Notes under the pieces: model-generated | What the model saw: the letters and a program-made list of their open reading frames with translations, nothing else | The model's database searches: none | What the model was told of the DNA's origin: nothing | Shown here: positions 1 to 64,000 of the stretch, one piece after another | Numbering within the stretch: the first letter of the stretch is position 1 | Layout of the letters: each line of letters starts with the position of its first letter | Program-made: the position numbers and the translations under genes | Assembly: GCF_041355105.1 (NCBI RefSeq) | Contig: NZ_JBFUPK010000003.1 | Span: 90,245-154,244, forward strand | Length of the DNA: 64,000 nucleotides | Direction: 5' to 3' | DNA from: Terriglobus sp. RCC_193 | Lineage (GTDB): Bacteria > Acidobacteriota > Terriglobia > Terriglobales > Acidobacteriaceae

Positions 1-486
1 GCGTTTGCCGAATGCTTTGCCCACATACAGCGCGGCAATATCGCCGGTCCAGACCACCAGCATCAGGAAGATCAGCAGCGTGGGGCCGTTTTCCTTCCCC
101 GCAATCTGCGGCAGCAGCGTCAACGGATACGCGATGTAAATCAGTCCAAAGAAGCCTGCCGCGGCGATAGGCAGAACCCGTTCCAGATGCCCGTTCTTCG
201 CCTCGCGAAAGGCAACGATGGTCAGCAGGCTAAGGCCCAGCGCGCTCAGCACCGGCAACGGCGAATCGAGAGGACGCCAGTACGTCACCACAAACAGCAG
301 AGCGACGGCAAGCAGCAGCCACCATGTTGGAACCACTTCATCGCCCGCCCGCGTCAACGCCACATATTCATACGCGGCCAGCAGCGCCACCAGCGCCGAC
401 ATGACGATCAAAGCAAGCTGATTTCCCCAGAAGATCAACCCAAACACAAGGGCGATCAGTACCGTGGCAGTAAGGATTCTCTTCAT
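1..486 (-). CDS. cdsA: Phosphatidate cytidylyltransferase (partial, N-terminal part)
   Basis: CdsA makes CDP-diacylglycerol from phosphatidate and CTP at the inner membrane, the entry point to phospholipids. I translated 162 codons from the ATG at 486 down to the window edge; the C-terminal part lies outside. The protein begins MKRILTATVLIALVFGLIFW and is built of successive hydrophobic helices. It reaches the family stretch WTGDIAALYVGKAFGKR just before the edge, which matches the conserved W-x-D-x-A-x-Y region of CdsA. It lies downstream of uppS on the same strand, a pairing common in bacteria. The catalytic C-terminal signature cannot be checked here. Confidence 0.88.
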   Translation of the reverse strand, partial: MKRILTATVLIALVFGLIFWGNQLALIVMSALVALLAAYEYVALTRAGDEVVPTWWLLLAVALLFVVTYWRPLDSPLPVLSALGLSLLTIVAFREAKNGHLERVLPIAAAGFFGLIYIAYPLTLLPQIAGKENGPTLLIFLMLVVWTGDIAALYVGKAFGKR

Positions 487-510
487 AGGCCAGTGTTGAG
501 GATACCGCTT

Positions 511-852
511 TTACATGGGTCGGCTGCGTCGGCGTGTCCTCATGCTGAGCAGCAACAGGACAATGCACAGCGCCGCCATCGTAAGCGGCAACGGGAAACT
601 CTCTATGGCACGGCCCATAGCGCCCATCAAAATCGCGAAAAACGCGTTTGCTGCAACGCAGACCTTTGCCAGTGTCCGATCATGCGGACGCTCGGCCCGC
701 ATCAGGTTCATGGCACCCAGCAAAAGCCCGCAAAGGACTGTGCAGAGAACGAGGGCTTGCGCATCTCCAGCGTAGTAGCGATGCAGAAGGACAAACAGCG
801 CAAGGCTGCAGCCCAAAAACACCCATCCGGCAATGCGGTCCAGCGTCCGCAT
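511..852 (-). CDS. Small four-helix membrane protein between uppS and cdsA
   Basis: A 113-residue protein of unknown function. It shows about four hydrophobic segments (near residues 8-25, 32-48, 62-78 and 85-105), a short charged loop (RAERPHDRT) and an arginine-rich C-terminus (RTRRRSR), suggesting an inner-membrane protein with positive ends inside. It starts 3 bp after the uppS stop and ends 24 bp before cdsA, so it is almost certainly co-transcribed with them. A role in lipid or isoprenoid metabolism would be inference from position only. No family recognised. Confidence 0.7.
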   Translation of the reverse strand: MRTLDRIAGWVFLGCSLALFVLLHRYYAGDAQALVLCTVLCGLLLGAMNLMRAERPHDRTLAKVCVAANAFFAILMGAMGRAIESFPLPLTMAALCIVLLLLSMRTRRRSRPM

Positions 853-855
853 CGG

Positions 856-1791
856 CTAGCGGCTGACCATCTCCGGCGTTGCGGCCTGTGGCATCTGCGG
901 GTCAGGCAGCGATTCGTCGGTGAATTCTGTATCCAGACCGCCAAAGCGGCGGCTGCGCTGCTGAAACGCTGCGATGCCTTCCAGCAGATGCACACCCAGG
1001 AAATCCGGCCACAGGCGTTCCGTGACAAACAATTCCGAGTACGCAATCTGCCACAGCAGATAGTTCGAAATGCGCATCTCGCCACTGGTGCGGATCAGCA
1101 GATCCGGATCGGGCATGTTGCGCGTGTACATGTGATGCGCCAGCGTCTCTTCGTCAATGGACTCCACGCCGCCCTGCACGCTGAGCAGATCTTCTACGGA
1201 ACAGCCGCGGCGATGCGCCTCTTCCATCAGATCGCGCAGGATGGAACGCGTGGCATCCACAATCTCCGCCCGCGAGCCATAATTGAGCGCCAGCGTCAGG
1301 GTGGTTCCGGTATTCTTCGCCGTCTCCGCCTGCGCCCACTGCATGGTTTCCTGTACTTCTTCCGGCAGTTCGTGGGTGCGGCCAATGTAGGCCATGCGCA
1401 CGTTGTTGTCGTTCATGCGCTTCACATTGCCCACAAGATAGTTCTTCAGCAGCTTCATCAGGAAGCTGACTTCCGCCTTGGGGCGTTTCAGATTGTTCTC
1501 AAGAGAAAACGCGTACAGCGTCAGGAACGGAAGGTTGATGCGCGATGCCGTCTCGACCACAAACTGGACGCTCTCCGCGCCCTGCTGATGGCCCAGGAAA
1601 CGCTTCATGGCGCGCTTGCCTGCCCACCGGCCATTGCCGTCCATGATGATGGCCACGTGCTCGGGGATGCGGGCCGGATCCAGCGTGCGATACACCTCAA
1701 GCTCCTCAGGGGAAAGCTCGTGAATACGCAAGGGCTGGGTCAGGGGCAAGGTTTCGACTCCGGAAGATTCGCTACCGCTCGACCGTAGCAC
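856..1791 (-). CDS. uppS: Isoprenyl transferase (undecaprenyl diphosphate synthase)
   Basis: A cis-prenyltransferase that extends farnesyl diphosphate with isopentenyl diphosphate to make undecaprenyl diphosphate, the lipid carrier for peptidoglycan. Visible motifs: HVAIIMDGNGRWA with the catalytic Asp and diphosphate-binding Asn-Gly-Arg, LTLYAFSLEN, and the C-terminal RTSGEMRISNYLLWQ signature. The protein is 311 aa, longer than the usual ~250 because of about 45 residues before the core. The first start is a GTG at 1791 and a later start cannot be excluded. It heads the uppS-small membrane protein-cdsA cluster. Confidence 0.93.
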   Translation of the reverse strand: MLRSSGSESSGVETLPLTQPLRIHELSPEELEVYRTLDPARIPEHVAIIMDGNGRWAGKRAMKRFLGHQQGAESVQFVVETASRINLPFLTLYAFSLENNLKRPKAEVSFLMKLLKNYLVGNVKRMNDNNVRMAYIGRTHELPEEVQETMQWAQAETAKNTGTTLTLALNYGSRAEIVDATRSILRDLMEEAHRRGCSVEDLLSVQGGVESIDEETLAHHMYTRNMPDPDLLIRTSGEMRISNYLLWQIAYSELFVTERLWPDFLGVHLLEGIAAFQQRSRRFGGLDTEFTDESLPDPQMPQAATPEMVSR

Positions 1792-1869
1792 GTCCGCTCA
1801 GGCCGTTGCAATGAAGCAATCGACCTGAGCGCGGTGCCGAGGAGAGAGAGGTCGCGAAAAGTCAGATTC

Positions 1870-2460
1870 TTACGCCATCCGGCGACGGCCACTGGCCAAT
1901 TCGCGCACATGGTTCAGAAAAATCGACTTCTGCAACGCGTCCAGCTGCGAGCAGAACTGGGCAATCTCCGCCAGGAACGGGTCCGTCATCAGCACGGCCG
2001 CCTCATCCTTATGACGCGTCTTTGCGTCGCGCAGAAGGGCGCTGATGTCCACCTGCAGAGCCCTGGCCAGACGCTCCAGGCTGCTGAGGGTCGGCATTGC
2101 CTTGCCATTCTCAATCTTGCTGATATAGGTGCGGGGAACGTTCATGCGGCCAGCAAGCTGACGCTGGCTCAGGTTGCGTACGCGACGCAGATCGCGCACG
2201 GCTGTGGCCACTTGTAAGCCGCTGTCCTCCGACGACCGTTCTGCCGGCGGGACCAGCGAAAGCGCGGGAGCCACAACCGGCTCGGGCTCTTCCACATCCA
2301 GGGGCTTGCGGCACTTGCGGCAAAGCGAGTTTGCAGACCGGAACTGAACCAGGCTGCAGTGATCGCAACGAAGTACCTCCCGCTGTTCGACGGGTGCCAT
2401 CATGGTTGCCATATTGTCGTGTAGCGGATGGGTGCCAGAGCAAGGCCCCATATCACGCAC
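1870..2460 (-). CDS. XRE-family transcriptional regulator with N-terminal zinc ribbon
   Basis: A 196-aa DNA-binding protein. Residues about 32-53 hold two CxxC pairs (CDHC and CRKC) of a zinc-ribbon type. Residues about 84-145 form an XRE/Cro helix-turn-helix (LRRVRNLSQRQLAGRMNVPR, then YISKIENGKAMPTLSSLERL). The tail ends with FLNHVRELASGRRRMA. The longest frame opens with GTG at 2460; ATG codons at 2412 and 2400 are plausible alternatives because no strong ribosome-binding site distinguishes them. It lies upstream of uppS on the same strand with an 78-bp gap. The target genes are not evident. Confidence 0.82.
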   Translation of the reverse strand: MRDMGPCSGTHPLHDNMATMMAPVEQREVLRCDHCSLVQFRSANSLCRKCRKPLDVEEPEPVVAPALSLVPPAERSSEDSGLQVATAVRDLRRVRNLSQRQLAGRMNVPRTYISKIENGKAMPTLSSLERLARALQVDISALLRDAKTRHKDEAAVLMTDPFLAEIAQFCSQLDALQKSIFLNHVRELASGRRRMA

Positions 2461-2612
2461 GTCCGATAAAGAACGACCGCGATGTTCCTACTGTGATACG
2501 GGGTAACTGGTAAGTCAAGGGGGAACCGGAATAAATACCCCCGAATTCCAGAAGAAAACCGGAAAGGAACCAAACAAGTAACTATGCCGCGCCGCTGTGA
2601 CCGTGTAGGTCG

Positions 2613-3458
2613 CTACGGATGAAACAGTTCCTTCCAGGTACGGTCCAGTTGCAGCCAGCGAGCGTTCTCAAACCAGCTTGTCTGCCACTCCGGCTGGTGC
2701 AGCAGCCCATGACCGCGATCGCACATCTCCTCCGTGGCGCACGAACCCAGCAGGCTCCACGACGGCGGCCCCATGCGCGCCGGGTTCTTCAGCAGGCGCA
2801 TGCAGGTGGGGCAACGCTCACGCTGATCGGTCAGCGCCCAACTGGCCGCAATCACGTTGAAAACAAGACCGCACGCGACCAAAACCCAATCCGCCCATGC
2901 CCCCAGCAGGTGCTGAAAAAGCTGTGTTACCTGAAGCGCCAGCATGTACGCCGACAACACCAGAAGCGCCAGCTTCCCCGCGAGAAAGCGCCAGCGGACA
3001 AAACGCTGCCGGAAGGAAGCCGTTTCGCCCTCGTAGGCTTCACACGCGCTATACCGCGACGTGACCATGGTGGACGGCAAAGAAAACAGAGCCAGCGCAA
3101 TAAAACAGGCAAACGCGCCATAGCCCCACTTGGAAAATGCCAGATGCCGAAGCTGGGAACGCGCCATGCTCTCCACAAAGAGTGACACGAAAAGGATGGC
3201 AATGAGGCGCAGGCAAAGGCCCGGCTCGCGCCAGTCGATGGCCCGCCATGCGTTGACTACGGCCAGCCAGCGCAGCGTAATGGCATCGCGCATCATGCCT
3301 TCGCGACATCCCAGGGCCGTGGCGGAATCTTCTTCAAGCATGTAGCTCAATTCCGCCACCCATTCGTCCTGCCACAGGGCGCGTTTGCGGAGAGGAACGA
3401 TCCGCGCAGCGAAACGCAGCGTGCGGTGCAGCGACTCCATCTGCCGATAGCGCTTCAT
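2613..3458 (-). CDS. Membrane protein partner of PadR regulator, with C-terminal cysteine cluster
   Basis: A 281-aa protein, not recognised as a named family. It has a charged amphipathic N-terminus, about four hydrophobic segments between residues 80 and 205, and a soluble C-terminus with CPTC plus two further Cys and a His (CATEEMCDRGH), which could bind a metal. Its start overlaps the stop of the padR gene by 4 bp (ATGA), so the two are translationally coupled. PadR genes in this phylum often precede such membrane proteins, and the coupling suggests that PadR controls it. Function unknown. Confidence 0.75.
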   Translation of the reverse strand: MKRYRQMESLHRTLRFAARIVPLRKRALWQDEWVAELSYMLEEDSATALGCREGMMRDAITLRWLAVVNAWRAIDWREPGLCLRLIAILFVSLFVESMARSQLRHLAFSKWGYGAFACFIALALFSLPSTMVTSRYSACEAYEGETASFRQRFVRWRFLAGKLALLVLSAYMLALQVTQLFQHLLGAWADWVLVACGLVFNVIAASWALTDQRERCPTCMRLLKNPARMGPPSWSLLGSCATEEMCDRGHGLLHQPEWQTSWFENARWLQLDRTWKELFHP

Positions 3459-3769
3459 GCCTTTACCGCTTTCTCAGAAACAAATGCCGCAATCAGCGGA
3501 TACCGCTTCTCCGCCTCTACAAGAGCCAGTTGCCCGACTTTGGTCACCTTGTAGTAGCGACGCGCAGGACGGTCTTCCTTGCGCGCTTTGGCTTCGCTTT
3601 CCCATCCGCCATCGATCAGGCCATCGTTCTCCATGCGCCGCAGCGCGGGATAGACCGTGCCACTGGGGAGACCGGTGACTTCCATGATTTCAAAGCCATA
3701 GCTATGCCCCGACTTCAGCGTCTTCAGCATCAGGGCGGCAGTGTGGGAGAGGCGAGGATTTTCGGCCAT
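3455..3769 (-). CDS. PadR-family transcriptional regulator
   Basis: A 104-aa winged-helix regulator. The sequence shows the PadR pattern: LSHTAALMLKTLKSGHSYGF, then GLPSGTVYPALRRMENDGLI (recognition helix and start of the wing) and RRYYKVTKVGQLAL (second wing strand and last helix). The short length fits subfamily-2 PadR proteins with little C-terminal dimer extension. The ATG at 3769 lies next to a symmetric operator-like region shared with the divergent ABC exporter. It probably represses both its own gene pair and the exporter; this is inference from the dyads. Confidence 0.92.
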   Translation of the reverse strand: MAENPRLSHTAALMLKTLKSGHSYGFEIMEVTGLPSGTVYPALRRMENDGLIDGGWESEAKARKEDRPARRYYKVTKVGQLALVEAEKRYPLIAAFVSEKAVKA

Positions 3770-3793
3770 GGATATTCGACCTCGGGCGATGAC

Positions 3794-3853
3794 CTATGTA
3801 GATATCTACTTGACTGCATAGGCATGTCAAGTGTAGATAGTTTTCTACATAGG
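3794..3853. promoter_or_regulatory. Symmetric divergent promoter/operator between padR and ABC exporter
   Basis: Two dyads lie back to back: GTAGATATCTAC (3798-3809) and TGTAGA-N6-TCTACA (3832-3849). The outer ends CCTATGTAGA and TCTACATAGG are also inverted copies. Rightward promoter: TTGACT at 3810-3815, 18-bp spacer, TAGATA at 3834-3839. Leftward promoter on the minus strand: TTGACA (3830-3825), 16-bp spacer, TAGATA (3808-3803). Each -10 box falls inside one dyad, so a bound PadR dimer would block both promoters. The ATG-rich dyads fit PadR operators in general; binding itself is inferred. Confidence 0.72.
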
Positions 3854-3862
3854 GGTGCGAAC

Positions 3863-4636
3863 ATGCTCGAGCTTCGCCATGTCACCAAGCGCTATCACGG
3901 CATTCCCGTGGTTCACGAAGTCAGCTTCGCCATCGCAGCCGGAGAAGTCCTTGGCTATCTCGGTCCCAACGGCGCAGGAAAGTCCACTACCGTGAAGATG
4001 ATTACGGGGATGATTGAACCGACGCACGGCCAGGTCCTCTTCCGTGGACGCAACATCCACGACGACCTGCCCGCCTATCGCGCGCGTCTTGGCTATGTTC
4101 CCGAAGAAGCGCAGGTCTACACGCATCTCAGCGGACTCGAGTATCTGCAACTGGTGGGTCGCCTGCGCGGCATGCCGGAGGCCCTCATCGAACGCAAGGC
4201 ACGTGGACTGTTGGAGCTTTTCAGTCTGAAGACTGCGCTGGAATCCCCTATCCACGACTACAGCAAAGGCATGAAACAGCGCGTTCTGTTGAGTGCCGCG
4301 CTGCTGCATAACCCGGATCTGATCCTGTTCGATGAACCGCTCAGCGGCCTGGACGCAGTAACCGCGCGGATCTTCAAGGATCTGCTGGTTGCGCTGCGTC
4401 GCGAAGGCAAGGCCGTGCTGTACATCTCGCATGTTTTGGAAGTGGTCGAGCAGGTGTGCGATCGCGTGGTGATCCTCTCCCATGGCGCAATGCTTGCCGA
4501 TGCGACGCCGAAGGAGTTGATCCAGATGAATCAGCAACCCACGTTGGAGCGCGTCTTTGCGCAGCTTGTGCAACAGACCGATACCGCCTCACTCGCGGAA
4601 GACCTCGTCCATGTCATGCAGGTGGACCATGCCTGA
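3863..4636 (+). CDS. ABC transporter ATP-binding protein
   Basis: A 257-aa ATPase subunit of an ABC-2-like exporter. Motifs in order: Walker A GPNGAGKSTT near residue 34, Q-loop region YVPEEAQVY, signature YSKGMKQRVLL near 137, Walker B LILFDEPLSGLD near 157, and switch His in YISHVLEVVE. The ABC signature reads YSKGM rather than LSGGQ, which is common in DrrA/YhaQ-like exporters. I chose the ATG at 3863, where the ATPase domain begins (MLELRHVTKRY), rather than the open frame extending upstream through the operator. It overlaps the permease gene by 8 bp. Confidence 0.93.
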   Translation: MLELRHVTKRYHGIPVVHEVSFAIAAGEVLGYLGPNGAGKSTTVKMITGMIEPTHGQVLFRGRNIHDDLPAYRARLGYVPEEAQVYTHLSGLEYLQLVGRLRGMPEALIERKARGLLELFSLKTALESPIHDYSKGMKQRVLLSAALLHNPDLILFDEPLSGLDAVTARIFKDLLVALRREGKAVLYISHVLEVVEQVCDRVVILSHGAMLADATPKELIQMNQQPTLERVFAQLVQQTDTASLAEDLVHVMQVDHA

Positions 4637-6296
4637 ATCCTTGCCCTTCCGCACACTCACTCGCCACTTCACGCGCATGCTCTACGCCACGGGCGAAGAC
4701 GCATCGCAAACCGGCACCACCCGCATGCTCGCAGGGGTTGCTGCGCCTATGCTCCTGGCAGCGTTCTGGCTCGTCCTGCTGGAAAGCAGGGTACCGATCC
4801 GCTTCGTTCCGCCCTGGTCCCTGGCAGAGTTGCATTACCTTTTTGTGCTGTACTCGATCTGCGTCATGGCCTGCGTCACCGCGCTGCAGTGGGAGCGCCT
4901 CTTCCCGTCACGCGCGGATTTCCTTATCCTGCTGCCTCTGCCTATCCACTCGCGGACGCTTTTCGGGGCCAGGCTCGCATCCGTCGCCAGCTTCCTCGGC
5001 ATGTTTCTGCTCGCGTCCAATCTCTTCGGCACACTGATCTTCCCCATGCTCTACGGTGCCGAGATGCCACGCGCCATGCTGTCGCACGCCGTAGCTGTCT
5101 TTACCGCAGGCATCGCATCGTCACTCGCTGTGCTCGCACTGGAAGCACTCATCATCGTGATTGTTCCCGAGCGGTGGTTTCACCACATCGCACCCATCGT
5201 GCAAACGTTGATCGTAACCGTATCGCTCACACTCTTCCTGCGCGTCTTTACCGTCGGCGAACACTTGCCATCGCTATTGCAGGGCGACATTCCGGTTGCG
5301 GCCAAACTGCCAGCCCTCTGGTTTCTCTCGCTTTATGAAACGCTGCTGGGTGGCCCCACAGCCACGCCGTACGCTGCGCATCTGTCGCATCACGTGGCTC
5401 AATGCCTGCCCGTCCTACTGATGGCAACCGCATTGCTCTACCCCACCGCATGGAAGCGCCGCCAGCGCATGGCAATTGAAGGTGCACACACAGCGCGACG
5501 GAGCAGTCGCGGCATCGTGCAGCAACTACTGCACCGCATTCTCCTGCGTGATCCCGATCAGCGGGCCATCTTCCACTTCCTCACCCAGACACTCACACGC
5601 CTCAGTCGATATCACGTGATGCTGGCTGCTTACTGCGGCTCCGGCATCGCTCTGGCGGTCGCCATCTCCGTAACATTCAACACGCAGGCAGCACGCCTCA
5701 CCGTCTCAATTGACCCCGCAGGGATTCACAAGGCGCTCCCCATCCTGCTGTTCTGGACAGTCGCTGGCCTGCGCGTTGCCTTCCTTCTGCCGGAAGAACT
5801 ACGTGCCCGCTGGATCTTCCAAATGGCGCCGCTCATCACCACACGCGTCGTCACCACCATCAAGCTCTTCGTCCTGCTTGTCTGTCTTGTCGTGATCGCG
5901 GTATTCACAGTCACTCTGGCCACATGCCACTGGAACACAGCAGACATCTTTCGCCAGGACTGCTTCTGCACGGCCGCAGCCATCCTGCTCACGGACGTCT
6001 TCTTTTTCCTGACAGACAGCGTGCCATTCACGCGTCCAGCACAGCCCGAACGCAGCAGCCTGCCGTTAACGCTGGCCATGTACATCTTCGGTGTCCCGGT
6101 ATTCCTGTCCATCATGTTCACGCTGGAGTATTGGGCACGCACATCGCTCGTCCGATTGGCCTCGGCTCTGCTCTCAGCCGTCGCTATCCATGCTCTATTG
6201 CACTTCCTTCGCAGACTTCCCTCACACTCTGTCTCCAGCGACCCGTTCCTTGGCGAATCAGACAGCGATGTGCGAACCCTTGGCCTCAGCACATAA
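4629..6296 (+). CDS. ABC transporter permease / large membrane protein
   Basis: A 555-aa polytopic membrane protein starting with ATG at 4629 inside the last codons of the ATPase gene, so the two are coupled. At least ten hydrophobic segments are visible, for example near residues 37-54, 71-88, 120-140, 155-185 and 200-215, with more in the second half. It lacks a recognisable named domain, but position and overlap make it the membrane partner of the ATPase. The substrate is unknown. Control by the divergent PadR is likely. Confidence 0.8.
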   Translation: MPESLPFRTLTRHFTRMLYATGEDASQTGTTRMLAGVAAPMLLAAFWLVLLESRVPIRFVPPWSLAELHYLFVLYSICVMACVTALQWERLFPSRADFLILLPLPIHSRTLFGARLASVASFLGMFLLASNLFGTLIFPMLYGAEMPRAMLSHAVAVFTAGIASSLAVLALEALIIVIVPERWFHHIAPIVQTLIVTVSLTLFLRVFTVGEHLPSLLQGDIPVAAKLPALWFLSLYETLLGGPTATPYAAHLSHHVAQCLPVLLMATALLYPTAWKRRQRMAIEGAHTARRSSRGIVQQLLHRILLRDPDQRAIFHFLTQTLTRLSRYHVMLAAYCGSGIALAVAISVTFNTQAARLTVSIDPAGIHKALPILLFWTVAGLRVAFLLPEELRARWIFQMAPLITTRVVTTIKLFVLLVCLVVIAVFTVTLATCHWNTADIFRQDCFCTAAAILLTDVFFFLTDSVPFTRPAQPERSSLPLTLAMYIFGVPVFLSIMFTLEYWARTSLVRLASALLSAVAIHALLHFLRRLPSHSVSSDPFLGESDSDVRTLGLST

Positions 6297-6382
6297 TATT
6301 TAGCGGCTAACATTCACCACCAATGCAGAAAATCAAAGCAGAGGTAAAGAATCCAATCAGATGGAATGGAATCATAGGTCGT

Positions 6383-7003
6383 ATGGCAAACGCAGCGCTG
6401 CTGGTCATCGACGTGCAACAGGACTTTCTCCCGAAGGGTTCATTGGCTGTCCCTCAAGGGGACGAGGTGATCCCCATCATTAACCGTTTGGGCGGGAAGT
6501 TCGCCGAGATCGCCATGACGCAGGACTGGCATCCCGCGGGACACATCTCGTTCGCGTCCACCCACGGCAAACAACCCTTCACAGACACCGTGGAAGCCGC
6601 TTATGGAACGCAGGCGCTATGGCCGGATCACACCATCCAGAGCACTCCCGGCGCAGAGCTGGCAGCCGGCCTCGATCTGCCTCACGCCGGTCTGATCCTG
6701 CGCAAAGGGTTTCGGCTCAATATCGATTCCTACTCCGCTTTCCTGGAAAACGATCACAGTACCTGCACCGGGCTTGCGGGGTATTTCCGCGAAAAAAGCA
6801 TTACCGACCTGTACCTGTGCGGTCTGGCGTGGGATTACTGCGTCGGATTTTCCGCACTGGACGGGAAGCAGCTTGGATTCAACATCACCGTCATCACGGA
6901 TGCCGTGCGCGGCATTGATCCAAAATCCATGGCGGAGATGTCCAGGCGATGGCAGGAAGCCGGTGTGCGCACTGTCACCAGTGAAGCGCTGCCGGGCCGT
7001 TAG
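6383..7003 (+). CDS. pncA: Nicotinamidase / isochorismatase-family hydrolase
   Basis: Hydrolyses nicotinamide to nicotinate for NAD salvage. The 206-aa protein shows the isochorismatase-fold catalytic set: Asp in LLVIDVQQDF (residue about 10), Lys in LILRKGF and Cys in LAWDYCVGFSALD. The metal-binding DWHPxxHISF segment of true nicotinamidases is also present (MTQDWHPAGHISF). I chose the ATG at 6383, because it begins the family core (MANAALLVIDVQ) and has AGGT upstream; an in-frame ATG at 6323 would add 20 unrelated residues. It is followed by a thioesterase gene 10 bp downstream. Confidence 0.92.
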   Translation: MANAALLVIDVQQDFLPKGSLAVPQGDEVIPIINRLGGKFAEIAMTQDWHPAGHISFASTHGKQPFTDTVEAAYGTQALWPDHTIQSTPGAELAAGLDLPHAGLILRKGFRLNIDSYSAFLENDHSTCTGLAGYFREKSITDLYLCGLAWDYCVGFSALDGKQLGFNITVITDAVRGIDPKSMAEMSRRWQEAGVRTVTSEALPGR

Positions 7004-7013
7004 ACTGAAAGTC

Positions 7014-7445
7014 ATGCCGCAGCAACCCTTCCACGCCGAAGCCCGACTCCGCGTCCGCTATGCCGAAACCGACCAGATGGGCGTGGTCTACCATGCGAAT
7101 TATCTGATCTGGTTTGAGGTGGGGCGCGTGGAACTGATGCGTTCTCTGGGACTTGCCTATGCCGATCTGGAAAAGGACTACGGCTGTCTGATCGCAGTCG
7201 TCAGCGTGGAAGCGCGCTACCGCGCATCCGCCCGGTACGACGATGAAATCGCCGTGCGCACGCGCATTACCGCCATGCGCGGCCCCGTATTGAAGATGGC
7301 ATACGAGGTGGTCCGCGTGGAAGACGGCAAGCTGCTCTGCGAAGGCTCCACCAGCCACGTGGTGGTGAGCCGCGAGATGACCAAACGCGAATTGCCCGAG
7401 CCATATGCCCAGGCGTTTCGCAAGTTACTGGAAAAGGAAAACTAA
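7014..7445 (+). CDS. Acyl-CoA thioesterase, YbgC/4HBT hotdog family
   Basis: A 143-aa hotdog-fold thioesterase. The family signature is clear at the N-terminus: VRYAETDQMGVVYHANYLIW, with the catalytic Asp (YAETDQMG) and the His-Ala-Asn-Tyr helix start, then EVGRVELMRSLG. Length matches YbgC proteins (130-145 aa), which act on acyl-CoA or acyl-ACP and can associate with the Tol-Pal envelope system; no tol genes are nearby. The ATG at 7014 follows the pncA stop by 10 bp, suggesting one transcript. The exact substrate is not predictable. Confidence 0.9.
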   Translation: MPQQPFHAEARLRVRYAETDQMGVVYHANYLIWFEVGRVELMRSLGLAYADLEKDYGCLIAVVSVEARYRASARYDDEIAVRTRITAMRGPVLKMAYEVVRVEDGKLLCEGSTSHVVVSREMTKRELPEPYAQAFRKLLEKEN

Positions 7446-7451
7446 GCCGGA

Positions 7452-7733
7452 TTACTCCGTGGCGTTGACCAGGTCGCGGAGTTCCTTGGACGGCTTGAAA
7501 TAGGGCACGCGCTTGGCGGGCACTTCCACTTTGTCGCCTGTCTTGGGATTGCGGCCGATGCGCGCATTCCGCTGGCGGATGCGGAACGAACCGAAGCCGC
7601 GGATCTCCACTTTCTCATCGCCGCGAATGGCGTCGATAATGCCCTCGAAGAATGTGTCCACGATCACTTCGCCATCGCGGCGGGTAAGGTCGCCGGAGGC
7701 GGTCACGCCATCCACGAGATCTGCCTTGGTCAT
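7452..7733 (-). CDS. HU/IHF family nucleoid DNA-binding protein
   Basis: A 93-aa histone-like DNA-bending protein. It begins MTKADLVDGVTASGDLTRRD, the dimerisation helix, and carries the DNA-arm core GFGSFRIRQRNARIGRNPKT, which contains the canonical GRNPxTG motif with the intercalating proline, followed by VPYFKPSKELRDLV. It is slightly closer to the IHF/HU mixed type than to E. coli HU. It converges on the thioesterase gene with a 6-bp gap. Confidence 0.94.
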   Translation of the reverse strand: MTKADLVDGVTASGDLTRRDGEVIVDTFFEGIIDAIRGDEKVEIRGFGSFRIRQRNARIGRNPKTGDKVEVPAKRVPYFKPSKELRDLVNATE

Positions 7734-7895
7734 ACGGGATGCCTCCTTGCGAAACCCTGTCTGCCAACCCGCGATTTCTCACGGGGATGCATGGAGTGTA
7801 CACCGGGCGGCGCGCAATGGAACCACGCCAACTTAAACGATCACGAAGAAACGAAGGGAGATCAGCGGACCTGCATGAGGAAAAACCGGTACGGG

Positions 7896-8396
7896 TCAGC
7901 AGCGTTTTCGATGGAGCAGACTGAGCGGCACGCCGAAGAGCATCACTAACGCCAGCACCCCATTCACCATGCCGGGGCCGGGCCGGGGGAGCGGAATATG
8001 TAGTGCTGTATGCGGCAGGACGGCGTAGTTCATCACTCCATAGATAAACAAGCCGTAAACGATGCCAACGACAAGTGGATAGCGCCCCGCAGCAACTGTT
8101 CTGCCGGGCAACAGCACGTGTAGGCTGGCCCAAAAGGCTGCGATCAGGAAATGCATGCCCAGTCCGACCAGAGACATGGCATAACCGCCTCGCATCGCGT
8201 TTGGACCAAGCAGGCAGGCGGCAATGGAACGAAGCATTACCAGCGGATCATGCCCGTGGGCGACGGTAAAGATTGCGGCATCAGCGATATCCAGCGTGCC
8301 GCAAAGGACTGTCGCTACCACGATGACTCTACCCGGACTCCAGCAACCGCGTGCAGCCATTTGCACCTCGCACACGAACGATAGCACCGCACGCAT
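7896..8396 (-). CDS. Hypothetical multi-pass membrane protein
   Basis: A 166-aa protein with four hydrophobic segments (about residues 23-45, 72-95, 104-125 and 140-160). Conserved-looking features are GTLDIADAAIF in the first helix and AFWASLHVLL in the second half. The ATG at 8396 gives a 12-residue N-terminal extension before an alternative start (MAARGCW). It is divergent from dxr with a short gap of about 25 bp, so promoter elements must overlap the coding ends. No family recognised with certainty; the first-helix pattern recalls small uncharacterised integral membrane proteins. Confidence 0.68.
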   Translation of the reverse strand: MRAVLSFVCEVQMAARGCWSPGRVIVVATVLCGTLDIADAAIFTVAHGHDPLVMLRSIAACLLGPNAMRGGYAMSLVGLGMHFLIAAFWASLHVLLPGRTVAAGRYPLVVGIVYGLFIYGVMNYAVLPHTALHIPLPRPGPGMVNGVLALVMLFGVPLSLLHRKRC

Positions 8397-8421
8397 GGCC
8401 TATCTGAGAAAATGAAAGGTG

Positions 8422-9594
8422 ATGAAGAACATCGCTATTCTCGGTTCCACCGGCTCCATTGGAACCAGCACCCTGGACATCTGCGAGCGCTACCCGGAGC
8501 GCTATCGCGTGGTCTCACTCGCCGCCGGAACAAACCTGGACCTGGCCTTCCAGCAGTGCGTGCGCTGGCGTCCGCAGGTGATCTCCGTTGCCACGGAAGC
8601 GCTCGCCGCACAGTTGACGGAAAAGTTGAAAGCCGCAGGCATCACCGGCATCGAGGTCGTCTACGAAACTGCGGGTACGGTTCGCGTGGCCACGCTGCCG
8701 GAAGTGAACTTCGTGGTCAGCGCCATTGTGGGTGTTGCCGGTCTGGAAGCGACCTACGCTGCTGTTAATGCGGGCAAGACCATTGGCCTGGCCAACAAGG
8801 AAGCCATGGTGGCCGCGGGTGAACTCATCATTGCCGCAGCAAAGAAACACAACGTCACCATCCTGCCCATTGACAGCGAACACAACGCGATCCATCAGGC
8901 CATGCGTGCGGGCACAACCAACGAAGTGAAGCAGATATGGCTGACGGCCAGTGGCGGCCCCTTCCGTAACACGCCGTTGAAGGACTTCGAAGACATCACT
9001 CCTGCGCAAGCGTTGAAGCACCCCACATGGGTCATGGGACAGCGCATCACCATTGACAGCGCCACCATGCTGAACAAGGGGCTGGAAATCATCGAGGCCT
9101 GCCGCCTCTTCGATCTGCCCGCGAGCAAGGTGAAGGTCACCATTCATCCACAGTCCACCATCCATTCGCTGGTGGAATACGTGGACGGCAGTATCCTCGC
9201 GCAGCTTTCCGTCACGGACATGCGGCTGCCCATTCTGTACGCGATGGCCTATCCCGAGCGTGTTCCCAGCGACCTGACGTTCGATATGGCCGCGCTGGCG
9301 CAGTTGGATTTCGAGGAGCCGGACTTCAAGCGTTTTCCCTGCCTGCGACTGGCGTATGAAGCAGCCGAGGCTGGTCCGTCGCACTGCATTGCGTTGAACG
9401 CGGCGGATGAAATTGCCGTTGCAGCATTTCTGAAGGGTGATCTACCCTTTCTTGGCATCCCAAACACCATTGAACGCGTACTGGAACGGACGCCAGTGGC
9501 CCATCCGACGACAATTGCCGAAGTTCTGGAAGCGGATGCAGCAGCTCGCGAAACCGCCCGCCAGGTGGCATCGGAGACGCTGGCGCGCGCCTAA
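8422..9594 (+). CDS. dxr: 1-deoxy-D-xylulose 5-phosphate reductoisomerase
   Basis: Converts DXP to 2-C-methyl-D-erythritol 4-phosphate with NADPH, the committed step of the MEP isoprenoid pathway. Visible: NADPH-binding NIAILGSTGSIGTSTLDI at the N-terminus, LANKEAMVAAGELI, metal/substrate site ILPIDSEHNAIHQ, LTASGGPFRNTP, TWVMGQRITIDSATMLNKGL and ATHIHPQS-type region VTIHPQSTIHSLVE. Length (390 aa) is normal. Two adjacent in-frame starts exist, GTG at 8419 and ATG at 8422; I prefer the ATG. It is followed by rseP, as in many bacteria. Confidence 0.96.
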   Translation: MKNIAILGSTGSIGTSTLDICERYPERYRVVSLAAGTNLDLAFQQCVRWRPQVISVATEALAAQLTEKLKAAGITGIEVVYETAGTVRVATLPEVNFVVSAIVGVAGLEATYAAVNAGKTIGLANKEAMVAAGELIIAAAKKHNVTILPIDSEHNAIHQAMRAGTTNEVKQIWLTASGGPFRNTPLKDFEDITPAQALKHPTWVMGQRITIDSATMLNKGLEIIEACRLFDLPASKVKVTIHPQSTIHSLVEYVDGSILAQLSVTDMRLPILYAMAYPERVPSDLTFDMAALAQLDFEEPDFKRFPCLRLAYEAAEAGPSHCIALNAADEIAVAAFLKGDLPFLGIPNTIERVLERTPVAHPTTIAEVLEADAAARETARQVASETLARA

Positions 9595-9677
9595 CTCCGT
9601 GTCCGGTTCAAAGCGTCTAAACTTCATGTTGCACGGACTGGCTTAAGGCTGGCCGTGCGTAGTACGAGAGGGTCTGT

Positions 9678-11120
9678 TTGCACATCGCCGAAATGCTTAT
9701 CACCTTTGTCTATTTCCTCGTCATCCTGGGCGTCATGGTCCTGGTGCACGAGTTCGGTCACTTTGCCGCTGCGAAGCTTTTCGGTGTCCGCGTGGAAGCA
9801 TTCTCCATCGGCATGGGCAAGCGGCTGTTTGGCTATGTGCATAACGGCACCGACTACAAGGTCTGCGCGCTGCCCATTGGCGGATACGTAAAGATGACGG
9901 GCGAAACCGAGATGGAGATGATCCAGACCTCGCCCAGCGAAAGTCTCGATCCCAATTCTCCGGACGGCGCGTTGCACTCCGCGCGTCCTGGCGAAGACTC
10001 CGGCAACTTTAACGCGAAGCCGCGCTGGCAGCGCATGGTGATTGCGCTGGCAGGCCCCATTGCCAACTTCATCCTGGCTATCTTTGTGTTCACGCTCGTT
10101 GCGCACTACCACCACGAAACCATCGAGTATCTGCAGGATCGTGGTGAGCTGGATTACGTTGTAGCCAACTCACCCGCTGCAAAAACCGGCATCCAGGTGG
10201 GCGATCAGATTGTCCGCTTTGACGGCATCACGAACCCCACATGGCAGGACGTGATGATGTTCAGCGGCCTGAAGGCAGGCCAGACACTTCCCTTCTCGTA
10301 CATCCACAACGGCAACCGCGTGGACACTGAGCTGCCCGTCAACTACACCGGCAAGCCGGAAGATTTCGGCCCGGAAAATGTCTCCACGGTGTTGGGCCTG
10401 GTGCCGCGTCCGCAGGAAGGTCCGGTGGTGATCAACGATCTGCCCGACAGCACCACACCGGCAGCACGTGCAGGTTTGGAGAAGGGCGATCAGATCGTGG
10501 CCATTGATGGCCATAAATTCCACGGCACCGAAGCCACCAGCGCCTATCTGAACGATGTGGATGGCCGCGCCGTAACGCTCACCATTGAGCGCAAAGGCGA
10601 GACCCTGCAGGTTCCCATCACACCACGTCTCACGCCCGGAACCAACGGTACGCAGGCCTACAAGCTGGGCTTTGCCGTAATACCGCCGCCAGTAGTGACA
10701 ACAAAACAGCCGATAGACGTGGCCATCAAAACCGGCTGGAAGGACTTCACCAAGAATTCCACGCTGGTGTTTGACGTACTGGGTGGCATGTTCAAGCGAC
10801 AGGTCTCCGTGCGCAACCTGAGCGGCCCGGTCGGCATTGCGCAGCAGGTAGGCATGGCGCGCGAAATGGGCACATGGACCGTGCTGAGTCTTGCTGCAGC
10901 CATCAGCCTGAACCTGGGCATCTTCAACCTGTTGCCCATGCCCATCCTTGACGGCGGCATGATCCTCTTCCTTGTGATTGAAAGCATCATCCGTCGCGAT
11001 GTGAATGCGCAGTTGAAGGAGCGCATCTACCAGGCGGCATTTGTCTGCATCATCCTGTTTGCGATGTTTGTCATCTTCAACGACATCACCAAGCTGGCCA
11101 TCTTCAGCCATAAGGGATAA
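9678..11120 (+). CDS. rseP: Site-2 intramembrane zinc metalloprotease (RseP-like)
   Basis: An inner-membrane protease that clips membrane-anchored regulators such as anti-sigma factors or signal peptide remnants. The 480-aa protein has the zinc motif HEFGH in its first helix (VLVHEFGHFAAAKLF), the cytoplasmic GGYVKM loop, two PDZ-like domains (around residues 160-230 and 245-320, with GDQIVRFDG and GDQIVAIDG), and the third metal ligand in LLPMPILDGG near residue 418. The start is a TTG at 9678 preceded by GAGAGGG; an ATG at 9693 is the alternative. It is encoded 84 bp after dxr. Confidence 0.95.
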   Translation: MHIAEMLITFVYFLVILGVMVLVHEFGHFAAAKLFGVRVEAFSIGMGKRLFGYVHNGTDYKVCALPIGGYVKMTGETEMEMIQTSPSESLDPNSPDGALHSARPGEDSGNFNAKPRWQRMVIALAGPIANFILAIFVFTLVAHYHHETIEYLQDRGELDYVVANSPAAKTGIQVGDQIVRFDGITNPTWQDVMMFSGLKAGQTLPFSYIHNGNRVDTELPVNYTGKPEDFGPENVSTVLGLVPRPQEGPVVINDLPDSTTPAARAGLEKGDQIVAIDGHKFHGTEATSAYLNDVDGRAVTLTIERKGETLQVPITPRLTPGTNGTQAYKLGFAVIPPPVVTTKQPIDVAIKTGWKDFTKNSTLVFDVLGGMFKRQVSVRNLSGPVGIAQQVGMAREMGTWTVLSLAAAISLNLGIFNLLPMPILDGGMILFLVIESIIRRDVNAQLKERIYQAAFVCIILFAMFVIFNDITKLAIFSHKG

Positions 11121-11124
11121 CGCA

Positions 11125-12048
11125 ATGCGCATTCTGATGGTGGGCGCCGGCGCCACCGGCGGATACTTTGGCGGACGCATGGCACTGGCTGCTCGCGATG
11201 TCACGTTTCTTGTGCGTGGCCAACGCAAGGAACAGTTGCAGCGCGAAGGCATTCGCATCGTCGGCCCATCCGGCGATGCTGTGCTCACCGAGCCAAAGCT
11301 CATCACCGCAGACGAACTGAAGACCGCAGGCACATTCGACGTTGTCATCCTCAGCGTGAAGGCGTATTCGCTGGATAGCGCCATGAACGACTTCGCTGCT
11401 GCAGTTGGCGACAACACCGTCATCGTGCCCATCCTGAACGGCATGAGCCATCTCGACACACTTGTGCAACGCTACGGCAAAGAGAAGGTCATGGGCGGTT
11501 CCGTGCGCATTGTCTGCGATGTGGAACCTGACGGCCTGATCCGCCAGATGACGAAGCTGGATCACATGAATTTCGGCGAGATCGATGGCACAGTAACCTC
11601 GCGCGCACAGGCGCTGCACGATACCTTTGCCGTTCCCGGCATCACGCTCGCACTATCGAAAGACATCATCGACACCATGTGGCAGAAGTGGTGGATTCTC
11701 TCCACCATGGGTGCGGTCTGCGTACTGGGTGGCGGTAATGTGGGCGAGATCGTCGCCACTGGCGAACACGGCGTTGCGATGGCGCTTGCGGTACAGGACG
11801 AAGCCATCGCCATTGCCACGGCCAATGGTCATCCCGCCGATGCAGAGTTCGCCAAAGGCCACGCACAGCGCATGACCGAGCCAGGCTCGTCTCTCACATC
11901 GTCCCTGTATCGCGACATGACCAAGGGACTGCCCGTGGAAGCCGACCACATCCTGGGCGATCTGCTGGCCCGCGCCAACGGCATAAAAGCGCCGCTGCTG
12001 GGCGCGGCTTACACACACCTGAAGGTGTACGAAGGAAGGCGTGGATGA
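11125..12048 (+). CDS. panE: 2-dehydropantoate 2-reductase (ketopantoate reductase family)
   Basis: NADPH-dependent reduction of ketopantoate to pantoate for pantothenate and CoA. The N-terminus has the Rossmann motif MVGAGATGGYFGGRMA. The catalytic Lys lies in VILSVKAYSL, and NGMSH (around 112-116) matches the conserved Asn-Gly region. The C-terminal domain contains SSLYRDMTKGLPVEADHILG, matching the family signature S-x-x-x-D-x-x-x-G-x-x-x-E-x-D. The 307-aa length is normal. ATG at 11125 sits 4 bp after the rseP stop, preceded by AAGGGA. Paralogues of unknown substrate are common, so panE is likely but not certain. Confidence 0.9.
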   Translation: MRILMVGAGATGGYFGGRMALAARDVTFLVRGQRKEQLQREGIRIVGPSGDAVLTEPKLITADELKTAGTFDVVILSVKAYSLDSAMNDFAAAVGDNTVIVPILNGMSHLDTLVQRYGKEKVMGGSVRIVCDVEPDGLIRQMTKLDHMNFGEIDGTVTSRAQALHDTFAVPGITLALSKDIIDTMWQKWWILSTMGAVCVLGGGNVGEIVATGEHGVAMALAVQDEAIAIATANGHPADAEFAKGHAQRMTEPGSSLTSSLYRDMTKGLPVEADHILGDLLARANGIKAPLLGAAYTHLKVYEGRRG

Positions 12049-13040
12049 ACCTGCGCGTGCTGTATCACAACAACTGTTTCGACGGCGCATGTTCCGCATC
12101 GCTGTTCACCAGGTTCCATCGCGAATGCATCGGCACCGCCACGGAATACAGCTACCAGGGCCTTGCCCACAAGGCCGGAGCGCAGTTTGATCCCGCAGAC
12201 TTCAGCGGCGATGAAAACGCGATCGTCGACTTCAAGTATTACGATTCGCCCAAGCTGACATGGTGGTTCGATCATCACCAGAGCGCGTTCCTGACCAAAG
12301 CCGACCGCGAGCACTTTTTGCAAGACACGTCCGGCAAGAAGTTCTTCGATCCCACGCGCATCTCCTGCACTGGCTTCATCGCAGACATCGCTCGTGAGAA
12401 ATTCGGCTTCAGCACCAAGGGCCTGGAAGGCCTGCTGCTATGGGCCGACATCATCGACGGCGCGAAGTTTGAATCGGCTGATGCCGCCGTGGGTCTTGCC
12501 GCACCGGCCATGAAACTGATGATGGCGATTGAAGGCACCAGCGATCCCACCTTCATTCCGCGACTGATTCCGCTGCTCACATCGCAGCCGCTGATGGATA
12601 CGCTGCAGGAAAACTTTGTGCAGGCAGAGGTGCAGCCGCGACTGGAGAAACATCATCGCGACATCACGCTGCTGCGTTCACGCGCTGCCAGTGACCGCGG
12701 TGTGATCACCTTCGACATCACCGATCAGCCCACCGAGGGCTACAACAAATTCATTCCGTACTACCTGCTGCCGCAGGGCGTGTATGTCGTCGGCCTGTCG
12801 AAGTCCAGCTTCCGCACCAAGATATCTGTGGGCACCAATCCATGGACAACCGTGTCCGCAGACAAACTCGCGAACATCGCGGCCATCTGCGAACGCTACG
12901 GCGGCGGCGGTCATCCTCGCGTGGGCGCCATCAGCGTTCCTGTGGACCGCGTGGATGAAGCACGCCGCATTGCCGCGGAAGTGACAGCAGAGTTGAAAGC
13001 TCTCGATCAGCGCAACGTTCTGCCCACAGATCAGAGCTAA
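12045..13040 (+). CDS. DHH-family phosphoesterase
   Basis: A 331-aa two-domain DHH/DHHA1 protein. The N-terminal domain shows NNCFDGACSA (first metal motif), DFKYYDSP and WWFDHHQSAF with the DHH signature; the C-terminal DHHA1 domain has ERYGGGGHPRVGAISV, the GGGH nucleotide-binding loop. Related proteins degrade nanoRNAs or cyclic dinucleotides (NrnA/NrnB/GdpP types). This one has no membrane or GAF part, so a soluble nanoRNase-like activity is the best guess. Its ATG overlaps the panE stop by 4 bp. It ends 2 bp from the convergent antiporter gene. Confidence 0.88.
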   Translation: MNLRVLYHNNCFDGACSASLFTRFHRECIGTATEYSYQGLAHKAGAQFDPADFSGDENAIVDFKYYDSPKLTWWFDHHQSAFLTKADREHFLQDTSGKKFFDPTRISCTGFIADIAREKFGFSTKGLEGLLLWADIIDGAKFESADAAVGLAAPAMKLMMAIEGTSDPTFIPRLIPLLTSQPLMDTLQENFVQAEVQPRLEKHHRDITLLRSRAASDRGVITFDITDQPTEGYNKFIPYYLLPQGVYVVGLSKSSFRTKISVGTNPWTTVSADKLANIAAICERYGGGGHPRVGAISVPVDRVDEARRIAAEVTAELKALDQRNVLPTDQS

Positions 13041-13042
13041 CC

Positions 13043-14641
13043 CTACGTGGAACTCTGCAGCCTGCTTTCGTCCAGATCCAGTTCGCGCTCCAGGGTACGG
13101 TAGACGCTTTCGTCCACACGCCCCTCATCGCGCAATGCGATCAATTGCTGACGCTCTGTTCGGTACGTCTCCGCAAGAATGGTCTCCATGGAACGCGCAT
13201 GACGATCCTGCGCTGGCACACCCGGTCCGCAATCCTGGATAGACTCCAGCCGATGTTCGTACTGATGCAGCAGATCGTCGTATGCATGATGCAGCTCGGG
13301 ATCATCCTCATTGCGCGCCGTGGACAGATAGCCCATCGCGCTCCGGATCAGGATGCGGCGTGCTTCTCCTTCATCGCACTCGCTGGTGGGAACATTCTTC
13401 AACCGCAACACACGCAGCAGTGCCGGTAGCGAAAGCCCCTGCAGCACCAGCGTCACCAGGATGACGCAGAACGTGAGGAAGATGATCATGTTGCGCTGGT
13501 GAAATGGTTGGCCATTGGAAAGCCGATTGGGTAGCGAGTTCGCAGCAGCCAGCGCCACCACGCCACGCATTCCTGTCCATCCCATCACGAAGATGCTGCT
13601 ACCCGAAGGCTTCGGCTCCGGTTGATGTTGAAAACGGCTGCGCAACCGGTACGTGACGTGCGCCATGGGGAAACACCACAGCAAACGCAGCGCGATCAGT
13701 ACCGCCGCGAAGCTAAGACCATAAAGAACAGCCTGCGTGCGGGTGAATCCACGGATGCCGTTCAGCACAGGCTGTATCTGCATACCCAGCAACAGGAAGA
13801 CCAGACCGTTCAGCAGAAACTCAGCCGCATCCCACACCGCGGTAATCTGCAACCGCACCCCGGGCGAAAAGAACGTCGCACTCATGCGGCTCATGAACAG
13901 GCCGCACACCACCACGGCAATCACGCCGGAGGCATGTATAGCCTCGGCCGTCAGATACGAGCCATAGGCCACGATGAAGGAAACGGCAATCTCCACCGGC
14001 CCGTCGTCGATGTAGCGTTCAAACCACACCACCACCCGACCGCACAGCAGCCCCGCGCCCACACCACCCACAAACAACCACAGCAGCCGAAGAACGCCTT
14101 CCGTAAGCGTAGGTGCGGCGCCGCGCAGCAGCATGTCCACGCCAAACTCCAGCGCAAGCAGGCCTGTGGCGTCGTTCAGCAGGCTCTCACCCTCCAGGAT
14201 GTCCACAATGCGTTTCGGCATGCCGATCTTGCGAGCAATCGAGGTGGCCGCAACCGCATCTGTAGGCGATACCACCGCACCCAGCAGAAAGCCGATCCGC
14301 CAATCGAACTCCGGCAGAAAATAATGTGCCGCCACCGCTACGCCGATCGCGGTGAAGAACACCAGCCCAACCGCCAGCGAACTGATAGTGACGATGTTGT
14401 ATTTGAAATCTGTCCACGACGTTTGCCACGCAGCCGCAAACAGCAGCGGCGGCAGAAAGACCAGAAACACCAGGTTCGGCGGCAGCGGAATATCCGGAAC
14501 CACCGGCAGAAACGAGGCAAACAATCCTGCCAGCACCAGAACGATGGGATAAGAGACAGAAAGCCGCCGTGCCACTCCTGCGATCAGTGCAATCGCAATC
14601 AGCAGCCCCAGGAGCAGGGATTGCAGGACATGAAGGTTCAC
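13043..14641 (-). CDS. Na+/H+ antiporter, CPA1 (NhaP/NHE) family
   Basis: A 532-aa inner-membrane exchanger with roughly 12 hydrophobic segments in the first 410 residues and a hydrophilic C-terminal tail. Family motifs: GAVVSPTDAVAATSI and the ion-site ND pair in LEGESLLNDATGLLALEFG, plus GWTGMRGVVALAAANSLP. It would exchange Na+ (or K+) for protons in pH and salt control. The tail (about residues 420-532) is charged and ends LERELDLDESRLQ, typical of bacterial CPA1 proteins. It is monocistronic and convergent with the DHH gene. Confidence 0.93.
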   Translation of the reverse strand: MNLHVLQSLLLGLLIAIALIAGVARRLSVSYPIVLVLAGLFASFLPVVPDIPLPPNLVFLVFLPPLLFAAAWQTSWTDFKYNIVTISSLAVGLVFFTAIGVAVAAHYFLPEFDWRIGFLLGAVVSPTDAVAATSIARKIGMPKRIVDILEGESLLNDATGLLALEFGVDMLLRGAAPTLTEGVLRLLWLFVGGVGAGLLCGRVVVWFERYIDDGPVEIAVSFIVAYGSYLTAEAIHASGVIAVVVCGLFMSRMSATFFSPGVRLQITAVWDAAEFLLNGLVFLLLGMQIQPVLNGIRGFTRTQAVLYGLSFAAVLIALRLLWCFPMAHVTYRLRSRFQHQPEPKPSGSSIFVMGWTGMRGVVALAAANSLPNRLSNGQPFHQRNMIIFLTFCVILVTLVLQGLSLPALLRVLRLKNVPTSECDEGEARRILIRSAMGYLSTARNEDDPELHHAYDDLLHQYEHRLESIQDCGPGVPAQDRHARSMETILAETYRTERQQLIALRDEGRVDESVYRTLERELDLDESRLQSST

Positions 14642-14748
14642 CCCTCTAGTGTGCCATCCTCAACACCACTTCATGCAAATGGGACGGGATACGAATATGG
14701 AATTACCAAACAAACTCTTCCCATAAAGCTAGACTGGTAAGAATCAGC

Positions 14749-16569
14749 ATGTTGGACAGAGCAAAAACAGAGACGAGACGCCCTGCGCGCTTTGTCACAC
14801 AAGCCGATGCGCTTGCGTGGATCGTCCTGGCGCTCGCCGCAGTGTTGGCAGCCCTGCCTCTGCTCACACACGGCTACTCCTGCGGTCACGACTTCGACTT
14901 TCACCTGCGCAGTTGGATGGAAGCCAGCACACAGTGGAAGAGCGGCATTGTGAAACCTGTGTGGTCCTTCCACGCCGCATGGGACGCGGGCGAGCCACGC
15001 CTGCTCTTCTATCCACCACTCTCATGGATCACCGGCGCGCTGCTGACATTACTGCTGCCCTGGAGCGGCATCGTCTTCAGCTTCACCGCGCTCACTCTCT
15101 TCCTCAGCGGCGTCACCATGCATCGCCTGTTGCGGCGATGGGTCTCACCGGGCCTCGCCATCTTCGGCGGCTGCCTCTATCTGGTGAACCCGTACATGCT
15201 CTTCTGCGCCTACGAGCGCACAGCCTATGCGGAGTTGATGGCCGCCGCATGGATGCCGCTACTGCTGATCGCTCTGCTGCGTGAACGCGTGACGGCATGG
15301 CGCATTGCTGTTGCCATCGCACTGCTATGGATCACCAATGCACCCGCTGCGGTCGTCGGTTGCTATTCCATGCTGCTCATTGGCGGCATGCGCTGGCTTT
15401 ATCTACTGCGCAAAGACCGCAAAAAAGCATGGCCCTACTTTGGTCGTGTCACCGCAGGATTTTTCCTCGGCCTTCTGCTCGATGCGTTTTACCTCTTCCC
15501 CTTCGCCATCGAACGCAAATTCATCACGCTGACCGCAGCGTTGACGCCCGCCGCACGTCCCGAAGCGAACTACCTTTTCGAATATACGAACGATGAGTTC
15601 CACAATGGCGTTCTGCTCCACACGTCTACCATCGCTATCGTACTGGTTGCCGCAGCACTCCTGTGCGGCGGCATAGCTCTGTTCCTGCAACGCAAACACG
15701 TGCGTTTGTTCACCGGAATGCACGACCGCGACGCGTACCTGCAACAACACAACACATGGCACATCGCGGTGCCTGTGCTGATGATCTACAGCATCGTCGT
15801 GCTGCTGCTGCAAATGCCACTCTCAGGCCCCGTGTGGCATCACGCACCACAACTCAACTTCCTGCAATTCCCGTGGCGCTTTCTCGCCATGCAGGGCGCG
15901 GTTTCCGTGACCGTGGTGATGCTGATGTTGAAACGCATCACCGCATCCCACGCAGTGACACGTACGACCAATGCCGCATGGATACTGGCTGGCATATTGC
16001 TGGCACTCGCAGCGGGTTATGGGTTGGCCAATCGCGCCTTCCGTCAGGGTTGCGATGACGAAGAGGGCCTGGCGCCGCAATGGATGTTTTTTCATCGCGG
16101 CGACGGCTTTGAGCAGACGGACGAATACACTCCTGCCAACGACGACAACGACGTGCTGAAGATCAAACTTCCCCCGGCATGGATCGCGCAGGATGCACGC
16201 AATCAACCTGCCAGCGGCAACGGCTCCTTCCCCAAAGGAACCCCGCTACCCGCAGAGCAAATTCATCATTCTGATGACCTCATCTTCACCGCCAATGCCG
16301 CCCACGCCAGCGACGTACTGATCGTCCGTCTGCGTCGCTTCCGTGGCTGGCATGTGTTGCTGGACGGCGTGGAACAAAAGGCCCTGCCACAGCGCCCCGA
16401 CGGACTCCTTGCCGTGCCTCTGCGCAGTGTTGGGCAGCATCGCGTGGAGGCGCGATACCGCAAGCCCTGGGACCAGTGGGCAGGCGGCGTGTTGTCACTG
16501 TTGGGTTTGTTAGTGGTCATCGCCGCGGCAAAGCGCGAAGAATCCTCGCACAGCAACCTTGTCCGGTAG
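14749..16569 (+). CDS. Polytopic membrane protein resembling GT-C glycosyltransferases
   Basis: A 606-aa protein with a hydrophobic helix near the N-terminus, then an acidic luminal loop GHDFDFHLRSWMEASTQWKS containing an Asp pair. About ten further transmembrane segments follow, and then a soluble C-terminal region (about residues 430-580) before a last helix. The helix-acidic-loop architecture is that of GT-C/YfhO-like enzymes that use polyprenyl-phosphate sugars; this is inference, and the protein may be of unknown function. It is followed closely by the prenyl synthase gene, whose upstream region overlaps its end. Confidence 0.75.
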   Translation: MLDRAKTETRRPARFVTQADALAWIVLALAAVLAALPLLTHGYSCGHDFDFHLRSWMEASTQWKSGIVKPVWSFHAAWDAGEPRLLFYPPLSWITGALLTLLLPWSGIVFSFTALTLFLSGVTMHRLLRRWVSPGLAIFGGCLYLVNPYMLFCAYERTAYAELMAAAWMPLLLIALLRERVTAWRIAVAIALLWITNAPAAVVGCYSMLLIGGMRWLYLLRKDRKKAWPYFGRVTAGFFLGLLLDAFYLFPFAIERKFITLTAALTPAARPEANYLFEYTNDEFHNGVLLHTSTIAIVLVAAALLCGGIALFLQRKHVRLFTGMHDRDAYLQQHNTWHIAVPVLMIYSIVVLLLQMPLSGPVWHHAPQLNFLQFPWRFLAMQGAVSVTVVMLMLKRITASHAVTRTTNAAWILAGILLALAAGYGLANRAFRQGCDDEEGLAPQWMFFHRGDGFEQTDEYTPANDDNDVLKIKLPPAWIAQDARNQPASGNGSFPKGTPLPAEQIHHSDDLIFTANAAHASDVLIVRLRRFRGWHVLLDGVEQKALPQRPDGLLAVPLRSVGQHRVEARYRKPWDQWAGGVLSLLGLLVVIAAAKREESSHSNLVR

Positions 16570-16594
16570 AATCAAAGAGATCGCTCATCCACAC

Positions 16595-17506
16595 ATGTCT
16601 GTAGATTTTTCGCAACTCGTTCAGGAAGGCGTGGCCCAGACCGACGCAGCGTTGGAACGCCTGCTGCCCGGCCCGGATGCGCAGCCGCACAATATCCATC
16701 GCGCCATGCGTCACAGCGTCTTCGCGGGCGGCAAACGCCTGCGCCCGATGCTGGTGCTGGAGTCCGCACGCATGATCAGCGGCATACTACCCGATGGCGC
16801 AGCCGACGTCGGTGCAGCCGTCGAGATGCTGCACACCTATTCGCTCATCCACGATGATCTGCCCGCGCTGGACAACGACGATCTGCGACGCGGCAAGCCC
16901 ACCTGCCACGTGGTCTACGGCGAAGCTATGGCCATCCTCGCAGGCGACGCATTGCAGACGCTGGCCTACGAGACACTTGCCAAGCTGCCGGGCGACGCAC
17001 TTGCAAAGATCGAAATCGTGAAGGAAGTCGCCATTGCCACCGGTACCGGCGTCGGTTACGACGGCCTGGCGCCCGGCATGATCGGCGGCCAGGTATGGGA
17101 CATTGAAGGCGAAGGCAGCAAGCCCACCGCCGAGCGCGTGGAAGCGATTCATCGCTCCAAGACTGGCGCGCTCATCACCGTCTCCATCGTTGCCGGTGGA
17201 CTCATCGGTGGTGCCTCTGCCGATGAAGTCGCCAGCCTCCGCCGCTTCGGACAGAAGGCCGGGCTCGCCTTCCAGATCGTCGACGACGTGCTGGACATGA
17301 CACAGAGCAGCGAAGAACTGGGTAAGACCGCAGGCAAAGACACAGCCACCGACAAAGCCACATGGCCCGCCGTCTTCGGCATTGAAAGCAGCCGCACAAC
17401 CGCTGCAGAACTGCTGCGGGATGCGCTTGCGGAACTCGATCGCTTTGGCGCAAATGCTGATCGCCTGAAGGCCGTGGCCCGCGCTCTGGTGGAGCGCACA
17501 CACTAA
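16595..17506 (+). CDS. ispA: Polyprenyl synthetase (farnesyl/geranyl diphosphate synthase type)
   Basis: A trans-prenyltransferase condensing IPP with allylic diphosphates to make C10-C20 chains. The 303-aa protein carries the first Asp-rich motif DDLPALDNDD (DDx4D, as in bacterial FPP synthases), GKRLRPML upstream, and the second motif QIVDDVLDMT. The longer DDx4D form and size favour farnesyl diphosphate synthase, which would feed UppS. I chose ATG at 16595 (MSVDFSQLVQEG); an in-frame TTG at 16559 would overlap the previous gene. It precedes the MIP18-like gene by 5 bp. Confidence 0.9.
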   Translation: MSVDFSQLVQEGVAQTDAALERLLPGPDAQPHNIHRAMRHSVFAGGKRLRPMLVLESARMISGILPDGAADVGAAVEMLHTYSLIHDDLPALDNDDLRRGKPTCHVVYGEAMAILAGDALQTLAYETLAKLPGDALAKIEIVKEVAIATGTGVGYDGLAPGMIGGQVWDIEGEGSKPTAERVEAIHRSKTGALITVSIVAGGLIGGASADEVASLRRFGQKAGLAFQIVDDVLDMTQSSEELGKTAGKDTATDKATWPAVFGIESSRTTAAELLRDALAELDRFGANADRLKAVARALVERTH

Positions 17507-17511
17507 TTCCG

Positions 17512-17877
17512 ATGCTTACCGAAGACGATGTTCGCAATGCGCTCCGTGTCTGCTTTGACCCGGAACTACAGGTGAACATCGTCGATCTCGGCCTCGTCTA
17601 CGGCATCCACATCACACGCGACGAAGACGCGCCAGGCTACGAGCCGCGTTACCTCGTCCACATCGCGCTCACCATGCGTGCACCGAATGACGAACGCGAA
17701 GCCCTGCTCATTGGCCAGGTGCAGAACCGCCTGGCAGGCATGCGCGAAGTCAGCCGCTCCACAGTTGAAGTTGTGTGGGAACCAGCATGGTCTGCCGACC
17801 GCATGACGCCTGCGGCGCGTCAGCAGCTAGGCCTAGATCGCCCCGCAAAACAAGGCCTCATCAACATCACGTTGTAA
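17512..17877 (+). CDS. MIP18/DUF59 family protein (Fe-S assembly type)
   Basis: A 121-aa protein with the DUF59 core: ALRVCFDPELQVNIVDLGLV, matching the D-P-E-x-x-x-x-I-V-D-L-G-L-V pattern of SufT/PaaD-like proteins, and a C-terminal VEVVWEPAWSADRMTPAARQ, also typical. These proteins help load Fe-S clusters. Oddly, the segment where many relatives have a reactive cysteine (T-x-x-x-C-P) reads LTMRAPNDEREALL with no cysteine. It may therefore be a structural variant. It starts 5 bp after the prenyl synthase stop. No suf genes are adjacent. Confidence 0.85.
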   Translation: MLTEDDVRNALRVCFDPELQVNIVDLGLVYGIHITRDEDAPGYEPRYLVHIALTMRAPNDEREALLIGQVQNRLAGMREVSRSTVEVVWEPAWSADRMTPAARQQLGLDRPAKQGLINITL

Positions 17878-17963
17878 GCATCTGACACTTCCGACAAAGC
17901 AAGGCGTCCTGCAACAGTGCAAAGCATCACTGCTTAGCGAAGCAGAGACCTGCGCGCAAAGCG

Positions 17964-18025
17964 CGTCATCCTGAGCGAAGCCGAAGCATGCCCTCGAGCG
18001 AAGCCGAAGGGGGGACCTGCTTCCC
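17964..18025. repeat. Dispersed repeat family A, copy 1
   Basis: An intergenic copy of the module beginning CGTCATCCTGAGCGAAGCC and running through GAAGCATGCCCTCGAGCGAA to GGGGGGACCTGC. It lies between the MIP18-like gene and the convergent GH28 gene. Further copies occur near 19859, 25346, 25480, 40135, 52838 and 63522. It has no coding role I can see and carries inverted sub-repeats. Confidence 0.85.
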
Positions 18026-18057
18026 TTCCGCGCCACTACAACGCAACCGGTAAGCGA

Positions 18058-19464
18058 CTACGGTTTCAATGCCACGCCGTACCGCACCTTATCCTGCCCC
18101 TGAAGACCCGTGTTATCCGTAAACTTCAAAACACTGCCGTCCTCAATCTGCAACTGAATCTCGCTCAGCTTCAGATTCCGCGTATTCGCAATGCTCCCCG
18201 CAGATTTCGCTGCAATCGTTACATGATCGATCACGAAGTTATCCAGCGTTGCATTCGGATACGCGGACATATCGATCGCAGTGGTCGCATTCTTCGCATC
18301 GATATTCCAGATATGAACGTCGTGGAAGTGCGGTAATCCCTTCTCCGGCGGCACTGGCGTTGTCAGCGGAATCCAGTACGGCGGCACCGTCTTCGGATCG
18401 GCATCCTTTGGCAACGTGGCATAGCTGTACGAAGGGTTCCAGTTCAGCGTTACCTTGATCGGTGTTTTCACACCGTCAAGATGAAGATCATGCACGCGCA
18501 AGTTCTCACCGAAGCCGCCGCGGACACGCGCACTCTTGATGAGCACACCGTTGCTTACATTCTTCTCCGCGGTCAGGTTGTACGCTTCCACATTGCGAAA
18601 TCCGCCAGAGGTTTCGCTGCCAAACGTCACTGCAGCCGCGCCAGAACGAATCACTGAATCGCGAATCACAACGTTATAGGTGGGTCGATTCACCCGCAGA
18701 CCATCGCTGTCGCGCCCTGCCTTCAAACACAGCGCATCGTCATTTACATCAATGTCCGCATGTTGCACCAGGATGTCATGCGAGCTGTCGATATCAATGC
18801 CATCCGTCGAAGGCCCCTTGCCGCCAATGTTGTTGCGGATGGTCACACCATCCACCGTGACATCGTGCGAGTAGCAGATATGCACTGTCCAGAAGCCTGA
18901 CCGATGCAGTTGCAACCCACCGCCCAGCTTCACATCCGACGAATCAAACACCTGGATCAAACGAGGCCGTTTCGCATCGTAATCGCTTGCCCAGCGCAGC
19001 CCCTTCGGCTCATACGTGGCACGCAGATCCCAGTAGCTCTTCCACCAGTAGCTGCCGTCGCCGTCAATCGTGCCTTCGCCGCTGATCTGCACATGCTGCT
19101 GCCGGTACACATTCACCAGCGCCGCAGGCCACGTCATCTCAATGCCCGCCACACGCGTAGGCATCAGCGGATACGCACTCAGCGATTGGATGCCAGTTAA
19201 CGTAACGCCTTTGGGGATCTCAAGGTGCGTGTTGTTCTTCACGAAGATGGAACCCGTGCGATACATGCCCGGCGCAAACGTCACCGTATCGTTGTGCCCA
19301 GCGGCCTTATCCAGCGCGCGTTGAATGGCCTTCGTATCATCCGCAGCGCCGTCACCCTTAGCGCCAAAATCATTTACACGCAGCGTAGCCGCATGCAGCG
19401 AAGCAGATGCAAGCAATACCAGCGGCAACAGGCCGCGAAGCAAGAAGTTCACTTTCCTAACCAT
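18058..19464 (-). CDS. Glycoside hydrolase family 28 (polygalacturonase-like), secreted
   Basis: A secreted enzyme predicted to cut polygalacturonan or rhamnogalacturonan in pectin. It has a signal peptide (MVRKVNFLLRGLLPLVLLAS, cleaved near ASLHA), then a pectate-lyase-type N-terminal stretch (VNDFGAKGDGAADDTKAIQRAL) and right-handed beta-helix repeats. Catalytic-region motifs: STDGIDIDSS, VNDDALCLKAG (paired Asp), FGSETSGG and VLIKSARVRGG. The usual His of the GHG motif reads GSETSG, as in many bacterial members. Length 468 aa is normal. It is monocistronic, next to other secreted hydrolases of the window only by lifestyle. Confidence 0.92.
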   Translation of the reverse strand: MVRKVNFLLRGLLPLVLLASASLHAATLRVNDFGAKGDGAADDTKAIQRALDKAAGHNDTVTFAPGMYRTGSIFVKNNTHLEIPKGVTLTGIQSLSAYPLMPTRVAGIEMTWPAALVNVYRQQHVQISGEGTIDGDGSYWWKSYWDLRATYEPKGLRWASDYDAKRPRLIQVFDSSDVKLGGGLQLHRSGFWTVHICYSHDVTVDGVTIRNNIGGKGPSTDGIDIDSSHDILVQHADIDVNDDALCLKAGRDSDGLRVNRPTYNVVIRDSVIRSGAAAVTFGSETSGGFRNVEAYNLTAEKNVSNGVLIKSARVRGGFGENLRVHDLHLDGVKTPIKVTLNWNPSYSYATLPKDADPKTVPPYWIPLTTPVPPEKGLPHFHDVHIWNIDAKNATTAIDMSAYPNATLDNFVIDHVTIAAKSAGSIANTRNLKLSEIQLQIEDGSVLKFTDNTGLQGQDKVRYGVALKP

Positions 19465-19491
19465 CGCACCCTGTTCCCTGTTTTTGAAGTA

Positions 19492-19809
19492 CTAATCCAG
19501 ATCAAATTCGCGAAACGGCTTGCCCGTATCCGGCGTTTCTTTCGCCTTACGGAAAGCCTCTTCAAACTTTGCATTCAGAATGCTGTCACGATTCTTTTGC
19601 GCTTCCACGGATTGCGCAAAGATGTTGTCACGCCGCGCATCGTTCTCACGCGCAGCCTTCGCGGCCGAGCCCAGGTCTTCAAACGTGCGCTTTCGCGGTG
19701 CGGGTGTGTGAGCAATGATGGTCTGCGTCACGGGATCAATGCGCAGCATCGCGCCGCAATCCGGACACATCACCTCAAATCCGATTTCCTTCGCCTGTTT
19801 CTTCGCCAT
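19492..19809 (-). CDS. Small protein with one CxxC motif and charged tail
   Basis: A 105-aa protein of unknown function. The N-terminus contains one CPDC pair (FEVMCPDCGAMLRIDP) of rubredoxin/zinc-ribbon type. The rest is highly charged and probably helical (AAKAARENDARRDN, EAFRKAKETPDTGKPFREFD). A second CxxC is absent, so a metal site would need dimerisation. It is cytoplasmic by appearance. It lies upstream of GH28 on the same strand with a 27-bp gap, so the two may share a transcript. Confidence 0.72.
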   Translation of the reverse strand: MAKKQAKEIGFEVMCPDCGAMLRIDPVTQTIIAHTPAPRKRTFEDLGSAAKAARENDARRDNIFAQSVEAQKNRDSILNAKFEEAFRKAKETPDTGKPFREFDLD

Positions 19810-19858
19810 ACGCAGAGGATTTTACGCTTTCCGCGTCGCGAAGCTCCAACGAACGAAG

Positions 19859-19916
19859 TTCGTCATCCTGAGCGAAGCCGAAGGACCTGCTTTCCTCTCG
19901 CGCTCAGGATGACGAA
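19859..19916. repeat. Dispersed repeat family A, copy 2, as a perfect 16-bp hairpin
   Basis: The arms TTCGTCATCCTGAGCG (19859-19874) and its exact inverse (19901-19916) enclose a 26-nt loop containing GAAGCCGAAGGACCTGC. It lies between bshC (minus, ends 19945) and the small CxxC gene, so an RNA hairpin could end bshC transcription; there is no clear T-run. Confidence 0.85.
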
Positions 19917-19944
19917 ATATACGAAATGCGCTCAATTGAGCAAA

Positions 19945-21561
19945 TCAGATATCGAACACACGATGGCCCGGACAATCCTGCTCCGCATTCTCCACCAGCA
20001 TCCTCGGCAGGTCCAGCGTGCTCGCGGCCAGAAATTGCGCGCCAGCCAGCAGACGTTCCTGCACATGCCCATTCGGAAACAGGTTCAGCGTGATCGCCTC
20101 AGCATGTTTGCGCAGGAAGCTCTCGCGTTCCAGTTGCCAGTTCGCAGCCAGCCGCCGCAACCGGTTCATCTGGTAACGCATCTTGTTCGCCGCAATCGAA
20201 GCGCTGTGGCCCAGGTTGCTGTCCATCGCACCCATCCACTGCTCCACTTCCTTCAATTCCGCATCCAGAGCATTGCCTGCGCCAGCAATTTTGCGCTTGC
20301 CTTCAATCGGCATGGCCCGCGCTGCCAGTCGCTGCGAGAGCGCATCGGCGGTGGTCAACGCATCACGAAACGCAACCTCATGCTGGTCCATCACACTGCG
20401 AATCGCCGACGGAACCAGTGTTCCGGAAAGGCGGGGGAGAATTGGCGTCGGCGCACCCAGCATGGCGTCATAGAGCGGCTGTAACTGCGCAAAATATGCA
20501 ATCTCCGCGGGGCCGCCAATGTAAGCCGACGTGGGCAGAATCGCATCCTGAAACACCGGCCGCAGCAACGCATTCGGGCTGATGCGTTCCGGTTCAGTAT
20601 CCAGAATCGCCAGCAGCTCTTCCGCGGTATAAATGCGCGAACCGGCTTTCCACTCAGTGCTTCCCACAACATGCTTCAGGGCAACACGGTTGCCATCTTC
20701 GCCCATGACAAACAGCAGCGTACTGTCGTCATGCACCAGCACCTGCGCGGCATATCCCGCTGCTTCCAGGTCACGGTTCCGCTGCACAACAGCCGCATGA
20801 AGCGCATCCGCATCTTCAATTGCCGCACGCAGCACCGGCGCACCCATCTGGTGGAACGCGCGCGTGCTGGCATCAATCACAATCAGCCCAAACTCCGCGA
20901 AGACACCAGCAATGAATTTGCCAAACGCGGAAGCCAGCGTGTCCTGCGGCGTATAGCTGCTGCGCAGAAGTTCAGTGATGGGCGCATAGGCAAGCAGTTC
21001 TTCGGCCTTCTCCAGCACGGCCTCAATCTGAGGACCCAGTGCCAGATTGCCCACCGGCTGCTGACGATGCTGCGGGAAAGTGGAGTGCAAGGTCTCCACG
21101 CCATGCTTTGCCAGGAACGCAACCTGGTTCACTTCATCCAGGTCATGGTCTTCCGTGGCCATCCAGAAAATGGGCACATGCGGTACGCCGCGCTGGCTGG
21201 CCACCTGTGCCTTGCGAATCGCTGTGGCGGCCTTGATCAGCGTCAGCAGCGGCCCACCAAACAGGCCTACCTGCTGGCCGGTGACGACGGACTTTGCACC
21301 ACTACGAAGTTTTTCCAGATTCGCAAACGTTGTGTCACTACAACCAAACCCCTTGGCCTGTTCTGTCAGCGCATCCACCAGAACATGACGCTCCGGTTGC
21401 AGACGTACAGACCGCCCCTGCATCCAGCGGTCGTCGAACGGGCTAGCCGCATAAAAACGGCGCACCGGGGCATCCGGCGCAGCCGTGCGCAGCTCCGTGT
21501 AGTCCACAAAGAGCCGCGACAGATGCGGAAGAACGGTGATCGGATAACACTCAAAACTCAT
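19945..21561 (-). CDS. bshC: Bacillithiol biosynthesis cysteine-adding enzyme BshC
   Basis: Putative cysteine ligase for the last step of bacillithiol synthesis, adding Cys to GlcN-malate. The 538-aa protein shows the family hallmarks SVVTGQQVGLFGGPLLTLIK near residue 90, PIFWMATEDHDLDEVNQ near 133, LIVIDASTRAF and the Rossmann-like LRPVFQDAILPTSAYIGGPAEIAYFAQL. It also has the coiled-coil segment near 420-480 (MRYQMNRLRRLAANWQLERE). Length matches known BshC. bshA and bshB are not in this window. Its presence agrees with an acidobacterial host using bacillithiol rather than glutathione. Confidence 0.95.
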   Translation of the reverse strand: MSFECYPITVLPHLSRLFVDYTELRTAAPDAPVRRFYAASPFDDRWMQGRSVRLQPERHVLVDALTEQAKGFGCSDTTFANLEKLRSGAKSVVTGQQVGLFGGPLLTLIKAATAIRKAQVASQRGVPHVPIFWMATEDHDLDEVNQVAFLAKHGVETLHSTFPQHRQQPVGNLALGPQIEAVLEKAEELLAYAPITELLRSSYTPQDTLASAFGKFIAGVFAEFGLIVIDASTRAFHQMGAPVLRAAIEDADALHAAVVQRNRDLEAAGYAAQVLVHDDSTLLFVMGEDGNRVALKHVVGSTEWKAGSRIYTAEELLAILDTEPERISPNALLRPVFQDAILPTSAYIGGPAEIAYFAQLQPLYDAMLGAPTPILPRLSGTLVPSAIRSVMDQHEVAFRDALTTADALSQRLAARAMPIEGKRKIAGAGNALDAELKEVEQWMGAMDSNLGHSASIAANKMRYQMNRLRRLAANWQLERESFLRKHAEAITLNLFPNGHVQERLLAGAQFLAASTLDLPRMLVENAEQDCPGHRVFDI

Positions 21562-21651
21562 AGACAGGTCACAGCTTCCGCTTGCACGGGGGGTCGGCTA
21601 TAGGATGGCACGTCCGACGTGTTGGATGCAGCTTTTGATACGTTGATTGCT

Positions 21652-22344
21652 ATGGCCAAGCGTACCGCAACTACCGCCCCCGCAAAGAAGAAACCCACCC
21701 AGCCAGCCAGCTCCAAAGCAAAGAAGGGCGTGGTGGCCTCCGCAGAGATGCCGAAGCTTCCTGTTAAGGCGCCCCGCCTGCCCAAAGGCAAGGCGCAAAT
21801 CCTGTCCTCAAAACAGGCGTACAAGGGCAAGGTCTTCAGCGTGTACACGGAAAAAGTACGCGAGCCCAACGGCGTGGAAGCCATCCGCGATGTCGTTCGC
21901 CACTCCGGTTCGGTCGTTGTGTTAGCGGTGGATGAAAGCACCAACCCCGCCGATCCTCTCGTTGTTATCGAGCGTCAGTTCCGCCACGCCGCCGACCAGT
22001 ATTTGTTGGAACTTCCTGCCGGACGCGTGGAACCCGGCGAAAAAACGCTCGCAGCCGCCAAGCGTGAACTCATTGAAGAAACTGGCTACCGCGCAAAGAA
22101 ATGGACGAAGCTCGTCCGCTACTACGCCAGCCCCGGCTTCGTGGCGGAGTGGATGGAAATCTATCTCGCCACCGGGATCGTCGCTGGAACCGCAGAGCCG
22201 GAGGATGATGAAAAGATTGAAGTTCGCCTTCTGCCGCTCTCGGAACTGGTACGGATGTGCGCCGCAGGCGAGATTCACGATGGCAAAACCATCGTCGGCG
22301 CACTTAGCTATGCACAGCGGCTGCGCGATCTTTCCGGCAAGTAA
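21652..22344 (+). CDS. NUDIX hydrolase (ADP-ribose pyrophosphatase-like)
   Basis: Hydrolyses nucleoside diphosphate-X compounds such as ADP-ribose. The Nudix box is intact: GRVEPGEKTLAAAKRELIEE followed by TGY (G-x5-E-x7-REuxEExGu). The surrounding ERQFRHAADQYLLELPAGRVE fits the ADP-ribose pyrophosphatase branch. The N-terminal 45 residues are Lys/Ala/Pro-rich and probably disordered (TAPAKKKPTQPA), unusual for the family. I chose ATG at 21652; an in-frame GTG at 21619 adds 11 residues. It is divergent from bshC and followed by a strong terminator hairpin. Confidence 0.9.
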   Translation: MAKRTATTAPAKKKPTQPASSKAKKGVVASAEMPKLPVKAPRLPKGKAQILSSKQAYKGKVFSVYTEKVREPNGVEAIRDVVRHSGSVVVLAVDESTNPADPLVVIERQFRHAADQYLLELPAGRVEPGEKTLAAAKRELIEETGYRAKKWTKLVRYYASPGFVAEWMEIYLATGIVAGTAEPEDDEKIEVRLLPLSELVRMCAAGEIHDGKTIVGALSYAQRLRDLSGK

Positions 22345-22347
22345 ACC

Positions 22348-22395
22348 CAGCCTTCGATGTCATGAAATGGCATGACACCGAAGGCTGTAATTTTT
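22348..22395 (+). terminator. Rho-independent terminator after the NUDIX gene
   Basis: The arms CAGCCTTCG (22348-22356) and CGAAGGCTG (22379-22387) enclose a second stem, GTCATG/CATGAC, and are followed by TAATTTTT. The hairpin begins 4 bp after the stop codon, a classic position. Confidence 0.88.
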
Positions 22396-22516
22396 CGGAA
22401 AAATTTACCTTACCCTGCTCCGAAATCTTCTTCAGCGCGTCTATCAAGCACCATCCTCGCGACGGATAATCCAGCGAGCACGTAGGCCGTGATGGTTGCG
22501 CAAGTGGTGAGCACGA

Positions 22517-22732
22517 GTGGCACAGTACAAGGGCACAGTGAAGTGGTTCAACAATGCAAAGGGCTATGGCTTTCTGGGACGCGATGATGGCGGCGCGGAT
22601 GTGTTCGTGCACTATAGCGCGATCCAGTTGGATGGCTACAAGAGCCTGAAGGAAGGCGACCCGGTGGAGTTCGATGTGATTCAGGGCTCCAAAGGACCGC
22701 AGGCCGACGCAGTTATTCTGACGGCGGCCTAA
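22517..22732 (+). CDS. Cold-shock domain protein (CspA-like), first copy
   Basis: A 71-aa single CSD protein binding single-stranded RNA/DNA. It contains the RNP1-like [12 protein letters not shown] and RNP2-like [10 protein letters not shown] motifs, beginning [15 protein letters not shown]1 is slightly divergent (YGFLGRDD rather than FGFISRE). The start is a GTG at 22517, with no strong Shine-Dalgarno visible. It may be cold-regulated through its leader like other csp genes, but nothing specific is seen. A second csp gene lies at 31.5 kb. Confidence 0.92.
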
Positions 22733-22758
22733 CGCTTCATTCGGGGCGGCTCCAAAAA

Positions 22759-22778
22759 GGGCGGGCTTCAACCCGCCC
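22759..22778. terminator. GC hairpin downstream of csp
   Basis: GGGCGGG-CTTCAA-CCCGCCC lies 26 bp after the cold-shock stop and 65 bp before polX. The tract AAAAA lies on the left, so the canonical hairpin plus U-run geometry applies to the minus strand, where no gene is evident; on the plus strand it has no U-run. Function therefore uncertain. Confidence 0.5.
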
Positions 22779-22842
22779 AAACTCCTCTCTGCGCAACGAA
22801 GACCTCACAACTAAGACTGCGCCAATGTAGTCTCATCTCCGT

Positions 22843-24597
22843 ATGGACAACATCACCATGGCGCGCCTGCTGGAAGAAACAGCGGCGCTGCTGGAGATTG
22901 ACGCAGCCGATCCCTTCCGCGTACGCAGCTATCGGCGCGCAGCGGAAGCAGTGGAACAGCAGACCACCCCTCTCGTCACCCTCGTTGACGATCCCAAGCA
23001 ATTGCTTGCCATCGGCGGCATCGGCAAAGGCATGGCCTCGAACATTGTGGACATGGTCCGCACCGGTTCCATGCCACTGCGCGATGAGCTGCTGAAGAAA
23101 TACAAGGCATCCATGCTGGAGCTTCTCCGACTCCCCGGCATGGGGCCGAAGACGGTTGCGCTTATGTGGAGCGCACTCGAAATCTCCAACATCGATGAGC
23201 TGGAAACTGCCGCCAAAGCTGGCCATCTGGCAAAGCTGCCACGCTTCGGACAGAAGCAGGTGGATAAGCTGCTCAAAGGCATTGAAGACGCGAAGAAAAA
23301 CAGCGGACGCTTCCGCATCGACAACGCAGCAGAGATCGCTGAAACCATCAGCAAACTCATCCGTGAATTTCCCGGCATGGAAACTATCACACCTGCAGGT
23401 TCGTTGCGACGCGGCAAGGAATCCGTCGGCGACCTTGATCTTCTCGTCACCGGCCCCGCATGTGAACCGGATGTGGTCAGCGCAGCCGTAGAGCATGTCG
23501 CATCACTCCCGCTGATCGACACGCTTATCGCCCGAGGTCAGAACAAGGTAAGCTTCACGCTGCGCAATCAACTGCAGGTAGATGTACGGTTGTTACCGCG
23601 CGCAAGCTACGGAGCGGCGCTGCAATACTTCACCGGCTCCAAGATGCACAACGTACTGTTGCGCCAGAAAGCACTGAAGCGTGGCTATACATTGAGCGAA
23701 TACGCGTTGGCTCGCATGAATCCGCAGGAAGGTGAAAGCGCCATCGTCGCAGCCGCCACCGAGGAAGAGATTTACGCAGCACTCGGTATGCAGTGGATTC
23801 CGCCGGAGCTGCGTGAAAACTGTGGCGAGCTGGAAATGGCCGAAGCCAGCACGCTGCCGCAGCTCATCACGCTGGATGACATTCGTGGCGACGTACACAT
23901 GCACACCGTCGCCACCGATGGCAGCTTCACCATCCGCGAGATGGCAGAAGGCGCGCTGCTGCGTGGATTGAAGTACATCGCCATCACGGACCATTCGAAA
24001 AACCTCGCCATGACCAATGGCCTGGACGACGCACGCGCACGCGATCACATCCGCGCCATCCATGCGGTGGATGCAGAGATGAAAGGCCGCATCCGCGTCT
24101 TCGCCGGCATTGAGGTGGACATCCTGCAGGACGGCTCGCTCGACCTGGAAGACGAAACGCTGGCGCAGATGGATGTCGTCATCGGCAGCATCCACTCTGC
24201 CTTCAATCTTCCGGCAGAAGAACAAACGGAACGTCTTCTGCGTGCGGTTGAAAATCCTCATCTGCACATCCTCGGCCATCCTACCGGCCGCAAGGTACTC
24301 AAGCGCGATCCGTATCCATTCGACATGGACAAGGTACTGCGCCGGTGCGCTGAACTAGGCGTTGCCGTGGAGCACAATGCAGCACCCGCGCGTGCCGACC
24401 TCAGTGACCTCAACCTGCGCAAAGCCAAATCACTGGGCTGCAGGATCAGCGTGAACACCGACGCGCACTCACTGGAAGACATGGACAAGATGCGCTTCGG
24501 CATCACGCAGCTTCGTCGCGCATGGCTCACAAAGGATGACGTTTTGAACACACTCGACGCCGATGCGTTTCTCAAAGCGCTTCGTAGTCGTCCTTGA
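22843..24597 (+). CDS. polX: DNA polymerase/3'-5' exonuclease PolX
   Basis: A 584-aa repair polymerase of family X fused to a PHP exonuclease. Order: N-terminal helix-hairpin-helix region (NITMARLLEETAALLEIDAA), second HhH LLRLPGMGPKTVALMW near residue 95, nucleotidyltransferase Gly-Ser motif AGSLRRGKESVGDLDLLVT with the catalytic Asp pair near 200, and the C-terminal PHP domain starting DVHMHTVATDGSFTIREMAE near 350, with AITDHSK, FAGIEVDIL and HILGHPTGR metal ligands. This is the full-length bacterial PolX layout. It acts in base-excision and gap repair. Confidence 0.95.
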   Translation: MDNITMARLLEETAALLEIDAADPFRVRSYRRAAEAVEQQTTPLVTLVDDPKQLLAIGGIGKGMASNIVDMVRTGSMPLRDELLKKYKASMLELLRLPGMGPKTVALMWSALEISNIDELETAAKAGHLAKLPRFGQKQVDKLLKGIEDAKKNSGRFRIDNAAEIAETISKLIREFPGMETITPAGSLRRGKESVGDLDLLVTGPACEPDVVSAAVEHVASLPLIDTLIARGQNKVSFTLRNQLQVDVRLLPRASYGAALQYFTGSKMHNVLLRQKALKRGYTLSEYALARMNPQEGESAIVAAATEEEIYAALGMQWIPPELRENCGELEMAEASTLPQLITLDDIRGDVHMHTVATDGSFTIREMAEGALLRGLKYIAITDHSKNLAMTNGLDDARARDHIRAIHAVDAEMKGRIRVFAGIEVDILQDGSLDLEDETLAQMDVVIGSIHSAFNLPAEEQTERLLRAVENPHLHILGHPTGRKVLKRDPYPFDMDKVLRRCAELGVAVEHNAAPARADLSDLNLRKAKSLGCRISVNTDAHSLEDMDKMRFGITQLRRAWLTKDDVLNTLDADAFLKALRSRP

Positions 24598-24628
24598 AAA
24601 GAATGACGTCATATAACAGCACCACAAC

Positions 24629-24676
24629 AAGCGCCAAAGGCGCGCCGACATATTAGCCTAGGCCGAAGGCCCAGGT
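24629..24676. repeat. Dispersed repeat family C, copy 1
   Basis: An intergenic module beginning AAGCGCCAAAGGCGCGCCG and ending with the palindrome CCTAGGCCGAAGGCCCAGG. A near-identical copy (one difference seen) lies at 43485-43532 after hisB. It contains the hairpins GCGCC-AAA-GGCGC and CCTAGGCC-GAA-GGCC. Confidence 0.85.
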
Positions 24677-24743
24677 AAGGCGCACACGAAATCAATCAAG
24701 GGCCAAGGGGCCGCCCTATCGGCGCGACGAAAAGGAATCACGA

Positions 24744-25322
24744 ATGGCAGAGATGAAACTGGACGGCGGTGACAAGCGGCAGCGTGGCATGCTGGTGCCC
24801 ATTCTGATTGCGCTGGGAATCCTTGCAGCAGCAGGTGGATGGTTTGCAAAGGTGTACCTGCACCCTGAGGTCACAGCCACCGCTGGCCCTTTGCAGACGT
24901 TTGAATACACGGCCCAATACGCACGCGGCGGCGGCATACTCGTCGGCGAAAATCAAACCGACGTCGTCACCTATGTCATCGCCGACATCGCATTGAAAGA
25001 CAACACGGAAGTCCCGCTCTTCCTTAAAAGCATCGACGGCACACTCACCATGGAAGACGGCACCATCATGACCGCCAGCGCGCTGGAGAAGACAGACCTG
25101 CCGCGCCTTGCCGCCATGTTCCCTGCCATGCAGCCAAAGCTGGATGCCGTTGCACCCGCGCCATTGCTGCGCGAAAGCACCATCGCTCCCGGCGCCACCG
25201 GCCACGGCTACGTCATCTTCGCGTACAACGTGCCACAGGATGTATGGAACAAGCGCAAGGCCTCTGATGTCAGCATTAGCTTCTATCACCAGGAAACCGT
25301 AAAGGTGAAACTACCGAAGTAA
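24744..25322 (+). CDS. Membrane-anchored protein of unknown function
   Basis: A 192-aa protein with a short cytoplasmic N-terminus, one transmembrane segment (LVPILIALGILAAAGGWF, residues about 17-34) and a beta-rich extracytoplasmic domain (TAQYARGGGILVGENQTDVV; VSISFYHQETVKVKLPK). The domain resembles small beta-sandwich proteins such as DUF4352, but I cannot assign it. ATG at 24744 has AAAGGA about 9 bp upstream. It has a repeat-filled leader with a family C element on one side and a family A pair downstream, so it stands alone. Confidence 0.75.
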   Translation: MAEMKLDGGDKRQRGMLVPILIALGILAAAGGWFAKVYLHPEVTATAGPLQTFEYTAQYARGGGILVGENQTDVVTYVIADIALKDNTEVPLFLKSIDGTLTMEDGTIMTASALEKTDLPRLAAMFPAMQPKLDAVAPAPLLRESTIAPGATGHGYVIFAYNVPQDVWNKRKASDVSISFYHQETVKVKLPK

Positions 25323-25345
25323 GCGGCATCTGATGCCACAAAGCC

Positions 25346-25519
25346 CGTCATCCTGAGCGAAACGAAGCGTTAGCGAAGTGCAGTCGAAGGACCTGCATTC
25401 TTATCCCGTATGAGAGCGTCAAAGTGAAGACGTATGCCTTGAAGTTGCGGCATCGACTTCCCGAAACGTTGTAGTGGGTTGAGAGGAATGCAGGTCCTTC
25501 GACTTCGCTCAGGATGACG
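25346..25519. repeat. Two family A repeats in inverted orientation
   Basis: One copy runs rightward from CGTCATCCTGAGCGAA at about 25347 to GGACCTGCATTC at 25401; the other runs leftward from GAATGCAGGTCC (about 25483) to TCGCTCAGGATGACGG at 25519. Together they form a roughly 170-bp inverted repeat with a unique centre (25402-25480). It fills the gap between the plus-strand membrane protein and the minus-strand TonB-like gene, so convergent transcripts would both read into it. Confidence 0.85.
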
Positions 25520-25589
25520 GTCTCCGACCGTAGGAGCTTCGCTGAAGTACAAGTAGGAGCGGAGCTTGCAATAAGCTCCGCTCCACGCT

Positions 25590-26330
25590 TCATCCGCCGA
25601 GCGAGAAATTCACGGTAATGGTTGTCTCCACATCCGTGGGTTCGCCATTCAACAGGTAAGGCCGATACCGCCACGTCTGCACCGCAGCCACCGCACTGCT
25701 GCGAAGCATCTCCGGGCCGGAGATTACGGTCAGCCGCTGCATCTCTCCGTTCTTCGAGATGATGGCACGCAACACCACCGCACCCGATACACCCGCAGCC
25801 TTTGCAATCGCTGGATAGACAGGATTGTTTCCGGAAAGCCTGTTGCCTGCGATCACGCCGCTGGAGATGAGCACAGGAGCAGTCACCTTCGGCTTTGTCA
25901 CAGTCGCCACTGGCGGAGGAGGAGCCACTCCCAGGGCTCCTACGGGACCAAGTCCAGCGCCATCCGTAGCTCCAACAATGGACATGCCCACATTTATCCC
26001 TGTCGTGGGCGGCGCATCATCATGCCCGCGATCAATCGTGTGTGGAATAGCAGTTGGAGCCGTGAATACATTCATCACAGCCACAGACTTCACAGTCCGT
26101 TGCGGTGTGGCTTGTTGCACGGGAGTGGCATGGGGAGGTGGAGGAGGAGCCGTCACCACGGACATCAACGAGGTCCGCGGCAACGCCTCTGGATACAGCA
26201 GTGGAACCAGGATCATCGCACCGACAATCATTGCGTTGAACGTAGCGGTGATCCACACAAAGCGGCCGGAGTTTGACCTCAGCGCGCCTGACGATTCGAC
26301 GATCGACATCTCGAACATAAGCAGTCCCAT
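25590..26330 (-). CDS. TonB-like energy transducer
   Basis: A 246-aa inner-membrane protein with one N-terminal transmembrane helix (VWITATFNAMIVGAMILVPL, about residues 25-45), a proline-rich periplasmic linker (APPPPPHATP and APPPPVATVTKPKV) and a C-terminal TonB domain (YPAIAKAAGVSGAVVLRAII, then WRYRPYLLNGEPTDVETTIT). It would couple proton-motive force to outer-membrane receptors. exbB/exbD are not nearby. The first of several Met codons (26330) is used; MFEMSIV within the first 10 residues is an alternative. Confidence 0.9.
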   Translation of the reverse strand: MGLLMFEMSIVESSGALRSNSGRFVWITATFNAMIVGAMILVPLLYPEALPRTSLMSVVTAPPPPPHATPVQQATPQRTVKSVAVMNVFTAPTAIPHTIDRGHDDAPPTTGINVGMSIVGATDGAGLGPVGALGVAPPPPVATVTKPKVTAPVLISSGVIAGNRLSGNNPVYPAIAKAAGVSGAVVLRAIISKNGEMQRLTVISGPEMLRSSAVAAVQTWRYRPYLLNGEPTDVETTITVNFSLGG

Positions 26331-26384
26331 CTGCGAGAGAGAATGCTGGGACTGTAGACACCGACGCTGATCGTTTTGTTACAG

Positions 26385-27200
26385 CTATTGCCCCTTCGGG
26401 ACAGATAAATATCCCGTCACCTGGTTCTTGCCCACGTTGTTCACCACAATCTCAAACAACGCCGGATTCTTGCCGCTGTAGAACTGCACCGGCTCATACA
26501 GGGTCTTATCCTTCTTCTCGATGTTGCGATCGTCGGAACTGAGGTTGAGCGTGAACTTGCCCTTCTTCTGATCCACCTTCTTCAACTGCAACTTCACGGA
26601 CGACAGCAGCGTGGGCTGCGCGCCCTTCTGCAGCGTGAACTCGTAGTAAGTGCGATCACCCTTGTGCTTCAGATCTTCCAGCTCATCGTGGTTCTTCGCA
26701 ATCAGGCCACTCATCACGCCCGCATCGCCAATCGTGCGCTGCAACTGCGTTTTGGTATCGGCCAGATCAGCCTTCGTTGCGGCAACGTCTGTCTTCGTAG
26801 AACCCAGGTCCGTCTTCACAGAGCCCACGTCCGACTTCACGGCGACAACGTTCTCGCTCAACTTTGCTTCCGCTTCTTCGCGCTTCGCATTGTCAATGTT
26901 CTGCTGCTTCATGATGGACGCGGCCTTCGCGTCCAACTGCGCCTGCGTGGTGCCCAGCTTCTGCGCAAACGTCTCCGATGCAGCGCGCGACCGTGCGTCA
27001 GAGGCATAAATGCGCTGTTGCAGCGTGCCTGCGCGCTCATCCGTCATGGCCAGTTTTTCTTCTGTCTTCTGCAGACGGTTCTGCAGCACGAAGGACCATA
27101 CAAGCGCGCCAATGGCCAGCAGAATGGAAAACGCAACAGCAACGGGCAGCAATGCTGCATAGGAGCGTTGTGCGTCGGTATGGGAAGTCTGATCGTCCAC
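26385..27200 (-). CDS. Membrane-anchored coiled-coil protein
   Basis: A 271-aa protein with one N-terminal membrane helix (LLPVAVAFSILLAIGALVWS, residues about 17-36), then about 120 residues of heptad-type coiled coil. These include the repeats SDVGSVKTDLGSTKTDVAAT and KADLADTKTQLQR, followed by a globular C-terminal domain (about 175-271; YYEFTLQKGAQPTLLSSVKL). The start is GTG at 27200 preceded by a strong GGAGGAA. A role as an envelope scaffold is only inference. It sits 54 bp upstream of the TonB-like gene on the same strand. Confidence 0.78.
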   Translation of the reverse strand: MDDQTSHTDAQRSYAALLPVAVAFSILLAIGALVWSFVLQNRLQKTEEKLAMTDERAGTLQQRIYASDARSRAASETFAQKLGTTQAQLDAKAASIMKQQNIDNAKREEAEAKLSENVVAVKSDVGSVKTDLGSTKTDVAATKADLADTKTQLQRTIGDAGVMSGLIAKNHDELEDLKHKGDRTYYEFTLQKGAQPTLLSSVKLQLKKVDQKKGKFTLNLSSDDRNIEKKDKTLYEPVQFYSGKNPALFEIVVNNVGKNQVTGYLSVPKGQ

Positions 27201-27281
27201 GGTTCCTCCACGGATACTCTGCGACTCGTATCTGATTTCGCAGATTTCAAATCGCGCATGGTGCGAACTTAGAATAGACGC

Positions 27282-28301
27282 ATGCGATCCCCCGATGTTG
27301 TCATTGCTGGTGCCGGACTGATTGGCCTCTCATGCGCCCTGGAGCTGCGAGCCGCAGGTGTGGCTGTGACCGTGGTGGAGCGTGGCCGCGCCGGACAGCA
27401 GGCTTCCTGGGCTGCGGGCGGCATGATTGGCGCCAGCGATTCCACCCATCCCCACCCGCCGGAGCTGGTGGCCATGGCCGAGCACAGCAGCAATCTGTAT
27501 CGCGATTACCTGGAAATCATTGCGGAGCGCGGCGGCACGCGCGTCCCCTTCGAGACGGAATGGGTGCTGGAACAGGCCGAAGGCTGGCGTCATCATCGCA
27601 CCACGCTTCCGGCGCTCGCCGGATCGGGCTATCGCCGACACGCGGAACCCAGCCTTGATCCGCGCAAGCTTTTTGCCGCACTGCGTGACGCCGTGACCAG
27701 GTCCGACATCACCATCCAGGAAGACGCACCCGTCCGCGGCGCATTTCAGCGTGAAGGCGGCGTCGACGTCCGCGTGAAGGACAGCGTGGTCTCCTGCGGC
27801 ACGTTTCTCGACTGCACCGGCGCGTGGAGCCCGCCGCCTGTGCATCCCGCCAAAGGCCAGATGCTGCGCTTGAACGCCCCCGGAGCCATGTCCGCGCGTG
27901 GCCTCGGCAATATCGTCGTGCGCACGCCCGACATCTACCTGATCCCGCGGCTGGATGGCACCATTGTGATCGGTTCCACGATTGAAGATGCGGGCTTCGA
28001 CCGCACCGTACACGACACAGATATCCAGCATTTACGCGCCGAAGCAGCGGCTCTGCTGCCTGCCCTGGCCGACGCGCCAGAGGTGGAGCGCTGGGCCGGT
28101 CTGCGTCCCGACACACCCGACCATCTCCCCCTGATCGGCCGTACCGGCGAGCATTCTTTCGTCGCTGCCGGACACTTCCGCAACGGCATTCTGCTGGCCC
28201 CCGCAACGGCACAAGCCATGTCCGAACTGATCCTCGGCGAGCCTGCTGTCCTTGACCTGCAGGCCTTCCGCCCGCAGCGATTTCCGCAGTATGCCGACTG
28301 A
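27282..28301 (+). CDS. thiO: FAD-dependent oxidoreductase, glycine oxidase ThiO-like
   Basis: A 339-aa DAO-family amine oxidase. The dinucleotide motif is VVIAGAGLIGLSCALELRAA, followed by GRAGQQASWAAGGMI, the typical ThiO/DadA second stretch. The C-terminal FAD-binding region reads WAGLRPDTPDHLPLIGRTGE and GHFRNGILLAPATA, matching ThiO (H-x-RNGI-L-L-A-P). Glycine oxidase provides dehydroglycine for the thiazole of thiamine. Other thi genes are absent here. The function call is good for the family and moderate for the exact substrate. Confidence 0.88.
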   Translation: MRSPDVVIAGAGLIGLSCALELRAAGVAVTVVERGRAGQQASWAAGGMIGASDSTHPHPPELVAMAEHSSNLYRDYLEIIAERGGTRVPFETEWVLEQAEGWRHHRTTLPALAGSGYRRHAEPSLDPRKLFAALRDAVTRSDITIQEDAPVRGAFQREGGVDVRVKDSVVSCGTFLDCTGAWSPPPVHPAKGQMLRLNAPGAMSARGLGNIVVRTPDIYLIPRLDGTIVIGSTIEDAGFDRTVHDTDIQHLRAEAAALLPALADAPEVERWAGLRPDTPDHLPLIGRTGEHSFVAAGHFRNGILLAPATAQAMSELILGEPAVLDLQAFRPQRFPQYAD

Positions 28302-28425
28302 AATCAGGATTCTCTCAGCCCGGGCAGCGCGATATTCGCGCAGACGTGATGACAACCGCACAGACCTTTCGATATAACGGCGGTTTATAAGGCTGTATTG
28401 CCCACCCACTCAGGAGTCATCATCC

Positions 28426-29562
28426 ATGTCGCAGGCAGTTGCCCCACGCGGGCTTGAAGGGATTGTTGCTACGACCTCCGGTATCTGCTGGATTGATGGT
28501 GAGGCGGGCGTCCTTTCCTATCGCGGCATCGATATTCACGAGCTCGCCGCCAAGTCCACTTTTGAAGAAACCACGTACCTGCTTTGGTTTGGCACACTGC
28601 CCACCGCCGCGGAACTGGAAGACTTCAGGCAGAAGCTCGCAGCCACGCGCACCCTTCCGGCCAGCGTGGTCACTTTCCTGAAGACGTTGCCCAAAGAAGC
28701 CAGCGTGATGGAAGTGCTCCGCACCACCGTCAGCCTGCTCAGCATCGGCGACCCGGACGACACCGACTCCAGCCACGAAGCCAACGTCCGCAAGAGCTTC
28801 CGCCTCACCTCACAGATTCCCATGGTCGTGGCGTACTTCGATCGCATCCGCAAGGGCAAGGCCGTGGTCGAAGCTGACACCACGCTCAGCCACGCGGGCA
28901 ACTTCCTTTACATGCTGACCGGCGAAAAGCCCATCACGGAAGCCGAGAAGGCCTTTGACGTTGCGCTGATCCTGCACGCCGACCACGAACTCAACGCCTC
29001 CACCTTCGCCGCACGCGTCATCGCCGCCACACTCAGCGATGTGCACTCCGCCATTACCGGCGCCATTGGCGCGCTGAAGGGACCACTGCACGGCGGCGCC
29101 AACGAAGCCGTGATGAAGCTGCTTTACGAGATCGATGCCGCAGGAGCAGACCCCGTGGAATACGTGAAGGACCTGCTGGCGAACAAGGTGAAGGTTTCCG
29201 GCTTCGGCCATCGTGTCTACAAGACGGAAGACCCCCGCGCCACGCATCTGCGCCGCATGTCAAAGGACCTTGGCACCGCCGCAGGCAATGCCAAGTGGTA
29301 CGAGATGAGCGAAAAGATTGAAGGCTACGTGCGCGGCGAAAAGAAGCTCAACGCGAACGTCGACTTCTACTCCGCCTCCACCTACACCACGCTCGGCATC
29401 GACATGGATCTGTTCACGCCCATCTTCGCGGTAAGCCGCATCTCCGGCTGGGCAGCACACGTCATCGAGCAGCATGACAACAATCGACTGATCCGTCCCC
29501 GCGCGGAATATACCGGCCCGGCCTATCCCGCGCCTTACATTCCCGTGGGACAGCGCTCGTAA
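28426..29562 (+). CDS. gltA: Citrate synthase
   Basis: Condenses oxaloacetate with acetyl-CoA at the start of the TCA cycle. The 378-aa protein shows GVLSYRGIDIHELA near the N-terminus, HADHELNASTFAARVIAAT (catalytic-region His), GPLHGGANEAVMKLL, GFGHRVYKTEDPRA (second His) and NVDFYSASTYTTLGI (catalytic Asp). The size is of the short dimeric/Gram-positive-like type II form rather than the ~430-aa hexameric form. 2-methylcitrate synthases are close relatives and cannot be fully excluded. AGGAG lies about 10 bp upstream of ATG 28426. Confidence 0.94.
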   Translation: MSQAVAPRGLEGIVATTSGICWIDGEAGVLSYRGIDIHELAAKSTFEETTYLLWFGTLPTAAELEDFRQKLAATRTLPASVVTFLKTLPKEASVMEVLRTTVSLLSIGDPDDTDSSHEANVRKSFRLTSQIPMVVAYFDRIRKGKAVVEADTTLSHAGNFLYMLTGEKPITEAEKAFDVALILHADHELNASTFAARVIAATLSDVHSAITGAIGALKGPLHGGANEAVMKLLYEIDAAGADPVEYVKDLLANKVKVSGFGHRVYKTEDPRATHLRRMSKDLGTAAGNAKWYEMSEKIEGYVRGEKKLNANVDFYSASTYTTLGIDMDLFTPIFAVSRISGWAAHVIEQHDNNRLIRPRAEYTGPAYPAPYIPVGQRS

Positions 29563-29614
29563 TTTCTTCAGTTCGATTGCCACGAAGTGCCCTGCCCGAA
29601 TAGGCTTTAGGCTT

Positions 29615-30595
29615 ATGCGGTCAGGGCGTTTCTTTTTGCGATGGTGTCTATGGACTGTCACAGTCCCGGGGATATGCCCTGCGCAAACCGCAACACCACA
29701 AGCCACGGCAGCCGTTCAGAACACAAAGACCATGTCCGATCAGGATCTGGCATTGGCTGTGGCCAACAGCCTTGGCCCTGCGGGCATCGTGCCGCGCACC
29801 ACCGGCTTCAACGCCAGCGTCATCTCCAGCTCGCAATACGATTCCATCACCGGCTGGGCCAACATCCTGACGCCAAGCCTTGCGTGGCGATTCAACCGCT
29901 ACGTCAGCGCCGATGTCGCCACGCCGCTCTTCCTGTACATGCGTTCGCAACGTATGGTGCAGCCACCCTTCGGACCGCCCTACACCGACACCACGATCCG
30001 CCACGGCCTGCCTGGCGACACCACCCTGGCTCTGCACCTGGGTTCGAAAAGCTTCGATATGGGCAGGCTTGGTGACTTCTATGATGTGGTGACCGGCTCC
30101 CTCTCCGCGCCCACCGGCTCCGTGGAAGACGGCATTGGCGCGGGCAAGGTGACCTACAACGTCACGAATCATCTGCAGTCCGCCAGCTTCCTCGCGCCGT
30201 ACGTCGACCTCGGCATCGGTTCCACAAGCCGCCTGCAGAACCGCCGCGTGCAGCGTTCGCAGACCTCGCGTGGCCAGCTTGCCAACTTTGGCGTAGGTGT
30301 CAGTATGGAGCTGCCCCGCTCTTCCACCATTTACCTGGAAGGTTACGAGCAGCTCCCTCTTGGCACGCAAACCGTCTACCAGGTGGACCCTCGTTCCGGC
30401 CGGCCGGATGTCACGCAGAACTCGAACGGCCTCGCCGAAGACAACGGCATCAATCTCTCCTTCGACCTCCCGCTGGCGCCCCATGTCATCTGGTCAGCCT
30501 TCTACAGCCGCGGCCTGCGCCTGCATGAAGACACCGTAGGATTCGCCTTCACCCTCCTGCTTCGCAACCCGCATCGCAAAACCACCGACCGCTGA
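29615..30595 (+). CDS. Secreted, beta-barrel-like protein of unknown function
   Basis: A 326-aa protein with an N-terminal hydrophobic signal-like segment (RFFLRWCLWTVTVPGICPAQ) and a body rich in alternating polar/aromatic residues (SLAWRFNRYVSADVATPLF; FGVGVSMELPRSSTIYLEGY; HVIWSAFYSRGLRLHEDTVG), suggesting outer-membrane beta strands. No named family recognised. It lies between citrate synthase and cmk on the same strand, ending 33 bp before the cmk ATG, so it probably reads through from gltA or its own promoter. Confidence 0.72.
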   Translation: MRSGRFFLRWCLWTVTVPGICPAQTATPQATAAVQNTKTMSDQDLALAVANSLGPAGIVPRTTGFNASVISSSQYDSITGWANILTPSLAWRFNRYVSADVATPLFLYMRSQRMVQPPFGPPYTDTTIRHGLPGDTTLALHLGSKSFDMGRLGDFYDVVTGSLSAPTGSVEDGIGAGKVTYNVTNHLQSASFLAPYVDLGIGSTSRLQNRRVQRSQTSRGQLANFGVGVSMELPRSSTIYLEGYEQLPLGTQTVYQVDPRSGRPDVTQNSNGLAEDNGINLSFDLPLAPHVIWSAFYSRGLRLHEDTVGFAFTLLLRNPHRKTTDR

Positions 30596-30628
30596 GATGT
30601 GGCACGCACATCCGGCACAATAGAAGGA

Positions 30629-31327
30629 ATGACCTCCGCTCCTCAGAACGAAACGCGTCGCGGCCTGATCGTGGCCATTGACGGCCCCGCAGGCGCAGGC
30701 AAAAGCACCGTCGCCGCGCATCTGGCGCGCACCTTTGGCCTGCTCAATCTGGAAACCGGCGCCATGTATCGCGCCCTGGCTCTCAAGGCTCTGCGTAACA
30801 AAATACCCGTAACCGACGGCGAAGCCGTCCTCGCGCTCACCACCAACACCACCATCACGCTTGAACCCGGCGCTGGCGGCAACCGCGTTCTGCTGGACGG
30901 GGAAGACGTCACCGCGATACTGCGCAATCCCGAGGTGACACAGGCAGCCTCGCAGGTCTCTGTACACGGCCCGGTCCGCGTGTGGATGGTCAACGCGCAG
31001 CGCACCCTTGGCCTTGGCGCCGCAACAGGCGTCGTCATGGAAGGCCGGGACATTGGCACCGTCGTCTTCCCCGATGCCGATGTGAAGATCTTCCTCGACG
31101 CCAGCGTGGAAGCGCGCGGCGATCGCCGCTTCGCCCAGCAGCCCGCCGCCGAGTCAAAAGAAAACCTCCTCAACGAAATGCGCGACCGCGACAGGCGCGA
31201 CCGCGAACGCACGGAGAGTCCTCTGCGCCCCGCGGAAGACGCCATCGTTCTGGATACCACCGGCATGACGCTGGATCAGGTTCTGGAACGCGCCGCGGCC
31301 ATCGTGGCAAACGTCCCTCGCCGTTAG
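30629..31327 (+). CDS. cmk: Cytidylate kinase
   Basis: Phosphorylates CMP/dCMP with ATP in nucleotide recycling. The 232-aa protein starts LIVAIDGPAGAGKSTVAAHL (P-loop), then NLETGAMYRALAL (CMP site) and the distinctive VVMEGRDIGTVVFPDADVKI, followed by the LID-like RDRRDRERTESPLRPAEDA and VLDTTGMTLDQV. Start choice is uncertain: ATG at 30629 (AGAAGG directly upstream) or a GTG at 30599. It precedes the second cold-shock gene. Confidence 0.94.
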   Translation: MTSAPQNETRRGLIVAIDGPAGAGKSTVAAHLARTFGLLNLETGAMYRALALKALRNKIPVTDGEAVLALTTNTTITLEPGAGGNRVLLDGEDVTAILRNPEVTQAASQVSVHGPVRVWMVNAQRTLGLGAATGVVMEGRDIGTVVFPDADVKIFLDASVEARGDRRFAQQPAAESKENLLNEMRDRDRRDRERTESPLRPAEDAIVLDTTGMTLDQVLERAAAIVANVPRR

Positions 31328-31526
31328 CTCTAATGGAAATAGGGTCGGCAGACTTCCGTGTCTTCAGGAAATTTTCCGAACCCTTGTTTTTCCTGAGTAA
31401 ATTTTGTGTTTCGTGCTAGTCTATGCCCAATCGTTAGAGACAAAGTGGTCATTTCCCCGCCAAAAGCGCGGATAACCCCTTGTATTCAACGGCAGACTCG
31501 AACAAAGAAGAAGAGGACCGGGCTTT

Positions 31527-31727
31527 ATGGAACAGGGCACAGTGAAGTGGTTCAACGACGCAAAGGGATTCGGGTTCGTCAGCCGTGAAAATGGCGAGGA
31601 CGTCTTCGTACACTACTCGGCAATCCAGTCCAATGGCTTTAAGAGCCTGCAGGAAGGTCAGGCCGTGCAGTTCAACGTGGTGAAGGGACCCAAGGGCTGG
31701 CAGGCGTCGGACGTCACGCCGCTCTAA
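31527..31727 (+). CDS. Cold-shock domain protein (CspA-like), second copy
   Basis: A 66-aa CSD protein with canonical RNP1 ([10 protein letters not shown]) and RNP2 ([10 protein letters not shown]) and the usual TVKWFNDAK opening. Its ATG at 31527 is preceded by AGAAGAGGA. About 200 bp without another gene separate it from cmk, including the stretch CCTTGTTTTTCCTGAG; this could be a structured cold-shock leader, though I see no specific cold box. A terminator-like hairpin follows at 31756. Confidence 0.94.
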
Positions 31728-31755
31728 GCCATCTGCATTAACCCCCGGCAGATTC

Positions 31756-31788
31756 AGAGGGCAGTCTTCCCAACAGAGGCTGCCCTCT
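31756..31788. terminator. Bidirectional terminator-like hairpin between csp and the repeat protein
   Basis: The arms AGAGGGCAG (31756-31764) and CTGCCCTCT (31780-31788) enclose 15 nt. It sits between two convergent genes, 28 bp after the csp stop and 10 bp before the end of the collagen-like gene. No long T-run follows on either strand, so strength is uncertain. Confidence 0.65.
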
Positions 31789-31798
31789 TACGCAAGCA

Positions 31799-34700
31799 CT
31801 AGTTACAAGTGAACTGCGTGTACAGATACGACGTCACTGTCGCAATCGTTGAGACGTAAAACGACACAAAGCTGCCAGACCCCAGTGTCCCTGGCCCGGT
31901 GCATGTCGTTGTTGTGTTCGGTGCAACCGTGCAGGCCGTAGACGGATTCGCGCTCATATTCCCCGGCGTTCCTGTACGAATCGTCAACTGGGCATTCGTC
32001 GTCTGCCCGCCTGTGATGGGGGCCGCGTAGTAATACGCCTGTACGCTGGCCAGGTTGCAGGTGGAAGGAAGCCACTGCAACACTGTCCCGAGCTCCGTGG
32101 CGCTTTTCACATCGGTCAACGGGTTGTAATACTGCGCCACGCCGCTCGCAACCGTGTGAACCGCCGAAAAGAACGCACTGCCGCCGCTGGAAGACCCCGC
32201 AGGTCCCGTTGGCCCCGCAGGCCCAGTCGCGCCGGTGTCGCCCTTGGGAATCGTGAAGTCCAGTTGGATGCTCGACGGATCCGTGCTCACGTTCTTCACA
32301 ATCGCTGCAGTCCCCGCGGCACCGGTATGCGTGGCAGAGACGCTGATCGACGGAGCCGTTCCCGCAGCCCCGGCGGCACCCGCAGCCGCCAGCAAAGCCC
32401 ATGCCGAAGCACTTCCCGCGTCGCCCACAGGATGAACGCCACTACTTGCGGCGCGCGCAAAGTAAGCCGAACCGTTGTACGTGACCACGCTCGTTGGCTG
32501 ATAGGAAACCGAACTATCCCACGCTCCCAGGAACGTCAGCCCCACCGAACCCGTCGCGCCCGTATCCCCTTTCGGCAGCGTGAAGTTCAGGATCGCCGCA
32601 TTCGAAGTCCCCGCATTCGTAACGGTGGCAGTCGCACCGCTGGTCACTGTGCCAATGGCAACGGTCGCAGGCCCCGGATTGCCCTGTAATGCCAGCAATT
32701 CCCAGTCGCCCGTGTTGTTCGCAACGGAAACTGCCGGATCGGCAGTATTCGTGCTCCGCTTCGCCACATACGATGACCCGGCCTCGAAGACCACGTCGCC
32801 CAGGCTGTATCCGGTTCCGGCCAGCCACGTTCCCTTGTACGTCAACCCCGGTGAACCTGTAGCACCGGTCGCGCCCTGCGGAATGGTGAAATTCAAAACC
32901 GCGGCACTGCTGCTGCCCGCGTTCTGCACCACCACACTGCTGCCCGCTGCACCTGTGCTGACCGTGCCCACCTGAATCGTCGCCGCAGCTCCCGCGGCAC
33001 CGTTCGTTCCGTTGGTGCCATTCGCACCCGCAGCACCCGTTGCACCCGCAGCCGCCAACAGTGACCATAACGACGAAGAACCCGGCGTCACCGCCACATT
33101 CACATCCGAAGTCGAGATATATGCCGACCCGCCGTATGAAACCGCATCGCCCGTCACATAGCCGGTGGCGCCGCTCCACGCACCCCTCCATTGCAACCCC
33201 GGAACACCCTGCTGCCCGACAGCCCCCGTAGCTCCCGGATCTCCCTGCGGCCCCTGACTTCCCTGCAAACCCTGTACGCCGGTGGCTCCGGTATCGCCCT
33301 TCTGTGCCAGCAGTTGCCACGCGGGACTGATGCCCGGAGCATTCCCCGTCACCGCCGCATAAGCGATGTAGGATGACCCGTTGTAAGAAACCGCATCGCC
33401 TGCAATGTAAGCCGTCGTTGCAGACCACGGCCCCAGAAACCGCACCGGTTGTCCCTGCGGACCGGCAGGCCCTATCGGTCCCTGCACACCCTGCGAACCA
33501 GTAGCTCCCTGCGGCCCGGCAACACCCTGCGCACCCACCGGCCCCTGCGCTCCGGGAGCCGCAATCTGCTGCCACCACAGCGCCGACGAATCCGGAGGAT
33601 TACCGTAGTTCGTCGCCTGCAACGAAAGCCACGTCCCACCCGCATAGGTCACCGCATCATGCAGCGCATAGCTGGTGCTGCCGTTGTAAGCCCCCAGATA
33701 CTGCATCCCAGCAACACCCTGCGGCCCTACCGGCCCAATATCGCCGGTATTGCCCTGCGGCCCTTGCGGACCCGCTGGCCCAGCCTGCCCCTGCACTCCC
33801 TGCAAGCCCTGAGGCCCCTGCAAACCCGTGGCGCCCATCGCCGCCAGCAGCGTCCAGTCCGCCGGGGAACTATCCGGCGAGTTCCCATGATTCGTCCCAT
33901 GCAGCGAAAGCCACGTCTGCCCCTGCCACGCCACCGCATCATTGGTCGCGTAATTTGTGGTGGAAACATACGTTCCCTGCCACGTCAGGCCCACCGGCCC
34001 CGGATCGCCCTGCGGTCCCACCGCCCCGGTCGGCCCCTGCACTCCCTGTGCCCCATCGCGCCCCGGAGCACCCTGTGGTCCCGTCGAACCGACAGGACCG
34101 GTTGGCCCCTGCGGACCAGCCGAACCCACCATTCCCGCGGGCCCCTGTGGACCAATCGGCCCGGTGTTACCCGTATCGCCCTTCACACCCTGCGGCCCCT
34201 GCGAAGTCAGAGCCCCCCAGTACGTCGGCGAACTATCCGGCGTATTCCCCTGGTTCGCATCCACCAGCGACGCCCACGACCCGCCCTGCCAAACCACCAC
34301 ATCGCCCGTCGCATAGTTCGTGGTGGAGGCATACACCCCCTGATACACAAACCCCGGACGCCCAGTAGCTCCCGTTGCGCCGCGATCACCCTGCGGCCCA
34401 GTAGCCCCGGTATAGCCACGCTCGCCCTGGGGTCCCTGCGGACCAATGGCTCCGGCAACACCCTGGGGCCCCTGCACCCCAATCGCCGCAGGCACCAGCG
34501 CCGCCCAGTCGTTCCCTGAAATATCCGGCGCATTGCCACGATTCGAATCATGCAGCGATACCCACGCTGTGTCCTGCCATGTCACCACATGGTTGGTCGC
34601 ATAGTTTGTCGTCGCTGCATACGCACCGTCAAACAGCAGGCCATTGATGATGGTCGTGATCGAAGCAGGGTTCGTGGAAGCAGGCACCAGCACAGCCCAG

Positions 34701-35764
34701 TCGCCGGACGAAGTATCCGGCGTATTGCCATGATTCACGTCATGCAGTGAAACCCACGCAGCGCTCTGCCACGTCACCACCTGGTTCGTGCTGTAGTTCG
34801 TCGTGGACACATACGCCCCGGCATACTGCAACCCATTTCCCGTAGACGACCCGCTACCGCTCGCAGCAGGAACCAGCAGTCCCCACGACGTCCCGGAAAA
34901 ACTCGGCACATTGCCCGTATTCGCGCCCACCAGCGACACCCACGCCGCATTCGCAGACGTCACCACATCGCCCGCCGCATACAGCGTGGTCTGGCTCCAC
35001 GCCCCCTTGTACGTCATGCCTGAAGCGTTCGTTCCGGGATCGCCCTTTGGACCCTGAGGTCCCACTGGCCCTTGTGGTCCCGGATCGCCCTTCGGACCAC
35101 CTGCAGGGCCTGCTGGTCCCTGCGGCCCCGTGGCCCCGGTATCACCCTTCGGCCCCTGTGGTCCCACCGGCCCCACCACGCCGCTGGTCAGCGCAATCTC
35201 CAGCTCCGCAGGATGCGCCGTCGTATCGCTTTCCTTGCTATCCAGCGCCACGTCCGCCGTCGACGTTGTCAGCGCTAATCCAAAGTTCGTGGTCGGAGTA
35301 TTCACCCATGCCTGCACCATCGCCGTGACATCCACCGCCACAAACTGCGCCTCATCCGTCACGGCGAACACCTGCGCTACCGTACCCAACAGCGGCAGCG
35401 TCTGCGCGGTCACCGCACCTTCCGCCCATGCGGTCGATACCGGCGCAACGCCCACCACACCCGGCGTATTCACACGGTTCACATACAGCCGCAGCGTCGC
35501 TCGGCTAATCTGCGATCCCGTCGTTCCCGACGGCAACGTGCCCAGGTCAAACCGCAGCAGCGCCGTACTGGTGCTGTTGATGTACAGATTGCTCAACGAA
35601 CCAAAATTAACGGATGGACGGCCCGTATCCACGGCAGTATCCGCGGCCAACGTTGCCGCCTGCCCGCGAACACACCCCGGCAACAGCAACAGGCCTGCAA
35701 ATGCCAGCGCCGCCGGGCAGAATCGCCACGTAGCGATTCGCGATGAACTAAGACTTAGTTGCAT
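31799..35764 (-). CDS. Giant collagen-like and CBM-like repeat lipoprotein
   Basis: A 1321-aa surface protein of alternating modules. The ATG at 35764 gives a signal ending in a lipobox ([10 protein letters not shown]), then a DNRLRE-type domain (about residues 35-195; [20 protein letters not shown]). Ten repeats of about 48 residues follow, of pattern Y-x-G-x-W/Y...Y-x-x-x-D-x-V...W-x-S-L...G-N-x-P...W, resembling carbohydrate-binding CBM5/12 modules. They alternate with collagen-like Gly-X-Y stretches ([20 protein letters not shown]). A non-repetitive C-terminal domain of about 110 residues ends the protein. An in-frame TTG at 35836 and ATG at 35827 are alternative starts. Likely role: anchored adhesion to polysaccharides. 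Confidence 0.85.
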
Positions 35765-36030
35765 GCGGCGTAAAACGTCAACACACAACACAAACCACGA
35801 CACACGATGCAAAAGGCCATGTACCATCGGGGCCAATCGCTGTCCGAATGTCTATTCAGGAGAGCTACAGTGTAACGACAGAACCCCACCTGCTTCTGTC
35901 GCAACGACCACGCACAGCTCATAATTTCCGCATCTAACCACTCGCGTTCCCAAAACGGGAAGAAACACTCCCGCGATACACTCGCAGGGTCGTTCTGCAC
36001 CTATTTGTTTTTCTTTGAGGAAGCACACTG

Positions 36031-37695
36031 ATGAGCAACAGCCCGAACGCCGGCAAGCTGCCGGACCCGCACTGCCTGACCGACCTGCCCCGTCTCGTCT
36101 CCGCCTACTACACGCTGCATCCTGACGCTGACAACGCCGCGCAGAAGGTCAGCTTCGGTACCAGCGGCCATCGCGGTTCCGCGCTGCACGGCGCATTCAA
36201 CGAGGACCACATCCTCGCCATCACGCAGGCCATCTGCGAATATCGCGCAGGCCAGAAGATCACCGGCCCCCTCTTCCTCGCGATGGACACCCACGCGCTC
36301 AGTGAACCTGCCTTCCGCAGCGCGCTCGAAGTCCTCGCCGCCAACGGCATCGCCACGCGCATCGACGCAGGCACACCCGAGACTAGCGGCCAGCCCGGCT
36401 ACACACCCACGCCCGCGCTCTCGCACGCCATCCTGGTCTACAACAAGGGCCGCAAAGACGCCCTGGCCGATGGCATCGTCATCACGCCCTCGCACAACCC
36501 GCCCGAAGACGGCGGCTTCAAGTACAACCCGCCCAACGGCGGCCCAGCAGACACCGACGTCACCGGCTGGGTGCAGAACCGCGCCAACGACATCCTGAAA
36601 GCAAAGCTCTCAGGCGTAAAACGTGTGCCCTTCGAACAGGCACTCAAAGCCTCGACAACGACCAAACACGACTACATCACCGAGTACGTTGACGGCCTCT
36701 CCAATGTCGTCGATATGCAGGCCATCGCCGCCAGCGGCCTCAAACTCGGCGTTGATCCCCTGGGTGGCGCAGGCGTCTATTACTGGCAGCGCATCGCAGA
36801 CAAATACAAACTGCCGCTGCAGGTGCTCTCCACCATCGTCGATCCCACCTTCCGCTTCATGCACATCGATTGGGACGGCAAGATCCGCATGGATTGCTCC
36901 TCGCCCTTCGCCATGGCCGGCATGATCCAGAACAAGGACCACTTCGACGTAAGCTGGGCCTGCGATACCGACCATGACCGCCACGGCATCGTCGCCAAGT
37001 CCACGGGCCTGCTGAACCCCAACCACTATCTCGCCGTCAGCATTGAGTACCTCTTCGCCAACCGTCCTAACTGGCGCAAGGACGCCGCCATCGGCAAGAC
37101 ACTCGTCTCGTCCTCGATGATTGATCGCGTGGGCGCTGGCCTCGGCCGCAAAGTCCTCGAAGTCCCCGTCGGCTTCAAGTGGTTCGTCAACGGCCTCTCG
37201 GATGGCTCGCTCGGCTTCGGCGGTGAAGAATCTGCTGGCGCATCCTTTCTCTGCCTCGACGGTTCCGCATGGTCCACCGACAAGGACGGCCTCATCATGG
37301 GTCTGCTCTCCGCGGAGATGACCGCACGCACCGGCAAGGACCCCGGCGAACTCTACCAGTCGCTCACCGCACGCTACGGCAACCCCGTCTATCAGCGCAT
37401 CGACGCCGCAGCCACGAAGGAAGAGAAAGCCAAACTCGGCAAGCTGTCACCGGAACAGGTCACCACAAAGGAACTGGCAGGCGAACCCATCACCGCCGTC
37501 CTCACCAACGCCCCCGGCAACGGCGCGGCCATTGGCGGCCTGAAAGTGGCCACGGAAAACGGCTGGTTCGCAGCACGCCCCTCCGGCACGGAAGATGTCT
37601 ACAAGATCTACGCGGAAAGCTTCCAGGGTGAAGACCACCTCCGCCAGATTCAGGACGAAGCCAAACAACTGGTCAACGCAGCACTCAAGGGCTAA
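36031..37695 (+). CDS. pgm: Phosphoglucomutase (alpha-D-glucose phosphate-specific)
   Basis: Interconverts glucose 1-phosphate and glucose 6-phosphate. The 554-aa protein matches the E. coli Pgm type: [20 protein letters not shown] near the N-terminus, phosphoserine loop [20 protein letters not shown], metal loop [11 protein letters not shown], sugar-binding [11 protein letters not shown] and C-terminal phosphate site [19 protein letters not shown] at 36031 has GAGGAA upstream. A strong inverted-repeat terminator follows the stop. The upstream gap of about 266 bp to the divergent repeat protein holds both promoters, but I see no clear boxes. Confidence 0.95.
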
Positions 37696-37706
37696 CTGCG
37701 AAACAA

Positions 37707-37778
37707 AAGAGCGAACGCAGCGTCCACAACGAACCGCCGCGACGCTGCGGAACCGTTGCGAACACTGCGTTCGCTCTT
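37707..37778. terminator. Bidirectional terminator-like hairpin (AACGAACGCAGCG family), copy 1
   Basis: The perfect 14-bp arms AAGAGCGAACGCAG (37707-37720) and CTGCGTTCGCTCTT (37765-37778) lie between pgm (plus) and the ComEA-like gene (minus). T-rich tracts flank both sides (CTTGTTTTA on the plus strand, CTTTTGTTT on the minus strand), so it can terminate both convergent genes. Confidence 0.88.
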
Positions 37779-37781
37779 GTT

Positions 37782-38102
37782 TTACTTCTTAACCTGCTTT
37801 GCAACGATCAGCGACGAAATCTTGTCATACGTGGCCTTGGGCACAATGCCGCGCGACACAAGCTGGTTCTTCGCCGTGTACGGACGTCCGTCCACAATCT
37901 TCTTCGAATACACCTGCCCCACACCTGGCAGCGCCTGCAGTTGATCCAGCGAGGCTGTGTTAATGTCCAGCGGCTCACCCTTCATAGCCGGTGCTGCGGC
38001 AGCGGCCTTGGTCACTGCAGTTGTAGCGGGCTTGCTCTGCGCGTGCAGAACGGGGAGGGCCAGCGCCAGGACAAATGCGGGAAGAATACGGAAAAGCTTC
38101 AT
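37782..38102 (-). CDS. Secreted helix-hairpin-helix protein (ComEA-like)
   Basis: A 106-aa protein with a signal peptide (KLFRILPAFVLALALPVLHA) and a ComEA-type HhH repeat: DINTASLDQLQALPGVGQVY followed by SKKIVDGRPYTAKNQLVSRG. Such domains bind DNA non-specifically; secreted short forms may help DNA uptake or hold DNA in the periplasm. ATG at 38102 is preceded by a perfect AGGAGG at good spacing, which decides the start over an upstream in-frame ATG at 38207. It is divergent from the his leader. Confidence 0.88.
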   Translation of the reverse strand: MKLFRILPAFVLALALPVLHAQSKPATTAVTKAAAAAPAMKGEPLDINTASLDQLQALPGVGQVYSKKIVDGRPYTAKNQLVSRGIVPKATYDKISSLIVAKQVKK

Positions 38103-38200
38103 ACGGAACGTCCTCCTAAAGGTACTTCCGTAAGCAACATACGCCCCCGCAATCCCGCTGCATAGAGTCAGTTTGCAATTCTTCATCCCGCAGGAATCAA

Positions 38201-38229
38201 TTGACATAGAACCCTTCGGCGATTAGCCT
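38201..38229 (+). promoter_or_regulatory. Candidate his operon promoter
   Basis: A consensus -35 TTGACA at 38201-38206 is followed after 17 bp by TAGCCT (38224-38229), a weak -10 (3 of 6). Transcription would start near 38236, a few bases before the leader ATG at 38240, making the leader nearly leaderless; no Shine-Dalgarno is visible in front of it. Confidence 0.5.
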
Positions 38230-38239
38230 TGTAGTTGCA

Positions 38240-38323
38240 ATGCTCGTTCGCACACACCATCACGGCCACCATCACCACGCGCACATCAGCGCGACGGCGG
38301 CGGTATCCGGTGCAAAGCGGTAG
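38240..38323 (+). CDS. hisL: his operon leader peptide
   Basis: A 27-codon reading frame starting ATG at 38240 and ending TAG at 38323. It encodes MLVRT followed by HHHGHHHHAH: eight histidine codons in ten positions. Ribosome stalling on these codons when charged tRNA-His is scarce is the classical sensing step of his attenuation. A terminator hairpin begins 36 bp downstream, and hisI follows. The frame has no other likely role. The evidence is pattern-based; translation is not shown. Confidence 0.9.
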   Translation: MLVRTHHHGHHHHAHISATAAVSGAKR

Positions 38324-38358
38324 ACGAAGGCAACAAGCACAGGATTCGATTCATCACC

Positions 38359-38399
38359 AGCCCGCCCGAGCGATGCTCACTGGCGGGCTTTGTTGTGTC
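38359..38399 (+). terminator. his attenuator terminator hairpin
   Basis: The arms AGCCCGCC (38359-38366) and GGCGGGCT (38382-38389) enclose a secondary stem GAGC-GAT-GCTC and are followed by the T-rich TTGTTGTGT. It lies between the His-rich leader and hisI. An alternative antiterminator pairing with the leader region is expected but I could not fold it by hand. Confidence 0.85.
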
Positions 38400-38436
38400 C
38401 GCCTCATCGCAAACGGCACAACCACTTGAGGAAGAA

Positions 38437-38904
38437 ATGACCACTGCAGCAGCCACGCAACCCACTATCGACTTTGTAAAAGCAGGCGGCCTCGTCCCCG
38501 GCGTTGTCCAGCACGCCACCACTGGCCAGATGCTCATGCTCGGCTTCCTGAATGAAGAGAGCTACCGCCGCACACTGGAGTCCGGCTTCGTCACCTTCTT
38601 CTCCCGCACACGCAACAAGCTGTGGATGAAGGGCGAAACCAGTGGCAACCGCCTGAAGATCGTCAGCCTGCACACAGACTGTGACAGCGACACGCTCCTC
38701 TTCCGCGTGGAAGTGGAAGGCGACGGCCTGGTCTGTCACGAAGGCACCGTAAGCTGCTTCACCCGCGAAATCGAAATCACGCGCGAGAGCATTGAGATCA
38801 CCAGCGACAGCATTGAGATCACGCACGAGAGCGAGATCATCCGCGACAGCATTGAGATCACGCACGAGAGCGAGATCATCCGCGAAGTCGAAATCAGCAA
38901 GTAA
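38437..38904 (+). CDS. hisI: Phosphoribosyl-AMP cyclohydrolase
   Basis: Opens the purine ring of PR-AMP, the third step of histidine synthesis. The 155-aa protein has MLGFLNEESYRRTLESG, KGETSGNRLKIVS, and the Zn/Mg ligands in HTDCDSDTLL and CHEGTVSCF. ATG at 38437 has GAGGAAG 3-10 bp upstream. After the catalytic core, about 40 residues form a charged repetitive tail (ITRESIEITSDSIEIT...) made by a 39-bp tandem duplication. The tail is not a HisE (phosphoribosyl-ATP pyrophosphatase) domain, so HisE must come from elsewhere. Confidence 0.93.
   Translation: MTTAAATQPTIDFVKAGGLVPGVVQHATTGQMLMLGFLNEESYRRTLESGFVTFFSRTRNKLWMKGETSGNRLKIVSLHTDCDSDTLLFRVEVEGDGLVCHEGTVSCFTREIEITRESIEITSDSIEITHESEIIRDSIEITHESEIIREVEISK
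38804..38881 (+). repeat. Perfect 39-bp tandem duplication in the hisI tail
   Basis: Two identical 39-bp units (38804-38842 and 38843-38881) begin GCGACAGCATTGAGATCACG and keep the reading frame (13 codons each, DSIEITHESEIIR). A shorter degenerate copy of the ATTGAGATCAC core precedes them. Confidence 0.92.
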
Positions 38905-38929
38905 TGAAGTCGAATTAACAAGTGATGTT

Positions 38930-38961
38930 GGGTGCCCCACATCTCGATTCTGAGATGTGGG
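38930..38961. repeat. Palindromic repeat B, copy 1 (intergenic, hisI-hisG)
   Basis: The 32-bp unit GGGTGC followed by arms CCCACATCTC and GAGATGTGGG around GATTCT. Compensated changes relative to other copies (ACATCT/AGATGT versus ACGTCT/AGACGT) keep the stem. It is followed by GAGCGGC-AAA-GCCGCTC and other small hairpins up to hisG, so the 216-bp gap is all repeat-like. Confidence 0.9.
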
Positions 38962-39120
38962 CAGAGCGGCAAAGCCGCTCTCATCGAGCGAAGCTCGACC
39001 AACAAAGTTTCTGAAGAAGCTCGACAGGAAAAGTTTTGAAGGGGTCCGGCTTTAGCCGGGCCATAAGAATCAAGCAATGAAACGGGGCTTTAGCCCCTGA
39101 GGGTCTGCTGGTCAGGCCAC

Positions 39121-40005
39121 ATGGAGAAGACAGTGAGCAAACTCAAACTCGGCATCCCCAAGGGCTCCCTTCAGGACGCCACCATAGACCTCTTCAAGCG
39201 CGCCGGCTGGCAGATCAATCCCTCAGGCCGCAGCTACTTCCCCTCTATCAACGACCCTGATATCGAATGCATGCTCGTCCGCGCACAGGAGATGGCACGC
39301 TACGTGGAAACCGGCTCGCTGGACGCAGGCCTCACCGGTAATGACTGGATCCTCGAGAACCTCTCCGATGTCGAACGCATCACCTCGCTCACCTACAGCA
39401 AGGCCAGCCGCCAGCGGGTGAAGTGGGTCCTCTGCGTCCCTGAAGACTCGCCCTTCCAGAAGCCCGAAGACCTTGAAGGCAAAGTCATCGCCACCGAACT
39501 CGTCGAGTACACCAAGCGCTACTTCGCTGAGAAGAACATCAACGTCAAAGTCGACTTCTCCTGGGGCGCAACCGAAGTCAAGCCCCCCATGCTCTGTGAC
39601 GCCATCGTTGAAGTCACGGAGACTGGCAGCAGCCTACGCGCCAATCGCCTCCGCGTCATCGACCTGCTGATGGAAAGCGAAACGCAGTTCATCGCCAACA
39701 AGAGCGCCTACACTGATCCGTTCAAGAAGCAGAAGATCGACAACCTTGCACTCATGCTCAACGGCGCCATCAACGCGCTCTCGCAGGTCGGCCTCATGCT
39801 CAACGTCCCCAAGGCTAACCTCGATCAGATCCTCTCGATCCTGCCCGCACTCTCTTCACCCACCGTCTCGCATTTGAAGGACGACAACTGGGTCGCGGTG
39901 AACACCATCCTCGACGAAAACACCGTCCGCGAAGTGATCCCGCAACTCAAGGCAGCAGGCGGCAGCGGCATCGTCGAATACCCACTCAGCAAGGTTGTTC
40001 TGTAA
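39121..40005 (+). CDS. hisG: ATP phosphoribosyltransferase (long form)
   Basis: Catalyses the first step of histidine synthesis, joining ATP and PRPP. The 294-aa length identifies the long HisG form with a C-terminal ACT-like regulatory domain. Motifs: [20 protein letters not shown] at the N-terminus, [11 protein letters not shown], the PRPP-site region [17 protein letters not shown], and a C-terminal region [20 protein letters not shown] involved in histidine feedback in the family. ATG at 39121 follows the repeat-rich gap. Long-form HisG does not need HisZ. Confidence 0.95.
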
Positions 40006-40024
40006 CGCGCTTTTGGCTCTTGGC

Positions 40025-40056
40025 GGGTGCCCCACGTCTCGATTTTGAGACGTGGG
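40025..40056. repeat. Palindromic repeat B, copy 2 (intergenic, hisG-hisD)
   Basis: The same 32-bp palindrome with arms CCCACGTCTC/GAGACGTGGG around GATTTT. It begins 20 bp after the hisG stop and is followed by a second hairpin module ATCGCGC-AAA-GCGCGA. Confidence 0.9.
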
Positions 40057-40134
40057 TATCGCGCAAAGCGCGACCCAGCGAAGCTCATACGCATAGAGTG
40101 CGTCATCCTAAGCAAAGCTCATACGGCCAAAGGC

Positions 40135-40199
40135 CGTCATCCTGAGCGAAACGAAGTGAAGTCGAAGGACCTGCATTCCTCTCGCACTACGGGAATGCA
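40135..40199. repeat. Dispersed repeat family A, copy 3
   Basis: It runs CGTCATCCTGAGCGAAACGA to GGACCTGCATTCC, then an inverted GGAATGCA at 40192-40199. A shorter degenerate start (CGTCATCCTAAGCAAAGC) precedes it at 40111. With palindrome B copy 2 it forms a composite that fills the whole hisG-hisD gap. Confidence 0.85.
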
Positions 40200-40212
40200 A
40201 CAAGGACGACCA

Positions 40213-41478
40213 ATGAAGCTCATCAAAACCACAGGCCGCACCAAAGCCGCCGCTTACGAACTCCTGGCCACACTCGAACGCCGCGGTGCAGTCAAAACCG
40301 CCGAGGTGGAACCCGTCGTCCGCAAGATCATGCGCGACGTGCAGAAGAGCGGCGACAAGGCGTTGCTGAAATACGCCTCCCAGTTCGACAGCCTCAACGG
40401 CCCCATCCGCGTAACGCAGGAAGAAATGCTCGCTGCGTGGAATGAAACATCTCCAGAACTAAAAGCCGCACTGCAAGCCGCAGCGGAAAACATCCGCAGC
40501 TTCGCCGAACAACAAAAGGCCGAAGAGTGGATGACGCAGAACATACCCGGCGTCACCGTCGGCCAGATCATTCGTCCACTCGAATCCGTAGGCTGCTACG
40601 TCCCCGGTGGACGTTTCCCTCTGCCGTCCACGCTACTCATGACCGCGATCCCCGCGTCCGTCGCAGGCGTGAAGCGCATCGTCGTATGCAGCCCCAAGCC
40701 CGCACGCGAAACCCTCGCCGCAGCGCACCTCGCAGGCATCACAGAGATGTATCGCACCGGCGGCGCGCAGGCCATTGCCGCACTCGCCTACGGTACGCAG
40801 ACCATCACGCACGTCGATAAGATCGTCGGCCCCGGCAACCTCTACGTCACCGCCGCCAAGATCATCGCGTCGACCGAGTGCGGTATCGACATGCCCGCAG
40901 GCCCAACTGAAATCGTCGTCACCAGCGAAAAGGGCAGCGCTGCAGGCATCGCCGCAGACCTCGTCGCACAGGCCGAGCACGATCCCGAAACCCTCGCCGT
41001 CTTCGTCACCGCAAACGAACAACTCGCACGCGGAGTAGTTAGCGAAGTTAAGCTTCAGGCCAAGGGCAACAAGCTCGCCGAAATCTCCCTGAAGGCACGC
41101 GGCACAGTGTTCCTCTGCGGCTCCATCGAAGAGACCCACATCATCACCAACCGCCTCGCGCCCGAGCACCTCACTGTCGACAGCGACAAGGATCTCAAGT
41201 GGGTCGTTAACGCGGGCAGTGTCTTCATCGGCAACTACTCGCCGCAGTCCATGGGCGACTACATCAGCGGCCCCAACCACGTTCTGCCCACAGGCCGCGT
41301 TGGCCGCATGCGTGGCGGTCTCAGCGTGAACGACTTCCTCAAAATCATCACCGTGCAGAACTACACACGCAGCGGCCTCGCCACACTCGCGCCGCAAGCC
41401 ATCGCACTCGCAGAGGCGGAAGGCCTCATCGCGCACGCCAACTCTGTGCGCATCCGCAGAAAAGGAGGCAAGCGATGA
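40213..41478 (+). CDS. hisD: Histidinol dehydrogenase
   Basis: Oxidises histidinol to histidine in two NAD+ steps. The 421-aa protein shows CYVPGGRFPLPSTLLMTAIP, GGAQAIAALAYGTQTI, the signature KIVGPGNLYVTAAK and GIDMPAGPTEIVV, with catalytic His/Glu region RLAPEHLTVD and SGPNHVLPTGRVGR. I chose ATG at 40213 with AAGGAC upstream. The open frame extending back to 40027 runs through repeats and is not conserved. It overlaps hisC by 4 bp (ATGA). Confidence 0.95.
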   Translation: MKLIKTTGRTKAAAYELLATLERRGAVKTAEVEPVVRKIMRDVQKSGDKALLKYASQFDSLNGPIRVTQEEMLAAWNETSPELKAALQAAAENIRSFAEQQKAEEWMTQNIPGVTVGQIIRPLESVGCYVPGGRFPLPSTLLMTAIPASVAGVKRIVVCSPKPARETLAAAHLAGITEMYRTGGAQAIAALAYGTQTITHVDKIVGPGNLYVTAAKIIASTECGIDMPAGPTEIVVTSEKGSAAGIAADLVAQAEHDPETLAVFVTANEQLARGVVSEVKLQAKGNKLAEISLKARGTVFLCGSIEETHIITNRLAPEHLTVDSDKDLKWVVNAGSVFIGNYSPQSMGDYISGPNHVLPTGRVGRMRGGLSVNDFLKIITVQNYTRSGLATLAPQAIALAEAEGLIAHANSVRIRRKGGKR

Positions 41479-42761
41479 GCGAAACAGCGCAAGCCACAAA
41501 TACGGGTGCCCCACGTCTCGATTCTGAGACGTGGGAGATTCAACCGCGCCGCGCCATCCTCGCCATGCCCGAGTATCACCCGCCCCTCGGCGGCCGCGAC
41601 GCACTGCGCCTCGACTTCAACGAGAACACACATGCCCCGTCACCGCGCGTGCGTGAAGCCCTCAGCACACTCTCGCTGGAAAGCTTCACCATCTATCCCG
41701 AACGCGCGCCGGTAGAAGCAAAAGTCGCCGCACACTTCGGCCTCAAGCCCGAGCAAGTGCTCCTTGCCAACGGCACCGACGAAGGCATTCACCTCGTCAC
41801 CTACACCTTCCTCGAAGAAGGTGATGAATGCCTCTTCGCCACGCCGTCGTTTTTCATGTACGACGTCAACGCCATGGCCATGGGCGCAAAACTCATCCGC
41901 ATCCAGATGGACAGCACGCTGCAATTCCCCTACCAGCGCATGCTCGACGCCATCACACCCAAGACGAAGCTCATCATCCTCTGCTCGCCGAACAACCCCA
42001 CTGGTAACACCATCACGCGCGACCAGATCCGCACCATCGCAAAAGCCGCACCACACGCGGTCATTCTCGTCGACGAAGCCTACTTCCACTTCTTCGGCGA
42101 GAGCGTGATGACAGATTTGATTGAGGGTCATTCAGAGCGCAGCCAAGAATCCCCGCTCCCTTCGACCTCTACGACAGGTTCAGAAAGTTTCGGGCGCGAA
42201 CCGGGTGCCCCACGTCTCGATTCTGAGACGTGGGTTCCACACAACATCCTCATCGCCCGCACCTTCTCCAAGGCCTACGGCCTCGCCAACCTGCGCGTCG
42301 GCGCCATTGCCGGACCAGTTAGCTTAATTAACCATCTCCGCAAAGCCAGCTCGCCTTACAACGTCAACGGCATCGCACTCATCGCCGTCAACGCCAGCGT
42401 GGACGACACCGAATACATCGACTGGTACGTTGCACAGATCACCGAAGGTCGCGAACGCATCTACAGGGCGCTCGACAACATGAAGGTGCCCTACTGGCAG
42501 TCGCACGCCAACTTCGTACTCATGCACATCGGCCCGCGCCACAAGGAGTTTGTCGACGGGATGCGCGCCCGCGGCGTGCTCGTCCGCGACCGCAGCAGCG
42601 ACCCCGGCCTCGATGGCTGCGTCCGCATCACCATCGGCCTTGAAGATCAGATCAGCATCGGCATCGCCGCGCTTCGTGACACACTTGCAGGCATGGGATG
42701 GACGCCCGCCGAAGTGAACAAGCCGGAAACAGCACCCAAGGAGACACCCGACTATGAGTAA
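41475..42761 (+). CDS. hisC: Histidinol-phosphate aminotransferase carrying two in-frame repeat inserts
   Basis: A PLP aminotransferase of class I/II acting at histidinol phosphate. Core motifs: [38 protein letters not shown] and the PLP lysine in [16 protein letters not shown] (Lys266). At 428 aa it is longer than the usual 350-370. The excess lies in an N-terminal insert (residues 11-20, [10 protein letters not shown]) and a 37-residue insert (217-253) that ends with the same peptide. Both are encoded by palindromic repeat B. The large insert falls between DEAYFHF and RTFSKAY, normally about 25 residues apart. The frame is uninterrupted. It overlaps hisB by 8 bp. Confidence 0.93.
41504..41535 (+). 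repeat. Palindromic repeat B, copy 3, inside hisC (N-terminus)
   Basis: An exact 32-bp copy read as [10 protein letters not shown] (hisC residues 11-20). It precedes the conserved start of the aminotransferase fold, so it behaves as an N-terminal extension. Confidence 0.92.
42123..42234 (+). repeat. Composite repeat insert inside hisC, including palindrome B copy 4
   Basis: The insert is about 112 bp. The left part, GGTCATTCAGAGCGCAGCCA then AGAATCC, resembles the intergenic module GTCATTCTGAGCACAGCGAA at 52660. A linker CCTTCGACCTCTACGACAGG follows, then the exact 32-bp palindrome at 42203-42234. Read in frame it gives hisC residues 217-253, ending [10 protein letters not shown]. The order of modules matches the intergenic composite at 52658-52764. 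Confidence 0.88.
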
Positions 42762-43461
42762 CCCAGAGAACGGCAGCGACCTCCACACCGCACCGGCATA
42801 CACCGAAGCCTTCCCTAACGCTCCTGGCACCCCTAAGACGGGTGCCCCACATCTCACTTCTGAGATGTGGGTTCAGCGCATCGCAGAGATCGACCGCAAC
42901 ACCACCGAGACCAAGATCAAGCTGCGCCTCAACCTCGACGGCCAGGGCACCTACAACGTCCGCACCGGCATCCGCTTCTTCGACCACATGCTGGAGCTCT
43001 TCACGCGTCACGGTGGCTTCGATCTCGACCTCGTCTGCAACGGAGACCTCGACGTCGACCAGCACCACACCGTGGAAGACGTAGGCATCGCACTCGGTGA
43101 AGCCTTCGACAAGGCGCTCGGCGACAAGAAGGGCATCCTTCGCGCAGGCTACTTCGTCATGGCCATGGACGAGACACTCGCCATCGCCGCCATCGACATC
43201 AGCGGCCGCGTTGGCTACGCCGTGGACGACCAGGTGAACGTGCCCATCGTCGGCGATCTGCAAACCGAACTCGTCACCGACTTCTTCGACGGCTTCGCCC
43301 GCGGCGGCCGCTGCAACGTCCATGTAAAAACCATGTACGGCCGCAGCAACCATCACAAGATCGAAGCCATCTTCAAAGCGTTCGCCCGAGCCCTGCGCGG
43401 AGCCGTAAGCCGCGACGAACGCATGAAAGACCTGCTGCCGAGTACAAAGGGACTGCTATAA
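42754..43461 (+). CDS. hisB: Imidazoleglycerol-phosphate dehydratase, with repeat-encoded N-terminal extension
   Basis: Dehydrates IGP to imidazole acetol phosphate. The 235-aa protein has the monofunctional HisB core from about residue 41: [58 protein letters not shown], and [20 protein letters not shown] with the metal-binding His clusters. The usual length is about 195-200 aa. The 40 extra residues at the N-terminus include a palindrome B copy read as [10 protein letters not shown] (residues 30-39). An alternative downstream start could remove it, but no good one with a ribosome-binding site is evident. It has no HisB-N phosphatase domain. Confidence 0.93.
42840..42871 (+). repeat. Palindromic repeat B, copy 5, inside hisB (N-terminus)
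   Basis: A 32-bp variant with arms CCCACATCTC/GAGATGTGGG around ACTTCT. It is read in the same frame as the two hisC copies. Confidence 0.9.
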
Positions 43462-43484
43462 CACCCTCGTGTAAGCGAAGCGAT

Positions 43485-43672
43485 AAGCGCCAAAGGCGCG
43501 CCGACATATTAGCCTAGGCCGAAGGCCTAGGTAGACGAACCAAACCAGAACCAAGCGCTGAAGGCGCGCTCTATAGATCGGGCCTTCAGCCCTCACCGGA
43601 CTTACCAAATGCAAACCTAAGCCTACGGCCTAGGCTAAAATTGCCCGCGCCGTTGGCGCTTCACATCGAGTC
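43485..43672. repeat. Repeat cluster between hisB and hisH (family C copy 2 and relatives)
   Basis: It holds the family C module (43485-43532; AAGCGCCAAAGGCGCGCCG to CCTAGGCCGAAGGCCTAGG). After it come GGGCCTTCAGCCC, the palindrome AGCCTACGGCCTAGGCT (about 43620-43636) and GCGCCGTTGGCGC. Just before hisH there are short TGCTGACT/GCTGACTGGCTGA direct repeats. The 256-bp gap has no gene. Confidence 0.8.
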
Positions 43673-43717
43673 CGCTGACTTGCTGACTCGCTAACCTGCT
43701 GACTGGCTGAATTTCTT

Positions 43718-44326
43718 ATGATCCAGGTAATCGACTACAAAGCCGGCAATCTCACCAGCGTAGTTAAGGCGCTTAACTATCTCGGTGCAGAGACCAACAT
43801 CACGCAATCACCCGACGACGTCCGCAAGGCCGACAAGATCGTCCTTCCCGGCGTGGGCCACTTCCGCGCCACACAGCTTCTGCACGACCTCCAGCTCACC
43901 GAGGCCACACGTGAAGCCATCGCACGCGGCGTACCCTTCCTTGGCATCTGCGTGGGCCTGCAGTGGCTCTATCAGGGCTCTACCGAAGCCGAAAGCACCG
44001 ACGGCCTCTGCGCCTTCGGCGGCAAGTGCGAGCGCTTTCCCGCCACCTTCGACGGAGCCGAACTCAAGAGCCCACACGTCGGCTGGAACTCCCTCGAAGA
44101 CATCCGCCCGGACAGCAAACTGCTGCGCGGCATCTCCAACGGCGAGTTCGTCTACTACACCCACTCCTGGCGAGCGCCCATCAGTCGCGACACCGCCGCC
44201 TCCACCAGCTACGGCGGCCCCTTCACCGCAGCCGTGGAACGCGACAACGTCATGGGCGTCCAGTTCCACCCAGAAAAATCCAGCAACACCGGCCTCAAAT
44301 TACTTCGCAATTTCGTGGAGTTGTAA
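43718..44326 (+). CDS. hisH: Imidazole glycerol phosphate synthase, glutaminase subunit
   Basis: Releases ammonia from glutamine for HisF. The 202-aa class I glutamine amidotransferase begins [20 protein letters not shown] and has the nucleophile Cys78 in [15 protein letters not shown], and the His184-x-Glu186 pair in [12 protein letters not shown]. Length is normal. It starts at ATG 43718 after the repeat cluster and is followed by hisF 55 bp downstream, separated by a hairpin that also lies close to the hisF Shine-Dalgarno. Confidence 0.95.
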
Positions 44327-44332
44327 CAGGAA

Positions 44333-44366
44333 CGAACGCAGCGATCGCAACGGCCCGCCGCGTTCG
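44333..44366. repeat. AACGAACGCAGCG-family hairpin, copy 2, between hisH and hisF
   Basis: The arms CGAACGC (44333-44339) and GCGTTCG (44360-44366) enclose a GC-rich centre. Unlike its relatives it lacks a T-run and stands 6 bp before the hisF TAGGAG, so it may stabilise the transcript or affect translation rather than end transcription. Confidence 0.75.
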
Positions 44367-44381
44367 CTCTTAGGAGTTTCA

Positions 44382-45167
44382 ATGCTGACCAAACGCATCA
44401 TCGCCTGCCTCGACGTCCGCGCTGGACGCGTCGTCAAAGGCATCCAGTTCCTTGACATCATCGACGCCGGCGATCCCGCCGAGCTCGCACACCGCCACGC
44501 CGCAGCAGGTGCAGACGAGATCGTGCTGCTCGACATCACAGCCACGCACGAAGGCCGCGGCACGTTGATCGACACGGTGAAGCGCACCGCCGCAGAACTC
44601 TTCATCCCTTTCACCGTTGGTGGCGGCATTCGCTCTGCAGAAGACGCAGAAGCCGTCTTCCTCGCAGGCGCAGACAAAGTCAGCATCAATTCCTCTGCCA
44701 TCGCACGGCCCGAACTCATCGGCGAAATCGGCTCCAGCTTCGGCGCGCAGGCCGTCATCGTAGCCATTGATGCCAAGCGCAACAACGAATCCAGCGACCC
44801 CATCGGCGACGCGGAAGTCTACGTCAGCGGCGGTCGCAAAAACACCGGCCTCAAAGTGGTCGAGTGGGCCATTGAAGCCGAGCAGCGCGGCGCAGGCGAA
44901 ATCCTGCTCACCAGCATGGACTCCGACGGCACACGCGCAGGCTTTGATGACGAACTCACCGCACGCGTTTCACAAGCAGTGCAGATTCCCGTCATCGCCA
45001 GCGGCGGCGCAGGCACGGCCCAACACTTCGTCGATGTCTTCGGGCATGGATCAGGGGGAGGCAAAGCCGACGCCGCACTCGCAGCCAGCATCTTCCACTT
45101 CGGCATCACCGATAGCTGGGCACTGAAGCGTGAACTGCAACAACACGGCGTCCCCGTACGCCTATAA
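44382..45167 (+). CDS. hisF: Imidazole glycerol phosphate synthase, cyclase subunit
   Basis: Uses HisH-derived ammonia to form IGP and AICAR. The 261-aa TIM barrel has catalytic Asp11 in [18 protein letters not shown] and the second Asp in [17 protein letters not shown], plus [17 protein letters not shown] and [14 protein letters not shown] (phosphate sites). ATG at 44382 follows TAGGAG. It is the last gene of the contiguous his block; a terminator-type hairpin begins at its stop codon. Confidence 0.95.
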
Positions 45168-45220
45168 AGAACGAACGCAGCGAAAGCCACGGACCCGCTG
45201 CGGACGCTGCGATCGTTCTT
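45167..45220. terminator. AACGAACGCAGCG-family hairpin, copy 3, after hisF
   Basis: Outer arms AAGAACGA (45167-45174) and TCGTTCTT (45213-45220), inner arms CGCAGCG (45176-45182) and CGCTGCG (45205-45211). It is followed by GCATTTTC. It separates hisF from the convergent GH43 gene. Confidence 0.82.
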
Positions 45221-45237
45221 GCATTTTCAAGTAGCCA

Positions 45238-46188
45238 TCAGCGAGAACTGATCGCCCCATCCTTCTGTGGCACACCAAACTCCGGCACGCCGCCCTTCCA
45301 CGTAAACCGCTGCGCCCGCACCGCGCGGTTCCGCGGCGTTGGATCATCGGTAGCCTTCGCCGCATACAACAACCACCATCCATCCGCATCCTGTGCAAAC
45401 GTGCCACGCCCCGGCCCATAGATGCCATTCGCAGGACTCGCCTCAAATACCGGCTGCGGCATCTTCACCCAGTTCTTTCGCTGCAACGGATCGCCACCAC
45501 GAAACGTCAGCAACCCCAGGCAATATCGGGGCGAAGCCGTATCGCTCCCCGAATACACAATGAATGTCTTACCCGCGTGATACAGCGCCGTAGGCCCTTC
45601 ATTCACGGGATAATTCTTCGTCGTACCCGCACCGCGCTCCCACGCAAACTCCGGTTCCGCAATCAAAGCCTTCTCGCCCACAGGCTGCAATGGCGACGAC
45701 ATCTTTGTCATCCAGATCGCGTTCTCCCCACGATCCACGGTTACATACATCAGGTACGGCACACCCCTCACCATCAGCAACGACGGATCAATCGAAGGCC
45801 GCCCCAAATCCAGCGCTCCATGAAACGTGTAGCTGCCAAACACATCGTCTGCGTCGGATGACAACACATAAATCGCATGACCGCCTTTGTTCATCCGAGC
45901 CGTGAAGTAGATCCACCAGCGTTCCTGCATCCGCCACAGCGTCGGCGACCACACCTGGTCCATCCCTTCCGGCGCCGTGAACACCACCTTCGCATCCTGC
46001 GCTGCCGACACGACACTGGGACCACTCCAAAGCGTAATGTTGTTGCCCGTCGTCGCCAGCAACACATACTTACCCTGCACCGGATGCAGCGTAATGAACG
46101 GGTCCGCGTGATCCAGCAGCGGATTCGTTTGCGCCACCGCCCCACCGACAAAAAGCACACACAGCAGCAAAACGCGAAGAAGACTCAT
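45238..46188 (-). CDS. Glycoside hydrolase family 43-like protein, secreted
   Basis: A 316-aa five-bladed beta-propeller enzyme probably active on arabinan or xylan side chains. The signal peptide is SLLRVLLLCVLFVGGAVAQ. Catalytic features fit GH43: Asp in LLDHADPFITLHP, Asp in LGRPSIDPSLLM, and Glu in YPVNEGPTALYH. WSPTLWRMQERWWIYFTA matches the W-A-P-x-v-x-Y region. ATG at 46188 was chosen because it begins the signal peptide. It is inserted antisense between hisF and hisA, breaking the his operon. Confidence 0.88.
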   Translation of the reverse strand: MSLLRVLLLCVLFVGGAVAQTNPLLDHADPFITLHPVQGKYVLLATTGNNITLWSGPSVVSAAQDAKVVFTAPEGMDQVWSPTLWRMQERWWIYFTARMNKGGHAIYVLSSDADDVFGSYTFHGALDLGRPSIDPSLLMVRGVPYLMYVTVDRGENAIWMTKMSSPLQPVGEKALIAEPEFAWERGAGTTKNYPVNEGPTALYHAGKTFIVYSGSDTASPRYCLGLLTFRGGDPLQRKNWVKMPQPVFEASPANGIYGPGRGTFAQDADGWWLLYAAKATDDPTPRNRAVRAQRFTWKGGVPEFGVPQKDGAISSR

Positions 46189-46245
46189 CCGCCAATTCCA
46201 AGCCAACAGGCACGCGCGGTCAAGCGCCAATACACTAGAAGAGTC

Positions 46246-46947
46246 ATGCTCATTCCATCCATCGACCTCATGAACGGACAGATCGTCCAGCTTGTCCAGG
46301 GTGAAAAACTCAAGCTCGCCTTCGACGACTTCGATTACTGGATCAACCGCTTCTCCAAGTACCCGCTCGTGCAACTCATCGACCTTGACGCGGCCATGCG
46401 CCAGGGCGACAACCGCGCGCTCATCCAGCAGTTCACGTCGAAACTCACCTGCCAGGTGGGCGGCGGCCTTCGCACCGCGGAAGACGGCCAGCGCATGCTT
46501 GATCTTGGAGCCAGGCGCGTCATCTACGGCTCCACGCTCTTCGGCGGCGACAACGAAGCCGACCGCAAGCGCCACCCCGTCCTCAACCTCAACTTCGCAG
46601 AGTCGCTCAACAAGGCACTCGGAGAAGACCAGCTCGTCTTTTCCGTCGACACGAAGCACGGCAAGGTTGCGGTCAAAGGCTGGAAAGAAAACGTCGACCT
46701 CACACCGGAGGAAGCCGTCACGTGGCTTGAGAACGACTGCGCTGCCTTCCTCTACACCCACGTCGACACCGAAGGCACCATGAGCGGTTTCCCCATGGAC
46801 ATCGCGGGTATCCTGCGCGCCTGCACGGCGAAGCAGTTGATCGTCGCCGGTGGCATCAAGGAAAAGAAGGAAGTGGACGACCTGGACGCCATGGGCGTGG
46901 ACGCCGTAGCAGGCATGGCCGTCTACAGCGGAGCGATGGAAGCCTAG
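46246..46947 (+). CDS. hisA: Phosphoribosylformimino-5-aminoimidazole carboxamide ribotide isomerase
   Basis: Isomerises ProFAR to PRFAR, the step before HisFH. The 233-aa TIM barrel starts MLIPSIDLMNGQIVQLVQGE (catalytic Asp near residue 7) and has CQVGGGLRTAEDGQRML, a second-half Asp in THVDTEGTMSGF and the phosphate site LIVAGGIKEKKEVDDL. The insertion-tolerant middle (FGGDNEADRKRHPVLNLNF) is somewhat unusual. ATG at 46246 has AGAAGAG upstream. It lies 58 bp from the divergent GH43 start, so it needs its own promoter outside the attenuated operon. Confidence 0.93.
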   Translation: MLIPSIDLMNGQIVQLVQGEKLKLAFDDFDYWINRFSKYPLVQLIDLDAAMRQGDNRALIQQFTSKLTCQVGGGLRTAEDGQRMLDLGARRVIYGSTLFGGDNEADRKRHPVLNLNFAESLNKALGEDQLVFSVDTKHGKVAVKGWKENVDLTPEEAVTWLENDCAAFLYTHVDTEGTMSGFPMDIAGILRACTAKQLIVAGGIKEKKEVDDLDAMGVDAVAGMAVYSGAMEA

Positions 46948-47008
46948 AGCCTGTTATGCCTGCTCCGCCGCGGTTGACACATCCGTGCGGAGCAGGTGCA
47001 ATCCTGCC

Positions 47009-48205
47009 ATGCGTCTCTCCGCTTGGATGATCTCCACGCTTCTCGTCGCAGTACCCTTGCATGGTCAACAGACCGCGCCCATCACACGCAACGACCTGCC
47101 ACCCAGCACCGTTCTCTCCGATTCACTCACCTTCTTCGATCGCATCCGTTCGGATATGGCGAACTGGTCAGACGTGGAGCTTGCTGCATTTGAGGCCACT
47201 GCGGCACAAGCCAACGACGACTGCAACCGCATCGAACGCACCGCGCATGAAGGCGATGAAGAACTCGCACTCGCACGCCTGTGCGCTCTGGGTCGCGACT
47301 GGGACGGCACTTACTCCGCCGCACGCTGGTACACACGCAGTACCGCCCCGCCCAACGAGTCGCAGCATCTCAGCGCAGGGTTCGCTCTGCTGCTGCAGGC
47401 AGATCTGAACCTGCAAGCAGTCGCTCGCGCCATCACCGAACTTCAGGAGATGCACGAGCGTCTTCCCTTCACTGCAGAAACAGATGGCATCTTCGTCTAC
47501 GTCATCAACGCGCTTGAGGTGATACGTCCGGAACAGGGCCTCATCGCAACCATGCTTCGCCAGCCCGACCTGCTTAACGCGGTCGCCGGAAAGAACAGCA
47601 CACTCAACCCCGGCATCAGCGAAGCGGAAGCATGGCACACGCTCGCTCTCCTCCATGCCGCCGGTCGCAAGGATGAAGAGCAAAACCAAAAATCGCTGCT
47701 GCTGGAAACCATCGCACAAAGGTCTGCGCCTCTGTCCACCACGGACCAGTACCTCGCTCAGCGCGCCCGCATTCGTTACGAATGGCTTTCGCAACCATCG
47801 CCCGCTTTTACGATCACGCGCAGCACTTATTCGCCAACGGCCCACCTACAGGCAAGCAAAAAATCCACTCTGTTGGTGATCGAAAGCGCCACTGCAGCAG
47901 ACGTTCCGGCCCTCTCACTCGCGGTCGACTCCCTGCGCACGCGGCTTGCCCCAGGCCAGCAGGCGTCCCTCGTATTAATCGGAAAGTCACCCGCCGCAAA
48001 CGCAAAGCGAGATCCGCACGAACCGGTTATCCACGCGGCATACACCTCTGTCCCATTGCTGGAGAACTTCGCCACCGACAGCGGCCCTTTGTTTGTCTTT
48101 CTGGACAGCACAAACCGCGTCACATGGCTAGGCACAGGAACTGCCGCATGGCTCAATCCACAACAGCAGGTAGAGATACTTCTGCAGAGAGCCTCAACGC
48201 CCTAA
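47009..48205 (+). CDS. Secreted protein of unknown function
   Basis: A 398-aa protein with a signal peptide (RLSAWMISTLLVAVPLHGQQ). The body is mostly helical with Ala-rich TPR-like stretches (LSAGFALLLQADLNLQAVA; EAEAWHTLALLHAAGRKDEE). The C-terminal 120 residues resemble a thioredoxin-like fold edge (SGPLFVFLDSTNRVTWLGTG) but lack redox cysteines. ATG at 47009 begins the signal. It is downstream of hisA by 61 bp, so it may ride on its transcript. No named family recognised. Confidence 0.7.
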   Translation: MRLSAWMISTLLVAVPLHGQQTAPITRNDLPPSTVLSDSLTFFDRIRSDMANWSDVELAAFEATAAQANDDCNRIERTAHEGDEELALARLCALGRDWDGTYSAARWYTRSTAPPNESQHLSAGFALLLQADLNLQAVARAITELQEMHERLPFTAETDGIFVYVINALEVIRPEQGLIATMLRQPDLLNAVAGKNSTLNPGISEAEAWHTLALLHAAGRKDEEQNQKSLLLETIAQRSAPLSTTDQYLAQRARIRYEWLSQPSPAFTITRSTYSPTAHLQASKKSTLLVIESATAADVPALSLAVDSLRTRLAPGQQASLVLIGKSPAANAKRDPHEPVIHAAYTSVPLLENFATDSGPLFVFLDSTNRVTWLGTGTAAWLNPQQQVEILLQRASTP

Positions 48206-48213
48206 GACAGCAC

Positions 48214-48663
48214 TTACCGCCGACGTCCCAGGTTTTCCAGCGTCTTAATCAACTTATCCGGATGGATCGGTTTTGCTTCCAGTGCAAACGGCAGATCTCT
48301 GTCTTCAATCAACTGGCTCGTGCCTGCCTGCCCGGAAAATAGCAGCACCTGCACCGTGGGCAGCATCTTCTGCACTGCCAGCGCCAGGTCAATGCCGTTG
48401 GTTCCCGGCATCATCACGTCTGACAATAGGTAGTCCGGCAGAAAGTTCTCTGCCAACTCCAACGCTTCTTTCGCACCGTATGCGCCAAAGGCGTCATAGC
48501 CGTGGATGTTCAGGATTTGCACCACCGTATCGGTGATCAGGCGTTCATCATCCACCACCAGCACACGTCTCCTGCGCGGAGCAGACTGTTCACCAAAATG
48601 CGTAGCTACATCATGCGGCGGCGGGGGATACGCCGAATCGCCTTCAAGGCGAAGGATGCTCAT
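48214..48663 (-). CDS. Response regulator (receiver domain only)
   Basis: A 149-aa single REC domain protein. After an N-terminal extension of about 30 residues it has the acidic pair in RRRVLVVDDERLITD, the phospho-acceptor Asp in PDYLLSDVMMPGTNGID, the switch Ser in VQVLLFSGQAG and the Lys in ALEAKPIHPDKL. There is no output domain, so it may act by protein contact or phosphotransfer. Its start overlaps the kinase stop by 4 bp, marking the pair as one system. Confidence 0.9.
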   Translation of the reverse strand: MSILRLEGDSAYPPPPHDVATHFGEQSAPRRRRVLVVDDERLITDTVVQILNIHGYDAFGAYGAKEALELAENFLPDYLLSDVMMPGTNGIDLALAVQKMLPTVQVLLFSGQAGTSQLIEDRDLPFALEAKPIHPDKLIKTLENLGRRR

Positions 48664-49829
48664 GCATTGCCTCTTCCACCCGGAGCAACATTCTGCGCCA
48701 GGCCATTCTCATACGGCAGAAAGATACGGAACGTGGTTCCGTGATCCTCGGCATCTGTGTTGCTGACCACAGCAATACTACCGCGATGCTCTTCCACAAA
48801 CTGCCGCGAGAGCCACAGTCCAATGCCCGTACCGCGCTGTTCCTTCGTCGTGAAAAACGGCTCGAAGATTTTCTCCAGCAATTCCGGAGAAATACCTGTC
48901 CCCGTATCTGCCATCAGCACGTTCACGCCCTCCGCAGGCGACTCGCCCTCCGGCTCCACAGAGACAGACAGATCGCCCCCCTGCGGCATCGCATCAATCG
49001 CATTCGCCACCAGGTTTGAAAACAACTGCGTCAATTCGCCTTTACGCATCGTCAGCGGTCGCGATGGATGATAGTCCCGGTGCACATCAATCCCGCTATA
49101 CGCCAGCTTCGCGCCATACACGGTCAGCACTTCCTCCAGCAGCACACTCACTGGAAAATCCACCGGCATCGCCGTCTCGCGGAAATATCCCAGCGTCTGC
49201 CGCGCAATCAGCGACACCCGTTCAATCTCCTGCTCCGCCAGCCGAAGATATTCCTTTACCTGGTCGTTCACCGTGGGGCTCAGCCGCGCAAGGTAGATCA
49301 GGTTCACCACGGCTTCCAGGGGATTGTTGATTTCGTGCGCAATCGTCGCGGCCATGCGTCCCGTGGCGACTATCTTCTCTGTCTCCACCAGGCGCCGCTC
49401 AAATTCCCTACGTTCAGAGATGTCGCGCGCAATCTTCGAAGCGCCCACCACCTTGCCGCTTGCATCCCTTACCGGTGAAATCGTCAGCGACAACGACAAC
49501 AACTTGCCTGACTTTGCGACACGTGTGGTCTCGAAGTGTTCAATGCGTTCACCGTTTCGCAGCCGCGCAATGATCGTCTTCTCTTCGTCCTGCAGATCAG
49601 CAGGAATCAGTGTCAGGATGGAATGTCCGATGATCTCTTCCGGCGTGTAACCGAAGATGCGCTCTGCCGCGGCATTCCAGCTCATGATGGTGCCGTCCAG
49701 GTCTTTGCTGATAATCGCATCGTCCGACGACTCTACAATCGCCGCCAGCAATGCATTTGCCTGCGGCCCTCCCTCCGGCAATGGCTGACCGGAAGACTTG
49801 TCTTTTGATTCGTTGTCCTGCGTCACCAC
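48660..49829 (-). CDS. PAS-domain sensor histidine kinase
   Basis: A 389-aa cytoplasmic kinase with no membrane helix. PAS domain about residues 25-145 (DDAIISKDLDGTIMSWNAAA; ERIFGYTPEEIIGHSILTLI), then HisKA with the phospho-His in AATIAHEINNPLEAVVNLIY, and a HATPase with N box NLVANAIDAMPQG, G1 ADTGTGISPE and the GTGIGLWLSRQFVEEHRG box. The start is a GTG at 49829 or the next codon. The partner REC protein is directly downstream. The PAS without Cys or His suggests a ligand or redox sensor of unknown signal. Confidence 0.93.
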   Translation of the reverse strand: MVTQDNESKDKSSGQPLPEGGPQANALLAAIVESSDDAIISKDLDGTIMSWNAAAERIFGYTPEEIIGHSILTLIPADLQDEEKTIIARLRNGERIEHFETTRVAKSGKLLSLSLTISPVRDASGKVVGASKIARDISERREFERRLVETEKIVATGRMAATIAHEINNPLEAVVNLIYLARLSPTVNDQVKEYLRLAEQEIERVSLIARQTLGYFRETAMPVDFPVSVLLEEVLTVYGAKLAYSGIDVHRDYHPSRPLTMRKGELTQLFSNLVANAIDAMPQGGDLSVSVEPEGESPAEGVNVLMADTGTGISPELLEKIFEPFFTTKEQRGTGIGLWLSRQFVEEHRGSIAVVSNTDAEDHGTTFRIFLPYENGLAQNVAPGGRGNA

Positions 49830-49948
49830 TCAAGACCTGTCGATCACGAAAAACTAATCGGACCGCATCTTCCCCGGGAAAACTTTTATGCGTTTCCACC
49901 TAAGATGGAACTCCTATAAAAAAGGATGCACATAAGTCCTCAGACCAG

Positions 49949-50992
49949 CTACTCGGTATTCGAATCCGCCATCGCGTAATAGCCCTTCCGCGCCTGGATT
50001 TTCACATCCTTGCCGCATGAAATGGCAATGTTGCGGAACGTCCCGTCGAACTTCTGATTCTTCGGCGTATAGCTGATCAGGTACTGCGTCCGCAGTTCAT
50101 CGCTGATCTGGGCAAAGGCATCATCCAGCTTCTTGCCGTTGTGCCCCACGTTGATCACACGGCCGCCGGTTTCCTTCGTCAGTTTGTCCATGTCACCCGC
50201 AGGATTACCCATCGTGTACGTCGGCCCGCCCATGCCGAAGCCGAACCCGCCCGCATCGCTGATCAGGATCACGTAGATGATCGTGTTCGCCTTCTGCGCC
50301 GCTTCGATGGCTTCCTTCAGCTTCACCTGGCTGCCCTGGTCGCCGCCGTCCGTCAGCATGACGATCACCTTGCGACCAGCCTCGTCGTGCAGCTTCTCAT
50401 GCGTCGCCAGATACACCGCGTCGTACAGCAGCGTTCCCTTGGGCGTGCTGTTTCCCGTTACTGAACCAGTACCTGCGCCCGTATTGATCTGCGCTTTGTT
50501 CATCGCCCTGCGCAGCGCGGCAGGACTGTTGGTGTAATCCGCCAGCAGATCCACATTGATGTCGAACGAGATCAGAAACGCTTCGTCCTTCGGTGTCAGC
50601 ACATCCTTCAGAAAGGTCGCGCCACTCTCCTGCTCCAGCGGCAGCACATTCTCCTGCGATCCGCTGGTATCCAGCAGAATGCCGATCGTCAGCGGCAGCT
50701 TCTTTTCCTGGGTGAAATTCTTGATCACCTGCGGATCATTGTTCTCCGTCAGCGAGCAGTCATCCTTATGCAGCCCCGTCAGGAACCCGCCCTTGTCGCG
50801 CGCGGAGAAATACGTGTTCACCAGGTTCACCTGAACCTTCAGCGTCTGCCCGTCGGCAACTACCTCCTCCTGTTTTGGAGCGGAACTCGCCGGCGGCGGC
50901 CCCATAGGCGAAGGAGCATCCTGCGCCCACGCAGAGGCGGAAAATGACATCACGGCAGTAAGGGCAAGGGCAGAAACGCACAGAGAACGCAT
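49949..50992 (-). CDS. Secreted VWFA-domain protein (acidobacterial type), first
   Basis: A 347-aa exported protein. The signal is RSLCVSALALTAVMSFSASA (ATG at 50992), then a pre-domain (VQVNLVNTYFSARDKGGFLT) and a VWFA domain from about residue 95 with MIDAS-like LTIGILLDTSGSQENV (DxSxS), TLLYDAVYLAT and VIVMLTDGGDQGS. It ends YLISYTPKNQKFDG and a Lys/Tyr-rich tail, the usual end of the acidobacterial VWFA-related family. It is probably an extracytoplasmic adhesion or scaffold domain. It is divergent from a second VWFA gene, 156 bp away. Confidence 0.9.
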   Translation of the reverse strand: MRSLCVSALALTAVMSFSASAWAQDAPSPMGPPPASSAPKQEEVVADGQTLKVQVNLVNTYFSARDKGGFLTGLHKDDCSLTENNDPQVIKNFTQEKKLPLTIGILLDTSGSQENVLPLEQESGATFLKDVLTPKDEAFLISFDINVDLLADYTNSPAALRRAMNKAQINTGAGTGSVTGNSTPKGTLLYDAVYLATHEKLHDEAGRKVIVMLTDGGDQGSQVKLKEAIEAAQKANTIIYVILISDAGGFGFGMGGPTYTMGNPAGDMDKLTKETGGRVINVGHNGKKLDDAFAQISDELRTQYLISYTPKNQKFDGTFRNIAISCGKDVKIQARKGYYAMADSNTE

Positions 50993-51148
50993 ACGAAGTA
51001 TTGGACGGGACACCACGCCCCGAAGTCTACGACAACGATGCACCCCGCCGCTGCGTCCAACAGGAAAGGGACTGCCAGATTCCGCCGTGAAACCCTCGGC
51101 TGATACTCTTGGTGGGACAGTTTCGTTCGTGTTGAAGGAGTTTTTGTC

Positions 51149-52483
51149 TTGGTGAAATTAGGATTGGCAGCGGTGTTGGCAACAGGTCTGATGGCGGGTC
51201 TGGGCACAGTGGCAGGCGCACAGGCAGGCCAGCAGCAGGCCATCCCGGACGGCCCGCGCCCCAACGTCATTCCCCAGGCCGCTGGCGTCACGCCCGGCAA
51301 GGGCATCACCACCAGCACCAGCAACGCGCCCACCGACGACGGTGGCAACGGCGGCGTTGTACCTACCTCGTCGCTTCCCGGCTCGCAGCATAAGAACGAA
51401 GTCCCCGAAGCCGATCAGCCCCCACCGGACATCAAGGCCGAGCTCGGCCCCGGCGGTCGCGTCCAGACCATCCACGCCAACGTAAACTTCGTCCAGATCC
51501 CCTTTACCGTCAAGGACAAGTCCGGCAAACTGGTTCCCGCCGTCGACTGGCGCGAGATTCGCGTCTACGAGAACGGCATCCGTCAGCAGCTCCAGTACTA
51601 CTCCAGCGATCCGTTCCCGCTCTCCATCGCCTTCGTCGTCGACCAGTCGCTTCCCTTTGACGTCATGCAGCGCGTCAACGACGCCCTCGGTGCCGTGCAG
51701 GGCGCCTTCACGCCCTACGACGAAATGGCCGTCTTCACCTACAACAACAGCACTCGGCTGGTGACCGAGTACACCGGCGCGCAGAGCAACCGCGCCATCG
51801 CCGCCATCGAGCGCGCCAAGTCCACCGGTCGCGAAGCCTATCTCGCCTCGCCCATGGGCCCCCTCTCGCAGACCACCAACATCAACGGCCACCAGTTCGA
51901 CCCCAACACGGCCCCGGTGCGCAACTCCGCCTCCACCTTCCAGGCGCCGCCCAAAGAACAGCATCCGCTCAACGACGCCATCTTTGAAGCCGCCAAGTCC
52001 CTCGCCAAACGTCCCGGTGAGCGCCGCCGCATCATCTACGTCGTCAGCGATGGCAAGGAATACGGCTCCAAGGTCAAGTTCAAGGACGTGGTCCAGTTCC
52101 TCCAGACCAACAAGATCGCCATCTACTCCACGGTCGTCGGCGACTCCGCCACTCCCTACGTCGGCTGGCTGGACAAGTTCCACATCCCCTACACCATGCG
52201 CGAAAACGTGCTGCCGCAGTATGCCGTAGCCACCGGCGGCGAAGCCGTCTCGCAGTGGAGCCGCAAGGGCATTGAGGAGAGCTTCGCCAAGGTCGCCGAG
52301 GACATACGCCTGCAGTACACCGTCGGCTACTACTCCCACGAACCCATCACCGACGGCAAATTCCGCACAGTGGAAGTCCGCGTCACGCGCCCGGACCTGA
52401 ACATCATCGCGAAGAAGGGCTACTACCCCACCGCAGAAAACATGATGCGAACCGGCGGAAACACCACCACCCCGCAAAAGTAA
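51149..52483 (+). CDS. Secreted VWFA-domain protein (acidobacterial type), second
   Basis: A 444-aa exported protein with a signal (KLGLAAVLATGLMAGLGTVA), a low-complexity linker (Gly/Thr/Pro, about 25-95), the pre-domain IHANVNFVQIPFTVKDKSGK, and a VWFA domain with SIAFVVDQSLPFDVMQR in place of DxSxS, PLNDAIFEAAK and IIYVVSDGKEYGSKV. The first MIDAS motif thus lacks the consensus serines, so metal binding may be lost. The start is TTG at 51149 or GTG at 51152, after GAAGGAG. It ends with a YYSHEPITDGKFRTVEV tail as in its divergent relative. Confidence 0.9.
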   Translation: MVKLGLAAVLATGLMAGLGTVAGAQAGQQQAIPDGPRPNVIPQAAGVTPGKGITTSTSNAPTDDGGNGGVVPTSSLPGSQHKNEVPEADQPPPDIKAELGPGGRVQTIHANVNFVQIPFTVKDKSGKLVPAVDWREIRVYENGIRQQLQYYSSDPFPLSIAFVVDQSLPFDVMQRVNDALGAVQGAFTPYDEMAVFTYNNSTRLVTEYTGAQSNRAIAAIERAKSTGREAYLASPMGPLSQTTNINGHQFDPNTAPVRNSASTFQAPPKEQHPLNDAIFEAAKSLAKRPGERRRIIYVVSDGKEYGSKVKFKDVVQFLQTNKIAIYSTVVGDSATPYVGWLDKFHIPYTMRENVLPQYAVATGGEAVSQWSRKGIEESFAKVAEDIRLQYTVGYYSHEPITDGKFRTVEVRVTRPDLNIIAKKGYYPTAENMMRTGGNTTTPQK

Positions 52484-52657
52484 CCGCGCCGAAAGCAACA
52501 AAAATCAAAAACGAAACGATGGCGGATTCTCTTCAAGGGGAATCCGCCATCACCATTTCCAGGCAGACGAGCGAAACTCAAACAACCAAAGATTCTCCCT
52601 CAGCAAAGCTCAAACGCACGAAGTGCGTCCCCCAGCGAAGCTCAAACGGTCGAAGAC

Positions 52658-52920
52658 CGTCATTCTGAGCACAGCGAAGAATCCCGACACACTTCACGCG
52701 CCCATACTGCCTATCCCTTCCAGCCACAGAACCGGGTGCCCCAGGTTCGCGAAGCTAACCTGGGCCATCGCGCAACGCGCGATCCAACGCACGAAGTGCG
52801 TCCCCCGGCAATCTCAAAGGGTCAAATACCGTCATCCTGAGCGAAACGAAGTGAAGCCGAAGCATGCCCTCGAGCGAAGCGAAGGAACCTGCATTCCTCT
52901 CAACCCTCTACAACGCTTCC
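52658..52920. repeat. Composite of repeat modules downstream of the VWFA gene
   Basis: The 492-bp gap 52484-52975 holds no gene. From left to right: GTCATTCTGAGCACAGCGAA (52659) with AGAATCC, the B-type palindrome at 52734-52764, the hairpin ATCGCGC-AAC-GCGCGAT, ACGCACGAAGTGCGT, and a full family A copy from about 52838 (CGTCATCCTGAGCGAAACGA) through GCATGCCCTCGAGCGAAGCG to GGAACCTGCATTCCTC, ending near TCTACAACGC. This is the most complete composite in the window. Confidence 0.82.
52734..52764. repeat. Palindromic repeat B, variant copy 6
   Basis: GGGTGC then arms CCCAGGTT and AACCTGGG around CGCGAAGCT (31 bp). The flanking GGGTGC is identical to the other copies while both arms have changed together, so the stem is conserved. 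Confidence 0.85.
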
Positions 52921-52935
52921 GTAAGTCCACAAAAC

Positions 52936-52961
52936 AAAAGCCCTCCTTGCGGAGGGCTTTT
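52936..52961. terminator. Rho-independent terminator of the FAD oxidase gene
   Basis: AAAAGCCCTCC-TTGC-GGAGGGCTTTT is a perfect 11-bp stem with A/T ends, functional on both strands. It lies 15 bp beyond the stop of the minus-strand oxidase, where the transcript reads a T-rich GGGCTTTTGTTTTG. Confidence 0.9.
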
Positions 52962-52975
52962 CACACCACGAAAAC

Positions 52976-54391
52976 TTACTGCGTAACCCGTTCCCAGAAA
53001 CTGCTGGAGAGCAGAGGATCCTTATACCGCGCAAACTGCTGCCACTGCGGATAGCTCTTCTGAAACTGGCCCGCCGTCATCCTCGCATCCTTCGCGGGAT
53101 ACAGCTTGCCGCCGTAATCCAGCGTCATGCTCGCCAGCCGATCAAACAGCGGAAAGCTCTTGCCCGGCTTGATCGGGAAGTCCAGCGCCAGCGTAATACC
53201 CGGCTGCGGAAAGCTCATCATGCCCGGCGACTTCACATCGCCAAACGCCTTCAGCACCGCCAGGAAGCTCGCCAACCCGCTCTTCGACACTTCATTCAAA
53301 ATGGCAATCGTGCCTTCGCGCGCGCTCTCCCACGGAATGGCGTACTGGAATTGCAACAGCCCGCTCTTGCCATACATACGGTTCCAGTGCAGCACCTTGT
53401 CCAGCGGATAGAAGAACGGCTCGTAATCCTGCAACGCGCGAACACGCTGTTTGATCTGCTTATGAAAGAACACCGTGTTGAATGCCGACACGGTCATGGA
53501 GTTCAACGCCTGTCCCGGCAGGTCCATCGGAAACACCAGCTTCGGCTCCGGCGACGGCGTCAGCTTATCCGGAATCTTTGAGTGGTCGCCCAGCATAAAC
53601 ACGCCACGCGCAAAGTTCTTACCTGTGCCGGTGCAGTCCACCCAGCTCACGGTGTATTCAATGTGCTTGTACTGCTCGGTCAGCGCCAGAAATTCATCCA
53701 CACCGTGAAACTGAATTCCCTCGTAATCAATCAGGCGGCTGACGATCGGCTTCAGCTTGATCTGCACCCAGGTCAGCACACCGGTCAGCCCCAGCCCACC
53801 AATCGTGGCCTCAAACCAGTCCGGGTTTTCCGTTGGCGAGCAATGCATCCGTGTCCCGTCGCTGCGCACCAGCTCAAACTGCGTCACATGGCAGCCAAAC
53901 GTGCCGTTCACATGATGGTTCTTGCCGTGAATGTCATTGGCAATCGCGCCGCCCAGCGTCACATACTTCGTTCCCGGCGACACCGGCAGGAAGTACCCGC
54001 GCGGCACCGCAAAATCCAGCAACTGCGCCAGTGTCAGCCCCGCCTCGGCAGTCAGAATGCCGTTCTCCTGGTCCCAGTCCAGCAGGCGATTCATGCCCGT
54101 AGCATTGAGCAGGAAGCCATCCTTCAGCAGGCAGCTATCGCCATAGCTGCGGCCCATGCCCACGGCCAGCGCGCCCGCAGGCATACCGTCATACTTCTGC
54201 ACCACGGCGGGATAGTCCGTCTGCCACGTCAGCGGCACCACGGTGGCGTTGTAATTCGGATAGCGCCCCCAGGAGCTGAACGGCGACTTGCCCTGAAACT
54301 GATCATCCGAGTGCGGTTCAGGACGCGCAGGCGGCAACTCCGCCGGCACATTACGATGCTGCAATTCCGGAGATTGAACGGGGGTATCCAT
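52976..54391 (-). CDS. FAD-binding oxidoreductase (VAO/DprE1-like)
   Basis: A 471-aa flavoprotein. The FAD domain shows VGMGRSYGDSCLLKDGFLL, ILTAEAGLTLAQLLDFAVP and FLPVSPGTKYVTLGGAIAND, followed by IHGKNHHVNGTFGCHVTQFE with the His of vanillyl-alcohol-oxidase/DprE1-type enzymes. The C-terminal half (TVSWVDCTGTGKNFARG; FYPLDKVLHWNRMYGKSG) resembles DprE1, which epimerises decaprenyl-phosphoryl ribose with DprE2; no dprE2 is seen next to it. ATG at 54391 begins the mature protein with no signal peptide. The exact substrate is unknown. Confidence 0.88.
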   Translation of the reverse strand: MDTPVQSPELQHRNVPAELPPARPEPHSDDQFQGKSPFSSWGRYPNYNATVVPLTWQTDYPAVVQKYDGMPAGALAVGMGRSYGDSCLLKDGFLLNATGMNRLLDWDQENGILTAEAGLTLAQLLDFAVPRGYFLPVSPGTKYVTLGGAIANDIHGKNHHVNGTFGCHVTQFELVRSDGTRMHCSPTENPDWFEATIGGLGLTGVLTWVQIKLKPIVSRLIDYEGIQFHGVDEFLALTEQYKHIEYTVSWVDCTGTGKNFARGVFMLGDHSKIPDKLTPSPEPKLVFPMDLPGQALNSMTVSAFNTVFFHKQIKQRVRALQDYEPFFYPLDKVLHWNRMYGKSGLLQFQYAIPWESAREGTIAILNEVSKSGLASFLAVLKAFGDVKSPGMMSFPQPGITLALDFPIKPGKSFPLFDRLASMTLDYGGKLYPAKDARMTAGQFQKSYPQWQQFARYKDPLLSSSFWERVTQ

Positions 54392-54495
54392 TACGTCCAG
54401 TCTACCGGAGCACCGTCGAATCCCTTCCAAATTTGTTGTGAATGCATCCCCATCAAAACCACCCCTGCCCGCGCTGATCCTCAACTGCCAGCAAA

Positions 54496-56172
54496 CTAAC
54501 GAGAACAAGCCTCAGGCACCACATCCACTCCAGTCACAGCCAACGGCAAAGCAGTCCCCTTCACAAACGGCTGCGTGGGCGTTATCTCAAACGACTCATC
54601 CTTCCCCACGGCCACCTTCTCCGCAACACCATCGCGCAGCATCACCTCGCGAGCTTTTCCATTCGCAATAAGAGCAACCTTGCCCTCGCCATTCGCGTGA
54701 AAGGTTATCGTCGAGCATCCCTGCGGCACCAGCCAGCGCAACTTATAAAGCGTCTTCTTCGCTTCATAACCTTCGCCGTTGTAATTCCAGAACATCTCCG
54801 CATTCTTCTGGTTCAGTTCATAAGGCGCATCGCCCTTCGCCACCAACACCTTATCCAGCAGCAACGCGCCCGCATACTTCACAGCAATGACAGGAAGATC
54901 CCCCTGCGGGAGCGTATCGCCAACTGTAACAACGGCATCTCTGCCATCATGCTGCACTGATAACTTCTTGCCCGACGCCATCACACTCGCAGAAATAAAG
55001 CGCGTACGTCCCGCCAATGGCAGCCGCAACTTACCATCCTTCGGCAACGACTTCACAAACAGGTACACCGTTCCCTGTTTCACCGTGGCATAACCAAAAT
55101 CAAGCGGCGCAAACGGCGAAGCCTGCGTGCCATAGATGGCTTCTGCATTCGGCTTCAGCCAAGCACCCACACCACGCAACACATCGGCTTCATAGGGAAC
55201 CACACTGCCATCGCCCTCTGGCCCAATGTTCAGGATGTAATTGCCGCCACGGCTCACCACCTGCACCAGCTTCAGAATGTTCTCGTTGATCTTCCCCTGC
55301 ACATCGTCTCGTACCTGCCACGAACGATAGCCCCACGTCGCATTGAACATCGAGGCAGGCGTCTGCCACGGCTCATCCAGCCCATACTGCGGCACTTCGT
55401 TATCGCCCATCACAGTGAAGTCGCCTTCGTAATTCCACACACGACCACTCACCATCGTTTGCGGCTGCAGCTTGTGCACGGTCGTTGCAAACAGATCACT
55501 CTGCGCAGGCGTAGGCTTGCCCATGTCGAACCATATTTCGCGGATCGGCCCGTACTTCGTCATCAACTCGCGCAACTGCGCCACATTAAACTTCGCGTGT
55601 GCATCACTCAGCGGATTGCTGTTCGTGGGAATGTACGTATCCATCCCCGGCTCATGCCAGTCAATCGACGAGTAGTACACACCAAAGCCAATGCCGCCGC
55701 GCCTGCATGCCTCCGCAAGCTCTTTCACAATGTCGCGGTGATACGGCGTTGCATCCACCACGTTGTACTTCGTCTGCGCTGTATGAAACATGTTGAATCC
55801 ATCGTGATGCTTCGACGTAATCACGATGAACTTCATCCCCGCATCCTTCGCCAGTTTCACAATGGCATCCGGATCCCACTTCGTGGGATTAAACGTCTTC
55901 GCAGTCGCGGCATACTCATCCATCGGAATCGGCGCATTCGCCATGATCTGCTCGCTGTAGCCGTTGTCAATTTGCTTGCCCTTCCATACACCGCCAAGCT
56001 GCGAATACAGCCCAAAGTGAATGAACATGCCAAACTTCTGCTCCTGCCACTGCTGCACCGTCTGCGCCGAAGGCCGGGGCGACGAACGAGGCTGCGGCCT
56101 GTCCTGCACAGGATGTTGCGCAACAGCAGAAGAAGAAACGGCAGCGGCAAGAACAAGAGAAAGAAACTTCAT
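54496..56172 (-). CDS. Alpha-L-fucosidase, GH29, secreted
   Basis: Removes alpha-linked fucose from glycans. The 558-aa protein has a signal peptide (KFLSLVLAAAVSSSAVAQHP), then the GH29 barrel: KFGMFIHFGLYSQLGGVWKG, FIVITSKHHDGFNMFHT, FGVYYSSIDWHE and the nucleophile Asp in IREIWFDMGKPTPAQS. VVSRGGNYILNIGPEGDGSV is the conserved end of the catalytic domain, and a beta-rich C-terminal domain follows. It is tightly followed upstream (21 bp) by the serine hydrolase gene on the same strand, so the two are probably co-transcribed. Confidence 0.93.
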   Translation of the reverse strand: MKFLSLVLAAAVSSSAVAQHPVQDRPQPRSSPRPSAQTVQQWQEQKFGMFIHFGLYSQLGGVWKGKQIDNGYSEQIMANAPIPMDEYAATAKTFNPTKWDPDAIVKLAKDAGMKFIVITSKHHDGFNMFHTAQTKYNVVDATPYHRDIVKELAEACRRGGIGFGVYYSSIDWHEPGMDTYIPTNSNPLSDAHAKFNVAQLRELMTKYGPIREIWFDMGKPTPAQSDLFATTVHKLQPQTMVSGRVWNYEGDFTVMGDNEVPQYGLDEPWQTPASMFNATWGYRSWQVRDDVQGKINENILKLVQVVSRGGNYILNIGPEGDGSVVPYEADVLRGVGAWLKPNAEAIYGTQASPFAPLDFGYATVKQGTVYLFVKSLPKDGKLRLPLAGRTRFISASVMASGKKLSVQHDGRDAVVTVGDTLPQGDLPVIAVKYAGALLLDKVLVAKGDAPYELNQKNAEMFWNYNGEGYEAKKTLYKLRWLVPQGCSTITFHANGEGKVALIANGKAREVMLRDGVAEKVAVGKDESFEITPTQPFVKGTALPLAVTGVDVVPEACSR

Positions 56173-56192
56173 CCCCGCATGATATCCGGTGA

Positions 56193-57392
56193 CTAGTTGA
56201 ACTTGCGCGCAGCCTCAATCGCCGAGCGCGTATACATCTCCCACTCCCACGGCGTCACCGTATCGCCAAAGATGGTCTCCAGCAGCGGCTGAAATGCAAA
56301 CTCGCCATTGTCCGAATTCGTCAGCAGGATCATGCAGTCTTTGCGACGCGTGAAACACACCATGTAGTTCTGCGCGCCATCGCCATGCCCTTCTTTAAAG
56401 AACGCAGGCCCGAACTTCGTCTTCGTCAGCAAACCCCAGCCAATGCCATACGCCAGCCCCACCTGCTTCGCTTCTGTTCCTTCAGGCTCATCCTTTGCCA
56501 GAGCAAACTGATGCAACGTGTGGATCTGCACCTGCGGCGCCAGCATCTTCTTCTGCGTCGTGGTATCAATAATTTTTCCCGCAAACAGCGCTTCTACAAA
56601 CCGCCCAAGATCAGCAGCACTCGTCGTCATATTCCCACTCGCACGCGCAGGAAATCGTTTGGTCTGCGAGCGGAATTTACCGTCCTTATCAAAACGATCC
56701 GCGACATCCTCCGCGAAACGAGCCTGATAAATCTCTGACGTCCGCGTCATCTGTAGCGGCCCAAAGATCGCATCCTGCATCAGGATGTCCAGCGTCTTGC
56801 CCTGCTGCTGCTCAATCGCAAACTGCACCAGGTTCAAACACTCTCCCGAGTACGAAAAATGATCGCCCGGCTCAAAGTGAAAACGCAGCTTCTTGTCCGG
56901 CTCCTGCATGCTCACAATGTTCAACAGCCCACCCGTATGCGATAAACACATACGCGGCGTCAGCTTCGCCCATCGCGGATCGTTCACAATCTCCGAAGCG
57001 GAATCCTTGTACGCGTCATACTCATTCCACGGCTTTGGTAATTGCTGCGGCATCGGCTTATCCAGGTCGAACTTACCCTGCTGCACCAACTGCATCACAT
57101 ACGTCGCAAACACTGCCTTCGTAATCGAAGCGGCCCATGTCGTAGTATTCGTGGTCATCGGCAGATCAGGGTCTTTACGCCGCAAACCATAGGCGTAACT
57201 CCATGCCACCTTGCCATTGTTCAGCACCACAATCTGCGCACCCGTCACATGGTTCGCCGCCAACGTCTTCGCAGCAAACTGCTCTGCTTCGGCAACAGAA
57301 ACATGGCCGCCATCCAGCTTGCGTATGTTCTGTGCAGACATAACCACTGCAGACGAAAGAACAGCCAGCGAAAGAGCAACACGAGCGATCAT
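56193..57392 (-). CDS. Serine hydrolase of the beta-lactamase/esterase class C family, secreted
   Basis: A 399-aa penicillin-binding-like hydrolase. After a signal (IARVALSLAVLSSAVVMSAQ) it has the SxxK motif in TTTWAASITKAVFATYV, a Tyr-x-Asn-like motif in DHFSYSGECLNLVQ (YSG) and a third box GHGDGAQNYMVC. The active-site triad therefore follows class C/esterase VIII proteins. It may act on peptidoglycan-derived peptides or esters. ATG at 57392 starts the signal; the open frame extends upstream through a repeat hairpin. Confidence 0.88.
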   Translation of the reverse strand: MIARVALSLAVLSSAVVMSAQNIRKLDGGHVSVAEAEQFAAKTLAANHVTGAQIVVLNNGKVAWSYAYGLRRKDPDLPMTTNTTTWAASITKAVFATYVMQLVQQGKFDLDKPMPQQLPKPWNEYDAYKDSASEIVNDPRWAKLTPRMCLSHTGGLLNIVSMQEPDKKLRFHFEPGDHFSYSGECLNLVQFAIEQQQGKTLDILMQDAIFGPLQMTRTSEIYQARFAEDVADRFDKDGKFRSQTKRFPARASGNMTTSAADLGRFVEALFAGKIIDTTTQKKMLAPQVQIHTLHQFALAKDEPEGTEAKQVGLAYGIGWGLLTKTKFGPAFFKEGHGDGAQNYMVCFTRRKDCMILLTNSDNGEFAFQPLLETIFGDTVTPWEWEMYTRSAIEAARKFN

Positions 57393-57447
57393 GCCAACAC
57401 CATACGCGCTGAGAATACCCTCGGTTCCACAAACATCCGAAATAAAA

Positions 57448-57491
57448 ACGAACGCAGCGCTCGCGGCGGATTCGCTGCGAGCGCTGCGTTC
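57448..57491 (-). terminator. AACGAACGCAGCG-family hairpin, copy 4: terminator of the M1 gene
   Basis: Perfect 16-bp arms CGAACGCAGCGCTCGC (57448-57463) and its inverse (57476-57491) with a 12-nt loop. On the minus strand the stem is followed by TTTTTAT. It lies between the M1 peptidase stop (57515) and the serine hydrolase start, a textbook rho-independent layout. Confidence 0.92.
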
Positions 57492-57514
57492 GCTCTTGTA
57501 CTTTCTGGAACCCG

Positions 57515-59143
57515 CTACATCTTCACAACGTCGATGTAATACAAGTCTTCCGCCACCTGAAATCCGTCGCGCTTCGCCTGCATCGTCTGCCACTCCGCCG
57601 CAGGATGCAACAATGTCCAGTGCTGTGGATCACCCACCTTCACCGGCATATTGAAACCCGTCTCCTCTGCATCCCAGCGATACTGCACCGTACCCGCCGC
57701 ATCATCAAACTTCAACTCCAGCTTTGGCAACGCAGCATGCCGCAGATACTCATTGAAGATCGGCGTTAGATCACGCCCGGTGTACTTGTTCCAGAACGAC
57801 ACCACATCTTCCGTCAGAATCGTCTTGTATTTGAATCTCTGGTAGTACGCATGAATCCCCGCATACCACTTCGCATCATCATCCAGCACAGACCGCAGAG
57901 TATTCAGAAACAACGCGCCCTTGAAGTACTGATCCTCATCCCGTGGCTCACGATCCTTGCCACGCGGCCCCAGGATGGGTCGCTGATTCTTTACCTTCTT
58001 CTTATAGCCATTCACATACTTGATGGCATCATCCTTACCCCAGCGGCCTTCAACATAGATATCTTCCGCGTAGGTACACCATCCCTCATGGATCCACATA
58101 TCCCCAGGGTCAGCCGCCGTAATCGCATTGCCAAACCACTCATGGCCACTCTCATGAATGATGATGAAGTCAAACCGCGGACTAATCCCCACGCCCGTCC
58201 AGTCACCACCGTGATAGCTGTTCTTGAAACCGTTGCCATACGCCACCGCGCTCTGATGTTCCATACCCGCATACGGCACCTGGACTAACTTGTAACCATC
58301 GCGCACAAAGGCATACTCACCAATCTTCTTATTGAAGATTTCCAGCATCGGCCGCGCCTGCGCAAACTGCTCCTTCGCCTTCTCCAGGTCTTCCGGCTTG
58401 GCATAAAAATTAATCGTTAACTTACCTAACGGCTTATCGCTCCAATGAACGTACGTGCCAATGTTCAAAGCCACGTCATAGTTATTAATCGGATAAGTCA
58501 CACGCCAGTTCCATTGCGTGTATCCATCCTGCAGATCGCGATGCCCCAGCAGCCGACCGTTGGAAACGTCCACCAGCCCCGTTGGCACGCTCACATGCAG
58601 GTCCACTCCCTGCTGCGGCTCGTCCTTCCACTGGTCTTTGTTCGGCCACCACACGCGCGCGCCATTGCCTTCGCACGCGGTAAAGACCCACGGCTTTCCT
58701 GCAGAGTCCTTTTCATAACTCATGCCGCCAAACCGCCCGGCCTTGCGCGGATGGCCGCTGTAAAACACGTCCAGCGTCTGCACCGATCCCTTGCGCATCA
58801 CCCGCGGCACATCCACAAAGAACGACTCTTCCTCGCGCGTCACCTTCACCGGCTTCCCGCGATACAGCACTTTGTCAATGGTCAATTCCTGCGCCAGGTC
58901 CAACTGAATGCGCTGCCCATCCTCCAGCATGCGAAACCGCACCTGGTTATCTCCGGCAATGCTCTGGTCTTCAGGATTCACACGCACCGTCAGCGTGTAA
59001 TGCAGCAGGTCATTATTGGCGCGATACGGACCGTACTCACCCAGCAGTTGCATCTTCCTTGCCGTAGCAACATCTTGTTGCGCAAAGGTGCCGCAGCAGG
59101 CCATCAAAAATAAAACAAAAGACAGTGACACCCGAAACTTCAT
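57515..59143 (-). CDS. M1-family zinc aminopeptidase, secreted
   Basis: A 542-aa peptidase. It has a signal peptide (KFRVSLSFVLFLMACCGTFA), an N-terminal beta domain, the substrate loop YAGMEHQSAVAYG (G-x-M-E-x, residues 292-304), the zinc motif HESGHEWFGN (His330, Glu331, His334) and the third ligand Glu353 in IHEGWCTYAE. The usual large C-terminal helical domain of about 350 residues is missing, as in the short M1 forms. It would trim peptides outside the cytoplasm. ATG at 59143 begins the signal. Confidence 0.92.
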   Translation of the reverse strand: MKFRVSLSFVLFLMACCGTFAQQDVATARKMQLLGEYGPYRANNDLLHYTLTVRVNPEDQSIAGDNQVRFRMLEDGQRIQLDLAQELTIDKVLYRGKPVKVTREEESFFVDVPRVMRKGSVQTLDVFYSGHPRKAGRFGGMSYEKDSAGKPWVFTACEGNGARVWWPNKDQWKDEPQQGVDLHVSVPTGLVDVSNGRLLGHRDLQDGYTQWNWRVTYPINNYDVALNIGTYVHWSDKPLGKLTINFYAKPEDLEKAKEQFAQARPMLEIFNKKIGEYAFVRDGYKLVQVPYAGMEHQSAVAYGNGFKNSYHGGDWTGVGISPRFDFIIIHESGHEWFGNAITAADPGDMWIHEGWCTYAEDIYVEGRWGKDDAIKYVNGYKKKVKNQRPILGPRGKDREPRDEDQYFKGALFLNTLRSVLDDDAKWYAGIHAYYQRFKYKTILTEDVVSFWNKYTGRDLTPIFNEYLRHAALPKLELKFDDAAGTVQYRWDAEETGFNMPVKVGDPQHWTLLHPAAEWQTMQAKRDGFQVAEDLYYIDVVKM

Positions 59144-59206
59144 GGCCAAAGTATCGCCTGAAATAACTTTGTTCGGAACGTAACTTATTTCATTCTGACA
59201 AACGAA

Positions 59207-59234
59207 AGACCCGGTCCCTTGAGGGATCGGGCCT
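59207..59234 (-). terminator. Terminator of the rpmI-rplT operon
   Basis: Arms AGACCCGGTCCCT and AGGGATCGGGCCT (one G-U type mismatch) with a 2-nt turn. On the minus strand the stem is followed by TTTCGTTT. It lies 29 bp after the rplT stop. Confidence 0.8.
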
Positions 59235-59262
59235 TCATCACTTCCCAATACGGGAGAGAAGC

Positions 59263-59637
59263 TTACGCTGTTGCCTTGGCCTTATCGTTCGCAGCCTTGG
59301 CCTGTGCCGCCAGAGCAGCAAAGCCTGCAGCATCATTGGTTGCGATATCCGAGAGAACCTTGCGGTCCAGCTCCACGCCAGCCTTCTTCAGGCCGCTGAT
59401 GAACGTCGAGTAGCTCAGGCCATTCAGGCGAGCACCCGCACCGATGCGGACGATCCACAGCGAGCGGAACTGACGCTTCTTCTGCTTACGGCCAACATAG
59501 GCAAACTTCAGGCCGCGCTCAACGGCTTCCTGGGCTGCCTGGTACAGCTTTGATTTCGTGAGGAAGTAGCCAGACGCGCGCTTAAGAATCTTTTTGCGGC
59601 GGTCATTGCGTTTTGTGCCACGTTTTACGCGGGGCAT
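59263..59637 (-). CDS. rplT: 50S ribosomal protein L20
   Basis: A 124-aa rRNA-binding protein that assembles early into the large subunit and can repress its own operon. It matches L20 throughout: [60 protein letters not shown] and [20 protein letters not shown]. The basic N-terminal half is typical. It lies downstream of rpmI in the conserved order; the gap of 225 bp between them is longer than usual and holds no gene I can see. Confidence 0.97.
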
Positions 59638-59862
59638 AGGTGTGTCTCCTTTTGCGTACTTCGTTGGTCAGCGGCTGGAGGTAAGGTCATGGATGGTTTT
59701 GCATCCATTACGGCCTCTTCACACGCTTGCTGCTTTCCTGCCTCGTAATCGCGCTTCAAAATTGCTTTCGAAGAACGAGGGCCCGGTTACGCTTTTCGGA
59801 CCGTTGCTGACAACCACGTCAGCGGCTGGGCGGAAAATCTTTAAGTACCTAAGGCAATTGCC

Positions 59863-60060
59863 TCAGGCGTAGGGGATCATCCGCGAGACCTTGGCGTGAT
59901 CGCCATCGGAAACGTAAGCCTGCGACGTGAGCTTGCGCTTCACCTTCGTCGACTTCGAGGTCAGGATGTGACGCTTCTTCGTCTGGCCGCGCTTGATCTT
60001 GCCGGTGCCAGTCTTAGAAAAGCGCTTTTTAGCCCCTGTGTGGGTCTTCATCTTAGGCAT
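59863..60060 (-). CDS. rpmI: 50S ribosomal protein L35
   Basis: A 65-aa, very basic protein: [40 protein letters not shown], ending with VSRMIPYA. This matches L35, although the usual final K-R-x-L is replaced. ATG at 60060 is the family start; the longer open frame upstream is not conserved. infC, which usually precedes rpmI, is not upstream here; a cupin gene is. Confidence 0.95.
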
Positions 60061-60160
60061 TGGGTGTTCCTGTCTGGAAGCTGGACGCGAGAAACCGCGT
60101 CCGCCTGAGTGTTGCGCCGATGTTCTGGACAACCCTTTGATTGTAGCGCAATTTTCCCGG

Positions 60161-60556
60161 TTAGCGGCGGTATTGTTCGTCTGTAACGTGTTCCATCCAG
60201 TCCACCACCTTGCCATCCAGCCGCTCCTGAATCGCAATGTGCGTCATTCCGGTGGTCGACGTCGCGCCGTGCCAGTGCTTCTCGCCCGGCGCAAACCAGA
60301 CCACATCACCCGGCCGAATCTCTTCCACCGGCCCGCCTTCACGCTGCACCCAGCCAAGACCCGCCGTCACAATCAGCGTTTGTCCCAGCGGATGCGTATG
60401 CCACGCCGTCCTCGCACCCGGCTCAAACGTCACACTCGCGCCTGCAACCAGCGCAGGATCAGGCGCTTGAAACAAAGGATCAATCCGCACCGACCCCGTA
60501 AACCAATCCGCCGGACCAACTCCTGAAGGCTTCGAACCTGCGCGCTGAATCTCCAT
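60161..60556 (-). CDS. Cupin-domain protein
   Basis: A 131-aa single-domain cupin. Metal-binding motif 1 is [20 protein letters not shown] (HxH...E-like, Gln at the third place) and motif 2 is [20 protein letters not shown] (His at the end). The ACxxF-like tail [20 protein letters not shown] matches carboxymuconolactone-decarboxylase-associated cupins (YhhW/QdoI-like small cupins). It is probably an enzyme or ligand-binding protein of unknown substrate. ATG at 60556 was chosen since the conserved start is [12 protein letters not shown]. Not related to its rpmI neighbour. Confidence 0.85.
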
Positions 60557-60602
60557 GGCCCACAGTCTATCGCTCCAGCCCCAGGCGCGTTCGAAATGGT
60601 AG

Positions 60603-63350
<2,748 letters not shown>

Positions 63351-63405
63351 TGCTTCGCACCGTTCTCGACATCGCTCTAGCAACGTGAAGGTGAGCAGAA
63401 CAACA

Positions 63406-63433
63406 CAGGGATGCGCTACAAGGCGCATCCCTG
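63406..63433 (+). terminator. Rho-independent-like terminator after gyrB
   Basis: Arms CAGGGATGCGC (63406-63416) and GCGCATCCCTG (63423-63433), an 11-bp perfect stem with a 6-nt loop, followed by CTTTGTATG. It is 55 bp after the gyrB stop. Confidence 0.85.
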
Positions 63434-63469
63434 CTTTGTATGCGCCGCGATTCTTTCTATTCTTTCTCT

Positions 63470-63610
63470 GGCGTCAGCCTGAGCAAAACTTCTACGGCGT
63501 CATCCTGAGGCAAAACTTCTCTGGCGTCATCCTGAGCAAAACGAAGTGAAGCCGAAGCATGCCCTCGAGCGAAGCGAAGGGGACCTGCATTTCTCTCAAT
63601 CCTCTACAAC
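63470..63610. repeat. Family A repeats, tandem starts and one full copy after gyrB
   Basis: Three starts of the module occur in a row (GCGTCAGCCTGAGCAAAACT, GCGTCATCCTGAGGCAAAAC and GGCGTCATCCTGAGCAAAAC). They lead into a full copy with GCATGCCCTCGAGCGAAGCG and GGGGACCTGCATTTCTC, ending CCTCTACAACGC. The 490 bp between gyrB and tRNA-Trp hold repeats and no gene. Confidence 0.82.
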
Positions 63611-63630
63611 GCATCAGCAACCCACGAACT

Positions 63631-63661
63631 GGGTGCCCCAGGTTCGCGAAGCTAACCTGGG
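63631..63661. repeat. Palindromic repeat B, variant copy 7
   Basis: GGGTGC plus arms CCCAGGTT/AACCTGGG around CGCGAAGCT, the same 31-bp variant as at 52734. It is followed by ATCGTGC-GAA-AGCACGAC and CCAGCGAAGCTC, the same module order as at 40025 and 52734. Confidence 0.85.
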
Positions 63662-63840
63662 TATCGTGCGAAAGCACGACCAGCGAAGCTCCTACGAACG
63701 AAGTTCGTCCTCTCCCGCCGCCTACCAACCCTGATCTCCCCAGACTTCCCCGATGGCGCGCAATACGGTATCATTAGTCGTTGACCGTGCCTGCTGTTGA
63801 GCGGTGCATGTGGCTCCATCAGGGCGATAGCCCTGAATGC

Positions 63841-63916
63841 AGGGGAGTAAGCTCAACGGTTAAACTGTCGGTCTCCAAAACCGAACTTCTCGGTTCGAAT
63901 CCGAGCTCCCCTGCCA
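63841..63916 (+). tRNA. tRNA-Trp (anticodon CCA)
   Basis: Cloverleaf read by eye: acceptor stem AGGGGAG (63841-63847) pairs with CTCCCCT (63906-63912). The anticodon stem TCGGT/ACCGA carries the loop CTCCAAA with anticodon CCA. The T arm CTCGG-TTCGAAT-CCGAG is canonical, and GCCA follows the acceptor stem, so CCA appears encoded. The D stem is weak. Such a tRNA-Trp commonly stands before secE-nusG, which would lie just past the window. Confidence 0.95.
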
Positions 63917-64000
63917 GTTTTCCCGCAGCACATTCTGTACACTGCCGAAGGTTTGTTGCGGCGTGTTCGGAAGCAGCAAAGGTAAGTGCAGTAAGCAGTT

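Follow-up and report, generated by a model that had tools for sequence, protein, structure and literature searches.

A probable ribosome-mediated attenuator with a leaderless or near-leaderless histidine leader peptide before the his operon of Terriglobus and its relatives

Described attenuators and the histidine leader of Terriglobus

The attenuator of the enterobacterial his operon is a multi-hairpin RNA, which we take to be represented in Rfam by family RF00514 (His_leader), and in which a His-codon leader peptide (hisL), a terminator and an antiterminator precede the his genes. In the leaders of E. coli and S. typhimurium, seven His codons follow one another in a row, according to the available part of PMC3896937. 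Attenuators combining a His leader peptide, a terminator and an antiterminator before his genes have also been described in Firmicutes, with three to five His codons in a row (PMC9413887, in the text available), and the words "leaderless" and "acidobacteri" are absent from the main text of that paper. In the alphaproteobacterium Sinorhizobium meliloti, the trpL leader transcript was reported, from experiment, to start with the ATG of the leader ORF (PMC7298713, available part), and a 2005 survey of Actinobacteria reports, in its accessible text, no conserved RNA structure upstream of the histidine operons of that phylum (PMC1262725). For Acidobacteria, a 2010 study gives almost no predicted attenuator with an assigned function, and, to the knowledge of its authors, leader-peptide systems had been shown only in Proteobacteria and Actinobacteria (PMC2965389, in the part available). 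We found no his attenuator described in Acidobacteria in the accessible literature, which consists mostly of open papers, and the 2010 Lopatovskaya survey may cover one.

The DNA analysed here, referred to as the window, is a 64-kb stretch from Terriglobus sp. RCC_193, whose genome comprises 4.2 Mb in nine contigs. Comparison with relatives indicates that the region upstream of hisI in all likelihood acts as a ribosome-mediated transcription attenuator of the his operon, with a start that is probably leaderless or nearly so. Its leader peptide ORF (38240..38323, + strand; 27 codons from ATG, followed by TAG) encodes the 27-residue peptide MLVRTHHHGHHHHAHISATAAVSGAKR, in which codons 6-8, 10-13 and 15 specify His, the amino acid made by the operon itself; a preliminary description, made from the DNA letters, had already reported a 27-codon frame with eight His codons, and this reading stands. 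The run HHHGHHHHAH (38255..38284, + strand), recognized from codon reading and from the His-rich leaders of relatives, is the predicted stalling site. Across the six frames of the window no other stretch holds at least eight His in 11 codons, each of 20 Markov-simulated windows contained none, and comparable His-rich ORFs occur in 4 of 1018 control windows (660 nt, reverse strand of hisI loci); a chance origin of the His-rich leader is ruled out. In addition, a scan of both strands of the window for a promoter, a short ORF and a terminator, using simple purpose-made rules, returned the leader locus as its sole match.

The preliminary description called the attenuator enterobacterial in style, which holds for the principle and not for the anatomy. 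The locus shares with enterobacterial hisL a His-codon leader peptide, a terminator and a competing antiterminator, which are conserved together, and a his operon downstream. In contrast to hisL, the His codons are arranged 3+4+1, with Gly and Ala between them, and do not form an uninterrupted run of seven, no SD precedes the leader, which is probably leaderless, the 5' strand of the antiterminator lies inside the leader ORF, and the first gene is hisI. No Rfam cut-off is reached either: with a library that presumably includes the His_leader and T-box models, a scan of the window at the gathering score returned a distant tRNA alone, and at E <= 10 the interval 38150-38500 gave four weak, unrelated minus-strand matches, with no His_leader and no T-box in either scan. 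A T-box riboswitch was rejected as a candidate on this absence of a match to its model in both scans. The Firmicutes his attenuators differ from the window in the consecutive His codons given above and in belonging to another phylum, and S. meliloti trpL resembles it in a transcript that starts with the leader ATG, experimental there and predicted here, but concerns tryptophan and an alphaproteobacterium, whereas the leader in the window is one for histidine. As far as we have seen, the reach of such an element across one family and parts of its phylum is new, as are, to judge from the sequences, the apparent near-leaderless start and the placement of a predicted antiterminator strand inside the ORF.

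The histidine operon and the distribution of the leader

The attenuator stands at the head of an operon that begins with hisI (38437..38904, + strand, with its ATG at 38437 and an SD-like GAGGAAG at 38428-38434), whose product matches phosphoribosyl-AMP cyclohydrolase (PRA-CH). The rest of the operon, identified by gene matches, comprises hisG, hisD, hisC, hisB, hisH, hisF and hisA (39121..46947, + strand), and we infer that the genes from hisI to hisA form one transcript. The order leader, hisI, hisG is found in all 45 leader-bearing loci of at least 9 kb, hisD follows in 44 of them (not in L039), and hisC was not found in four (L014, L031, L043 and L044). The preliminary description placed the leader before hisI "rather than hisG"; the leader does precede hisI, but nothing has been displaced, and the phrase reflects gene order, because hisI heads the operon in every one of these 45 loci. 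Among loci of at least 9 kb, L054 and L068 have hisI followed by hisG with no leader found, and no such leader was found before hisI in L071, L072, L076 and L079, where hisI is the last his gene found.

Two further features of the operon were observed. The hisI product carries, beyond its PRA-CH domain, a tail of imperfect repeats, EIEITRESIEITSDSIEITHESEIIRDSIEITHESEIIREVEISK (about 38775-38901). A 28-bp palindromic element occurs in four copies (at most 3 mismatches; 38934-38961, 40029-40056, 41508-41535 and 42207-42234), every one of them inside the his operon, and the rest of the 64 kb has none. Two of the copies read in frame in the ORF assigned to hisC, encoding 10 residues, and the first of these, near the N-terminus of HisC, may precede the true start. 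The element recalls the in-gene palindromic elements known from Rickettsia.

With a criterion of at least four His in 11 codons, a His-rich leader was found upstream of hisI in 64 of 80 named loci, those ranking highest among 322, the 16 misses including L024 and L056, which have less than 100 nt of upstream sequence. Within the family, the leader precedes hisI in 29 of 29 loci and in 34 of 34 further regions picked across genera, that is, in 63 of 63 regions or 61 of 61 distinct genomes, two genomes being present in both sets and several also among the named loci. Conservation of the His codons and of the hairpin in relatives, on which the preliminary description had made its reading depend, was accordingly found, and its assignment of the DNA to a putative acidobacterium is supported by the named relatives. 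In the other families of the phylum, the leader is present in 19 of 46 regions (seven families) and in none of 30 further loci outside the family, so that its occurrence outside the family is patchy. The survey of 190 regions used below omits 15 same-family loci with a minus-strand match, which are counted in the 29, and 15 of L112-L141, which are counted in a separate comparison.

A covariance model of the element, built from 44 sequences, some of which are among its own matches, gave a match in 319 of 398 family genomes at E <= 0.001, and with it Acidobacteria would gain a leader-peptide attenuator that reaches across one family. At E <= 0.01, 135 of 200 genomes of the class matched, family included, and the genome of the window has a single match. 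hisI was found in 326 of the 398 family genomes; the model is without a match in 79, and of the 20 of these that were listed 17 are also listed without hisI, while G043, G044 and G051 have hisI and no model match. The absence of a hisI match in 72 of the 398 genomes, and in 42 of 256 when completeness of 90% or more and contamination of 5% or less are required, makes histidine auxotrophy or a replaced enzyme possible in these members of the family.

Ranked by hisI, an uncultured Terriglobus MAG (82%) comes first among the named relatives. Its leader peptide recurs in L087, a genome of the genus of the window, which by this comparison makes Terriglobus the probable genus and Acidobacteriaceae the probable family. 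The leader peptide of the window is shared without change by its two closest relatives, L083 and L084: the ORF differs from L083 at five positions, all synonymous, and from L084 at three synonymous positions and in the change of TAG to TAA. Downstream of the His run, nothing in the ORF differs but one synonymous base (L083) and the stop codon (L084), the antiterminator strands are without differences in both, and the terminator differs in one base, at 38381 in its internal loop, again in both.

Similar leaders also occur further afield. A 2015 conference paper cited in PMC4833913 deals, to go by its title, with actinobacterial His leader peptides, and L035, L037, L052, L063 and L065, which are labelled Acidimicrobium or Actinobacteria, have a His leader with a terminator before hisI. 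The gene order I-G-D-C-B-H-F is found in all four of L035, L037, L052 and L065, L063 being too short. Transfer of the operon together with its attenuator from one phylum to another is possible, as is an ancient origin of the arrangement.

Terminator and competing pairing

Between the leader and hisI lies an intrinsic terminator, identified by folding and conservation, with the hairpin AGCCCGCC ... GGCGGGCT (38359..38389, + strand; arms 38359-38366 and 38382-38389) and the U-rich tract TTGTTGTG (38390..38397, + strand). The GC hairpin and U-rich tract ahead of hisI agree with the preliminary description, apart from the spacing of 36 bp given there, which has to be corrected: the hairpin begins 35 nt past the leader stop codon. 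Under a loose rule, applied without a control, a hairpin with a T-rich tail was assigned downstream of the leader in 132 of 132 cases, some of which (L051, L150, L151) look wrong or weak. In the terminator columns, 93.5% of the alignment cells are paired, and the terminator shows no strong covariation because it is too invariant. The plain folding energy of the window leader is ordinary and uninformative (z = -0.95), and the support is therefore comparative, not thermodynamic. Attenuators that act on translation, by sequestering a ribosome binding site, exist in other bacteria (PMC9413887, in the text available), and regulation here could likewise fall on the translation of hisI instead of on transcription termination; yet the hairpin is followed by a T-rich tail in all 132 assignments of the loose rule, and in the window 38 nt lie between its end and the SD-like motif of hisI, which makes this alternative highly improbable.

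A second pairing, excluding the terminator, was found across the relatives. Its 5' strand (38289..38300, + strand; columns 56-67 of alignment A1) lies in the leader ORF directly after the His run, and its 3' strand (38362..38373, + strand; columns 141-153 of A1) is formed by the 5' arm of the terminator and part of its loop. It was assessed in 97 sequences, which remain from the 132 leaders of the 190 regions (first reduced to 131) after removal of near-duplicates. When the terminator arm and 8 nt of loop are set against the coding part of the leader only, the leader segment pairs better with its own partner than with swapped ones in 75 of 97 sequences (mean z -0.78, p = 4e-9), both inside the family (44 sequences, p = 7e-7) and outside it (53 sequences, p = 2e-4), and a reversed-segment control gave no effect (p = 0.69). 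The native pairing also beats codon-order shuffles in 90 of 97 (p = 8e-17). Because these segments were chosen after viewing the alignments, the first version of the swap test, with the 5' arm and a longer upstream segment, should also be weighed; its effect is weaker and of the same sign, the native partner winning in 62 of 97 (p = 8e-4), with controls at p = 0.42 and p = 0.48.

In alignment A1, 442 of 519 antiterminator cells pair (85.2%), against at most 55.5% in slid versions, a measure that favours the 12-pair helix used, which was drawn from one relative, L212. Double-changed cells number 24, against 12.1 in shuffles (reached in 0 of 500), and the covariation score is 0.227, against at most 0.117 when slid. 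Pairs changed on both sides number 4, no more than in shuffles (mean 4.0), and sliding by +1 gives 6 of these pairs and 19 double-changed cells. Kinship is only partly controlled in these pairing and covariation tests, and the covariation energy from RNAalifold, run separately on two groups of the family, was small (-0.1 for either group). The terminator/antiterminator pairing that the preliminary description had proposed to look for is, with the swap test and the double-changed cells, found across the relatives. In the window, 8 of the 12 pairs form and 4 are broken, as read off the alignment, and its native pairing is no better than that with swapped partners, at rank 0.43 overall and 0.56 inside the family, or 0.75 when the first version of the test is used, so that for the window taken singly the antiterminator is predicted by homology.

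The balance between the two structures was followed by folding with a ribosome in place, where "antiterminator" covers every case in which the arm pairs with RNA upstream of it. If the RNA is cut off at the terminator loop while the ribosome occupies the His codons, such upstream pairing forms in all 97 sequences; placing the ribosome at the stop codon gives preference to the terminator in 95 of them. Once the terminator is complete and the ribosome is stalled in the middle of the His run, 70 of the 97, among them the window, still adopt the terminator as their minimum-energy fold, and antitermination would therefore have to be kinetic. The strand 38289-38300 ends about 20 nt before the stop codon, and a ribosome at the stop may therefore leave it uncovered.

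The same pairing bears on whether the ORF might instead make a small, His-rich metal-binding protein, next to which the terminator would be incidental. With eight of eleven codons specifying His, the peptide could be a ligand for Ni or Zn, and it is identical in the two closest relatives of the window. However, outside the His run the peptides differ greatly from one another, the codons that follow the run are matched to the terminator arm at the level of RNA, and the ORF heads the his operon and was not found before hisI in the four loci named above in which hisI comes last; we give a metal-binding function scarcely any credence, and retain the reading as a leader peptide.

Promoter position and proposed mechanism

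Upstream of the leader, a promoter is predicted from box matches and from its spacing in relatives (38201..38229, + strand), with TTGACA (38201-38206), a 17-nt spacer and TAGCCT (38224-38229). A gap of 10 nt separates the -10 box from the leader ATG, and with the usual promoter geometry the predicted 5' UTR of the leader is only about 2-6 nt, which would place the transcription start at or within a few bases of the ATG. Of 120 non-redundant regions, 99 have the end of the best sigma-70-like promoter of a 310-nt span at a distance of 5-12 nt upstream of the leader ATG; here 12 of the 132 leaders were removed as near-duplicates or as too close to the region start, and the start codon, set independently of the promoter, was whichever ATG lay closest to the His run, with GTG or TTG used in its absence. 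We prefer this tally to an earlier wide scan (64 of 73 at 6-11 nt, 66 of 73 including 12 nt), because the start codons of the latter were chosen partly by promoter score, and a first tally, which covered just 4-12 nt upstream, was set aside. The control on hisI starts gave 0 of 76, and is weak because the leader promoter falls inside the same span. There is no excess of Shine-Dalgarno motifs before the leader ATG compared with random positions: an SD-like motif precedes 5 of 120 leaders, against 6.8% of random positions and 30 of 76 hisI starts, the last count being more generous, as it tries several in-frame ATGs, which flatters hisI.

Taken together, the promoter spacing and the lack of an SD excess suggest that the leader is probably leaderless or nearly so. 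In the available text of PMC3160421, TANNNT boxes just before start codons are taken as a sign of leaderless genes, and 9.7-19.4% of the genes of three Acidobacteria are assigned to the leaderless class. The same attenuator could also have its leader translated from an ordinary 5' UTR, through a promoter further upstream, with the close promoter being secondary or spurious, and in 21 of the 120 regions the best match is indeed placed elsewhere. We consider this unlikely in view of the 99 regions in which the best match of the whole span is the close one, of SD-like motifs no commoner than at random positions, and of the two closest relatives, where the promoter boxes are kept (with one -10 base different in L084) while the spacer diverges. 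If leaderless initiation is correct, these loci would provide a large natural series on how a ribosome starting at the first bases of the RNA keeps up with RNA polymerase.

From the observed parts and their conservation, the competing pairings, the co-variation across relatives and the promoter spacing, the following course of events can be proposed. RNA polymerase would start at about 38236, giving a transcript whose 5' end lies within a few bases of the leader ATG, and a ribosome would load on this leaderless, or nearly leaderless, end and translate the His codons behind the polymerase. With charged His-tRNA plentiful, the ribosome would pass codons 15-27 and cover or disrupt the antiterminator strand at 38289-38300; with this strand blocked, the terminator at 38359-38389 would form and transcription would stop before hisI. 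When His-tRNA is scarce, the ribosome would stall on codons 6-15 and leave 38289-38300 free to capture the emerging 5' arm and loop of the terminator (38362-38373), so that the polymerase would read on into hisI-G-D-C-B-H-F-A. In this direction of response, which we infer from the arrangement of the parts, the his genes would very probably be read only when histidine runs short.

Aromatic leaders in related genomes

We suggest tentatively, and with more doubt than confidence, that Acidobacteriota may possess a general class of leaderless leader-peptide attenuators sensing amino-acid supply at the RNA 5' end, of which the His element would be one widespread member and a second may sense Phe, Trp and Tyr (RFWYY, RFWYF) before DAHP synthase. 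If such a class exists, leaderless initiation would be functional, contributing to the timing of attenuation, and not accidental. In ten relatives, a scan for leaderless leaders with terminators at trpE, ilvB and leuA found none at those genes, and the same scan yielded one aromatic leader beside a leuA locus, at DAHP synthase. A brief search of the accessible literature found no combined Phe-Trp-Tyr attenuator.

Among 46 loci scanned, short Phe-Trp-Tyr ORFs were observed in five genomes from a different family within the same order, in L277 (G666:C6), L255 (G664:C36), L284 (G663:C16), L285 (G665:C21) and L286 (G671:C114), with the peptides RFWYYRSGGRGVS in three of the loci and RFWYFGTSGRGVS and RFTYYWYYRTNGRDLP in the others. 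On their sequences, these ORFs resemble parts of an attenuator through which the common aromatic pathway would respond to Phe, Trp and Tyr together. Each of them is followed by a strong terminator and then, downstream and in the same direction, by a DAHP synthase match, and in L277 a promoter ends 9 nt before the ATG of the aromatic ORF.
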